From a virus: a DNA stretch of 36,983 nucleotides. Below the pieces are notes generated by a model. The model saw only the letters and a list, made by a program, of their open reading frames with translations. It did no database searches and was not told the origin of the DNA. Both the position numbers and the translations under genes were made by a program. The stretch lies in IMG/VR virus record IMGVR_UViG_3300037193_001772, positions 1 to 36,983 of that record; one strand, 5' to 3'. The number at the start of each line of letters is the position of its first letter. Position 1 is the stretch's first letter. This document shows, one piece after another, positions 1-36,983 of the stretch.

Positions 1-111
1 CGTCGACCAGGATCGACAGCATCCCGGCGTAGGTGGGCCAGTGACGCACGTACGCGGTCTGCACGCTGCCGTGGTGGTGGTAGTCGTGCGTCAGGTCGGG
101 GATGCGCTCGA
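1..111. repeat. Terminal direct repeat, left copy
   Basis: These 111 bases recur without a mismatch at 36756-36866; the two copies diverge at the next base (112 against 36867). The reading frame of the leftward gene here continues in frame into the bases preceding the right copy. The repeat is therefore most simply the overlap left when a circular genome was written as a linear contig, not two biological copies. Confidence 0.93.
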
Positions 112-502
112 ACCAGCCGACGAAGTCGAAGCCCTCAGCCTGGCCGGCGTCGACCTGGGTCAGCCACTCGCGCCAGCCCTTGAGCCGCGGGTCGCGGCGG
201 TGGAACGCGGCGCGGACCCGGCCGCCGTAGAGGTTCATCTTGCGTCGGTCGCCGCGGGTGCGCGCCGACTCGGAGATCCAGTCGAAGGCGCGGCCCACGT
301 TCCGGTCACCGCGCAGGTCGTCCGCCAGCCGGGTCGAGTACTCGCCCGGCCAGCGTTCGAGGTTGCGGTTGACGGTGTTGTGGTAGCCGGACTTGTCGGC
401 GTACGGGTACAGGTCGCCGGTGTCGTCGGGCTCCAGCGCCTCGCAGGCATTGATGAAGCGGGCCATCTCCGGCGTGACCCGGGCGTCGGGCTGAATCGGC
501 AT
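1..502 (-). CDS. Putative peptidoglycan hydrolase-like late protein, N-terminal part (gene cut by contig end)
   Basis: This is the first 167 codons of a gene whose remainder lies at 36394-36755; joined through the repeat, the frame gives one 287-residue protein. ATG at 502 has an AGGAGG seven bases upstream, overlapping the stop of the preceding gene. The family is familiar from actinomycetes and their phages: a YHNTVN stretch, then RLADDLRGD followed by AFDW, then DPRLKGWREW, FDFVGWF and a histidine cluster (DYHHHGS) near residue 145. The order of an early Asp motif and a late His pair recalls zinc peptidases of the M15 type, so a cell-wall hydrolase or lysin is possible. That is an inference from pattern and from position between tail fibre and holin-like genes; no catalytic set is certain. 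The C-terminal part, after the join, is Ala-rich and coiled-coil-like. Confidence 0.6.
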   Translation of the reverse strand, partial: MPIQPDARVTPEMARFINACEALEPDDTGDLYPYADKSGYHNTVNRNLERWPGEYSTRLADDLRGDRNVGRAFDWISESARTRGDRRKMNLYGGRVRAAFHRRDPRLKGWREWLTQVDAGQAEGFDFVGWFERIPDLTHDYHHHGSVQTAYVRHWPTYAGMLSILVD

Positions 503-511
503 CGTCGCCTC

Positions 512-982
512 CTATGCGGCCTCGTAGGTGCCGCTGATGGCGATCACGTCCGTGCTCGCCCAGGTGTGCGGCACGGTGGCGGTGATGACGGTTAGGACGC
601 CGGTGGTGGAGTAGCTGTAGATCTCCACCGTGCTGCCCGACGACATGTGCACCGAGGCGCGCCGGTTCGCGGTTCCGGTGTCCGCGAGCTGGCCGTCGCC
701 GAGCGGGTCATTGAACGTGACGTAGGCCGGCGACGCGATCGGGGCGACCGGCAGGGTGAACCGCGGCGAGGTGCCCACCGCCGAGCCCGCGCCGAGAGTG
801 AACCGGAACCGGTAGTCGACCCGCCTGCCGATCTGCTTGTACCGGGCCACGATCACCCCGCTGCCGAGGGTCAGATTGGTCAAGGTCGGGGTCCACGTCG
901 ACCAGGCGTCGTCGAGCAGGCTGGTGATGGCCAGGAGATCCTCGGCCAGCAGCCGCGATCCGGCGGGAATGGTGGTCGACAT
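512..982 (-). CDS. Minor tail / tail fibre protein
   Basis: A 156-residue protein of the kind found at the distal end of actinophage tail operons. The N-terminus (IPAGSRLLAEDLLAI) is the short helical leader common to these proteins. It is followed by WTPTLTNLTLGSG and a beta-rich body rich in Thr, Ser and Gly (for example RVDYRFRFTLG), compatible with a small jelly-roll or receptor-binding module. There are no Cys and no signal peptide, as expected for a virion protein. It lies 12 bases after the large minor tail gene and its stop overlaps the ribosome binding site of the next gene, so the two are translated in sequence. The receptor is unknown. Confidence 0.72.
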   Translation of the reverse strand: MSTTIPAGSRLLAEDLLAITSLLDDAWSTWTPTLTNLTLGSGVIVARYKQIGRRVDYRFRFTLGAGSAVGTSPRFTLPVAPIASPAYVTFNDPLGDGQLADTGTANRRASVHMSSGSTVEIYSYSTTGVLTVITATVPHTWASTDVIAISGTYEAA

Positions 983-994
983 TCGGTCCCTCCT

Positions 995-3172
995 CTACAG
1001 ACCCACGACGATCGGATGGAAGACATGCACGGCGGCGGCGGCCAGGTGCGACTTGACCACGCCGTTGACGCTGCGCACGACGGTGAACGTCTGCGGCGAG
1101 CTGGCGCCGGTGATGTTGGTGACCCGCATGACCTCGCCGCCGACCGCGATGAACAGACCGCCGCCGTACAGCCCCTCGCCGTTAAGGCTGGTCGACCAGT
1201 CGTCGGCGGCGGTGGTCCACAGCACCCCGCCGGTCGAGGCCACGGACAGCGTGGTGGCGAACTGGCTGACGTCGGACGCGAGCGTGCTGTTGTCGGTGTC
1301 GACGGCCTGGCCGCGCAGGTCCGTCGAGCCGTCGTTCTCCCCCACGATGCCGATCTCGTACGGGCTGGCCGGCGCGCAGACGAACGTGACCAGCCGCCGC
1401 TTCGCCGGCAGGGTTTCCTTGATGCCGAGCACGAGCAGGTTGGCGCCGTCCGGGGCGTCCTCGATCGGCATGTCGCCGACGGTGAGCCGGTCGCCGATCT
1501 CGACCGCGTTGACCGCCGTGATCAGCGCCGACGTCGCGCCCGGGGCGTCGAGGTCGACGGTGACCTGCGGGTAGCGCGGCTCGTCCACGGTGCCTTTGTG
1601 CAGGTGCCAGTTGGCGTGGTCGGTCAGCACCTCGTCGGTCGAGGTGTTGACGTCGACCTGGACGGCGACGCGACCGATCCCCTCCGGGTCGTCGATCGGG
1701 TCGCTGACGTTCAGCGGCCCAGTCTCCCGCACCGCCCTGGCGGTCGAGCCGTTGCGACGCTTCACGGTCACGTCGTTGCGGATGCCGCGGTCGTCGAGCA
1801 CCGGCTGCAGCACGGGCGCGATCTGCTCGCCGGTGTACGACAGGTCCAGGGCGCTGGCCTGGTTGTAGCGGGAGCGGCCCGGACGCATGGCGACGGCGAG
1901 CTCGTCACGCGGCTCGTACATCAGCCCGTCGTCGGTGCGCACGCACTCGCGCAGCAGGTTCACCAGCGTGTCGACAGGCTGGGCGCCCATCGGCTGGGTG
2001 TCGGTCTCGTCGCCGTCGACGACCGTGGCGACGCCCGCCTCCAGGCCCAGGCGCAGGAACCGCTCGCCGGCCGTCTCGCCGAGGTAGCCGCGGGCCCCGA
2101 CGACGCCGCCGATGTTGCCGATGAACGTCGAGAACGCGCCGATGCTCGACCCGACGGCCAGCTGCCCGAACGCCGCACCCGTGCAGTCGCCCTCCGCGAT
2201 GGCGATGGCGTAGATCCGGCCGATCGTCACCCCGGTCAGCACGTCGTCGCCCGCCGCGCCGAGCGTGCCATGATCCATGTTCTCGATGAAAAACCGGCTG
2301 TCGACGTCCGCACCGTTCTGGGTCAGCTCGATCGACATCAGGAAGTGCTGGGCGACGATGTAGTCGTCCCAGTTGATGAAGTTGCCCGAGTCGACCAGCC
2401 CGGCGGGGCCGTAGGCGTTGAGGCGTAGCGTCCCGTCGAACGTCACCCCGTACTCGACGTCGAGGATGCCGACGTTGCCCCCGGTGCAGTACATCCGCAT
2501 AATCACCGTGCTGGCGGCCAGTGACGGGTCCGGCAACGTCCACAGCGACACCACCTTGTGCTCGCTGCTCGAGTAGTCGGGTATCGGGAAGAACAGCTGG
2601 GCGTTCGCGCTGCCGAACGTCAGCATCCGCGGCGTGGACAGCGCGTCGGTATAGCCGCCGAAGCTGATCGTGCCGGCCGTGCCCGGTGCCGGGGATCCGT
2701 ACGGGGAGAAGATCGACGACGCGCTCGACTCTTCCTCGCACGGCCAGTACGCGACGCGGTTCGCGTTGTCCGACGACGACGTCAGGCTCCGGTACGCCAC
2801 CGACGCCAACGGCTTGTTCCCGATCTGGAGGCGGCGCAGCAGCCCGCCGCCCTCGATCTGCATCCAGGCGTCGCCCTTGACGGCCCGTCCCGGCTTCCAC
2901 GAGGCCGCCTCGGTCGTCGACCGGACGCTGCCGTCGGCGACGATCCTCATCGGGGTGTTGCGGCCGGCGAGGCCGTACAGGGCGCCGGTGGGGTTGCGCG
3001 GGCTGGCGTTGCCGTCCCGGTTGTCCAGGGTCAGCGTGGCGGTGCTGGGCGGGCTGTCCTGGCCCTCGCCGGGCGCGCCGCGCGAGGTGGCGATGCCGTC
3101 GCGGGTGTAGACGGCCGCGTTGCGCCACTGGCCGTCGTAGAACAGTTGCGGGGTCGTCGCGTGGTCAGCCAT
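995..3172 (-). CDS. Large minor tail protein with LamG-like domain
   Basis: A 725-residue virion protein following the tape measure gene, overlapping its stop by eight bases. Residues 1-120 (YDGQWRNAAVYTRDGI, then STATLTLDNRDG) match the start of actinophage proteins that build the tail tip or baseplate hub. From about residue 138 an AYWPCEEE motif opens a beta-rich stretch that resembles LamG/concanavalin-like carbohydrate-binding folds, to about residue 345. The central part (about 365-600) resembles the phage tail-tip core, and the last 110 residues form another beta domain. Place in the operon and domain order support a role in adsorption at the tail tip. No enzymatic motif was seen. Confidence 0.78.
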   Translation of the reverse strand: MADHATTPQLFYDGQWRNAAVYTRDGIATSRGAPGEGQDSPPSTATLTLDNRDGNASPRNPTGALYGLAGRNTPMRIVADGSVRSTTEAASWKPGRAVKGDAWMQIEGGGLLRRLQIGNKPLASVAYRSLTSSSDNANRVAYWPCEEESSASSIFSPYGSPAPGTAGTISFGGYTDALSTPRMLTFGSANAQLFFPIPDYSSSEHKVVSLWTLPDPSLAASTVIMRMYCTGGNVGILDVEYGVTFDGTLRLNAYGPAGLVDSGNFINWDDYIVAQHFLMSIELTQNGADVDSRFFIENMDHGTLGAAGDDVLTGVTIGRIYAIAIAEGDCTGAAFGQLAVGSSIGAFSTFIGNIGGVVGARGYLGETAGERFLRLGLEAGVATVVDGDETDTQPMGAQPVDTLVNLLRECVRTDDGLMYEPRDELAVAMRPGRSRYNQASALDLSYTGEQIAPVLQPVLDDRGIRNDVTVKRRNGSTARAVRETGPLNVSDPIDDPEGIGRVAVQVDVNTSTDEVLTDHANWHLHKGTVDEPRYPQVTVDLDAPGATSALITAVNAVEIGDRLTVGDMPIEDAPDGANLLVLGIKETLPAKRRLVTFVCAPASPYEIGIVGENDGSTDLRGQAVDTDNSTLASDVSQFATTLSVASTGGVLWTTAADDWSTSLNGEGLYGGGLFIAVGGEVMRVTNITGASSPQTFTVVRSVNGVVKSHLAAAAVHVFHPIVVGL

Positions 3173-4763
3173 TGGCGTCCCCGAACACGACGTCGAGGCC
3201 GCCGCTACGGCTGATGGCGCCGGCCAGCAACTCGATCAGGGCGTCGGCGACGCGGCTGCCGTCACCGCGCAGCTCGATCACGGTCCGGCCACCGTCGCCG
3301 GCCGGCGAGGTGACCGTCTCGCCGGCCTGCAGAACGGCGAGCATCTCCCGCCCCGGCGGTCCGGGCACCCTGCCGCCGGCGTGGAAGTGCGGCAGCCGCG
3401 GTGCGCTGAAGCTGTTGCCGCCGATGACCGGCACCCAGCCGGGCACCTTCCACGACAGCCGGCCGACGGTGTTGTTCCACGCGTCGGCGACGAAGTTGAA
3501 CGCGGCCCGGAACGGGGCGGTGATGAACCCGTAGACGGCCTTGAACGCGGCGCCGATCCGGCCGGGGATGGCGGTGATCTGGTCGAGCAGGAACCGGCCG
3601 GCCGCGACGATCGCCGAGAACGCGACCTTGTAGTTGTTCGCCACCCAGCCGGCGTAGGCGCCGATGACGTCGAACACCGCCGACCAGACCTCTTTGGCGA
3701 CCCGGAGGTAGGTGAGGATGCCATCCCAGATGATCTTCCACAGCCGCCCGAAGAAGTCGGTCTGGGTGGCCAGGTAGATGATGCCGGCGACCAGGGCGGT
3801 GATGCCGATCACGATCAGCCCGATCCCCGACGCCGCGAACGCCGCATTCCACAGCCACTGGGCCGCGGTCGCGATGCCGGTGGCCACGGACGAGGCCAGG
3901 CTGGCGACGCGGGCCCCGACCTGCGCCGCCGCCTGCTTGATCCACGACGCGGTGACCAGCTCGTTGGCGAGCAACAACAGGTTGGTCGCGCCGATCACGC
4001 CCATGATCAGCGGGGTGATCGACTCCAGTTCCTTACCCCAGCGCGCGAGCGTGCCCGGGTTGGCGTTGGACTGGGCCTCGGCGAGGTCGAGGGCGGCACC
4101 CTTGGCGTCGATGCCGGCCTGGGTGGCGTCACGTTGGGCCTGGGTGCCGTCCTCGGTGGCCTGCTTGAGGTCGTTGGCGGCCTGCTCGGCGTCGAGGTTG
4201 GCCTGGCCCAGGTCGGCCTGGGCCTGCTTGAGGTCGATCGCGGCCTGTTGCGCCTCGGCGGATCCGGCGCCGTGTTCCTTGACCGCCTCGTTGTACGCCT
4301 TCTGCGCTTCCGAGGCGTCGAGGGCGGCCTGGGTGGCGTCGATCTGGGCCTGCCCGGCGTCGATTCCGGCCTGCTTGGCGTCGAGCATCGACTGATTTAG
4401 GTCGATCTGGGCCTGCCGGAGGTCGCCGTACGCCTGGTCGAGGTCGGCGGAGGCCTGCTCGACGTCGAGCAGCGCCCGGGCCTGCTCGCGGGCGCGGGTC
4501 TGGCCGCGGCTCATGAAGTCGGAGAACGCGGTGAGACTGCCGCCGGCGTCGCCGATCGCCGCCGAGAACCCAGCCGCGGCGGCGCCAACCTTCCCCAGGC
4601 CGTCGCTGTAGCGACTGCTGGCCTCGTTGGCCTCGTTGACCTGGTCGCCGGTCGCCGCGACCGAGTCGGCCATCTCGGTAACGCCGGCCTGCGCCTTCTT
4701 GGCGGCCTGCGACAGCGACTGGGCGTCGCCGGCGAACGTGAGTGTGACCTCGTTGCCGGCCAT
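3165..4763 (-). CDS. Tape measure protein
   Basis: A 532-residue protein that sets tail length and is threaded through the tail tube. The frame is open upstream, but the Arg/Gln-rich extension is a shadow of the preceding gene; ATG at 4763 shares one base with that gene's stop, and MAGNEVTLTFAGDAQ is the usual N-terminus. Residues about 90-220 are a long coiled coil of heptad-like units (D..QAQ.). Residues about 255-330 hold several hydrophobic segments (GLIVIGITALVAGIIYL) followed by Trp-rich helices, typical of the membrane-active part of tape measures. Using the usual 1.5 angstrom per residue, the tail would be about 80 nm. The two chaperone products just upstream support the call. Confidence 0.9.
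   Translation of the reverse strand: MAGNEVTLTFAGDAQSLSQAAKKAQAGVTEMADSVAATGDQVNEANEASSRYSDGLGKVGAAAAGFSAAIGDAGGSLTAFSDFMSRGQTRAREQARALLDVEQASADLDQAYGDLRQAQIDLNQSMLDAKQAGIDAGQAQIDATQAALDASEAQKAYNEAVKEHGAGSAEAQQAAIDLKQAQADLGQANLDAEQAANDLKQATEDGTQAQRDATQAGIDAKGAALDLAEAQSNANPGTLARWGKELESITPLIMGVIGATNLLLLANELVTASWIKQAAAQVGARVASLASSVATGIATAAQWLWNAAFAASGIGLIVIGITALVAGIIYLATQTDFFGRLWKIIWDGILTYLRVAKEVWSAVFDVIGAYAGWVANNYKVAFSAIVAAGRFLLDQITAIPGRIGAAFKAVYGFITAPFRAAFNFVADAWNNTVGRLSWKVPGWVPVIGGNSFSAPRLPHFHAGGRVPGPPGREMLAVLQAGETVTSPAGDGGRTVIELRGDGSRVADALIELLAGAISRSGGLDVVFGDANG
4075..4480 (-). repeat. Heptad-coding repeats in the tape measure gene
   Basis: Roughly 21-base units encode the seven-residue pattern x-D-x-x-Q-A-Q/x many times in a row (IDLNQS, IDAGQAQ, IDATQAA, ADLGQAN and so on). 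On the plus strand they appear as recurring GCCTG and GTCGA-rich words. They explain the internal self-similarity of this stretch and make the encoded segment a continuous coiled coil. Unit number could vary between related phages and change tail length. Confidence 0.75.
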
Positions 4764-5182
4764 CAGCCAAGTTCCAATCCAGCGTCGCGGACGATGTCGG
4801 CCAGCCGCTGCCGCATGACCTTCTCGAACTCGTCCCGCTTGCGCCGGAACGCCGGATAGACGTACCGGCCGTCGGCGATGAACGGCCGGCTGGCGCTGTT
4901 GTTGCGACCGACCTTGCCGCCGTAGTCGAGCCACGGCATGTACGGGGCCCGCCGCCCGCCGGAGGTGACCCGCGCAGCGGCGCGCGTCGACTTGGCCTTG
5001 ATCGAGGCCTGGGCCTTGCCGGAGCGGCGCGGAACGTCCCGCTTCGCCTCGTCGACGACGATGTTGGCCGCCTCGTTCGCGGCCAGCCGGAGCTGCTTGG
5101 GCAGATCGGCGTCGATGAGGCGCAGCGCGCGGATGATGCCGCGCAGCCCCTCGATCTGGATCGGTTCGATCAGCGGCGGCAC
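4763..5182 (-). CDS. HK97 gp10-like tail component
   Basis: A 139-residue protein in the position after the tail chaperones and before the tape measure. The middle holds EAANIVVDEAKRDVPRRSG..QASI, the signature of the HK97 gp10-like family, and later PYMPWLDYGGKVG and RPFI, also typical. Family members act at tail completion or tail assembly. The start is GTG at 5182 with GGAGGGAGG seven bases upstream; the stop overlaps the tape measure start by one base. The module order differs from the classical one (gp10-like proteins usually lie before the tail tube gene), which is worth noting but not unusual in actinophages. Confidence 0.7.
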   Translation of the reverse strand: MPPLIEPIQIEGLRGIIRALRLIDADLPKQLRLAANEAANIVVDEAKRDVPRRSGKAQASIKAKSTRAAARVTSGGRRAPYMPWLDYGGKVGRNNSASRPFIADGRYVYPAFRRKRDEFEKVMRQRLADIVRDAGLELG

Positions 5183-5203
5183 CTCGTCACCTCCCTCCGG
5201 TCG

Positions 5204-5672
5204 CTACTTCGCGCGTCTCCTGGCCAGTTCCTCGCGTTGGGCCCGGCGGGCGTAGTAGACGCCCCACCGTATGAACTCGTCGCTGCTCATCCGCTCGCGC
5301 AGCTCGTCGACGGTGCAGGTCAGCTTCTGGGCCAGGAAGAACTCGAACTCCAGCGTCGGATCTTGATCAAACGCTTTTGTACGCCTCCTTCTGGGCCTGC
5401 TTGGTCAGCCCGGACAGCTCGTTGATGCGCACGAGCACCGGCTGGATCTCCATCGCCGGCGCGCTTTCCTGCCACTGGCCGACCTCGTCCTCGGTGAGGA
5501 CCGGGTCGACCATGGCCAGGGAGATCGCCATGCGCTCGGCCTCCAGGCCGTCGCGGTTGCCGATCTTCGCGACCTCGGCGCGGGTCAGCCCGCGCACCTT
5601 GACGGCGCCGACGCCGGGCACCTGCACCTCGTCCTGCGCCAGCCGCGGCGCGAGCAGTAACGCTTTGTCCAC
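5204..5672 (-). CDS. Tail assembly chaperone fusion gpGT (via +1 frameshift)
   Basis: Just after the gpG stop the +1 frame encodes FDQDPTLEFEFF, then CTVDELRERMSSDEF and a charged end (ARRAQREELARRR), to a stop at 5204-5206. This is the usual T domain: VDELRERM is a hallmark of actinophage chaperones. The T frame has no convincing independent start or ribosome binding site near its beginning, so the domain should be made as a gpG fusion of about 155 residues. The frame relation seen is +1 (equivalently -2); a -1 shift runs into a stop after about 17 codons. The product would link tape measure and tube subunits during assembly. Confidence 0.78.
5367..5389 (-). promoter_or_regulatory. Candidate +1 programmed frameshift site
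   Basis: Read on the minus strand, the end of gpG is AGGAGG, five bases (CGTAC), AAA-AGC-GTT-TGA. Two slips give the T frame. Lys-tRNA on AAA can move one base forward onto AAA again, or Val-tRNA on GTT can move onto TTT with the slow TGA codon next. The second resembles the release factor 2 shift site (CTT-TGA). The AGGAGG is placed like an internal Shine-Dalgarno sequence that could stimulate slipping. The exact slip codon cannot be decided from sequence. Confidence 0.6.
5367..5672 (-). CDS. Tail assembly chaperone gpG
   Basis: The unshifted product of the tail chaperone locus, about 101 residues, ending EAYKSV. It begins VDKALLLAPRLAQDEVQVPG and contains VRGLTRAEVAKIGNRDG and a VDPVLTEDEVGQWQ stretch, usual for the N-terminal chaperone, which binds the tape measure before tube assembly. 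GTG at 5672 is preferred because GAAGGGG lies eight bases upstream; GTG at 5681, three codons earlier, lies too near that sequence. The gene follows the tail tube gene after 20 bases. A fraction of ribosomes should shift at the end of this gene to make the longer product. Confidence 0.85.
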   Translation of the reverse strand: MDKALLLAPRLAQDEVQVPGVGAVKVRGLTRAEVAKIGNRDGLEAERMAISLAMVDPVLTEDEVGQWQESAPAMEIQPVLVRINELSGLTKQAQKEAYKSV

Positions 5673-5692
5673 AGTGGACACCCCTTCTCGAT

Positions 5693-6097
5693 CTACTGGG
5701 TGGTGCGGGTGATGTCGCCGGACATCTGGAGGTCGCACGACCAGGTGACCATGTCGGCGACCGGGTTGGACTCGGTGTACTTCTCGACGAGCACCGAGAC
5801 GGACTCCTGCGGCAGCCCGGACCCGGTGCCCTCCGGCCGGCGGATCAGCGGCACCAGCGCCTCGGCGTCCTTGATCGGCTCGATGATCGCCTTCGGGCCC
5901 GAGGCGGTGTTGTCGTAGACGCCACCGAACGACAGTTTTCCGTCGCCGAGGCCGTACGAGTACGCCTTGCGGTCGGCGCCGTAGCAGGTGACGTCGTGCT
6001 TGTCGGCGCCGTCCTCCCAGCTGGAGGTGTTGGTGAACGTCGACAGGTTGTTCCCGTCGAGGCTGATGAAGGTGTCCTTGCCGTGGACGAAGCTCAT
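5693..6097 (-). CDS. Major tail tube protein
   Basis: A 134-residue protein beginning MSFVHGKDTFISLDGNN, with SSWEDGADKHDVTCYG and SYGLGDGKLSFGGVYDN. This is the standard pattern of actinophage tail tube subunits: a beta sandwich with an acidic turn after the first strand and a KLSFGG strand. The C-terminal half carries VSVLVEKYTESNPVADMVTW. The start at 6097 is chosen because upstream residues look like a shadow; the ribosome binding site is weak (GGGGATCGGG). It is preceded by a structural gene and followed by the chaperones, the expected order. Confidence 0.85.
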   Translation of the reverse strand: MSFVHGKDTFISLDGNNLSTFTNTSSWEDGADKHDVTCYGADRKAYSYGLGDGKLSFGGVYDNTASGPKAIIEPIKDAEALVPLIRRPEGTGSGLPQESVSVLVEKYTESNPVADMVTWSCDLQMSGDITRTTQ

Positions 6098-6107
6098 GCC
6101 CGATCCC

Positions 6108-6620
6108 CTATGCGCTCGCGCCGATGATGACGATGGAGTAGGTGACGCTGGTGCCACCGGCCGAGTTGGTGATGCGCAGCAGGTCGCCGGTGGCGGCGGT
6201 CACCGCGTAGCCGGTCGCGTCGGCCTCGCCGGCGAAAAGCGCGAGGGTCGCGCCGGGGCGCAGGATCACCGCGTCGGCCTCGGCGACCACCCACGTGAGG
6301 AAGGTGTTGGTGGCGTCGCCGCCGACGAGCACGTTGTTGGTGTTGGCCGCTGCCGCCGTGACGATCAGCGCCTTCACCCGGGCGAAGGTGATCGACGCGC
6401 CGAACGCGTCGGTGAGCCCGGCGGCCAGGTCGAGGTCGTCGTTGCTCGACGCGTTGACGGTGCGGGTGTCGGAGAAGATCTTGTCAGCCTGTCCGGCGCC
6501 GGTGCCCGAGGTGAGGTTGATCCGCTGCCGGTAGTCCGGCTTGTACTTCGTCTCGCCGATGTCCAGCGCCGAGGTGTACTCGGCGACGACCCGGGTGGTC
6601 AGTTCGGTGATCAAGGTCAT
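6108..6620 (-). CDS. Virion-associated beta-rich protein
   Basis: A 170-residue protein of unknown role. It begins MTLITELTTRVVAEYTSALDIG and contains a KIFSDTRTVNASSNDDLDLA stretch, followed by a long Ala/Thr/Val-rich beta-strand region (NNVLVGG, VILRPGATLALF) and IVIIGASA at the end. Similar proteins sit between head and tail genes in many tailed phages; I recognise the type but not a defined function. A jelly-roll decoration or tail-tube partner is possible. Its ATG overlaps the stop of the tail terminator fusion by four bases, so the two are translationally coupled. Confidence 0.6.
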   Translation of the reverse strand: MTLITELTTRVVAEYTSALDIGETKYKPDYRQRINLTSGTGAGQADKIFSDTRTVNASSNDDLDLAAGLTDAFGASITFARVKALIVTAAAANTNNVLVGGDATNTFLTWVVAEADAVILRPGATLALFAGEADATGYAVTAATGDLLRITNSAGGTSVTYSIVIIGASA

Positions 6621-7675
6621 GGGGTGCCCCCTCCAGAGCCAGCGATGTCGACGTCGAACAGGGCGGCCATGTACTCGGTGCCGCCGATCGTCACCGCGTC
6701 GAACAGCGCCGTCGCGACGCGCAGGGTGTCGAACGCGGTGTAGGTGCCGGACTCCAGTACGGCCTTGATCGAGGTACTGCCGGCCGAGTTGGCGTACTGG
6801 CCGATCCGCGCCACCGTGCCCCGCGCCTGGGCCTTGCCAACCACGACCACGACCGGCACGGTCATGCGGTCCATGCCGCGACCGTAGGTGGCGTCGTACA
6901 CGATCTGGTCGGGGTAGCCGACGACGGCGGCCGGCGGCACGAGCGCGCCGGGCGGGAACGCGAACACCCGCAACCCGGTGATGGTGCCAAGCTGGTCGGC
7001 GAGTTCCTGCATCACCCGCGCGACGTTCAGCCCGCCCGGGTCGAGATCCTCGGCGACGCCGACCAGGGCGCCGGCGAGCTGCGGCAGCGACGCCGCGAGG
7101 TCGCCGGCGAGCACAACGGACGTGCCGGCCCCCGTCGCGGTCAGCTCGGGCAGGGTGGCGGCCAGGGCGCCGGTGACGCCCTCGTCGTCGGCCTCGTACA
7201 CGACGTCGACAAAGTACCCGGAGCCACCGGACGAGGTCGGGAACGCGGCCACCGCCGAGGCGATGAACCGGCCGTTCAGGTGCCCGCCGACACCGTTGCG
7301 CGGTGCGGTGATGGTGCCGTTGGTGACGTCCGCGCTGGCGTGCATACCGGCCAGGGCGCTGTACCTGTTGATGGGCCCGAACGCCGGCACATAGTAGGTA
7401 CCGGCGGTCACGGCCAGCGGCGTGTCGAGCGTGATGGTGTTCCACTGGTTGCCGGCGACCAGGCCGCTCGCGGCCTTGCTCGCCAACAGACTGCCGGCGG
7501 TGTCGTACACCAGGGCCGACGGGCTGGTGCTGATCGCGTTGGTCGCCGAGCGCCACCTCACCGACTTGATGACGCCGTTCTCGGCGAACACCATCTCGGT
7601 CCCCATGACATAGGTCGCCTCGGCATTGTCGAGGCTGTCGGGGACCTGGGTCGTGTAGAGGCTCTCGTCGGCCAT
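6617..7675 (-). CDS. DUF4082-like domain fused to a tail terminator
   Basis: A 352-residue protein with two distinct halves. Residues 1-165 (FAENGVIKSVRW, ALVYDTAGSLLASK, WNTITLDTPLAVTAGTYYVP) follow the DUF4082 pattern, a beta sandwich usually found on secreted or surface proteins. Residues about 166-215 form an Ala/Leu linker with two similar units (GALAATLPEL and GDLAASLPQL). Residues about 216-352 match actinophage tail terminators: a LADQLGTITGLRVF helix, then PPAAVVGYPDQIVYD, a GRGMDRMTVPVVVVVG strand and an ILVD-like end. Terminators cap the tail tube at the head side. I see no frame break, so the fusion appears real in this sequence. The terminator is usually a separate protein of about 130 residues. 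Confidence 0.68.
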   Translation of the reverse strand: MADESLYTTQVPDSLDNAEATYVMGTEMVFAENGVIKSVRWRSATNAISTSPSALVYDTAGSLLASKAASGLVAGNQWNTITLDTPLAVTAGTYYVPAFGPINRYSALAGMHASADVTNGTITAPRNGVGGHLNGRFIASAVAAFPTSSGGSGYFVDVVYEADDEGVTGALAATLPELTATGAGTSVVLAGDLAASLPQLAGALVGVAEDLDPGGLNVARVMQELADQLGTITGLRVFAFPPGALVPPAAVVGYPDQIVYDATYGRGMDRMTVPVVVVVGKAQARGTVARIGQYANSAGSTSIKAVLESGTYTAFDTLRVATALFDAVTIGGTEYMAALFDVDIAGSGGGTP

Positions 7676-7685
7676 GAGCGGCTCG

Positions 7686-8108
7686 TCAGCTCCCGGCCGG
7701 CTGGGTGATGGTGCCGGAGGTGATCGTGACGACGGCGCCGGAGACGATGCTGACGGTGTTCAGCGTGATGTCGCCGCCGCCGCCGGTCGCCGTGACGGTG
7801 CCGTCGATCTTGCCGTTGCCGTCCGAGTCGGCCAGCCGGAAGTAGCCCGCAGTGCCCGTCGCGTTCGCGCTGGCGTCCTGCACGTCCGGGGTGACGTCGA
7901 GCGTGGCCACGCCGTTGGCGGCGTCGCCGAACGCCGGGTCGCTGAGCGTGAACTCGGCGAGCAACGTGCCGCTCGCCGCGGTGCCGGGCCCGGCCGGCTT
8001 GGACCCGGTGTAGATGCGCAACAGCCCCGCGCCGGAGCCGGCGTCGATCTGGTCGACAGCGGCGTCACACATCGCGTTGCGCACGGCCGTCGCGAGGGTC
8101 AGAGCCAT
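7686..8108 (-). CDS. Small virion structural protein
   Basis: A 140-residue protein beginning MALTLATAVRNAMCDAAVDQID, then LLRIYTGSKPAGPGTAASGTLLAEF and a Gly/Thr-rich beta region. This type occurs in many tailed phages between connector and tail genes and is annotated as a tail or structural protein; its exact role is not established to my knowledge. Its start lies ten bases inside the end of the connector gene, implying coupled translation. The calcium-loop-like DSDGNGKID segment (about residues 95-103) might bind a metal ion; that is an inference from the spacing of acidic residues only. Confidence 0.62.
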   Translation of the reverse strand: MALTLATAVRNAMCDAAVDQIDAGSGAGLLRIYTGSKPAGPGTAASGTLLAEFTLSDPAFGDAANGVATLDVTPDVQDASANATGTAGYFRLADSDGNGKIDGTVTATGGGGDITLNTVSIVSGAVVTITSGTITQPAGS

Positions 8109-8737
8109 GGGTACGTCGTCCTCTCCTGGTTGCCGCTGGGCGCGACGGTCCACCGGCGTACGAAGTGGGCCAGCATCGGCTTGAGATCGGCGTCGACCTT
8201 GGCGAGCAGCCGCAGCTCCGACCCGGTATCGGGCGAGCCGGCGAGGCCCCACGGACTGTCGCGACGGTGCAGAAACCGGTTGCTCTGGAGCTTGGCCGCC
8301 GCCTTCACCGCCGACGGCACGGCCGTCCAGCCCCACAGTCCGGTGATGGCCATCCCGTCCTGGTCGGTGACCGGCAAGACCGTCGAGTCGGTGCCGACGG
8401 TGATGCACTCCCACGGCTTGCCCTTGGCCACGTTGTTGCGCGGCTCGGTGCGGTAGTCGGTAATGGTGCCGCCGCCGTCGACTGTGACAACCAGGCCGGT
8501 CGTGGTCATCAGGTCGTCGACGGGGATGATCCAGCGGCACAGCCGCCGGTCCCACTGGGCGGTGTAGTAGCGCAGCTCGGCGGACGCGACGACACCGAAC
8601 TGCCGCCCACAGTGCCGGTCGATCGCCCGGCTGGCGGCCGCGATGGCGTCGGCCACGAACACGTCATCGTCGTCGTCGCTGATCCGCGCGTACGCGACCA
8701 GCTCCGCCGTCGTGATGTAGTCCGATGCCCACGCCAT
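8099..8737 (-). CDS. Head-tail connector (gp6-like)
   Basis: A 212-residue protein directly after the capsid-region genes. MAWASDYITTAELVAYARI, followed by an acidic DDDDDVFVADAIAAASRAIDRHCGRQF helix pair, is the standard N-terminus of head-tail connector proteins of the HK97 gp6 kind, which form a ring under the portal. The middle is beta-rich (WIIPVDDLMTTTGLVV) and the C-terminus is helical and basic (AKLQSNRFLHRRDSPWG, then a KVDADLKPMLAHFVRR stretch). All these features are usual in actinophages. The gap to the upstream gene is 28 bases. Confidence 0.8.
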   Translation of the reverse strand: MAWASDYITTAELVAYARISDDDDDVFVADAIAAASRAIDRHCGRQFGVVASAELRYYTAQWDRRLCRWIIPVDDLMTTTGLVVTVDGGGTITDYRTEPRNNVAKGKPWECITVGTDSTVLPVTDQDGMAITGLWGWTAVPSAVKAAAKLQSNRFLHRRDSPWGLAGSPDTGSELRLLAKVDADLKPMLAHFVRRWTVAPSGNQERTTYPWL

Positions 8738-8765
8738 CGCGGCCTCTCACCCAACCCAGCAGTGG

Positions 8766-9221
8766 TTACAGCGCCCGGGGAAGGGCGTAGACGGTGCAGT
8801 GACACACGAACGTGTCCGTGGTGCCGTTGCTGGCCACCCGGAACCGCAGCCACGGGCGGCCCGGCTGGACCTGGACCGACCCGAACACGTACGCGTCGCC
8901 GGTGGTGGCGGCGAGCGCGTCGCTGGCGGCCGCCAGATCGGTGACCGCGGTGGCCGGGGTACCGATCGACCCGGCGTCATCCGGGGCGTCCTGCACGCTG
9001 AACGTGAGGCTGTCGGTGGTCCCCGCGGTGGAGGCGGTCATCACGAAGATGATCCGCCCGCCGGGCGGGTAGCCGTAGCCGGGCGCCGTGGACGTGAGCG
9101 TCTTCAGGTCGATGTCGTTCGGCGTGCCGAAATCGAAGTTGGTGGTGGTCGCCGTGCTGATGGTGACCTTGGCGGTACCCAGCTTGACGGCGTCGTCGGA
9201 CAGCAGGTGGCGCACACTCAT
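8766..9221 (-). CDS. Small capsid-region structural protein (Bbp16-like?)
   Basis: A 151-residue beta-rich protein immediately after the major capsid gene. It starts MSVRHLLSDDAVKLGTAKVT and has PPGGRIIFVMTASTAG and LTFSVQDAPDDAGS. The pattern of an N-terminal strand, a hydrophobic VMT strand and an SVQDA strand resembles small capsid decoration or Bbp16-like proteins, and the position next to the capsid gene agrees. I cannot exclude another connector role. The ATG is separated by four bases from the capsid stop. Confidence 0.55.
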   Translation of the reverse strand: MSVRHLLSDDAVKLGTAKVTISTATTTNFDFGTPNDIDLKTLTSTAPGYGYPPGGRIIFVMTASTAGTTDSLTFSVQDAPDDAGSIGTPATAVTDLAAASDALAATTGDAYVFGSVQVQPGRPWLRFRVASNGTTDTFVCHCTVYALPRAL

Positions 9222-9224
9222 GAC

Positions 9225-10502
9225 TCAGGCCTCCCCGGTGAGTGCCTTGTAGGCGTTGGTGTTCTGCCGGGCCGCGTCCAGGCGCGTGTACGCCGTGTAC
9301 TCGACCTCGGCGTTGGCCGCCCGGGTCCACGGGTTGACCACGACGACGACATCGCGGACCCGGCGCACCACGTAGCCCTCGCGCAGGTCGCCGAACACAC
9401 CCCAGTTGATGGTGTTGCTGGCGGCGGTCATGGTGGGGAACGCCTGGTCGATGACGACCGGGTAGTCAAGCAGGACCGGCCGCGCGTTCGCCGGCTGGCC
9501 GTCGGCGCCGGTCGCGATCGTGGCGTCACGCGGACGCCAGATCGGGTCGTCGTTCGAGTCCTTCAGCTTGCGGATGGTCGCCCACATGGTGTCGTTGAAA
9601 CCCCACGAGCAGTTGCCCAGCTCGCGGTAGGCAGGGTCCACCGAGTGGATGAAGTTGATCAGGTCGTCGTAGGTGACGCCGGCGGTGTCGGCGGCGATCT
9701 CGACGCCGGTCAGGCCGTGGGCGATGCCCTGCGGCTGCTGCACCCCGTTGCCGTTCACCATGTGGGCCGCGGACGCGCGGGCGAGCCGGGTGCCCAGCCA
9801 CTGCGCGACCTTGCCCTCCAGGTCGAACGCCGAGTCCTGCAGGAGCTGGACACTGAGCCGGAGCGGGGTCACCGACCCGCCACCGGTCATGTACATGTAC
9901 GCACCGAGGTTCGCCGACCCGAAGACCAGGTCCGCCTGGGCGCTGTGTGTGCCGCCCTCGGAGACGACCTCGCCGGAGTTGGCGGTGTCGTCGATGGTGG
10001 GCCATTGGATGACCTCGCCGGTCGTGGTGGTGATCTGCTCGGCGGCGGCCTGGATGCCGCCGAACGCCACCATCCGCTCGACCAGCTTCTGCCGGAAGCC
10101 GGGCGGCACCGTGTAGCCGCCGGCCGGGCCGGTGCCCTCACCCTGCGCCCGCAGGTGGGTGATGTCCTGGTTCTCCCGCCCGCTGCGCAGGTAGGCGCCG
10201 AACGCGCGCTCCAGGGTGTCGTCGGCCCGGGGCGTGACCTGGATCATGCCCATGAGGCCGGCGTTGACCGGGGCGACCCGCTCGACATGCCGACCCGCCA
10301 GGGCGTCCTGGCGCCGGCGCTTGACGAGCCGGCGCTCCAGATCCTCGGCGCGCGCCATCTCGTCGTCGGTCAGGTCGCGACCCTCGCCGACGGCCTCATC
10401 CAGGATGGCCTGGATCGCCGCGGCCAGTTCCTCGACGGTCATCGCCCCGCTCTGCTCCGGCGGGGGTGCCGGCGCCTCGGGCGGCGCCAACGGTGCGGTC
10501 AT
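9225..10502 (-). CDS. Major capsid protein, HK97 family
   Basis: A 425-residue HK97-fold capsid protein with its scaffold-like N-terminal delta domain. Residues about 25-75 are charged coiled coil (ILDEAVGEGRDLTDDEMARAED). The mature shell domain follows from about residue 120 with GGYTVPPGFRQKLVERM, ITTTTGEVIQWPTIDD, VSEGG, a GNGVQQPQGIAHGL loop, and SWGFNDTMWATIRKLKD. The C-terminus (GVFGDLREGYVVRRVRDV, then a YTRLDAARQNTNAYKAL stretch) is very typical. ATG at 10502 has a GGAGGGGAG upstream. The protease gene ends five bases before it. Cleavage of the delta domain during maturation is expected. Confidence 0.95.
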   Translation of the reverse strand: MTAPLAPPEAPAPPPEQSGAMTVEELAAAIQAILDEAVGEGRDLTDDEMARAEDLERRLVKRRRQDALAGRHVERVAPVNAGLMGMIQVTPRADDTLERAFGAYLRSGRENQDITHLRAQGEGTGPAGGYTVPPGFRQKLVERMVAFGGIQAAAEQITTTTGEVIQWPTIDDTANSGEVVSEGGTHSAQADLVFGSANLGAYMYMTGGGSVTPLRLSVQLLQDSAFDLEGKVAQWLGTRLARASAAHMVNGNGVQQPQGIAHGLTGVEIAADTAGVTYDDLINFIHSVDPAYRELGNCSWGFNDTMWATIRKLKDSNDDPIWRPRDATIATGADGQPANARPVLLDYPVVIDQAFPTMTAASNTINWGVFGDLREGYVVRRVRDVVVVVNPWTRAANAEVEYTAYTRLDAARQNTNAYKALTGEA

Positions 10503-10506
10503 GTGC

Positions 10507-11115
10507 CTACTCCCCTCCAGGAGTCGAGCGGATGCGCGCACGCATCCGGATGAGCTGTTCCCGGCGCCGGGTGGCGCCGTTGCTATGGGTGGTGGTGGTC
10601 TGCTCGACGGCCGGCGGTGCGGCGCCCGGCGGCGCTGTGACCGTCTCGACGGCACAGCGCGGGCACGGGTGGACGGCGCCACGGGAGGCCACGAGGGCGG
10701 CCGGATCCATCCCCAGCGGCACGACGCTGGTCTCGACCAGCTCCCACCGGGCCGGCACGCCGAACTCGTTGATGTCGTAGGTGTCGAAGCCGATCGACAC
10801 GGCGTTCAGGTAGCCACCGCGCATCTTGCGTTCGATCGTGACGGCGAACTCGTCGTCCTGGTCGAACTCCGGCTCGATGAACAACTGGGGGCCCTCGACG
10901 ACCGTGCTGACGGCCTTGCCGATCGGCAGGGCGTCGCGGCCCCAGTAGTCGTGCCCGTAGCCGATGATCGGGTTCGAGAGGTAGCGGGCCAGGTCGGCCC
11001 CCTCCATGCGCAGGTCGATGCCGTCGGCCTGGCGGCCCTCGTTGGCGGCGACGATGCGCATCGGCTTGCCGGCCTTACGCTCGACCAGGCCGAGCGAGTA
11101 GACGCGTCGATGCAT
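10507..11115 (-). CDS. Prohead maturation protease
   Basis: A 202-residue HK97-family prohead protease, which removes the capsid delta domain during head maturation. The conserved parts are seen: PIIGYGHDYWGRDALPIGKA with the likely catalytic His55, GGYLNAVSIGF with the likely Ser107, and WELVETSVVPLGMDPAA with a probable acidic partner at Glu128. A C-terminal tail from about residue 145 is Pro/Thr-rich and contains CPRC, not part of the catalytic fold. The ATG at 11115 shares one base with the stop of the small gene upstream. The capsid gene follows directly, as usual. Confidence 0.92.
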   Translation of the reverse strand: MHRRVYSLGLVERKAGKPMRIVAANEGRQADGIDLRMEGADLARYLSNPIIGYGHDYWGRDALPIGKAVSTVVEGPQLFIEPEFDQDDEFAVTIERKMRGGYLNAVSIGFDTYDINEFGVPARWELVETSVVPLGMDPAALVASRGAVHPCPRCAVETVTAPPGAAPPAVEQTTTTHSNGATRRREQLIRMRARIRSTPGGE

Positions 11116-11285
11116 CAGCGGTCCCTCCCGGGCTGGCGGATCTGGCGGTCACGCGGCGGGCGCCGGGTGGCCCGGGCGGCGTCGCGCCGCTCGGCGCGGT
11201 TCATCGCTGCCCACTTCTCAGGTGAGATGCCGAGCGCCTGGCGGATCTGCTCCCACTGCTGCGCGGTCTCGGTGCTCTGGTTCAT
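11115..11285 (-). CDS. Small helical protein between portal and protease
   Basis: A 56-residue, highly charged protein (ETAQQWEQIRQALGISPEKW, then RAERRDAARATRRPP). The ATG overlaps the portal stop by four bases and its stop overlaps the protease start by one, so it is fully embedded in the head operon. The basic C-terminus could bind DNA or act in head assembly. I do not recognise the family and the role is unknown. Tight coupling on both sides is the main evidence that it is real. Confidence 0.68.
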   Translation of the reverse strand: MNQSTETAQQWEQIRQALGISPEKWAAMNRAERRDAARATRRPPRDRQIRQPGRDR

Positions 11286-13144
11286 GCCGCTGCCATCTCC
11301 ATCGCGGTCAGGGCAACGTCGGTCGCCTCGTCGGCGAACACCACGCGGATGCGGTCGAAGACGATCGGCCCGACCCGGTCCACCAGCGCGGCGAGCTGCT
11401 CGACGTCGGCGGTGTACTGGAGGGTCACGTGCGGGACCCACGGCGCGTGCTGGTCGGGCAGGGCCTGCGCGCAGGCCTCGGCCCAGACGGACACCGCGGC
11501 GGCGACGGCCGAGTGGATGGTGTCGAGGCCCGGGCCGGTTGCGCCGAGGACGACGCACGGCTCAGGGCCTGCCGGGTTGAACATCGACACGGCGAAGCCG
11601 TCGACCTCGAGCGGCCCGTGCGCGGCCGCGATCGCGGCGACCTGGTCGACGAGCAACGCCCGCGCCTCGGCCGGGATGGCCGCGGCCTCGCCGAGGTACT
11701 GGAGTGTCAGGTGCAGCTGGTCGACGGGCTCGCCACCGTCGACGGCGAGGCGGGCGGCGTCGGCCTCGGAAGGCAGCAGCGCGACCATGGCACCGGTGTG
11801 AGCCGCCGTGTCGGCGCGACCATTGGTGACCGGCGGGCCCGCCGAAGCGTTGAGCGCCTGCACGTCCGCTGGCGACAGCGACGGCGGGACGACCTGGGCG
11901 AGCTGGCCTTCGATGATGATCGGCTGACCGCCGATGCGCAGCACGTCACCGCCCGGCAGCGGCGGCATGTTCTGCCGGTGCCGCGCCTCGTTGATCGTCA
12001 GCAGGCCGGCCTGGACCTGCTGGATGAGCAGCCCGATCTCGGCCTCCGGCGTCGGCCGCTCCAGCCCGGCGAAGTCGAACTCGACCCACTGGGGTCGCGG
12101 CAGCAGCCGCGACAGGGCCTCCTCGATGCGGATGGTCCAGGGCAGCAGCACGGTGCGGCCCATGGCCCGGTTCTGCGACTCGACGCCCTGGCCCCAGCTC
12201 GTCTGCTTCTCGGTCTGCATGAGCAGGTGCGGCGGCACCCCGAACCAGCGGGCGATCTCCTCGATCTGGAATTGGCGGGACTGGATGAACTGCAGGTCGT
12301 CGGCGGACATGGTCCACGGCTTGAAGTCCATGCGCCGGTTGACCACGGCGATCTCGGAGGCGTTCTCCCAACCGCCGGCGTTACGGGTCACCTCAGCCTT
12401 GATGATCTTCGCCTCGTCAGCGTCGACGTCCTCACCCTCGGCCGGCACCAGCACACCGGAGATCAGCGCGCCGGAGTTGAACATCTTCGCCGCGGCCCGG
12501 TCGCCGGCGATCGCCGTACCGAGACTGTTACGGGCGATGGCGATCGGGGACAGGCCGCGCAGCCCGTCGAGCGACAGGTACGAGATCTGCGTCATCGACC
12601 GGGCGTCGAACCGCATGGTCGCCCCGTCACACAGCGTGGCGGTGTAGACCTTCGGCCCGACCACCTCGCCGGACTCGCGCTCCTGCTTCGTCGACCAGCG
12701 CACCGCGACCGCCAACGGGTGGATGGCCTCCAGGGACACCAGCGCGCCGATCGCGTTCTGCACGTGGGCGAGGAACGCATCACCGTGCAGCACCAGGTGG
12801 CAGAGCATCGTCTCTTTCCACCCGAACGGGGTGGGCCCGTACCGGCCGCCCGGATCGTCGAGGAACGACCTGATCTGCATCCGACCGACGTCGGTCTCGC
12901 GGATCGTGTTCATCGGCAGCGACGCGACCGTGCCGGCGATCAGGGCGACCGCCCGGAACACGGCGGACAGCGTCAGCGCGGTGCTCTCGGTGACCTCGAC
13001 GCCGGAGTAGTTCGGCGCCCACGCCGAGGCGAACAACTCGGCCAGGCGCGGGTCGGAGATTGAGTACGCGCCGGAGCGTTCGACGCGCCTCCGGAGCCAC
13101 GACCGCCACCACCGCACGCGCAGATCATATGCTGACATGCGCAT
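11282..13144 (-). CDS. Portal protein with C-terminal 2H phosphoesterase domain
   Basis: A 620-residue protein. Residues 1 to about 410 are an HK97-type portal: TESTALTLSAVFRAVALIAGTVASLP, FLDDPGG.YGPTPFGWKE, DGLRGLSPI, then a SWGQGVESQNRAMGR stretch and a long C-terminal helix. After a linker, residues about 445-620 form a 2H phosphoesterase (2'-5' RNA ligase/LigT-like) domain with the two expected motifs, HLTL at 478-481 and HVTL at 572-575, 94 residues apart. Family members hydrolyse or join 2',3' or 2'-5' phosphodiester bonds, including cyclic nucleotide signals. I see no stop or frame break between the halves. ATG at 13144 or 13138 is possible; neither has a Shine-Dalgarno sequence, so the mRNA may be leaderless. 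Confidence 0.88.
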   Translation of the reverse strand: MRMSAYDLRVRWWRSWLRRRVERSGAYSISDPRLAELFASAWAPNYSGVEVTESTALTLSAVFRAVALIAGTVASLPMNTIRETDVGRMQIRSFLDDPGGRYGPTPFGWKETMLCHLVLHGDAFLAHVQNAIGALVSLEAIHPLAVAVRWSTKQERESGEVVGPKVYTATLCDGATMRFDARSMTQISYLSLDGLRGLSPIAIARNSLGTAIAGDRAAAKMFNSGALISGVLVPAEGEDVDADEAKIIKAEVTRNAGGWENASEIAVVNRRMDFKPWTMSADDLQFIQSRQFQIEEIARWFGVPPHLLMQTEKQTSWGQGVESQNRAMGRTVLLPWTIRIEEALSRLLPRPQWVEFDFAGLERPTPEAEIGLLIQQVQAGLLTINEARHRQNMPPLPGGDVLRIGGQPIIIEGQLAQVVPPSLSPADVQALNASAGPPVTNGRADTAAHTGAMVALLPSEADAARLAVDGGEPVDQLHLTLQYLGEAAAIPAEARALLVDQVAAIAAAHGPLEVDGFAVSMFNPAGPEPCVVLGATGPGLDTIHSAVAAAVSVWAEACAQALPDQHAPWVPHVTLQYTADVEQLAALVDRVGPIVFDRIRVVFADEATDVALTAMEMAAA

Positions 13145-13160
13145 GGGTACATAACATGTT
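13125..13160. promoter_or_regulatory. Divergent start region of head operon and terminase genes
   Basis: Only eleven bases separate the portal start (13144) and the small terminase start (13156). Both genes lack a Shine-Dalgarno sequence here. The palindrome CATGCGCATG at 13136-13145 contains both candidate portal ATGs. The stretch is notably AT-richer than its surroundings (CATATG, ACATAACATG). Late promoters for both directions must lie inside the neighbouring coding sequences, and leaderless translation is possible. I cannot point to clear -35 and -10 boxes. Confidence 0.4.
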
Positions 13161-13593
13161 GGACGTGGACCCGCAACCCGAGACGCCTGGCGCGATGCGC
13201 GCCGCCGTCGAGGCGGCCCTGGCCGGCCGCGTCGGGTCGGTCGACCCGCGCGACGCCGGCGTCGAACAGCTCGCCCAGCACTACGCCCAGCTCGTCGACG
13301 ACGCCGAGCCGGCCGCGAAGTACACCAAGCCGCTCCGGCTGATCGCCACGGCGTGCGCCGGCGCCCAGGACCCGGAGGCCGGGCTCGCGTTCGACACGAT
13401 CCGCGCCGCCCTGGCCGCGCACAGCGTGGCGTCCGACCTCGGCCCGAAACTGCTCGCCGCCCTCGACGCGCTCGGGCTGACCCCCAAGGCCCGAGCCGCC
13501 GGCGGGAAGGGGGACAGCGGTGACAAGCCGACCAGACTTGCCAACCCGCTCGACCGGCTCCGCGCCGAGCACGCGACCCGCCGCGCCGGATGA
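13156..13593 (+). CDS. Terminase small subunit
   Basis: A 145-residue protein beginning MLDVDPQPETPGAMRAAVE. The helical core (VEQLAQHYAQLVDDA, LRLIATACAGAQDP, then an AALAAHSVASDLGPKLLAAL stretch) matches the small terminase type of actinophages. This subunit recognises the packaging site and hands DNA to the large subunit. The end is basic (TPKARAAGGKG, LRAEHATRRAG). Its last 74 bases overlap the large subunit gene in another frame. An ATG nine codons upstream (13129) is possible but would overlap the portal start. The gene reads away from the head operon, an unusual arrangement. Confidence 0.78.
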   Translation: MLDVDPQPETPGAMRAAVEAALAGRVGSVDPRDAGVEQLAQHYAQLVDDAEPAAKYTKPLRLIATACAGAQDPEAGLAFDTIRAALAAHSVASDLGPKLLAALDALGLTPKARAAGGKGDSGDKPTRLANPLDRLRAEHATRRAG

Positions 13594-15076
13594 GGCCCTC
13601 GGCGTCACCGTCCCCAGGCTGTGGACGCCGCCGCTCGTCGAGCTGACCCGCGAGACGTCCTACGGCTTCGGGGTCATCGACTTCGCCCGCGACGTCGTCG
13701 GCACCCCGCTCGACCCATGGGAGGAATGGAGCGTCATCCACGCCGGCGAACTGCTGCCCGACGGCCGGCCCCGGTTCCGCACCGTGCTGATCATCGTCGC
13801 CCGGCAGAACGGCAAGACGCTGCTCGCCAAGGTGCTGATCATGTACTGGCTGTTCGTCGAGCGGGTGACGTTCATCCTCGGCACCTCGACGGACCGCAGC
13901 TACGCCAAACGCACCTGGACCCAGGTGTGCAAGCAGGTCCAAGGCAACGAGCTGATGGCCGAGCACCTCGGCCCCGGCGCCATCCGGCTGGTCATCAGCG
14001 AGGAAGCGCTCACCACCCTCGACGGCGCCGAATACGGGTTCGCCGCCAACAACTCCCGCGCCGGCCGGTCGACCACCCTCGACCGGTGGGTGTGCGACGA
14101 GCTGCGCGAGCACCGCACCTGGGACGCGTGGAACGCCGCCACCAACGCGATGAACGCCGTGCCCGGCGCGCAGACCGTGTGCATCACCAACCAGGGCGAC
14201 GACAGCGCCATTGTCCTCGACTCGTTGCGCGAGGCGGCGATCGAGTACATCGAGACCGGCGCGGGCGACCCGCGCCTCGGGCTCATCGAATACTCCGCGC
14301 CGGCCGGCTCCGACCCGACCGACCTCGCCGCCCTGGCCCAGGCCAACCCGAACCTCGGCCGGCGCATCGACGCCGACGGCCTGCTCGGCGCCGCCGTCCG
14401 CGCCAAGCGTGCCGGCGGCCTGGAGCTGGCCGGCTTCCGCACCGAGGTCATGTGCATGCGCGTCGCGCACTTCGACGCCGCCATCGACCCCGACCTGTGG
14501 GCCAACGCCGGCGTCGATGCGGCCGAGGCGCCCGACCTCGCCGAGCACCGGCAGCACGTCGCGCTGTGCCTCGACGTGTCGATGGCCGGCGACCACGCCA
14601 CCCTCGCCGCGGCGGCCGTCATCGACGGCGTCACGTGGATCGAGGTCGTCGCCGCGTGGGACGGATTCGGCTGCACCAGACAGCTACGCGCCGACCTGCC
14701 CGGCATCGTCGCCCGCGTCCGCCCGCGCGTGCTCGGCTGGTTCCCCGCCGGGCCCGCGGCGGTGCTGACCGCCGACATGATGGAGCGCCGCCGCGCCGGC
14801 TGGCCGCCCCGCCGGGTCAAGCTGGAGGAACTGCGCACCGAGGCCGCCGCCGTGTGCATGGGGTTCGCCGAGCACGTCGCCTCCGGCAGCCTGCGGCACA
14901 CCCGCGACCCCCTGGCCGACGCCCACGTCGCCGCCTCGGCCAAGCTTCGACGGGGCGACGTGTGGGTATTCGGCCGCCGCGGCGCCGGCCCGGTCGACTG
15001 CACGTACGCGGAGGCCGGCGCCGTCCACCTCGCGCGCACCCTGCCGCCCCTGCCGCCGCCGTTGTCGGTGGTCTGA
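13520..15076 (+). CDS. Terminase large subunit
   Basis: A 518-residue packaging motor. GTG at 13520 follows AGGGGG by about seven bases. The ATPase part has the Walker A variant ARQNGKT at 94-100, a Walker B with acidic pair VCDE at 191-194, and VFILGTS-like strand VTFILGT. The nuclease part begins around residue 345 with LCLDVSMAGDHATLAAA, Asp352 being a likely metal ligand. DGLL, GFRTEVMCM and the C-terminal LADAHVAAS are common in actinophage terminases. With the HNH protein encoded next to it on the other strand, it would cut and package the genome. Confidence 0.93.
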   Translation: MTSRPDLPTRSTGSAPSTRPAAPDEALGVTVPRLWTPPLVELTRETSYGFGVIDFARDVVGTPLDPWEEWSVIHAGELLPDGRPRFRTVLIIVARQNGKTLLAKVLIMYWLFVERVTFILGTSTDRSYAKRTWTQVCKQVQGNELMAEHLGPGAIRLVISEEALTTLDGAEYGFAANNSRAGRSTTLDRWVCDELREHRTWDAWNAATNAMNAVPGAQTVCITNQGDDSAIVLDSLREAAIEYIETGAGDPRLGLIEYSAPAGSDPTDLAALAQANPNLGRRIDADGLLGAAVRAKRAGGLELAGFRTEVMCMRVAHFDAAIDPDLWANAGVDAAEAPDLAEHRQHVALCLDVSMAGDHATLAAAAVIDGVTWIEVVAAWDGFGCTRQLRADLPGIVARVRPRVLGWFPAGPAAVLTADMMERRRAGWPPRRVKLEELRTEAAAVCMGFAEHVASGSLRHTRDPLADAHVAASAKLRRGDVWVFGRRGAGPVDCTYAEAGAVHLARTLPPLPPPLSVV

Positions 15077-15248
15077 CCTGACCGAACGGCCAGGGAACGG
15101 CGCCGAAAGGCCCTCGAAATGGCCTCTGACCAGGCCAAACGCCCCGGATTGCCGCGCAAAAAATGAACAGTTCGGCGGGTGTGTGGGGGCTTGACTTCCC
15201 CAACTTTTTGGGCTAGCGACGCGGGGCAACCGGTGACGTGGTCGCTCC
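15077..15248. other. Non-coding stretch between terminase and HNH gene
   Basis: The two genes converge here and I find no gene. A TTGACT (15191) and TAGCGA (15214) with a 17-base spacer resemble a rightward promoter, but nothing is transcribed rightward next. CCCAA-CTTT-TTGGG around 15199-15213 could form a weak hairpin acting as terminator for the terminase genes. Several GGCC-containing words at 15090-15140 may also pair. None of these is strong. Confidence 0.35.
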
Positions 15249-15521
15249 TCACCATCGGCTGGTCGGTCTGGGTGTGGGGCTGGTGCGGCCGGGCCGGCCG
15301 ACGTGCCGGTTGCACGGGCCGCAGGCCGGCACGAGGTGGCGGGGGTCGTCGCCACTGACGGCCTTGCCCTTGGTGTGGTGGACCTGGTCGGCTTGGCCGG
15401 CGCAGACCTTGGGGATGGCCAGGGTGCAGCGGCCGCCGTTGGTCTGGCGGTTGGCCTCCAGGATGGCGGCGCGGAGGGTGCGCCAGCGGCGGGTGCTGCC
15501 CTTGGCCCAGGCCCGGCTCAT
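15249..15521 (-). CDS. HNH endonuclease
   Basis: A 90-residue HNH nuclease of the small phage type. MSRAWAKGSTRRWRTLR is the common basic N-terminus. The core is Cys32 and Cys40, then QVHHTKG (His48-His49), then LVPACGPCNRHVG with Cys67, Cys70, Asn71 and His73. The Cys residues form the zinc knuckle and the histidines the beta-beta-alpha metal site. HNH proteins encoded beside TerL are known to assist terminase cutting at cos sites. Its ATG overlaps the upstream stop by four bases; it is the last gene of the leftward early operon. Confidence 0.9.
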   Translation of the reverse strand: MSRAWAKGSTRRWRTLRAAILEANRQTNGGRCTLAIPKVCAGQADQVHHTKGKAVSGDDPRHLVPACGPCNRHVGRPGRTSPTPRPTSRW

Positions 15522-15706
15522 GTGGCGCCAAGCACCACTCGCGCCTTGACGTGTTCGCTGCCGGGTTCCTTGCCGGGCGGGGTGACGTCGACGTCGGGGC
15601 AGGTGCACGGCGGTGTCCAGCCGAGCGCGATGAGGGCGTCTCGCACCTCGGGCGGAACGTCGAGCTTCACCTGGATGCGTAGCGTGATGTTGGCGGCACT
15701 GGCCAT
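15518..15706 (-). CDS. Hypothetical small protein
   Basis: A 62-residue protein with a beta-strand start (ITLRIQVKLDVPPEVRDALIAL) and a CTCP motif near residue 34. I do not recognise the family. Four-base overlap with the HNH gene suggests coupled expression. The two Cys could bind a metal, but there is no second pair, so this is uncertain. Confidence 0.6.
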   Translation of the reverse strand: MASAANITLRIQVKLDVPPEVRDALIALGWTPPCTCPDVDVTPPGKEPGSEHVKARVVLGAT

Positions 15707-15709
15707 GGG

Positions 15710-15844
15710 TCAGCCTCCGTCGCGGTAGATGGGCTTGTACCAGGCGTCCCAGCTGCGTCGGGCGAGGCGGCCGAGGACGAACCAGGCGCCGGCGGTGATG
15801 GCTGCGCCGGTGGTGTAGGCGGCGATCCGGGCGAGCCGGGTCAT
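15710..15844 (-). CDS. Small single-pass membrane protein
   Basis: A 44-residue protein with one membrane segment (IAAYTTGAAITAGAWFVLG) flanked by Arg-rich ends. Its ATG overlaps the stop of the gene upstream. The role is unknown. Short membrane proteins are frequent in actinophage early operons and may alter the host envelope, but nothing in the sequence says so directly. Confidence 0.55.
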   Translation of the reverse strand: MTRLARIAAYTTGAAITAGAWFVLGRLARRSWDAWYKPIYRDGG

Positions 15845-16059
15845 GGGCTGGCCTGGTCGTGGCATTCGCACAGGCATGTGGTGCCGGAGTTGCGGCAGCC
15901 GCCGGGTGTGTTGGCGTGCTGGACGGCGACGCCGTCGCCGGCGCACTTGATCGACCGGCCGATGCGTTCAGCGCGGGCGTCGGCCTCGGCGATGGCTTCG
16001 GCGTGGATGTGGATGCGCAGCTTGGCGCGGTCGGCTTGGCTGGTGGGGTACCGGGTCAT
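15841..16059 (-). CDS. Hypothetical Cys-rich small protein
   Basis: A 72-residue protein: an N-terminal helix rich in Ala and Glu (AEAIAEADARAERIG) and a C-terminal half with Cys39, Cys55, Cys62, Cys64 and a last CHD. The C..TCLCECH arrangement may bind zinc. I do not recognise it. Both ends overlap neighbours by four bases. Confidence 0.58.
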   Translation of the reverse strand: MTRYPTSQADRAKLRIHIHAEAIAEADARAERIGRSIKCAGDGVAVQHANTPGGCRNSGTTCLCECHDQASP

Positions 16060-16157
16060 GGGCCGACCGGTGCGTAGATGGCGCCCGCGCAGGCTGCGGC
16101 GAACAGGAGGGCGACGGCGAGGATGCCGACGGCGGTGGCGAGCAGGCGGCGGATCAT
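16056..16157 (-). CDS. Very small membrane protein
   Basis: A 33-residue hydrophobic peptide (ATAVGILAVALLFAAACAGA) with an Arg-Arg start. It could be a single membrane helix or a signal-like segment. Its ATG and stop overlap both neighbours by four bases, in keeping with the rest of this operon, which is the main support for calling it a gene. Confidence 0.5.
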   Translation of the reverse strand: MIRRLLATAVGILAVALLFAAACAGAIYAPVGP

Positions 16158-16477
16158 CGGCTGGCCGGCTCGATGAACGTGGTGGTGGCTTCGGCCCAGG
16201 CGATCGAGTCCTGCCCGTAGTCTCGGGCGGCGATCGCGAGCATGCGCTTGAGCGCCGCGAGTTCGGGCGCGAGGTCCTCGTGCCATTCGGCGCACCAGCA
16301 GGCGTTCTGCCATGGCTCGTGCGGCAGCGAGTGCCACCGGCCGTGGACGCGGGCACCCTCGTAGCGCACCGCGCTCTCGAACAGGCGGTCGACGTCTTGG
16401 ACGTAGCTGGACCATTCGGCTTGGGTGAGCTTGTCGTCGCTGTTGCCGATCGAGATGTAGACGGTCGTGGTGGTCAT
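16154..16477 (-). CDS. Hypothetical protein
   Basis: A 107-residue protein with an N-terminal strand (TTTTVYISIGNSDDKLT), then WSSYVQDVDRLFESAV and a WCAEWHEDLAPELAALKRML helix. The pattern of a strand, a Trp-containing helix and a WH pair is reminiscent of small phage proteins of unknown fold. No enzyme motif is evident. Overlaps both neighbours by four bases. Confidence 0.6.
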   Translation of the reverse strand: MTTTTVYISIGNSDDKLTQAEWSSYVQDVDRLFESAVRYEGARVHGRWHSLPHEPWQNACWCAEWHEDLAPELAALKRMLAIAARDYGQDSIAWAEATTTFIEPASR

Positions 16478-16866
16478 GGGCTCTCCGTGGGTCGGCAGCT
16501 CGGGCAGTGCCGGCTGGGGTGGTCGGTGGGTGAGCAGCAGCCGAGGCATGACCGCAGTTCGGCCTGGCGTGGCCGCGCCGGCTCGAGTGCGGGTGGCGGT
16601 ACGGCGACGCAGGCTCGGCGGGGCCGTCCGCCGGCGAGCACGGACGTGGCCGGGACGACGGTGCCGTTGACGACGCGTTGGCCGCGTTCGAGCGCTTCGG
16701 CGCGGCACCAGCCGCAGCGCCGCATCGGGCCGTCGAGCCGGTTGGGGCAGTTGGCGGTGTGGCCGTTGATGGCGCGGCGGGGCGGTGGGTTGTCGTAGGT
16801 TTCGGCGTGTGCGGCGGCTTGGGCGATGGTGGCGGCAACGTCGACGCGGCGGCGGGTGCGCATCAT
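16474..16866 (-). CDS. Cys-rich, possible zinc-binding protein
   Basis: A 130-residue protein with Cys40, CGWC at 51-54, Cys86, Cys107, CC at 110-111 and CPSC at 121-124; His37 and His120 are near. Two zinc-ribbon-like sites can be imagined (N- and C-terminal). Two adjacent ATGs (16866, 16863) overlap the stop of the initiator gene. It may be a DNA-binding accessory to replication, judged only from its position right after the initiator. Confidence 0.58.
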   Translation of the reverse strand: MMRTRRRVDVAATIAQAAAHAETYDNPPPRRAINGHTANCPNRLDGPMRRCGWCRAEALERGQRVVNGTVVPATSVLAGGRPRRACVAVPPPALEPARPRQAELRSCLGCCSPTDHPSRHCPSCRPTESP

Positions 16867-17831
16867 GCGACCGCTCCGGAGCGGAGCGGATGGCACGTCG
16901 GGCAGCGCGCGGCGCGGCCGTCGGCCAGCTCGACGAGGCGGTTGGGCCCGCACTGGCCGCACGGCGGGTCGACGACGGCGACCGGGGCGCCGGCGTGGTG
17001 CTGATGTCGTTCGGCGAGGAGTGGTGCGAGGTCGCCGGCTTCGGCCATGCGTCGGAGGTAGCCGGCGAGGTTGCGTGGTCGGTGTCGGCGGTGGACTTCG
17101 TCTGCGATCCATTGACCGTCGTCGTCGTCGCATCCGAGGGCTTCGACGACGGCTCGGGCGGGCTTCGTGAGCGCGCGGCGCGGTGCGGGATGAGGATTGT
17201 GGGTTGAGGGTTGAGGACCTACGTACGGACCTTGAGTAACCACAACCCGGTTCCAATCGGCATGCCTATCGGGTTGGCTACCGGATAGGCTATTGACCTG
17301 CGGTTCCGGGTTATCCACAGGCTGGGCGTCTTCGGGTGGCCGCTCGCGTTCGGTGTGGCGTCGATTCCCGCCGTTGGATTGGCTATCGGTATGCCTATCG
17401 GTCGGGTCGGGTGGCTCGTCGGGCAGCCATGACGCGGGTAGGCCGAGCCGGGAGAACTCGGCGGCCAGGGCGCGGCGGACGGCCGGGCTGACGGCGTCGA
17501 CGGCGGCCTCGCGGATGGCCGGGGTGCGTTTCGGATTGCGGTAGCCGTTGTCGTGGCGGACGAACGAGCGCACCAGGAGTTCCTCGGTGGTCTCGTCGAC
17601 GACGACGAACCGGCGTTCTTCCAGGCCGGCCAGGTCGGTGCGAAGACCGTCCGCTGTGGTGTCGTCGGCGAGGCCGGCCCACCTGACGAGGGTGAGCGGC
17701 AGGGTGCCGGCGGCCGAGATGTTCGGCTGGGTGACGAGCATCAGGTAGGTGCGCTGCTGGCTTGCTCGTAGCGCGCGGAATTCCGAGTCACGCCAGATCG
17801 CCGTGATGACGTTGGCGTACGACCGTGCCAT
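16863..17831 (-). CDS. Replication initiator-like protein
   Basis: A 322-residue protein of the actinophage replication-protein type. The N-terminal 115 residues (MARSYANVITAIWRDSEFRAL, then QQRTYLMLVTQPNISAAGTLPLT, then a VRHDNGYRNPKR segment) form winged-helix-like DNA-binding units. Residues about 135-225 are a Pro/Asn/Asp-rich linker. The C-terminus has a helical part (ALGCDDDDGQWIADEVHRRHRP) and a likely zinc ribbon (CGQC, CPTC). The DNA coding the linker holds repeats and a perfect DnaA box, which parallels the O protein and origin of lambda. No helicase or primase motif is seen; host enzymes would be recruited. Confidence 0.75.
   Translation of the reverse strand: MARSYANVITAIWRDSEFRALRASQQRTYLMLVTQPNISAAGTLPLTLVRWAGLADDTTADGLRTDLAGLEERRFVVVDETTEELLVRSFVRHDNGYRNPKRTPAIREAAVDAVSPAVRRALAAEFSRLGLPASWLPDEPPDPTDRHTDSQSNGGNRRHTERERPPEDAQPVDNPEPQVNSLSGSQPDRHADWNRVVVTQGPYVGPQPSTHNPHPAPRRALTKPARAVVEALGCDDDDGQWIADEVHRRHRPRNLAGYLRRMAEAGDLAPLLAERHQHHAGAPVAVVDPPCGQCGPNRLVELADGRAARCPTCHPLRSGAVA
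17259..17401. other. Candidate replication origin inside the initiator gene
   Basis: GGCATGCCTATCGG (17259-17272) and GGTATGCCTATCGG (17388-17401) differ at one base. Variants of the core GCCTATCGG occur at 17264, 17276 (GGCTACCGG), 17281-17290 (inverted, CCGGATAGGC), 17381 (GGCTATCGG) and 17393. Between them lies TTATCCACA at 17311-17319, an exact consensus DnaA box, which is unexpected by chance in such GC-rich DNA. The words TATTGACC and GGATTGG make the stretch locally AT-richer. Iterons plus DnaA box within the linker-coding part of the initiator gene suggest an origin. Confidence 0.62.
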
Positions 17832-17884
17832 GCAACGCCCCGCTCTCAATCGATCTTGCTCAATGAATGATCACTATGCGTGAA

Positions 17885-17911
17885 GCCCGGGACCCCTCTC
17901 GGGACCCGGGC
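17885..17911. terminator. Hairpin terminator between DUF-like gene and initiator
   Basis: GCCCGGGACCC (17885-17895), five bases CTCTC, and GGGACCCGGGC (17901-17911) pair over ten of eleven positions. There is no T-run on either side, which is common in actinobacterial terminators. It lies between the stop of the gene ending at 17946 and the start of the initiator gene and may reduce or end transcription of the upper early operon. Confidence 0.65.
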
Positions 17912-17945
17912 CACAACGCTCGTACAACCTTGTTCAGTCCCGGCC

Positions 17946-18359
17946 CTATCGACCGGCGTCATGCTCCTTGCGCAGCTCCTTGATCAGCGCCATCGCCCGA
18001 TCGCGGATCGCGTCGAACTCGCCGTCCTCGTAATCTCCGGCTTCGTCGAGCGCGTCCTCGACGTGCGACTCGGCGCCGTCCAGCAGCAACCGCCACGCCG
18101 CGGCCTCAGCGGCCGGGTGCAGCGCCGCCGGCTCGTAGTCGTCCGGCATCCAGTCCGGCGCCTCCTTGGCGAACGCGGCCATCACGGCCGGCTGGTCACC
18201 GAACACCCCGATCGACTCGTCGAGGGTGTCCCAGTCGCCTTCCATCAGTTGCCGGATCAGCGCGGCGCAGACGGTGGTGATGGTCTCGTCGGGCGCATCG
18301 GCGTCGACGAGCGCCTGTGCGACGGGGTCGAAGATCTGTCCTGCTGAAGCCCAGCCCAT
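17946..18359 (-). CDS. Hypothetical acidic protein
   Basis: A 137-residue acidic, mostly helical protein (MGWASAGQIFDPVAQALVDA, then ICAALIRQL-like helices and DWMPDDYEPAALHPAAE, then DALDEAGDYEDGEFD). It shares one base with the stop of the DUF2303 gene upstream. Such small acidic proteins follow recombination genes in actinophages; some mimic DNA, but nothing shows that here. Function unknown. Confidence 0.65.
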   Translation of the reverse strand: MGWASAGQIFDPVAQALVDADAPDETITTVCAALIRQLMEGDWDTLDESIGVFGDQPAVMAAFAKEAPDWMPDDYEPAALHPAAEAAAWRLLLDGAESHVEDALDEAGDYEDGEFDAIRDRAMALIKELRKEHDAGR

Positions 18360-19213
18360 CAGTCGCCCCGTCCGGCCGGCGTTCCCCACATCACGGTGGC
18401 GCCGCACGCGATGGCGAGCCTCGACACGGTGTGGTCGAACGCCGAGGTGACGACGTCGCCCGGGCGGGCGAGCTTGAAGCCGAGCTTCAGCGAGCCGCTG
18501 TCGATGCGGTGCCGGAAGCGGGCCTCGAGTTCGTGCGCCTGGGTGGCTCTGTCGAAGACGGGGACGTGGATGGTGATGACGGTCGGGATGGCCAGCTCGC
18601 CTTTCTGTCCGGCGCGCGCGGTGTTGGTTTCGATGTAGCCGATGCGGCGTTGCCCGTCGACGAGCCGGTGCCCGGCCTGCCAGTCGACCTTGGAGGTGCC
18701 TTCGATGGTCTGGGCGATTTCGAGCATCTCGGCGGCGGGCGGGCTGTGGATGTCGGCCCTGTTGTCGTCCAAGAATTCCGCGAAGGCTTCCTGGGGCATC
18801 AGCCGGCCGTCGGCGTCGAGCCAGGCCCGCAGCGCGGCTGAGTGCTTCAGGGTGAGGACGAGGCGGTGCTGGCCCCAGCCGGTGGCGTCGGCCGGCGCGC
18901 CGTGGGCGTCGAGGACGGCGGTGACGGTCAGCGCGGCCCGGTCGGCGTACACCTCGGAGATGTCGGCGGCGGAGTGCTTGAGCCAGTAGTCGGTGAAGCT
19001 CTGGACGCTGGTGACGCGGACGGTGCCGACCTTGCGGCGCGGCCGGTCCTGGTATCGCTCGCCGGTGAGGTCGATCTCGTGGACCCGGTCGCGGAGCCGG
19101 AAGGCGTAGTAGCCGCCGGGCTGGAGCTGCTCGGCTTCGGTGCCTTCGCGGGCGAGGTCGGCGATCTGGTCGACGGTGCCGGTGAACTCGGCGGTGAGGA
19201 CTTCCTCGGTCAT
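18359..19213 (-). CDS. DUF2303 family protein
   Basis: A 284-residue protein with the family pattern: VTSVQSFTDYWLKH, YADRAALTVTAVLDAHG, HRLVLTLKHSAALRAWLDADGRLMPQEAFAEFLDDN, IP.VITIHVPVFDRA and LEARFRHRIDSG, ending with a GDVVTSAFDHTV stretch. DUF2303 proteins are widespread in phages and prophages next to recombination genes; a molecular function is not established. Here it lies in the same operon as ERF and YqaJ proteins, consistent with a role in DNA replication or repair. ATG at 19213 overlaps the upstream stop by four bases. Confidence 0.85.
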   Translation of the reverse strand: MTEEVLTAEFTGTVDQIADLAREGTEAEQLQPGGYYAFRLRDRVHEIDLTGERYQDRPRRKVGTVRVTSVQSFTDYWLKHSAADISEVYADRAALTVTAVLDAHGAPADATGWGQHRLVLTLKHSAALRAWLDADGRLMPQEAFAEFLDDNRADIHSPPAAEMLEIAQTIEGTSKVDWQAGHRLVDGQRRIGYIETNTARAGQKGELAIPTVITIHVPVFDRATQAHELEARFRHRIDSGSLKLGFKLARPGDVVTSAFDHTVSRLAIACGATVMWGTPAGRGD

Positions 19214-19569
19214 GCGGTGGTGGCCTTTCCTGGTGTGTTGACGAGGGCGAGCGGCAGCGTGGGTTGCCGTGGGTCGTCGCGGCGCAGGTTGCCGGAGTCG
19301 TCGGCGAAGAACACCGACGTCGGCGAGGCGTCCTCGGGCTCGGGGACCTTGGCGGTGGATGAGCCGGTGACGACGAGGGTGTTCTGGTCGGCTTTCTTGA
19401 GTGGCTCGACTTTGATGACGAGGGTGATCTGGCCTTTCTTGCCGGTGGCGGCGACGGCGGCGGTGACTTCGGCGAGTTGGTTGCTGGCGCGGGCGGCGAG
19501 TCGGCCGCCGCCGATTTCCTGGAGGATTGCGGCCACGGGCCGGACCTCCCGCTCGTCCTGTGTGGACAC
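19210..19569 (-). CDS. Conserved phage protein paired with DUF2303
   Basis: A 119-residue protein of a type that regularly precedes DUF2303 genes in actinophages. It starts with an acidic helix (VRPVAAILQEIGGGRL), then LAEVTAAVAATGKKGQITLVIKVEPLKKA and SVFFADDSGNLRRDDPRQPTLPL. The GKKG.ITL.I.V strand and the FFAD..GNL..DDPRQ end are the recurring parts. Function unknown, probably a partner of the DUF2303 protein since they are always adjacent in my recollection; four-base overlap here. Confidence 0.75.
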   Translation of the reverse strand: MSTQDEREVRPVAAILQEIGGGRLAARASNQLAEVTAAVAATGKKGQITLVIKVEPLKKADQNTLVVTGSSTAKVPEPEDASPTSVFFADDSGNLRRDDPRQPTLPLALVNTPGKATTA

Positions 19570-19914
19570 TTAGTTCTCCTGTTCGGGTCGTTCGCCGAGC
19601 CGGCGCTGCTCGGCGTCGTGCTGCTCGCCGCTGATTGGCATCAGGTGGTGCACGGTGTGGCTGTCGGCCATGCCGCAGCGGCACCAGCCGGGCCGCTGCG
19701 GGTCGATGACGGCGTGGTGCCTGGGTGCGGTCCGCCGGGCCTGTTCGGTGCCGCAGGCGGCGCAGTCGCGGCGTTGCAGCCGGTACCGGCGGCCGGTCAT
19801 GCGGCCGGTGGTCTCGACGCCGCAGATGTGCGGGTATGGCTTGTCGACGGGCACGTCGCGGCCGAGCGCGACGCTGGCGCCGATCCACAGGCCGGGCTGC
19901 GTGGCGGCGTTCAT
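19570..19914 (-). CDS. Zinc-ribbon-like small protein
   Basis: A 114-residue protein with Cys31 (YPHICGV), a RRDCAACGTE segment and WCRCGMADSHTVHHL. The CxxC and CxC with following His residues may bind one or two zinc ions. It begins MNAATQPGLWIG and overlaps the upstream stop by four bases; its TAA stop is next to the following start. Function unknown. Confidence 0.62.
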   Translation of the reverse strand: MNAATQPGLWIGASVALGRDVPVDKPYPHICGVETTGRMTGRRYRLQRRDCAACGTEQARRTAPRHHAVIDPQRPGWCRCGMADSHTVHHLMPISGEQHDAEQRRLGERPEQEN

Positions 19915-20204
19915 CGGCGCCGCCTCGGATGCCGGTACCGCTCACTGAAGGGACAAGTCACGAAGTGCGACCGGTACACCCAGCGTTTGCCGAACAGCCG
20001 GGCCGGGTTGCGTTCGACCCGGGCGCGCACCTTCGGCCCGGCTGCGGTGAGAAGCACGTTGCCGGCGGCCGGGCCGACGGGGTCGACGTCGACGGGCATG
20101 TTCTTGCCGTTGTCGGTGACGGCCCAGATGATGGGTGCTTTGCAGCCGTCGCACTGGTCGGTCGGGTAGCGGGGCGGCTCGTCGGCCGCGACGGCGGTGC
20201 TCAT
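19911..20204 (-). CDS. Conserved small zinc-ribbon phage protein
   Basis: A 97-residue protein with CDGCKAPIIWAVTDNGKNMPVD and, later, HFVTCPF. This CxxC...H..C layout around an IIWA.T..GK.MPVD core is very common in actinophage and Streptomyces plasmid genes. It likely folds around one zinc ion. The role is not known. Four-base overlaps at both ends. Confidence 0.72.
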   Translation of the reverse strand: MSTAVAADEPPRYPTDQCDGCKAPIIWAVTDNGKNMPVDVDPVGPAAGNVLLTAAGPKVRARVERNPARLFGKRWVYRSHFVTCPFSERYRHPRRRR

Positions 20205-20401
20205 CGGTGGCCTCGCTTCTTGGGTGAGCGGTGCCCGACGTGCCAGTGCCGGTCGGGCCCGGGGCAGCGGTACACGGCGAGGGCGCCGCGGGCGGTGCCT
20301 TGTCTGATGCGGATGGCGATGGCGATGTGGGCGGAGCGCTTGTCTGGAAAGCGTTTCTTGCCGTCGCAGGCGCGGGCCTTGGTGCGCGTGTACCGGGTCA
20401 T
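20201..20401 (-). CDS. Small basic phage protein
   Basis: A 66-residue basic protein (MTRYTRTKARACDGKKRFPDK, then RSAHIAIAIRIRQ and YRCPGPDRHWHVGHR). The pattern of a Lys/Arg-rich start, a short helix and a final Y.C....HWH.GH is common in actinophages; nucleic-acid binding is plausible. Its ATG overlaps the TGA that the upstream gene would use if its frame were intact. Confidence 0.68.
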   Translation of the reverse strand: MTRYTRTKARACDGKKRFPDKRSAHIAIAIRIRQGTARGALAVYRCPGPDRHWHVGHRSPKKRGHR

Positions 20402-20608
20402 GTCTGCTCCCGGTACCAGGCGAGCGCCCGGGTGAGCGCGGCCCGGTGGGCGCGTGCCCCCGTCGGGCCGGTGCCGCTGGCGGTAGGCGACCGACACGTC
20501 GGCGCGCAGGTCCTCGGGCAGCGCGCGCCAGCAGCCGCGGCAGGCGAGCTGGTGCAGCGGCACGCTCTTGACGCAGCTACCGCCGGGGCATTCGTGGCGG
20601 GCGCTCAC
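20398..20608 (-). pseudogene. Small Cys-rich phage protein gene with one-base frameshift
   Basis: GTG at 20608 overlaps the WhiB-like gene stop by four bases and encodes VSARHECPGGSCVKSVPLHQ, then ACRGCWRALPEDLRADVSVAYR and RQRHRPDG. At a run of five C on the plus strand (20457-20461) the frame changes. With one C fewer it would continue ARAHRAALTRALAWYREQT and stop at 20398, giving a four-base overlap with the next gene exactly as elsewhere in the operon. The total length is 70 codons plus one base. Either a sequencing or assembly error or a real inactivating insertion. The family (CPGG..C, ACRGCW, LAWYRE) is a common actinophage protein of unknown function. Confidence 0.72.
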
Positions 20609-21186
20609 CGGGCGCCCCACTTGAAGGTGCGTCGCATCGCTTCGGACAGGCTGATCTCGCCGTCCTCGACCGCGACCAGCGTCGCCGCGTCGGCCAGGCG
20701 CACGAACCGGGCCAGAGCCCGGACCGTGTCCGGCTTCAACTGGAAGGTCTCGGCGATGACCTTGGTATTACCGCCGGCGGCGCAGCGGCGTCCGGCGGCC
20801 ACCGACAGCCGGGCCCGTTCCACATTGCTGGCGCCGGCGCGCACCGTCACGCGCGGCGCCGTCACCGGTGCCCGTTCCTTGTCGCCGGCGTACGGGATGG
20901 TTTTGCCGGTGGTGCGGAACTGCCAGCCGCCGGCGACCATGCCGCGTGGCCGGTCGGCGAGTGCCTCGTCGAGGCATTCCTTGCGGACGGGGCAGCGGCC
21001 GCAGATGGAGATCGCCGCGTTGGCCGCGGCGGGGTTGCCGTTGTCGAGGTTCCACCACTCGGGGTCGACGCGGACGCCGTCGATCTCGCGTTGTCCGCAC
21101 AGTGCCTGATCGCGCCAGTTGGCGGACTGGTTGCCGAGGCCGTGGGTGCGGCCGGTGGTGGGGATGAGCTGTCGCAGGCCGGCCAT
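20605..21186 (-). CDS. WhiB-like transcription factor
   Basis: A 193-residue WhiB-family protein. WRDQALC (Cys30), ICGRCPVRKEC (Cys62, Cys65, Cys71) and a following GMVAGGW turn give the four Cys of the iron-sulfur cluster and the G[VI]W[GA]G-like motif. WhiB proteins bind sigma factor and control development, redox response and cell division in actinobacteria; phage versions (for example in TM4) interfere with host WhiB2. The C-terminal part, about residues 120-193, contains a helix-turn-helix-like stretch (TKVIAETFQLKPDTVRALARF), an unusual extension. It shares one base with the upstream stop. Confidence 0.88.
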   Translation of the reverse strand: MAGLRQLIPTTGRTHGLGNQSANWRDQALCGQREIDGVRVDPEWWNLDNGNPAAANAAISICGRCPVRKECLDEALADRPRGMVAGGWQFRTTGKTIPYAGDKERAPVTAPRVTVRAGASNVERARLSVAAGRRCAAGGNTKVIAETFQLKPDTVRALARFVRLADAATLVAVEDGEISLSEAMRRTFKWGAR

Positions 21187-21389
21187 CAGGTGCCGCCCTT
21201 GGTGAGCGGCTGGAGGGCGAGTCGGGCGTCGAGTAGTGCGTCGCGCAGGGCGGTGACGGAGCTGGCGTGCTTGAGGCCGTGGTGGATGGCAACCAGGGCG
21301 GCGTTGTGCCGGGTTTCGAGGTCGGCCAGGGTCTGCTCGCGCGGGTCGGGTTGGGCTGGTGCCGGTGTGCGGCGTCCGAGGATGCTCAT
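21186..21389 (-). CDS. Hypothetical small helical protein
   Basis: A 67-residue protein (MSILGRRTPAPAQPDPREQ, then LADLETRHNAALVAIHHGLKH and TALRDALLDARLALQPL). It appears to be two helices. Function unknown. Its ATG overlaps the stop of the Lsr2-like gene by four bases. Confidence 0.6.
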   Translation of the reverse strand: MSILGRRTPAPAQPDPREQTLADLETRHNAALVAIHHGLKHASSVTALRDALLDARLALQPLTKGGT

Positions 21390-22029
21390 CGGCTGTCTCC
21401 GTTGGCGTGTGCGGCTTCGTAGGCGTCGGTGACGGCTCTCGGGATGCGGCCGACGGGGTGGCAGGGCGTGCCGTTGGCGGCGGCCCAGGCGCGGACCTTG
21501 GCCCGGTAGTCGGCCGACGTTGTCGCGGCCGGCTTCGCGGCGGCGTTGCTGTCGGTGGGCCGTCGCGCGCACGCCCGGAGTGTGGCGCGGGCGCGGGTCA
21601 GCTCGGCCTCGAGGTCGGCGACGCGTTTCGCGGCGGCCTGCTCGGCGGACAGCGTCTCGACCCGCGCCCGGATCTCGGCGACCAGCGCCCGCACCTTCGC
21701 CGCGGTGCGCTTCAGGCGTGGGTCGCTGGACTGCTCGGCGTAGGCCAGGAGTTCGGCCGTGCCGGGGCTCCCGGGCGGGGCGGGTGTTACCGCTTCCACC
21801 ACACGCGCTGTGGTGGTCGGGCCCGGCCTGGCCGGCGCCGCGGCGGGTACGACGGCGGTCGGCGCATCGGCTACCTCCTTCGGCGGTGCGGCGGCGCGCG
21901 TGTTCTGTTCGTGGGTGAGGACGAGTTCACGCGCGCGGCCCCGGTTGAAGCCGGCCAGCCGGGACACGATGCCGCTGACCTTGTCCTGGGAGAGGCCTTG
22001 GCCTTGGGTGGGTCTTCGACGATGGTCAT
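21386..22029 (-). pseudogene. Lsr2-like DNA-binding protein gene with apparent frameshift near the start
   Basis: The main frame codes GLSQDKVSGIVSRLAGFNRG, RARELVLTHEQNTR, a Pro/Ala linker, a coiled coil (AKVRALVAEIRARVETLSAEQ), and ends YRAKVRAWAAANG, then GRIPRAVTDAYEAAH. The end is like the DNA-binding domain of Lsr2, including the GRIP motif. ATG at 22029, which overlaps the ERF stop by four bases, reads MTIVEDPPKAK and then leaves the main frame; one missing base near 21990-22000 would join the two. The length is 214 codons plus two bases. A sequence error, a true mutation or a -1 shift are possible. If intact, it would be a nucleoid-type DNA-binding protein of about 214 residues. Confidence 0.65.
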
Positions 22030-22832
22030 CCGGACCCACCTGCTTCTCGGCGCTGCCGACCGACACGGTCACACATTGCGATCAGTGCCTCTTCGTCGCC
22101 GACCTCGTTGGTGACGGCGACCTGGCCGAGGTTGTGCTGGCCGAGTTCGGCGCGGAGCTGCCGCAGGCGGCCGAGGGAGGTGCGCGGGTCGGCGATCTCG
22201 TCCCGGTAGTCGGAGGCGCGCGGCAGTGGCCGCTCGCCGCGTTCGTGGCCACGGTCGACGTCGGGGTCCTGGGTCGGGATCTGCAACGACGTCAGGAACA
22301 GCACGCGCTGGGCGACCGAGATGGCTTTGCTGGTGGCCTTGTCCTGGGTGTCGGTGGCCTGTCCGGCTGACTCGAGTGGCGGCAGCGCGTCGCCGGCCGG
22401 ACCCATCACAGTCCACTGCACGGTGACGGTGCAGTCCTGCATGGTGTTGCCCTTGGCGGTGCGGGCCTCGCGGTAGTCGATGGACAGGATCCGGGTCGGC
22501 AGGACGAGTACACCGTGGCGGCGCACGGCCGGGCCGACGGCGTTGACGACCCGGTCGACGCCGCGGAACGAGTAGCGGCCGCCGGTGTCGTTGCGGTGGT
22601 CGGCTTTGGCGATGGACTGGACGTCGGCCATGACCCGGGCCCAGGCGATGTGGACGGGGACGTTGTCGGCGTCGTGGATCTCGTTGCCGTCGTAGGAGAC
22701 GTCCTCGAGCGGCGCGGTCACGATCGTGGGCCGCTCGGGCGGTGCGGCGGCGGGCTGGCCGGGCTTGGCCGCGTCGGGCCAGCCGTCGCTGGCCTGGGCC
22801 GCGGCGTCGGCGCGGTCACGGAGATTGGTCAT
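22026..22832 (-). CDS. ERF-family single-strand annealing protein
   Basis: A 268-residue recombination protein. The core VHIAWARVMADVQSIAKADH, then GGRYSFRGVDRVVNAVGPAV and RRHGVLVLP is the ERF signature, and later GQATDTQDKATSKAISVAQR, also typical. ERF proteins (named after P22 Erf) anneal complementary single strands and work with an exonuclease; the YqaJ protein is encoded just upstream and overlaps by 17 bases. The first 60 residues are flexible and Ala/Pro-rich. Roles: circularisation, repair and recombination of phage DNA. Confidence 0.9.
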   Translation of the reverse strand: MTNLRDRADAAAQASDGWPDAAKPGQPAAAPPERPTIVTAPLEDVSYDGNEIHDADNVPVHIAWARVMADVQSIAKADHRNDTGGRYSFRGVDRVVNAVGPAVRRHGVLVLPTRILSIDYREARTAKGNTMQDCTVTVQWTVMGPAGDALPPLESAGQATDTQDKATSKAISVAQRVLFLTSLQIPTQDPDVDRGHERGERPLPRASDYRDEIADPRTSLGRLRQLRAELGQHNLGQVAVTNEVGDEEALIAMCDRVGRQRREAGGSG

Positions 22833-23832
22833 CGGGGTCGCCCTTCACGCGGTAGGCGGATGCGATGCGGATCTGGTAGTGGGTGGCCTGGCTGACGCAG
22901 TCGGCGTACGCCTGCGGGTGGTGCTCGGCCAGGCGGTCGAGGTCGACGTTCGAGCGGGTGACGGGGCCGAACTCGTACGCCAGTTCGTTCTCGAACTTGA
23001 CGTAGCGGTGCCCGTTGGCCAGCTCGCCGAGCCGGGCCCGGGCGGCCTTCAGGGCGCGGTCGGCGGCGCTCTTGCGGGCGGAGATGCGGGCGTACTCCAT
23101 GACTTCGCCGATGGCGGCGATGTCGATTTCGCCGACCCGGTCGGGGTGGAGCAGCGCGTCCAGCTCGTTGACGGCGTCGGCCTTGGACAGGTCGGCGGGC
23201 GGTGGCACGGCGGGTAGCAGGTGCTTCTCGCGGAACCTGGTGGCCATCGAGACGACGTAGTCCTCGAGCCGGGCGTCGCGGCGCACGACGGTCTGCCGGT
23301 AGTCGTTGCCGCCGATGAGGACGGCGACGTGGATGTGGTCGTAGCCGGTCACGGCGAGCTGCCAGGTGGTTTGGGCGAGCACGTCGTCGGGGACGTCCGA
23401 GCGCCACCTCTGGCGGGTGAACGCGTTGCGGCACTTCACCTCGAGGGCGCACGCGGTGCGGGTCGCCCGGTTGAGCGGGCATTCGACGACGCGCCGGTCG
23501 AGGGTGGCCAGCATCCAGGACTGCGCCTCATGGGCGACGAGGCCGACGCGGTGCACGACGGACCGGTTGCGGCGCTGCCACTCCCGGGCGACCGGGTCCT
23601 CGAGCAGCGAGCCCCACAGGGCGGCCTCGCCGGCGTCGTCGTCGAGTTCGCCGCGCTTGTCGTGGTAGACGTGCAGTGCGGTGCGGTAGTCGGTGGCGCC
23701 GACGAGGGCGGGTAGGTCGGATGAGCCGATGCCGCGTCGGCGGGCGGCGAGCCAGGTGTCGCGGTCGGCGTCGGCGGGCAGGACCCGCACGGCGGTCGGG
23801 GTGACGCGGCGGCCGGTGTCGACGGCGGTCAT
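22816..23832 (-). CDS. YqaJ-family exonuclease
   Basis: A 338-residue nuclease of the YqaJ/lambda-exonuclease class. RRRGIGSSDLPALVGATDY starts the domain; Glu78 in WGSLLEDPVAREW, Asp112 in ATLDRRVV and LEVKC with Glu131 and Lys133 form the expected D-(E/D)xK active site, and QTTWQLAVTGYDHIHVAVL the last core strand. It would digest one strand to feed the ERF annealing protein. The C-terminal 130 residues are helical. ATG at 23832 overlaps the upstream stop by four bases. Confidence 0.9.
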   Translation of the reverse strand: MTAVDTGRRVTPTAVRVLPADADRDTWLAARRRGIGSSDLPALVGATDYRTALHVYHDKRGELDDDAGEAALWGSLLEDPVAREWQRRNRSVVHRVGLVAHEAQSWMLATLDRRVVECPLNRATRTACALEVKCRNAFTRQRWRSDVPDDVLAQTTWQLAVTGYDHIHVAVLIGGNDYRQTVVRRDARLEDYVVSMATRFREKHLLPAVPPPADLSKADAVNELDALLHPDRVGEIDIAAIGEVMEYARISARKSAADRALKAARARLGELANGHRYVKFENELAYEFGPVTRSNVDLDRLAEHHPQAYADCVSQATHYQIRIASAYRVKGDPDDQSP

Positions 23833-24149
23833 GTCCGTGCCTCCCATGCTTCGAGCCGGCGGCGGAGTTCAGCGTTTTCGGCGGCGAGCCGGCAGGCGTT
23901 CTCCCGGTCGCGCTCGGCCTGCCGGCGCAGCTGGTCGTCGGGTGCGCCGAGGGCGGCGACGTGACGGCCGGCGAGTTCGCGGCGCAGGCGGCCGACCTGT
24001 TGCTCCCATCGGGTGTTGTCGGCGGCGCGGGCTTCGCGTTCGGCCATGACGAGGTTGCGTTGGTGTTGCAGGTCGTAGTCGAGGCGGCCGACCTCGCGGC
24101 GCAGTTCCTCGATGACGGCGTTGGTGTCGACGATGTGCGGCACGGTCAT
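23829..24149 (-). CDS. Coiled-coil protein
   Basis: A 106-residue, almost entirely helical protein with heptads (AVIEELRREVGRLDYDLQHQ, then RWEQQVGRLRRELAG and AAENAELRRRLEAWE). No Cys motif or membrane part. Function unknown; four-base overlaps on both sides place it in the recombination operon. Confidence 0.65.
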   Translation of the reverse strand: MTVPHIVDTNAVIEELRREVGRLDYDLQHQRNLVMAEREARAADNTRWEQQVGRLRRELAGRHVAALGAPDDQLRRQAERDRENACRLAAENAELRRRLEAWEART

Positions 24150-24481
24150 CGGGCACCTCGCGCGGCGCGGGCGCGCTCGATGCTGGCCATGCTGATGGGC
24201 ACGGTGTCCCAGTCGAGGCGTTCGGCCCGGTGCCGGCCGTCCTGCGCGCCGCGCGGCTGCACGGGCGGGCTGGCCTGCCACACGGTGGTGGGCTGCTGCG
24301 GGGGCGGGACCACCGTGCGTCGGGCGGCCCGGACTGCGCGGGTACGGCGTTGGGCGCGGATCTCGAGGACGCAGCCGGCCACGAACAGGGCGGCGCAGAC
24401 GACGGTCATGAGGGCGAAGAACGCGACGAGCGGGATCAGACCGGCGGTCGGCCAGTCGCTGTTGGCGGCGCGCTCAGCCAT
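24146..24481 (-). CDS. Single-pass membrane protein
   Basis: A 111-residue protein with one membrane helix (LIPLVAFFALMTVVCAALFV) near the N-terminus, followed by an Arg-rich, Pro-rich cytoplasmic tail. Unknown role. Its end overlaps the next gene's start by four bases, and its start overlaps the preceding gene by eight. Confidence 0.62.
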   Translation of the reverse strand: MAERAANSDWPTAGLIPLVAFFALMTVVCAALFVAGCVLEIRAQRRTRAVRAARRTVVPPPQQPTTVWQASPPVQPRGAQDGRHRAERLDWDTVPISMASIERARAARGAR

Positions 24482-24674
24482 CGGACGCCTCCCCTGGGTC
24501 GACGCCGGCGTCGACGACCAAGTCGGGCACGGCGACGTCGATCGTCTTGATCACCCGGCCCCAGGCGTCGGAGAAGTGCAGGTCGACGGCGATCGCGATC
24601 TCGTCGTCGCGGATCTGTGGGCGCTTCGCGGCGCGGACCTTCCGGTCGGCGCCGATCACGAGGTAGACGCGCAT
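24474..24674 (-). CDS. Hypothetical small beta protein
   Basis: A 66-residue protein (MRVYLVIGADRKVRAAKRPQ, then DDEIAIAVDLHFSDAWGRVI and DVAVPDLVVDAG). Similar short proteins occur in many actinophage early operons. The strand-turn-strand pattern suggests a compact beta fold. Function unknown. Confidence 0.65.
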   Translation of the reverse strand: MRVYLVIGADRKVRAAKRPQIRDDEIAIAVDLHFSDAWGRVIKTIDVAVPDLVVDAGVDPGEASDG

Positions 24675-24676
24675 GG

Positions 24677-24964
24677 TCAGCCTTCCCGGGCGAGGTGTCG
24701 TGCCGGGTCGTGGTGCACGAACCGGGGCAGTGGCTTGGTTTGCCGGCTGCGGGCGGCGGCGGCTAGGCCGAGGCGGGGTGCGCGGGCGGCGGCGGTTTCG
24801 AGGCGGGCCAGCTCCAGTTCGGCGCGCAGGCGGGCGATGCGTTCGGCCTGCTGCCGTACGCGGGTCTCGGCGCGGCGCAGCCGGGCGGTTGCCCACAGAC
24901 CTGCCGTGGCGAGCGCGGCCACGAGCAGCGCGGCGACGCACAGGGCGGCGGTCAGCGGCGTCAC
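24677..24964 (-). CDS. Membrane-anchored coiled-coil protein
   Basis: A 95-residue protein with GTG start at 24964 overlapping the SsgA-like stop by four bases. An N-terminal membrane helix (LTAALCVAALLVAALATAGL) is followed by a coiled coil (TRVRQQAERIARLRAELELA) and a basic tail. Its proximity to the SsgA-like gene might mean a shared envelope or division role; this is speculation from context. Confidence 0.6.
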   Translation of the reverse strand: MTPLTAALCVAALLVAALATAGLWATARLRRAETRVRQQAERIARLRAELELARLETAAARAPRLGLAAAARSRQTKPLPRFVHHDPARHLAREG

Positions 24965-25371
24965 AGCGCCCACGGCGCCCACCCCTCCGGGCAGGACGCG
25001 ATCAGCGCGTCGATGACGTGCTCGGGCAACTCGTCGTCGACGGGCACGAGGTTCTCGGCGCCGGCCAGCAGCGCGTCCACCTCGTCGCGTTCGAACCCGA
25101 ACTGTGCGGTCCCGTCCGGGCTGCCGATCGTCAGCAGCACCCACCGCCCGGACCGCTCGACGTGGAAGTCGCCGTTCGGGATGCCGCCGCCGTGGACGAG
25201 TAACGCCCGGTCGATCCGCCACGGCTCGTTCGGCAGGTCGGCGAAGATGAGGTGGACGGCGAGCGGGTCGGCGGGGTCGAAGAGCCAGAAGACGGACGTG
25301 CGGCCGGCGTTGCCGTCGCAGTCGCTGAGGACGCGGGCCCGCAGCGTGGCCTGGACGGTGACGTGGCTCAT
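24961..25371 (-). CDS. SsgA-like protein (sporulation and cell division family)
   Basis: A 136-residue protein with the SALP layout: FWLFDPADPLAVHLIF strand and turn (the family has YDPADPYAV), then WRIDRALLVHGG (family W.F.RDLL..G), GDFHVERSGRWVLLTIGSPDG (family GDV...P......L.SP.G) and FERDEVDALLAGAENLVP (family FL..T...VP.G). SsgA-like proteins guide septum placement and cell-wall remodelling during sporulation in mycelial actinomycetes. A phage copy could modify host division or spore entry. The call rests on alignment from memory over most of the protein length; 136 residues is the normal family size. Confidence 0.8.
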   Translation of the reverse strand: MSHVTVQATLRARVLSDCDGNAGRTSVFWLFDPADPLAVHLIFADLPNEPWRIDRALLVHGGGIPNGDFHVERSGRWVLLTIGSPDGTAQFGFERDEVDALLAGAENLVPVDDELPEHVIDALIASCPEGWAPWAL

Positions 25372-25562
25372 GACGCCACCGTGGCGGCGAGGGTGATGGG
25401 CCGGTCCGCTGTCCAGGCGTGCGGGTGGCCGCCGGCGACGACGACGAGGACGGCGGGCGGCTGGGTGCCGGTCATGGGTTCGACGTGGCGGACCTGGGTG
25501 CGGTGGCCGTCGAGGATGATGGCGTCGCCGGGCTCCAGGTCGCCGGCGGGTCTGGTGGTCAT
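25368..25562 (-). CDS. Small protein paralogous to the next gene
   Basis: A 64-residue protein: GDLEPGDAIILDGHRTQVRH, then VEPMTGTQPPAVLVVVAGGHP. The same pattern (DLE.GD ... VRHVEP.TG.P.VLVV.AGG) appears in residues about 15-65 of the protein encoded just upstream, so the two arose by duplication of this small beta domain. The fold looks like an SH3-type barrel. Function unknown. Overlaps neighbours by four bases. Confidence 0.65.
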   Translation of the reverse strand: MTTRPAGDLEPGDAIILDGHRTQVRHVEPMTGTQPPAVLVVVAGGHPHAWTADRPITLAATVAS

Positions 25563-26152
25563 CGCGAGTCACCGCCTGCCGCTGGCGGATCGGCCTGCTC
25601 GGCGGCGGCCTTGCGCGCCTCGTACGCCTCGCGCTCGTCGGCCGTCCACGAGTGGGAGTGGTACGCCGACACCTCGAACCCGTACTCCGGCTCCCACTCC
25701 AGCGACACGATGCGGCCGTACGGTGTCTCCCGGACCTCGACGTCGACGCCGAGCATGCCGGCCAGGTCGGCCACCGCTTCGGGTGTGCGCATCGACATGA
25801 ACCGGACGTCTGTGAGCCGTCCGAGTGGGGCGCCGCGGCGGACGAGGTCGACGACGTGCTCCAGCCGGGCGAGCAGCAGGGCGCGGCGTTGTTCGTCGGC
25901 GATGCGCTGCTGGTGCTGCTCGTACTCGTCCGGGTCGGCCAGGCGCACGTCGACGTTGCCGCCCCACACCACGCTGGCGCCGCCGGCGAACACGACGAGC
26001 ACGGTGGGGCCGCCGGTGATCGGCTCGACGTGGCGCACCTCGGCGTACTCGCGCTTCGCGTCATCGTCCTCGCTGAGGAACTCGTGGACGATGTCGCCGC
26101 ACTCGAGGTCCTTGGCGGCGACAGGCCCCGTGCGGCCCTGCCGGGCGGTCAC
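25559..26152 (-). CDS. Hypothetical protein with duplicated beta domain
   Basis: A 197-residue protein. GTG at 26152 overlaps the upstream stop by four bases and is preferred over a TTG at 26164. Residues about 10-65 (DLECGDIVHEFLSE, VRHVEPITGGPTVLVVFAGG) match the neighbouring 64-residue protein. Then a helix (DEYEQHQQRIADEQRRALLL), and a second region (FMSMRTPEAVADLAGMLGVD, YGRIVSLEWEPEYGFEVSAY) of mixed alpha/beta type. No catalytic signature is evident; role unknown. Confidence 0.62.
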   Translation of the reverse strand: MTARQGRTGPVAAKDLECGDIVHEFLSEDDDAKREYAEVRHVEPITGGPTVLVVFAGGASVVWGGNVDVRLADPDEYEQHQQRIADEQRRALLLARLEHVVDLVRRGAPLGRLTDVRFMSMRTPEAVADLAGMLGVDVEVRETPYGRIVSLEWEPEYGFEVSAYHSHSWTADEREAYEARKAAAEQADPPAAGGDSR

Positions 26153-26457
26153 CGCTTCGCCCAATCGATCTCGTCAAGCGGGCCGAACGCCTCGTCGAGC
26201 CGGGCGGCCAGGTCGGCTGTGGCGCACGGGTCGTTGTCGGCGTGCCAGGCTTCGAGGTCGTCGACCGGGGTCGGGTCGAGGTCGCCGTGTCGGGCGGCCT
26301 CCCGCGACTCGGCGATCCACCGCCGGACCTCGGCCTCGTCCTGGAGCTGGGCGACGACGGCGGCCGGCAGCGGCTGGCCGAGGTTCTCGGCGTGCTCGTA
26401 CAGCGGCCGCTCGTCGTGCGGTGTGTCGGTGGTGGCCGGTATCGTGGTTTGGATCAC
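26149..26457 (-). CDS. Hypothetical acidic protein, first of a promoter-proximal group
   Basis: A 102-residue acidic protein (VIQTTIPATTDTPHDERPLY, then AEVRRWIAESREAARHGDLD and ADLAARLDEAFGPLDEIDW). GTG at 26457 has GGAAGG eight bases upstream. A 200-base gap with two hairpins lies before it, so it may begin a separately regulated part of the early operon. No family recognised. Confidence 0.58.
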   Translation of the reverse strand: MIQTTIPATTDTPHDERPLYEHAENLGQPLPAAVVAQLQDEAEVRRWIAESREAARHGDLDPTPVDDLEAWHADNDPCATADLAARLDEAFGPLDEIDWAKR

Positions 26458-26558
26458 CGGACTGCCTTCCTGTCGTTGTTGGTCCGTGTGTGGCGGGTCC
26501 GGCGTATCGGCGCCGGGCCTGCTTTCGTCTGTGGGTCTGTGGGGTGGTTGGGTGGCTG

Positions 26559-26595
26559 CCGGCCCTGACGGCGGTGAGCGCGGCGTCAGGGCCGG
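26559..26595. terminator. Perfect 12-bp hairpin
   Basis: CCGGCCCTGACG (26559-26570) and CGTCAGGGCCGG (26584-26595) are exact complements around a 13-base loop. With the second hairpin next to it, it could terminate transcription arriving from the GIY-YIG gene or act as an attenuator upstream of the gene starting at 26457. No T-run follows. Confidence 0.62.
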
Positions 26596-26606
26596 GCCGC
26601 TCGGGG

Positions 26607-26656
26607 CCCCGGCCGGCCGGGTGGACTGGTTGGGGGGACACCCAGCCCGGCCGGGG
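26607..26656. terminator. GC-rich inverted repeat right after the GIY-YIG gene
   Basis: CCCCGGCCGG (26607-26616) pairs with CCGGCCGGGG (26647-26656), leaving a loop of about 30 bases that is G-rich. It begins four bases after the stop of the leftward GIY-YIG gene, the usual place for a terminator. The two hairpins in tandem are unusual within an otherwise uninterrupted operon. Confidence 0.5.
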
Positions 26657-26659
26657 CGT

Positions 26660-27175
26660 CTAGGGCGCGTACGCGCGGTCCTCGGGCAGTAGCGGCATGC
26701 GCTGGTTGAAGCGGGGCACCTCGGCTCGGATGGCCCTGGCCTCGGCATCGACCGCGGCCTGGTCGCTGGGCTGGGGATCGAGAGTCCACCCGGCAACCAG
26801 GTCCCACCACGGCGACGTCGTGTAGTGCTGGCCGATGCGGGAGATGAAGTTCGTGGCCTTGCCGATGTAGATCGGCCGGCCGGCGCTGTCAGCGAACCGG
26901 TAGACGACGTGTGAAGCGCCGGGGTGGCCGTCGATCGCGCACTCGTCGCACAGTTCGTAGTCGTCGCCGAGGCAGAGCATGGTGCGCGGCGATGGAGTGG
27001 AGAAGCCGTTGCGCCAACCGCATGCGCCGTAGACGCGCAGGGCCTCGGGCTGTCCCTTGCGCCATTCGACGCACGCCGCCGCGATCAGGTGGGCTCGGAC
27101 GGTGTACCCGCGCCGCGATCGGCCGCTGGTGACGAAAACGTCTCGCAGCTCGGCAGGAGTCCAGACGGTGTTCAT
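26660..27175 (-). CDS. GIY-YIG nuclease-like protein
   Basis: A 171-residue protein. The GIY-YIG core is VVYRFADSAGRPIYIGKATN, with the first motif as VYR (91-93) and the second as YIG (103-105), then Arg113, His117 and a WW pair (123-124). A catalytic Glu may be in the AEARAIRAE helix. The N-terminal 85 residues contain Cys68, Cys76 and Cys79 (LCLG, ELCDEC), a probable zinc site. GIY-YIG proteins cut or nick DNA; this could be a homing-type or processing nuclease. ATG at 27175 overlaps the upstream stop by four bases. Confidence 0.75.
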   Translation of the reverse strand: MNTVWTPAELRDVFVTSGRSRRGYTVRAHLIAAACVEWRKGQPEALRVYGACGWRNGFSTPSPRTMLCLGDDYELCDECAIDGHPGASHVVYRFADSAGRPIYIGKATNFISRIGQHYTTSPWWDLVAGWTLDPQPSDQAAVDAEARAIRAEVPRFNQRMPLLPEDRAYAP

Positions 27176-27435
27176 GCCGCCCGTCCCTTCTTCCGCTTGG
27201 CGGCTGAGGCGCGGGCCATCCGCCGGAAGTGCGCGGACTTGGCCGCGTCGGCGCGGGCGGCGCGCTCGGCCGGCGGCAAGGTGCCGTCGGGGTCGACGAG
27301 CTTGACGAACCGGTCAGCGAACGCCTTCCGGGCGGGCGCGGTGGCCGCCTGCCGGTCGGTGCAGTGCAGTGCCCACCGGTCGAGGGCGGCGATGCTGCTG
27401 ATCTGGGAGCGCTCGTTCGCGTTGGCGGAAGCCAT
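27172..27435 (-). CDS. Conserved small basic phage protein
   Basis: An 87-residue protein (MASANANERSQISSIAALDR, then WALHCTDRQAATAPARKAF and LPPAERAARADAAKSAHFRR) with a very basic end (AKRKKGRAA). This type is common in actinophages near the immunity region. It might bind DNA; function not established. One base separates it from the XRE gene. Confidence 0.65.
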   Translation of the reverse strand: MASANANERSQISSIAALDRWALHCTDRQAATAPARKAFADRFVKLVDPDGTLPPAERAARADAAKSAHFRRMARASAAKRKKGRAA

Positions 27436-27436
27436 C

Positions 27437-27700
27437 TCAGGCCACCTCCGGCCGCTTCGATCGCAGCACGCGGCGCTGGCCAGCGGGGATCGAGAGCGCA
27501 TCGCAAAGCCGCACGAACAGGTCCGGGCTGACGCGTTTGCGGAAGCCCGTCTCCAGCTGAGAGACGTACTGGCTCGAGATGCCGCACCGTTCGGCGAGCG
27601 CCGTCTGCTTGAACCCCTGCTCCTGGCGGAGTTCCCGCAGCTTCTCCGGGTCGATCTCGACGGAGGCCGACGAGGTGATCGTCGGAGCGGTGTTGGTCAT
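27437..27700 (-). CDS. XRE-family regulator, Cro-like
   Basis: An 87-residue helix-turn-helix protein: LRELRQEQGFKQTALAERCGIS, then SQYVSQLETGFRKRVSPDLF and RLCDALSIP form the five-helix XRE domain. It is the first gene of the leftward early operon and faces the larger XRE gene across a 145-base control region, as cro faces cI. It probably represses the repressor gene and tunes its own operon, though the direction of control is not visible in the sequence. Confidence 0.82.
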   Translation of the reverse strand: MTNTAPTITSSASVEIDPEKLRELRQEQGFKQTALAERCGISSQYVSQLETGFRKRVSPDLFVRLCDALSIPAGQRRVLRSKRPEVA

Positions 27701-27718
27701 GGCCGGAACGCTAGCAGG

Positions 27719-27819
27719 CTCCAGCCAACTCCAGCAAGCTCCGCCGCATCAGCCGTTCGGGCTGGCATGAATCGGCTGAGTGAATAGCTGATTCACGCTG
27801 CGTGCGTTTACACTCCAGC
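27719..27819. promoter_or_regulatory. Operator region of the lysis-lysogeny switch
   Basis: CTCCAGC is found at 27719-27725 and 27729-27735 (ten bases apart, one helical turn) and again at 27813-27819. On the minus strand TTGCTG (near 27737) and TAGCGT (near 27713), 18 bases apart, form a possible leftward promoter that contains the first pair. GAATCGGCT (27769-27777) and AGCTGATTC (27786-27794) form an 8-of-9 inverted repeat in the middle. The two kinds of site may be for the two XRE proteins. Confidence 0.6.
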
Positions 27820-27845
27820 TAGATCAAACCAGGGGGTCGAAGCAA

Positions 27846-28277
27846 ATGGATGAGCCAGATTGGACACGGCTCGCCCAGGCCGTGAAGAGTCGACGCTTTG
27901 AGCTCGGGCTGAGCGCCCGGGCCGCTGCCGCGAGGGCAAACATCAATCGATCAACGTGGGCGACGATCGAGGATGGCGAACGCAAGCTCTCGAAGCACCT
28001 CTGGGTTTCCGTCGAGCGCGCACTCGACTGGGCGGCCGGAAGCATCGACAGCATCCTGGCCGGCGGCGACCCAGTCGAAGTGCTGGTTGCCGCGCTGGCG
28101 GACGACCCGAATCGCCCGCCGCTTTTCGATCTACGCGACGAGTACAGGCGCGTGACGGAATTGCCGGTGTCGTGCGACACCAAGCTCGCCCTGGTCGGCG
28201 AGATCATTGAGTTGTTCCTGGAGAACCTTGAGGCGCGGTTCCGCTATATGCGGGACATCGGTCATGACATAGCCTGA
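27846..28277 (+). CDS. XRE-family repressor
   Basis: A 143-residue protein with an N-terminal XRE domain (WTRLAQAVKSRRFELGLSAR, then AAAARANINRSTWATIEDGE and LWVSVERALDWAAGS) and a C-terminal part without a LexA-like peptidase motif. It would repress the leftward early promoter to keep lysogeny. AGGGGG lies nine bases before the ATG. Since no self-cleavage site is seen, induction may use another path than RecA-stimulated cleavage. Transcribed towards attP and integrase. Confidence 0.8.
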   Translation: MDEPDWTRLAQAVKSRRFELGLSARAAAARANINRSTWATIEDGERKLSKHLWVSVERALDWAAGSIDSILAGGDPVEVLVAALADDPNRPPLFDLRDEYRRVTELPVSCDTKLALVGEIIELFLENLEARFRYMRDIGHDIA

Positions 28278-28398
28278 AAGCTCGATCAGATGCGAATCCG
28301 TTGCGGCGCAAGGGTTGTAGAACACCATCTGATTCGGTGAGTCACGCTCGTGATCGACCAGCGTTTTCCCTGCTCGGCACACCGCTCAAGCTCGACCT
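28278..28398. other. Non-coding stretch before attP
   Basis: No gene is seen. CAGATG (28288) and CATCTG (28327) face each other, and CTGATTCGGTGAGTCAC (28330) resembles the GCTGATTCAC of the switch operator. These could be integrase arm sites, an excisionase site, or a further repressor operator; the sequence does not decide. Confidence 0.35.
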
Positions 28399-28442
28399 AC
28401 TACGGATCAGAAGGTTAGGGGTTCGAGTCCCTTCGGGCGCGC
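28399..28442 (+). other. attP core: 3' part of tRNA-Arg(ACG)
   Basis: ACTACGGATCAGAAGG reads as anticodon loop (ACG) and 3' anticodon arm; AGGGG-TTCGAGT-CCCTT is a complete T arm; CGGGCGCGC fits the 3' acceptor strand. There is no 5' half upstream, so it is not a functional tRNA but the attachment identity by which many actinobacterial elements restore the 3' end of the target gene. The integrase gene starts directly after. The exact core ends cannot be fixed without the host site. Confidence 0.8.
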
Positions 28443-28446
28443 GATA

Positions 28447-28475
28447 GGCCCCCTGAGCAGCAGACTCAGGGGGCC
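28447..28475 (+). terminator. Intrinsic terminator next to attP
   Basis: GGCCCCCTGAG and CTCAGGGGGCC pair perfectly over 11 bp around CAGCAGA, followed by TTCTT. In a host chromosome such a hairpin follows a tRNA gene, so it may belong to the attachment identity. It would also separate repressor and integrase transcription. Confidence 0.8.
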
Positions 28476-28530
28476 TTCTTCGTGAGTGGACCATTGCACA
28501 CCGCATCCACAGCATCTAATCTTCGCGTTC

Positions 28531-29442
28531 GTGGATGCCAACGAGATGCACCTCGCGGCCTACGAGCGGGCGCTACGGGCCCGAAACCGGAGCGAGCGCA
28601 CCATCCAGAACTACGCCGAGGCGATCGGCCAGCTCGCGACGTTTCACGGCGGCACCGACGTAACCGACCTCGATCAGGCCGGCATCGAGGCGTACATCGA
28701 GCACGTGGTGAACTCGCCCCGGCGCAACAAGGCCGGCGGCCATCACCAGGGATCGACGGCCGCGGTGCGGTTCCGGACGCTGCGCGCGTTCTTCAACTGG
28801 TGCGTCAGTGAGGAGATCCTCGACGCCTCACCGATGCGCCGCATGAAGGAACCATCGACCACCGACGCTCCGGTGCCGGTCGTCGACGACGACAACCTGC
28901 GGCTGCTGCTGCGAGCCTGCGCGGGCAAGGACTTCTTCGACCGACGCGACACGGCGATCATCCGGCTGTGGTGCGAACCGGGCTCGCCGCGCGTCGCCGA
29001 GATGGCCGGCCTCGGCCTGGACGACGTCGACTTGCGACGCTCACTGGTCACTCTGCACGGCAAGGGCGACAAGATCCGGGTGATCCCGTACGGCGCGAAG
29101 ACCGGACAGGCGATCGACCGGTACCTGCGGCTGCGGGTGAAGCACCCCAAGGCACACCAGACCAACGCGATGTGGATCGGGCCGAAAGGCGCGACGACGG
29201 CGAGCGGTCTCGACCAGATGCTGGAGCGCCGCTGCGAGCAGGCCGGCATCGACCCGATCCACCCGCACCAGATGCGTCACACCTCGGCGCACAACTGGAT
29301 CGACGCCGGCGGCAGCGAGGGTGACGCGATGGCCCTGTTCGGTTGGGCGTCGGCGGAGATGCCGCGTCACTACGGCAAGTCGGCGCGGGTCGAGCGGGCA
29401 CAGCGCGCGTCGAAGCGGTTGAGTCCCGCCGACCGCCTCTAG
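28531..29442 (+). CDS. int: Tyrosine site-specific integrase
   Basis: A 303-residue tyrosine recombinase. The N-terminal SAM-like core-binding domain (LRARNRSERTIQNYAEAIGQ, then FRTLRAFFNWCVSEE) is followed by the catalytic domain. Numbered from GTG 28531: Arg154 in GSPRVAEMAGL, Lys178 in LHGKGDKIRV, His246 and Arg249 in HPHQMRHTSAH, Trp272 in LFGWAS, and the nucleophile Tyr281 in RHYGKS. The first box is unusual in having SPR where TGLR is common. Other starts (GTG 28486, ATG 28546) cannot be excluded as none has a good ribosome binding site. It acts on the attP next to it. Confidence 0.92.
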   Translation: MDANEMHLAAYERALRARNRSERTIQNYAEAIGQLATFHGGTDVTDLDQAGIEAYIEHVVNSPRRNKAGGHHQGSTAAVRFRTLRAFFNWCVSEEILDASPMRRMKEPSTTDAPVPVVDDDNLRLLLRACAGKDFFDRRDTAIIRLWCEPGSPRVAEMAGLGLDDVDLRRSLVTLHGKGDKIRVIPYGAKTGQAIDRYLRLRVKHPKAHQTNAMWIGPKGATTASGLDQMLERRCEQAGIDPIHPHQMRHTSAHNWIDAGGSEGDAMALFGWASAEMPRHYGKSARVERAQRASKRLSPADRL

Positions 29443-29747
29443 TCCACGGCGCGCAGCTGCGGGCGGTCGTTGCTCCCGGCACGTTCCTTGACGCCGGCGA
29501 GGTAGTTGGTCACGGTGGATGCCTCGATGCCGTCAACGCGGCGGCGGACCTCGGCCATCATCCTGCTCATTTCCATGCTGTCGCGCTCGCGCATGCGCAT
29601 GCGGCCGATCTCCCGCACGACGGCCCGACGTTGCTCCCGGGCTTCCCGGTCAGAGCCGGTCCGGCGGTGCGCCCACACGGCGAGGCCCACCACGCCAGCC
29701 ACGGTGACAATATTCATGATCGCGTTGAATACGTCGACGGCTTCCAT
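29439..29747 (-). CDS. Membrane-anchored helical protein
   Basis: A 102-residue protein with an N-terminal membrane segment (AIMNIVTVAGVVGLAVWAH) and a charged helical tail with heptads (REIGRMRMRERDSMEMSRMM). It converges with the integrase gene, the two stops sharing bases. It may be transcribed with the GntR gene upstream. Function unknown; a superinfection or holin-like role is only a guess. Confidence 0.6.
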   Translation of the reverse strand: MEAVDVFNAIMNIVTVAGVVGLAVWAHRRTGSDREAREQRRAVVREIGRMRMRERDSMEMSRMMAEVRRRVDGIEASTVTNYLAGVKERAGSNDRPQLRAVD

Positions 29748-29956
29748 TCAGGCGTCGTCTCTTTCTGCGCGTGAGTCGCCCTTTTGTTTGCCCCCTGGTC
29801 CGCAGGAGTCGATCTCACCGCGTGGCGCCGGGCGGGGGCAGAGGGTGAACGTCCACGGAAGATGCACCGTTGCGGTGCTGCAACTTGCGACGCCTGTTGC
29901 CACAGGGTGCACAACCGGACACCACCCGATCGGGTGATCGGCTCACTCGGGCCAGG
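29748..29956. promoter_or_regulatory. Non-coding stretch with palindromes
   Basis: No gene is evident. GCACCG-TTG-CGGTGC (29864-29878) is a perfect short hairpin. CACCCGATCGGGTG at 29923-29936 is an exact 14-base palindrome just beyond the end of the GntR gene, overlapped by CCGATC....GATCGG. These may be operators for a dimeric regulator or part of a terminator for the GntR gene. Confidence 0.45.
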
Positions 29957-30184
29957 TCAGGCCGTCGGCGGGGCGTCGGCCACGTAGACCCGCACGCCCG
30001 GCACGCCGACGACGTAGCCGCGGTGCTTCAGCTCGTCGATCGCCCGCCGCACAGGTGTGATCGACACGTCGAACTGCTCGCGTAGTTGCCTGGCCGTCGG
30101 TAGTGGGTCGCCCGGCCTGAGCTGGCCGGCCCTGATCTGGGCGACGATGGCGTCGACGATCTCCTGGGTCTTGCTCGTAGGCAT
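29957..30184 (-). CDS. GntR-family regulator
   Basis: A 75-residue winged-helix protein. EIVDAIVAQIRAGQLRPGDP, then LPTARQLREQFDVSITPVRR and AIDELKHRGYVVGVPG is a full GntR DNA-binding domain with no effector domain behind it. ATG at 30184 has GGAG seven bases upstream. GntR proteins of this kind (KorSA, TraR types) control transfer and replication in Streptomyces plasmids and integrative conjugative elements, which fits the transfer genes to its right. Confidence 0.85.
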   Translation of the reverse strand: MPTSKTQEIVDAIVAQIRAGQLRPGDPLPTARQLREQFDVSITPVRRAIDELKHRGYVVGVPGVRVYVADAPPTA

Positions 30185-30488
30185 GGTGATCTCCCCGGTC
30201 CGCACGGACATGAGATCACGCTCCCTACGGCACCTACAAGCCTGACGGTGCCTGATCATGTACTAGGTGTTGCCTGATGCATCATGATGCACTAGCGTCC
30301 CGCCGTAGCGCCACCGACCCCCCGGTCCGCAAACCTCGTGGGCTGGTGGCGTGCCGGGCCTGGCGACGGTTTCCCCAGCGGTGACCCCGAGTCGGGCCCG
30401 GTCCACTCAGCCCCGGGCGCGGACGTTTCCCCGGTTCCCCGCCGCTACCGCCCGCGCCCGGGCAGCCGAGTCCCACGGAAGGACTCCG
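30185..30488. promoter_or_regulatory. Control region between GntR gene and rightward small-gene operon
   Basis: TGCATCATGATGCA (30278-30291) is an exact 14-base palindrome. TGCCTGAT occurs at 30249 and 30271 and ACTAG at 30262 and 30291, making two similar half-sites 22 bases apart; a further GCCTGA is at 30240. This is a good candidate operator for the GntR protein. The rest (30300-30488) has no gene; related words GACGGTTTCCCC (30365) and GACGTTTCCCC (30421) recur. GGAAGGA precedes the next start. Confidence 0.62.
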
Positions 30489-30695
30489 ATGCTCGACATG
30501 CACGCCAAGGGCCAGATCGCCCAGGCCCGCGCAGACCACGTCCGCCGCCGGATCAAAATCCGCGGCCGCTGGCTACGCCGCGCCGTGTGCGCCCTCGACG
30601 GCCAACACTGGCCCTGCCGCGCCATCACCATCGCCGCCGACATCGAAGCCGGCCGCCGCGACATCACCGGCCGCCCCATCCGAGGGCCGCTATGA
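30489..30695 (+). CDS. Small basic protein, first in a rightward operon
   Basis: A 68-residue protein (MLDMHAKGQIAQARADHVRR, then LRRAVCALDGQHWPCRAITI). GGAAGGA six bases before the ATG. Short proteins with the RRAVCALDGQ.WPC pattern are common in transfer modules of actinomycete elements. It might bind DNA or be a mobile-element small protein; role unknown. Confidence 0.65.
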   Translation: MLDMHAKGQIAQARADHVRRRIKIRGRWLRRAVCALDGQHWPCRAITIAADIEAGRRDITGRPIRGPL

Positions 30696-30877
30696 GCGTG
30701 CACGCCTGGACCGTCGCCTCGCTCATCATCGCGATCTCGGTGTGCACGATCGGCGCACTGTGCCTGGCAGTCGGCGCGGCACTCAAGCCGTGCGACCACA
30801 CCCTGAAACCCGAGGTCCACGCCGGCACCGGCCGGATCTTCTACTCCTGCCGCTGCGCAAAGAGGTTCACGCTATGA
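30692..30877 (+). CDS. Small membrane protein
   Basis: A 61-residue protein with one membrane helix (ASLIIAISVCTIGALCLAVG) and a C-terminal CDHT....FYSCRCAK part that could bind a metal. Four-base overlap with its neighbours. Function unknown. Confidence 0.6.
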   Translation: MSVHAWTVASLIIAISVCTIGALCLAVGAALKPCDHTLKPEVHAGTGRIFYSCRCAKRFTL

Positions 30878-30963
30878 GCGGCGTCCGCTACATCCTCGGC
30901 TGGATCTTCGTCGGGATCCTGATCACCGTCGTGGTCGTCTCAATGCTCGGAGCGTCGGTGTGA
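30874..30963 (+). CDS. Very small membrane peptide
   Basis: A 29-residue peptide, nearly all membrane helix (ILGWIFVGILITVVVVSML). ATGA overlap before and GTGA overlap after. Its existence is supported by the overlaps only. Too short for family assignment. Confidence 0.5.
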   Translation: MSGVRYILGWIFVGILITVVVVSMLGASV

Positions 30964-31193
30964 CCGGCCCCATCGACGAGTCCCTCCCGCCCAGCCTGAC
31001 CCCCGAAGACCTGCTGGCCAAGATGCGGGAGACCGTCGACGAGTCCGCCCGGCGGCTGACGGAGAAGTACGGGACGATCCCCTCAGCAGGCCCAGAGGCG
31101 TGGGCGCACGTCGAGCTGATTGCCGACCTCGCCATCGCCGAGCGGGCACAGCAGGCGGTGGAGCGGCACATCCGCCGGCGCGAGCAGACCTAG
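30960..31193 (+). CDS. Hypothetical helical protein
   Basis: A 77-residue protein with GTG start (DESLPPSLTPEDLLAKMRET, then ARRLTEKYGTIPSAGPEAWA and ADLAIAERAQQAVERHI). Helical and charged. Last gene before a strong bidirectional terminator. No family recognised. Confidence 0.6.
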   Translation: MTGPIDESLPPSLTPEDLLAKMRETVDESARRLTEKYGTIPSAGPEAWAHVELIADLAIAERAQQAVERHIRRREQT

Positions 31194-31242
31194 ATCCCCC
31201 CCGCCCGGACCCGTTCCGTGCCGGGGCGGCCGGGCGAAGAGT

Positions 31243-31282
31243 GGCGCCGCCACCCCTACTCCGTTGGAGGGGTGGCGGCGCC
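31243..31282. terminator. Strong bidirectional terminator
   Basis: GGCGCCGCCACCCCT (31243-31257) and AGGGGTGGCGGCGCC (31268-31282) are perfect complements over 15 bp around a ten-base loop. It lies between the converging stops of the small-gene operon and the ribbon-helix-helix gene, so it can serve both. Confidence 0.88.
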
Positions 31283-31287
31283 GCTGC

Positions 31288-31515
31288 TCACGTGTCGCTT
31301 GCTTCGCCGGGCGCGTCCTCTTCGATGAGTCGTTCGATCTGCTCGCGTAGCAGGGTCGACCGGTCGGTGCCGCGCTTCTCGGCCAGCTTGCCGAAGCGTT
31401 CCCAGGTGGCTTCATCGACGCGGATGGTCTGTCGCGCCGTGCCTCTCCCGCTCCGCCTGGTCATCCCCGTGAGGGTGTCATGACGCGCCGGAGTGGACCC
31501 GCTTGCCTGTGTCAT
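31288..31515 (-). CDS. Ribbon-helix-helix regulator
   Basis: A 75-residue protein; the C-terminal part, TARQTIRVDEATWERFGKLA, then EKRGTDRSTLLREQIERLIE, is a ribbon-helix-helix domain (strand, helix, turn, helix). RHH dimers bind direct or inverted repeats and often repress their own gene and transfer genes. An internal ATG at 31464 would give a 58-residue protein of normal RHH length and would put a third copy of the likely operator outside the coding region; neither start has a clear ribosome binding site. Divergent from the Spd/Tra operon. Confidence 0.8.
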   Translation of the reverse strand: MTQASGSTPARHDTLTGMTRRSGRGTARQTIRVDEATWERFGKLAEKRGTDRSTLLREQIERLIEEDAPGEASDT

Positions 31516-31547
31516 GACACAGAGGTTACCGTATGTGTCATGACACG
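31474..31547. promoter_or_regulatory. Three GTCATGAC palindromes between the RHH gene and the transfer operon
   Basis: TGTGTCATGACACA (31508-31521) is an exact palindrome. GTGTCATGACAC (31535-31546) is a second, and GTGTCATGACGC (31475-31486) a third, imperfect one. Centres are 34 and 26 bases apart. The start codons of both divergent genes (31515 and 31540) lie in the centres of the first two. The likely ligand is the RHH protein; binding would block translation start regions and promoters in both directions. Confidence 0.75.
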
Positions 31548-32280
31548 CCTAGCCGCCCCGCCCGCTGGCGAGCCGCGCCTGTCCGCGCTCGCCTCTTGGG
31601 CCGTGCTCACCGCGAGCTTCGGCCTGTCCGCCTCGACCTGGATCGCGCTGGCCGACCTCGCCGGGTTCACCGACGTGCTCGGCCCGTTCCGGTTGGCGTG
31701 GCTGATGCCGGTCGCTGTGGACGGCTACGTGGTGGTCGCGCTGGTGCTGTGGATGTCCCCGGTGCCGGCGGCCGTGGCGCAGTTCGCCCGTGCGAACACG
31801 TACGCCGCTGCGTCGATCGGCGTTGCCGCGCAGTCCGCATTCCACGCCTTCGAGATCCATGATCAAACCGGGACGTGGTGGCGGACCGCGCTCGCCGCTG
31901 TCGTCGGCGCGCTGCCGCCGGCCGGGGCCGCACTCAGTGTCCACATGCGTGCGCTGGTCCGTCGCGAATCGCGAATCGCGATTCCGGACGTGGGCGTGGA
32001 CGCGATCGCGGACACAGAACCCGCCTCGGTCCCGGCGCTGTCGCAGGTCAGCGAGCCCGCGCCGATGGACATGAATCCGGACGCAGGCGACCCCGTCGGC
32101 CCCGCGCGGGCGGCGGTCAGGCAGGCACCGAAGCGGCCGTTCGCGACCACCCAGCGGGCCGCCGCCGCGATGCAGGCCGACGGCATGACCGTCCCGGAGA
32201 TCGCGAACGCACTGGCGATCACCGAAGCCTCCGCCCGCCGCGCGCTGCGTCCGGTGCCGGCGACTGCTGAGGGGAGGTGA
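31540..32280 (+). CDS. DUF2637/Spd-like membrane protein
   Basis: A 246-residue protein with about four membrane helices in its first 150 residues (LASWAVLTASFGLSAST, LAWLMPVAVDGYVVVALVLW, YAAASIGVAAQSAFHAFEI, AVVGALPPAGAALSVHM). The DVLGPFRLAWLMPVAVDGYV segment is the hallmark of DUF2637 proteins, which are encoded in actinomycete plasmids and integrative conjugative elements near tra and spd genes. The C-terminus contains a helix-turn-helix-like segment (MTVPEIANALAITEASARRAL). It may help spread of the element within the mycelium. ATG in the operator. Confidence 0.78.
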   Translation: MTRLAAPPAGEPRLSALASWAVLTASFGLSASTWIALADLAGFTDVLGPFRLAWLMPVAVDGYVVVALVLWMSPVPAAVAQFARANTYAAASIGVAAQSAFHAFEIHDQTGTWWRTALAAVVGALPPAGAALSVHMRALVRRESRIAIPDVGVDAIADTEPASVPALSQVSEPAPMDMNPDAGDPVGPARAAVRQAPKRPFATTQRAAAAMQADGMTVPEIANALAITEASARRALRPVPATAEGR

Positions 32281-32285
32281 GGCAG

Positions 32286-32654
32286 ATGAACAGACGCCAG
32301 CTGGTGCCGGTCAAGCACCACCTACAGGTCCACGCCGGCGGCGACGCCCGCGCACAGGTCGAACGGTACGCGCAGCAGCACGGCGAGCTCGCCGACGTCA
32401 GCCCCGACCCGGGCCGGCCGTACCGCAACGGCGACCCGACCGTGCACGTCGTCGCCACCATCTACGAGCCGACACCGGCGCCCGCGCCGCGTCCCGTGCC
32501 GTGGGTGCCGATCCTGTGGGCGGCCACCGGCCTCGTCCTCGCCCTGGTGCTGCTGGTGGCGGCGATCGTGGACGTGTATCTGCTGGTCGGGGCGCTGACC
32601 TTGACCGGGCTGCTGTTTCTCGCGCACCAGTCGGACAAGGCGGGCGGGCGGTGA
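32286..32654 (+). CDS. Spd-like two-helix membrane protein
   Basis: A 122-residue protein: a soluble start (LVPVKHHLQVHAGGDARAQV, then EVERYAQQHG-like helix) followed by two membrane helices (PILWAATGLVLALVLLVAAI, VYLLVGALTLTGLLFL). ATG at 32286 is preferred to GTG at 32277 because GGGGAGG is eight bases from the ATG. Its stop overlaps the start of the translocase gene. Position and topology match SpdB-type proteins, but sequence similarity is not certain. Confidence 0.65.
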   Translation: MNRRQLVPVKHHLQVHAGGDARAQVERYAQQHGELADVSPDPGRPYRNGDPTVHVVATIYEPTPAPAPRPVPWVPILWAATGLVLALVLLVAAIVDVYLLVGALTLTGLLFLAHQSDKAGGR

Positions 32655-34741
32655 CCGTCGACCTCGGTCCGCTCGACCCGGACCGGCCGAAGCGCGACAC
32701 CTCCGATACGTCGTTCGAGGTTCACCTCGATGACGAGCCGCCCCGGCGTGAGCCGCTGTACGTCGACGTCGTCTCCCGCGACGACGAGCTGCTGCCCATC
32801 TGGCCCGCCGCGTGGCGTGGCCTGGCCAACGTGCGGGCGAGCGCGCACAGGATCGGCCGCCGCTGGTGGCACATCGCCCGCTGGCACAGCGTCCGCGCGC
32901 CGCTGCACGCACTCCTGCTCGCCTGGTTTGCGCTCGTCGGCACGCTGAGGCTGGCCGGTCGGCTGTTCCGCTGGTGGTGGCACCCCGAGCTGTCCGCGAC
33001 GATGCAGACCGCGGTGTCCGCCGGCGAGGTCGGCTTGGCGCTGGCCGCCGACAGCAAGCTCCGCTCGGCCCGGCTGTGGCGCGGCCTTGTCCTGCTCGCA
33101 GGCTTGGTCTCCGCGGCCGCCGTGGTGCCGCTGGCGCTGTACGTGCCGCCGACCGTCGTGCAGTTGGCCGCCGCCGCGGTGCTGGTCGTGCTGCTCGCCC
33201 GCGCCGGCCGGCCCGGACGACGGGTCATCGGCACGGCCGTGGTGGCGCACCGGCACCGCAAGCTCAACTCCGACATCGTGCTGCGCGCCTACTACGCGGC
33301 CGGGCTCGGCCATCCCGACAGGTCCGACCAGCAGGTCATGTTCGGGTCGACGCTGGCGCGTGAGGGCGACGGGTCCCGGGTGCTGATCGATCTGCCGTAC
33401 GGGAAGACGTTCGCCGACGCGGTCAAGGCCAAGGCGCAGATCGCGTCCGGGCTGGACGTGTCCGAGTTTCAGGTCTATCTGACCCGGGACCGGTCCTCGA
33501 CGCGTCGTCACCTGCTGTTCGTCACCGACATCGACCCGCTCGCCGTGCCGGCCGGGCGCACCCCGATGCTCGACCTGAAGGTCCGCGACATCTGGCGGCC
33601 GTGCTTCATGGGCCTCGACGAGCGGTCCCGCCGGGTCGAGCTGCTGCTGTTGTGGGTGTCGGTGCTCGTCGGGGCGCAGCCGCGCAAGGGCAAGACGTAC
33701 ACGGCGCGGCTCCTCGCGCTGTACGCCGCCCTGGATCCGTACGTGCGGATCACCGTGGCGGACGGGAAGAACTCGCCGGACTGGGTGAAGTTCGCCCTTG
33801 TCGCGCACCGCATGATCTTCGGGACGGTCGCGAACTCCCGCGACACCGACCCGGTCCGGCACTTCCTCGACGCCCTGTACGAGATCAAGGAGCACATCGA
33901 GCGGGTCAACGACTTCCTGTCCGGACTGCCCGCGTCGGAGTGCCCGGAGGGCAAGCTCACCCACGACTTGACCAGGAAGTATCCCAAGATCTGTTTCGTG
34001 TGGCTGCTCGTCGTCGAGGAGTTTCAGCTCTTCTTCGAGACGGACGACCAGGACACGAACAAGGAGATCGCCGGCCTGCTGTCGTTCATCAAGGCGGTCG
34101 GACCCTCGGCCGGCGTCATCATCCTGTCCAGCTCGCAGAAGCCGTCCGGAGTCGGCGCCGGCGATGTGCAGCGCCTGTTCAACCGGTACCGGGACAACCA
34201 TGACGTGCGGTTTGCGCTGAAGTGCGGCAACCGCATCGTGTCCGAGGCGGTCCTCGGCGGCGATGCGTACGCCGAGGGCTATGACGCGTCGTCGCTGCCG
34301 GTCGGCCCCGAGTACCGCGGGATCGGCTACCTGTACGGGGCGACCGATGACACGCCGCTGGTGCGCTGCCACCTGGCCGACGCGACGGATGCCGAGCGGA
34401 TCCTCGTCGCCGCCCGCGGGCACCGGGAGCGGGCCGGCACGCTGTCCGGCGCGGCCGCGGGCGAGGACATGTCCCGGCTGGTCCGTGACGTCCTGGCCGA
34501 CGCGCTCGCCGTCTACCTGGCCGGTGAGAAGTGGCTGTCGTGGCAGCAGCTGGCCGAGCGGCTCGCCGAGCAGATGCCGGAGGCCTACGCCGACCTCACC
34601 AAGGAGGCCATCTCGGCGCAGGTCCGCGGCCTGGGCGCGAAGGAGAAGAAGGGACGCGACGGCGCCTCGTCCCTGTGGGGCGTTCCGCGCGCGGAGGTCG
34701 AGGCGGCGGCGAAACGGCGGGGAATCGGGGGTGCGGCGTGA
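32651..34741 (+). CDS. TraB/FtsK-type conjugative DNA translocase
   Basis: A 696-residue protein. Membrane helices near residues 86-105 and 143-187 are followed by the motor: Walker A GAQPRKGKT at 341-349 (the GAxPRxGKT form typical of Tra proteins of actinomycetes) and Walker B FVWLLVVEEFQ around 449-459, then LLSFIKAVGPSAGVIILSSS and QKPSG sensor parts. The C-terminal 130 residues include a winged-helix-like end (WLSWQQLAERLAEQMPEAYA, then KEAISAQVRGLG), which in FtsK and TraB binds specific short DNA repeats. Proteins of this type alone move double-stranded plasmid DNA between mycelia. GTG start overlaps the previous stop. Confidence 0.9.
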   Translation: MTVDLGPLDPDRPKRDTSDTSFEVHLDDEPPRREPLYVDVVSRDDELLPIWPAAWRGLANVRASAHRIGRRWWHIARWHSVRAPLHALLLAWFALVGTLRLAGRLFRWWWHPELSATMQTAVSAGEVGLALAADSKLRSARLWRGLVLLAGLVSAAAVVPLALYVPPTVVQLAAAAVLVVLLARAGRPGRRVIGTAVVAHRHRKLNSDIVLRAYYAAGLGHPDRSDQQVMFGSTLAREGDGSRVLIDLPYGKTFADAVKAKAQIASGLDVSEFQVYLTRDRSSTRRHLLFVTDIDPLAVPAGRTPMLDLKVRDIWRPCFMGLDERSRRVELLLLWVSVLVGAQPRKGKTYTARLLALYAALDPYVRITVADGKNSPDWVKFALVAHRMIFGTVANSRDTDPVRHFLDALYEIKEHIERVNDFLSGLPASECPEGKLTHDLTRKYPKICFVWLLVVEEFQLFFETDDQDTNKEIAGLLSFIKAVGPSAGVIILSSSQKPSGVGAGDVQRLFNRYRDNHDVRFALKCGNRIVSEAVLGGDAYAEGYDASSLPVGPEYRGIGYLYGATDDTPLVRCHLADATDAERILVAARGHRERAGTLSGAAAGEDMSRLVRDVLADALAVYLAGEKWLSWQQLAERLAEQMPEAYADLTKEAISAQVRGLGAKEKKGRDGASSLWGVPRAEVEAAAKRRGIGGAA

Positions 34742-34857
34742 GCCGCGGAACGCGGAACAACATGCCGTTTGTGCAGGTCAAGCGTGTTCCGGAGCGTGTT
34801 CCGCGGGCGGAACGTGTTCCGGGGTCCGCGGAACGGATCAAGGTGGTGGGGCAGTGA
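34738..34857 (+). CDS. Short peptide gene over the repeat cluster
   Basis: A 39-residue reading frame (VQVKRVPERVPRAERVPGSA) with GTG start overlapping the translocase stop and TGA overlapping the next ATG. The peptide is repetitive (RVPE, RVPR, RVPG) because the DNA is. It may be a real coupling peptide or merely the reading of a cis-acting DNA element. I would not assign a function. Confidence 0.4.
   Translation: MSRGTRNNMPFVQVKRVPERVPRAERVPGSAERIKVVGQ
34746..34834. repeat. Cluster of GTTCCG/CGGAAC repeats, candidate clt
   Basis: CGGAAC is at 34746, 34753, 34808 and 34829; GTTCCG is at 34786, 34798 and 34816, seven copies in 89 bases, plus one at 34682. GCGTGTTCCG is directly repeated at 34782 and 34794 and nearly again at 34812 (ACGTGTTCCG). 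TraB-type proteins recognise short repeats in a cis-acting locus of transfer (clt) near tra; this cluster, immediately after the translocase gene, fits. Binding is not shown. Confidence 0.6.
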
Positions 34858-35114
34858 TGAGGCTCGTTCTCCTCGCGGTGGTGGCGGTGGCGGTCTACGC
34901 CGGGTTGTGTGCGTGGCGGCCGTTGGCCCGGTGCCGTTCCTGCCGCGGGACGCTCGTCCGGACCCGGCGCGGGCCGCGGCTGATCCTCTGGTGGCTGGAC
35001 CGGCTTCGCGGGCCGAAGCTGTGCCGCCGCTGCGGGGCGACCGGCCGGCGGATCCGGTACGGCCGGCGGGCGTACGACCATCTGCGCCGGTTGCAGAGGG
35101 CGGGGTCGCGATGA
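34857..35114 (+). CDS. Membrane-anchored zinc-ribbon protein
   Basis: An 85-residue protein with an N-terminal membrane helix (RLVLLAVVAVAVYAGLCAW) and two CxxC pairs (RCRSCRG, LCRRCGA) separated by about 30 residues, forming a likely zinc ribbon. Starts ATGATG-like with a shared base. Probably membrane-bound and part of the transfer module; specific role unknown. Confidence 0.68.
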   Translation: MRLVLLAVVAVAVYAGLCAWRPLARCRSCRGTLVRTRRGPRLILWWLDRLRGPKLCRRCGATGRRIRYGRRAYDHLRRLQRAGSR

Positions 35115-35335
35115 GGGAGCTGCTGCTTGCGGCCGCCGGTGTCGGTGCGCTGGCCGCGTGGACGCTGGCCGCGGCGTGGGTGCATCACGGCTACGCCTGG
35201 CGGAACTACCGGGCCACGGTCGCCGCAGTGACGCCGGCGCGGAGGGTGTGGCTGTCGCGGCTCGGGAAGCTGATCGCCATGGTGGTCGTGTTCGGCGCGC
35301 TGCTGTGGCTGCTCGGGACGGGGCCGCAGCGGTGA
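35111..35335 (+). CDS. Small two-helix membrane protein
   Basis: A 74-residue protein with two membrane helices (LLLAAAGVGALAAWTLAAAW and LIAMVVVFGALLWLLG) and an Arg-rich loop. Four-base overlaps at both ends. Could be a Spd-type protein; the sequence is too short to be sure. Confidence 0.62.
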   Translation: MRELLLAAAGVGALAAWTLAAAWVHHGYAWRNYRATVAAVTPARRVWLSRLGKLIAMVVVFGALLWLLGTGPQR

Positions 35336-35715
35336 GCACGATCGAGCGGCATTGGACCGGTTACGAGATCACGGTGCGGCGCGCGGTCGAGGTCGCCCGG
35401 CACCGTGGCCAGCTGGTGGATGTGCAGTGGCTTCCGGCGTCGCCCGGGCGGGCGTCGGCGGTGGTGCGGCTGCGCCCCCACGTGCTCCCTGCGGCGCCTC
35501 GTACGCGGCGGTCAAGTTGGTGGTGGGCGGCAGGGCTCGGCGCCGCGGGCACGGTCGCGCTGGGCGGTTGGGGGCTGTGGATCGCGGTGTCGTGGCTGGT
35601 CGCGCACGCCGCACATATCGCGGGCGGGGCGGCGATCCTGGCGCTGTTGTGGATCGGGTTGGGTCAGCTGGGTGCGTGTCCTGGGGTGCACTGTCCCGGA
35701 TGCCGGCATCGCTGA
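35332..35715 (+). CDS. Membrane protein, last gene of the transfer operon
   Basis: A 127-residue protein: soluble N-terminal 60 residues (ERHWTGYEITVRRAVEVARH) and then three hydrophobic stretches (WWAAGLGAAGTVALGGWGLW, IAVSWLVAHAAHIAGGAAI, ILALLWIGLGQLG), ending CPGVHCPGC. GTG start overlaps the previous stop. Transfer-associated role by context only. Confidence 0.62.
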   Translation: MSTIERHWTGYEITVRRAVEVARHRGQLVDVQWLPASPGRASAVVRLRPHVLPAAPRTRRSSWWWAAGLGAAGTVALGGWGLWIAVSWLVAHAAHIAGGAAILALLWIGLGQLGACPGVHCPGCRHR

Positions 35716-35726
35716 GTACGAAGAAG

Positions 35727-35771
35727 GCGGCCCGGCCACCCACCCCGCGAGGGGCAGGCGGCCCGGGCCGC
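35727..35771. terminator. Hairpin between converging transfer and late operons
   Basis: GCGGCCCGG (35728-35736) pairs with CCGGGCCGC (35763-35771), and GCGGCCCGGGCCGC (35758-35771) is itself an exact palindrome. GGCGGCCCGG is also directly repeated at 35727 and 35757. The location, between the stops of two converging operons, fits a bidirectional terminator. Confidence 0.75.
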
Positions 35772-35786
35772 TGAAGTTCTGAAGTC

Positions 35787-36140
35787 CTACTGCCGCAGCC
35801 GCGGCGGACCGACGGGCGAGGCCTGCGCCGGCGACACCTGCCCCCGTGTGATCAGCGCGAACACCGCCAACACCGTCCCCGACACCGCCGCCACCGTGGC
35901 GTCCGGCACGTCCAGGCCGTACTCGACGAGCAGCGCCGCGAGCGCCGCGACCACTCCGGTGAACAGCGACGGCGCCGCCGGCCGGGTCGCCCACGCCATC
36001 ACACACGCGGTGACGAACGCGGCGATCGCCGCGGCAGCGCCGGCGTCGACGTGCGGCACGTTCAGCGCCGCCACGGTGGTGAGCAGCGCGCCGACCACCG
36101 CCAGCACGAGAGCCGGCTCCCGGCCCCACAGAAGCTTCAC
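35787..36140 (-). CDS. Holin-like membrane protein
   Basis: A 117-residue protein with four membrane segments (PALVLAVVGALLTTVAALNV, AGAAAAIAAFVTACVMAWAT, LFTGVVAALAALLVEYGL, VAAVSGTVLAVFALI) and a short soluble tail. GTG at 36140 with GGGGAG seven bases upstream. Size, topology and position at the end of the late operon support a holin that releases lysin through the membrane. Four-helix phage membrane proteins have other roles too, so this is an inference. Confidence 0.7.
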   Translation of the reverse strand: MKLLWGREPALVLAVVGALLTTVAALNVPHVDAGAAAAIAAFVTACVMAWATRPAAPSLFTGVVAALAALLVEYGLDVPDATVAAVSGTVLAVFALITRGQVSPAQASPVGPPRLRQ

Positions 36141-36154
36141 GATCAGTCTCCCCT

Positions 36155-36397
36155 CTACTTGGCCAGCAGCGGCACCACGGCCACCGCCAACGCACCCAGG
36201 GACAGCAGCGCGGCCAGTGACGGCAACGGCCACCGCGACCGCTCCAACGCCCGTAGCCGCGCCTCGTGGTCGATCAGGTCATTTCTCGCCTCGCTGTGGT
36301 CCTTCATCACGCCTTCCACCGCGCCGGTCAGCCGCACCACCGCGTCGTAGATCTCCCGGGCGGTGATCACCACCGGGCCGAGCGGATCCGGGCTCAC
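36155..36397 (-). CDS. Tail-anchored coiled-coil protein, XhlA-like
   Basis: An 80-residue protein: helical acidic/basic coil (VVRLTGAVEGVMKDHSEARN, then LIDHEARLRALERSRW) followed by a C-terminal membrane helix (SLAALLSLGALAVAVVPLL). This is the layout of XhlA-type accessory lysis proteins and of many actinophage holin partners. GTG start overlaps the stop of the preceding gene by four bases. It precedes the holin-like gene. Confidence 0.68.
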   Translation of the reverse strand: MSPDPLGPVVITAREIYDAVVRLTGAVEGVMKDHSEARNDLIDHEARLRALERSRWPLPSLAALLSLGALAVAVVPLLAK

Positions 36398-36866
36398 GGC
36401 CCGCCCAGGGCGGCCCCGGCGGCCGTCAGCCTCTCCTGCAACCCGGCGATCTGCGCCTGCAACGCCAGCACGGTGGCCGACTCCTTCGCCGCGACCTCGT
36501 CGATGCGGGCCAGGATCGGCGCCGCGTCGACGTTGCCGCCGCCGGCGTTGACCACCGCGACCAGGCCCTCGACGGTCGTTTTCAGCGCGGCGTCCCGGAC
36601 CACCTCGGCGGCCGCGGCCGCCTCGAGCCGCCTGTTGGAGTTGATCAGGTCGATCAGCCAGGGCCGGATCTCCCACTGGATCGTCTCTGCTGCGGAAGCC
36701 AACTCGTCCTCCTGTAGGTAGCGGCTGCGCCCGGCCTGCCACACCGCGAGCGGCTCGTCGACCAGGATCGACAGCATCCCGGCGTAGGTGGGCCAGTGAC
36801 GCACGTACGCGGTCTGCACGCTGCCGTGGTGGTGGTAGTCGTGCGTCAGGTCGGGGATGCGCTCGA
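36394..36866 (-). CDS. Putative peptidoglycan hydrolase-like late protein, C-terminal part
   Basis: This is the rest of the 287-residue protein whose start is at 502; bases 36756-36866 are the duplicated overlap. The non-duplicated part codes EPLAVWQAGRSRYLQEDELA, then IQWEIRPWLIDLINSNRRLE, a coiled coil, and an Ala/Gly end. The frame runs on into the foreign tail of the contig, so the gene cannot be read in one piece here. An internal GTG at 36819 is not needed. C-terminal coiled coils of this sort may mediate oligomerisation or wall binding. Confidence 0.65.
36756..36866. repeat. Terminal direct repeat, right copy
   Basis: Exact copy of bases 1-111. The sequence before it completes the gene that is interrupted at base 1, and the sequence after it is unrelated to the phage. 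Removing one copy and the tail gives a 36,755-bp circle. Confidence 0.93.
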
Positions 36867-36983
36867 GGCTTCATGATATCGGATATGTGGAAGGTGAGGA
36901 AAATCACGAACTCAAGGCTGCGGAAAAAGCAAAGGCAATGCTTGCGGAATGGGGAGCAACACCTAAAAAAATATCGGAAATAA
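36867..36983 (+). other. Foreign tail with fragment of an HD-domain gene
   Basis: GC content drops sharply to about 42%. From 36869 one frame is open to the end and encodes LHDIGYVEGEENHE, then KAAEKAKAMLAEWG and TPKKISEI, typical of HD phosphohydrolases with the HDIG metal motif. No start or stop is included. Codon use (AAA, GAA, ATA) is unlike the phage. It is most likely from another, low-GC organism in the same sample, joined by assembly error. Confidence 0.8.

Follow-up and report, generated by a model that had tools for sequence, protein, structure and literature searches.

The portal protein encoded by the virus studied here carries a second domain, a 2H phosphoesterase, at its C-terminus. 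The DNA analysed, referred to below as the window, is a stretch of 36,983 nucleotides (IMG/VR record IMGVR_UViG_3300037193_001772), in which a single minus-strand gene specifies both parts of the protein. The occurrence of a portal and a 2H domain in one protein, as reported in an earlier note on this DNA, is confirmed, and the wider interpretation given there is partly supported. We favour, with somewhat more belief than doubt, the explanation that this is a normal HK97-type portal whose fused domain would be a virion-carried enzyme acting on a nucleotide signal or on RNA. The relevant features, in window positions, are:

11282-13144, minus strand: portal-2H fusion gene P0001, 620 amino acids (open frame, coding bias)
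11969-12967, minus strand: HK97-type portal domain, residues 60-392 (PF04860, TIGR01537, PDB 8cez)
11801-11914, minus strand: linker, residues 411-448, with low confidence over most of its length (full-length model)
11300-11800, minus strand: predicted 2H phosphoesterase domain, residues 449-615 (PF13563, AlphaFold model, Foldseek)
11705-11713, minus strand: first HxT motif, H478-L-T480 (His and Thr in 69/69 aligned relatives)
11423-11431, minus strand: second HxT motif, H572-V-T574 (His in 69/69 aligned relatives)
11115-11285, minus strand: 56-amino-acid open reading frame of no family, its start overlapping the stop of the fusion gene (ATGA)
10507-11061, minus strand: head maturation protease (phrog_80, E 4e-9)
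9225-10502, minus strand: major capsid protein (PF05065, E 4e-48)
13150-13593, plus strand: terminase small subunit, transcribed away from the portal gene (PF23931, E 3e-7)
13520-15076, plus strand: terminase large subunit, longest frame (phrog_9, E 3e-61)

The coordinates 11282-13144 previously assigned to the gene stand, and its coding strand is the minus strand, which gives a single frame of 620 codons from 13144 to 11282; on the plus strand, the frame that begins at 11282 is a non-coding shadow. The start is the ATG at 13144 or that at 13138, and no internal start of the gene has a convincing ribosome site. Matches to the portal profile PF04860 and to the 2H profiles PF13563 and PF02834 both fall within this one frame. 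PF04860 (Phage_portal) is covered over its whole length (1-321 of 321) by residues 60-392, with an E-value of 5.3e-65, and TIGR01537 (portal_HK97) is matched at E 1.4e-49, scoring 169 bits against a cut-off of 112. In addition, the HK97 portal structure 8cez is matched by sequence (E 5e-37) and by the fold of the full-length model (Foldseek, E 1e-21). The full profile, the portal fold and a neighbourhood of terminase, portal, protease and capsid genes are those of an HK97-type portal. In the linker that follows, residues 412-423 and 434-449 are modelled with a pLDDT below 50.

Residues 463-591 match PF13563 (2'-5' RNA ligase superfamily, E 3.5e-10) and PF02834 (LigT, E 3.9e-7), both above the curated cut-offs, and the 2H assignment is therefore well beyond chance. 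The earlier note had staked its reading on the predicted fold of this region. An AlphaFold model of residues 440-620, based on an alignment of 69 relatives, has a pLDDT of 94 and a pTM of 0.88 and bears out the 2H fold; its Foldseek neighbours in the PDB are LigT/ThpR-like proteins, Usb1, CPDase and Acb1, none of which is clearly closest. The paired motifs noticed previously are both intact, HLT at residues 478-480 and HVT at 572-574, with HLTL beginning at 11713 and HVTL at 11431. The two HxT/S motifs and the internally duplicated fold that characterize the superfamily are thus found by motifs, Pfam, model and Foldseek together. Conservation of the first motif among the relatives is not independent evidence, since they were searched for with a pattern that included it. 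At the second Thr position, the 69 relatives have Thr in 58 cases, Cys in 9, Ala in 1 and Ser in 1. Cys occupies this catalytic position in L005, L009, L053, L059, L069, L070, L078, L079, L084, L085 and L089, and Ala in L003, mainly in 2H versions linked to MuF or protease domains; activity could be lower in such relatives.

The terminase genes lie on the strand opposite to the portal gene, as they do in the relatives L128, L131, L133-L136, L139 and L140, and a search of the record for a MuF gene gave none. An exact direct repeat of 111 bases (window 1-111, identical to 36756-36866) implies that the unit is circular, with 36,755 bases, and suggests that the record is complete or nearly so. The last 117 bases (36867-36983) are AT-rich, unlike the rest of the genome, and are apparently a chimeric assembly tail.

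The nearest portals, L128-L140, are 46-63% identical to that of the window and mostly agree with it in capsid type and in having the divergent terminase. None of them has a 2H domain. The complete ones end at or just past the position of residue 410, and L132 has a longer, unrelated tail; no 2H reading frame was found in the fetched flanks of 80 portal loci either. The domain was thus added to an intact portal. A second portal-2H fusion, L073, is the sole one among the best 80 of 473 viral contigs that encode a related 2H domain. It matches PF04860 with an E-value of 1.3e-33, and its 2H domain spans residues 464-617, numbered along the frame from stop to stop; a terminase gene precedes the fusion, and an S78 protease and a capsid gene follow it. 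The L073 domain scores just under the PF13563 cut-off, yet it is recognised by the subfamily search; used alone as a query, it found only itself. In a tree of 105 2H domains, many inner branches of which are weak, the two portal fusions stand apart and the starred branches force two origins. The L073 fusion is on another portal lineage and independent of that in the window.

Members of the 2H subfamily recur among head proteins. In the same best 80 of the 473 contigs, the carriers are MuF-2H-protease polyproteins, 2H-protease proteins and separate reading frames between the portal or MuF genes and the capsid gene. Head genes with a domain of this subfamily are also present in the Streptomyces phages YDN12 and TurkishDelight and the Gordonia phage Barsten, and stand-alone versions exist in Mycobacterium and Gordonia phages. 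At 29 loci in actinobacterial genomes the carrier is a MuF protein, a protease or unassigned, with no portal-2H fusion among them. In L014 (5680-9834), a frame of 1385 amino acids near a capsid gene combines the 2H domain with a C-terminal ADP-ribosyltransferase exoenzyme domain. Restriction to proteins of the head interior or the DNA gate, in the company of other effector-like domains, is the pattern expected of enzymes carried in virions. Two further frames were observed in this set: one of 1806 amino acids in L040 (4030-9447), in which a 2H domain occurs together with a Mu-like prohead protease and the catalytic core of a topoisomerase IB, and a MuF frame in L010 (41-2653) that adjoins a 2H frame and whose C-terminus weakly matches a PI3/PI4-kinase-like domain.

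Fusions of 2H domains to MuF or portal domains have been described and were proposed to act as RNases or to degrade 2'-5' oligoadenylate or nucleotides used in defence (Iyer et al., 2017, PMC5512222); a later study restated these fusions and proposed packaging and injection against nucleotide signalling (Iyer et al., 2022, PMC9503650). Both the class of portal-2H fusions and the idea of a packaged and injected enzyme are already published, and the window protein, which has the 2H-portal architecture of these effectors, is a clear new case. By analogy, the same logic may apply to it, the enzyme being placed in the head and then injected. The accessible portions of the two papers contain no example to which this record, its portal lineage or L073 could be traced. 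What the present comparison adds is that the portal fusion is an addition not common to the nearest portals, that it arose at least twice and that the subfamily moves among head proteins.

Among characterized phages, the 'capsid maturation protease and MuF-like fusion protein' of the Streptomyces phages YDN12 and TP1604 (Woodruffvirus) contains a 2H domain of the same subfamily, about 43% identical. Its gene lies between those for portal and capsid, and the domain is joined to a MuF and protease region while the portal is separate, unlike the fusion in the window. The Streptomyces phages TG1, phiC31 and phiBT1 have HK97-type portals 33-36% identical (approximately) to that of the window and the same order of portal, protease and capsid genes, but their portals lack a 2H domain; the TG1 portal has 459 amino acids, and that of RemusLoopin 447. 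Acb1, a characterized 2H anti-CBASS enzyme with base-stacking aromatic residues and an adenine-contacting Glu (PMC9117128), has the fold and HxT/HxT tetrad of the window domain, but is a free protein. Membership of the Acb1 family (PF23474) is not supported for the window domain, which this profile does not match at an E-value of 0.01. The LigT/ThpR RNA 2',3'-cyclic phosphodiesterases likewise have the 2H fold and motifs; assignment to that equivalog was rejected, the domain scoring 20 bits with TIGR02258 against a cut-off of 65.7.

Judging from its sequence, the window fusion is probably a virion-borne enzyme. A portal ring contains about twelve subunits per virion, and the ring would anchor about twelve copies of the 2H domain, which the flexible linker would tether within the head. 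The enzyme would act without metal on a phosphodiester substrate of the 2'-OH type, either in a cell that has just been infected or late in infection, in the cell that produces the portal. The most likely substrate would be host RNA or a nucleotide that signals defence. The proteins with which the domain is associated would be in keeping with its delivery alongside the DNA and with a role against defence signals or at RNA ends. A point against delivery is that the portal is required as part of the ring and, to our knowledge, has not been reported to be ejected, so that the fused domain may stay behind unless it is cleaved. The existence of stand-alone 2H relatives outside fusions also counts against a virion-carried enzyme.

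The modelled domain resembles Acb1 no more than it does LigT or Usb1, the substrate is not readable from the sequence, and two kinds of catalytic activity have to be weighed. A more specific form of the favoured explanation, to be entertained tentatively, is an Acb1-like anti-defence enzyme that would cleave cyclic oligonucleotides or related signals (CBASS, type III CRISPR or 2'-5' oligoadenylate-like). Foldseek matches to Acb1 (7t26/7t27) and other viral signal-degrading 2H enzymes point this way, as do weak matches of 18 of the 69 relatives to PF23474 (best 3.9e-6), and association with the head would give early delivery; the same proposal was made in PMC5512222 and PMC9503650. However, the window domain itself lacks that profile match, and Acb1 is equalled or outscored by LigT-like proteins and Usb1. 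These best structural matches, together with the Pfam LigT and 2'-5' RNA ligase hits and the RNase role allowed by PMC5512222, would suit an enzyme that processes the ends of host or phage RNA or cleaves such RNA, as a LigT-like 2',3'-cyclic phosphodiesterase or a Usb1-like RNase, a reading that we consider doubtful. Indeed, RNA ligase, RtcB and KptA were looked for in the record and none was found, so a full repair pathway, rejected for want of these partners, is not encoded, and 2H versions of this kind are reported never to be associated with RNA ligases (PMC5512222). Action on a nucleotide signal or on host RNA is accordingly likelier than a part in a complete repair pathway, and RNA repair is the weaker option on the gene content.

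Catalysis may instead be dispensable, the domain helping portal or prohead assembly or contacting DNA. Such a structural role would agree with the usual position of 2H domains in head genes adjoining portal, MuF or protease and with the loss of the second Thr in some relatives, but it is improbable given the invariance of the second His, the closest portals that manage without the domain and, again, the stand-alone relatives. That the fusion is an assembly artefact, a chimera of portal and unrelated 2H gene, is hardly credible. The foreign-looking tail of the contig shows that a chimeric join probably exists elsewhere in the record; however, a single phage group accounts for the matches on both sides of the fusion, those of the terminase and portal as well as that of the capsid gene, so that two joining events, one in frame, would be required. 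Furthermore, reading frame and GC3 (0.94 in the portal half and 0.94 in the 2H half) are continuous across the junction, and L073 provides an independent second fusion. Returning to the virion-carried enzyme, its boldest form would have a distinct 2H subfamily on the portal ring, about twelve copies per virion, destroy a nucleotide alarm signal as the DNA enters, with the cassette swapped among portal, MuF and head-protease carriers; we regard this as unlikely in its entirety.

If the 2H domain is active in virions, it would allow a direct test of the idea that phage DNA enters the cell together with enzymes that degrade signals. That idea came from genome comparisons published in 2017 (PMC5512222) and 2022 (PMC9503650), and our literature search met no published experiment on it. 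The window portal and its domain-free close relatives form a clean contrast, suited to a simple comparison with and without the domain. As to the host, a gene for a WhiB-like transcription factor at window positions 20605-21186 points to an actinobacterium.
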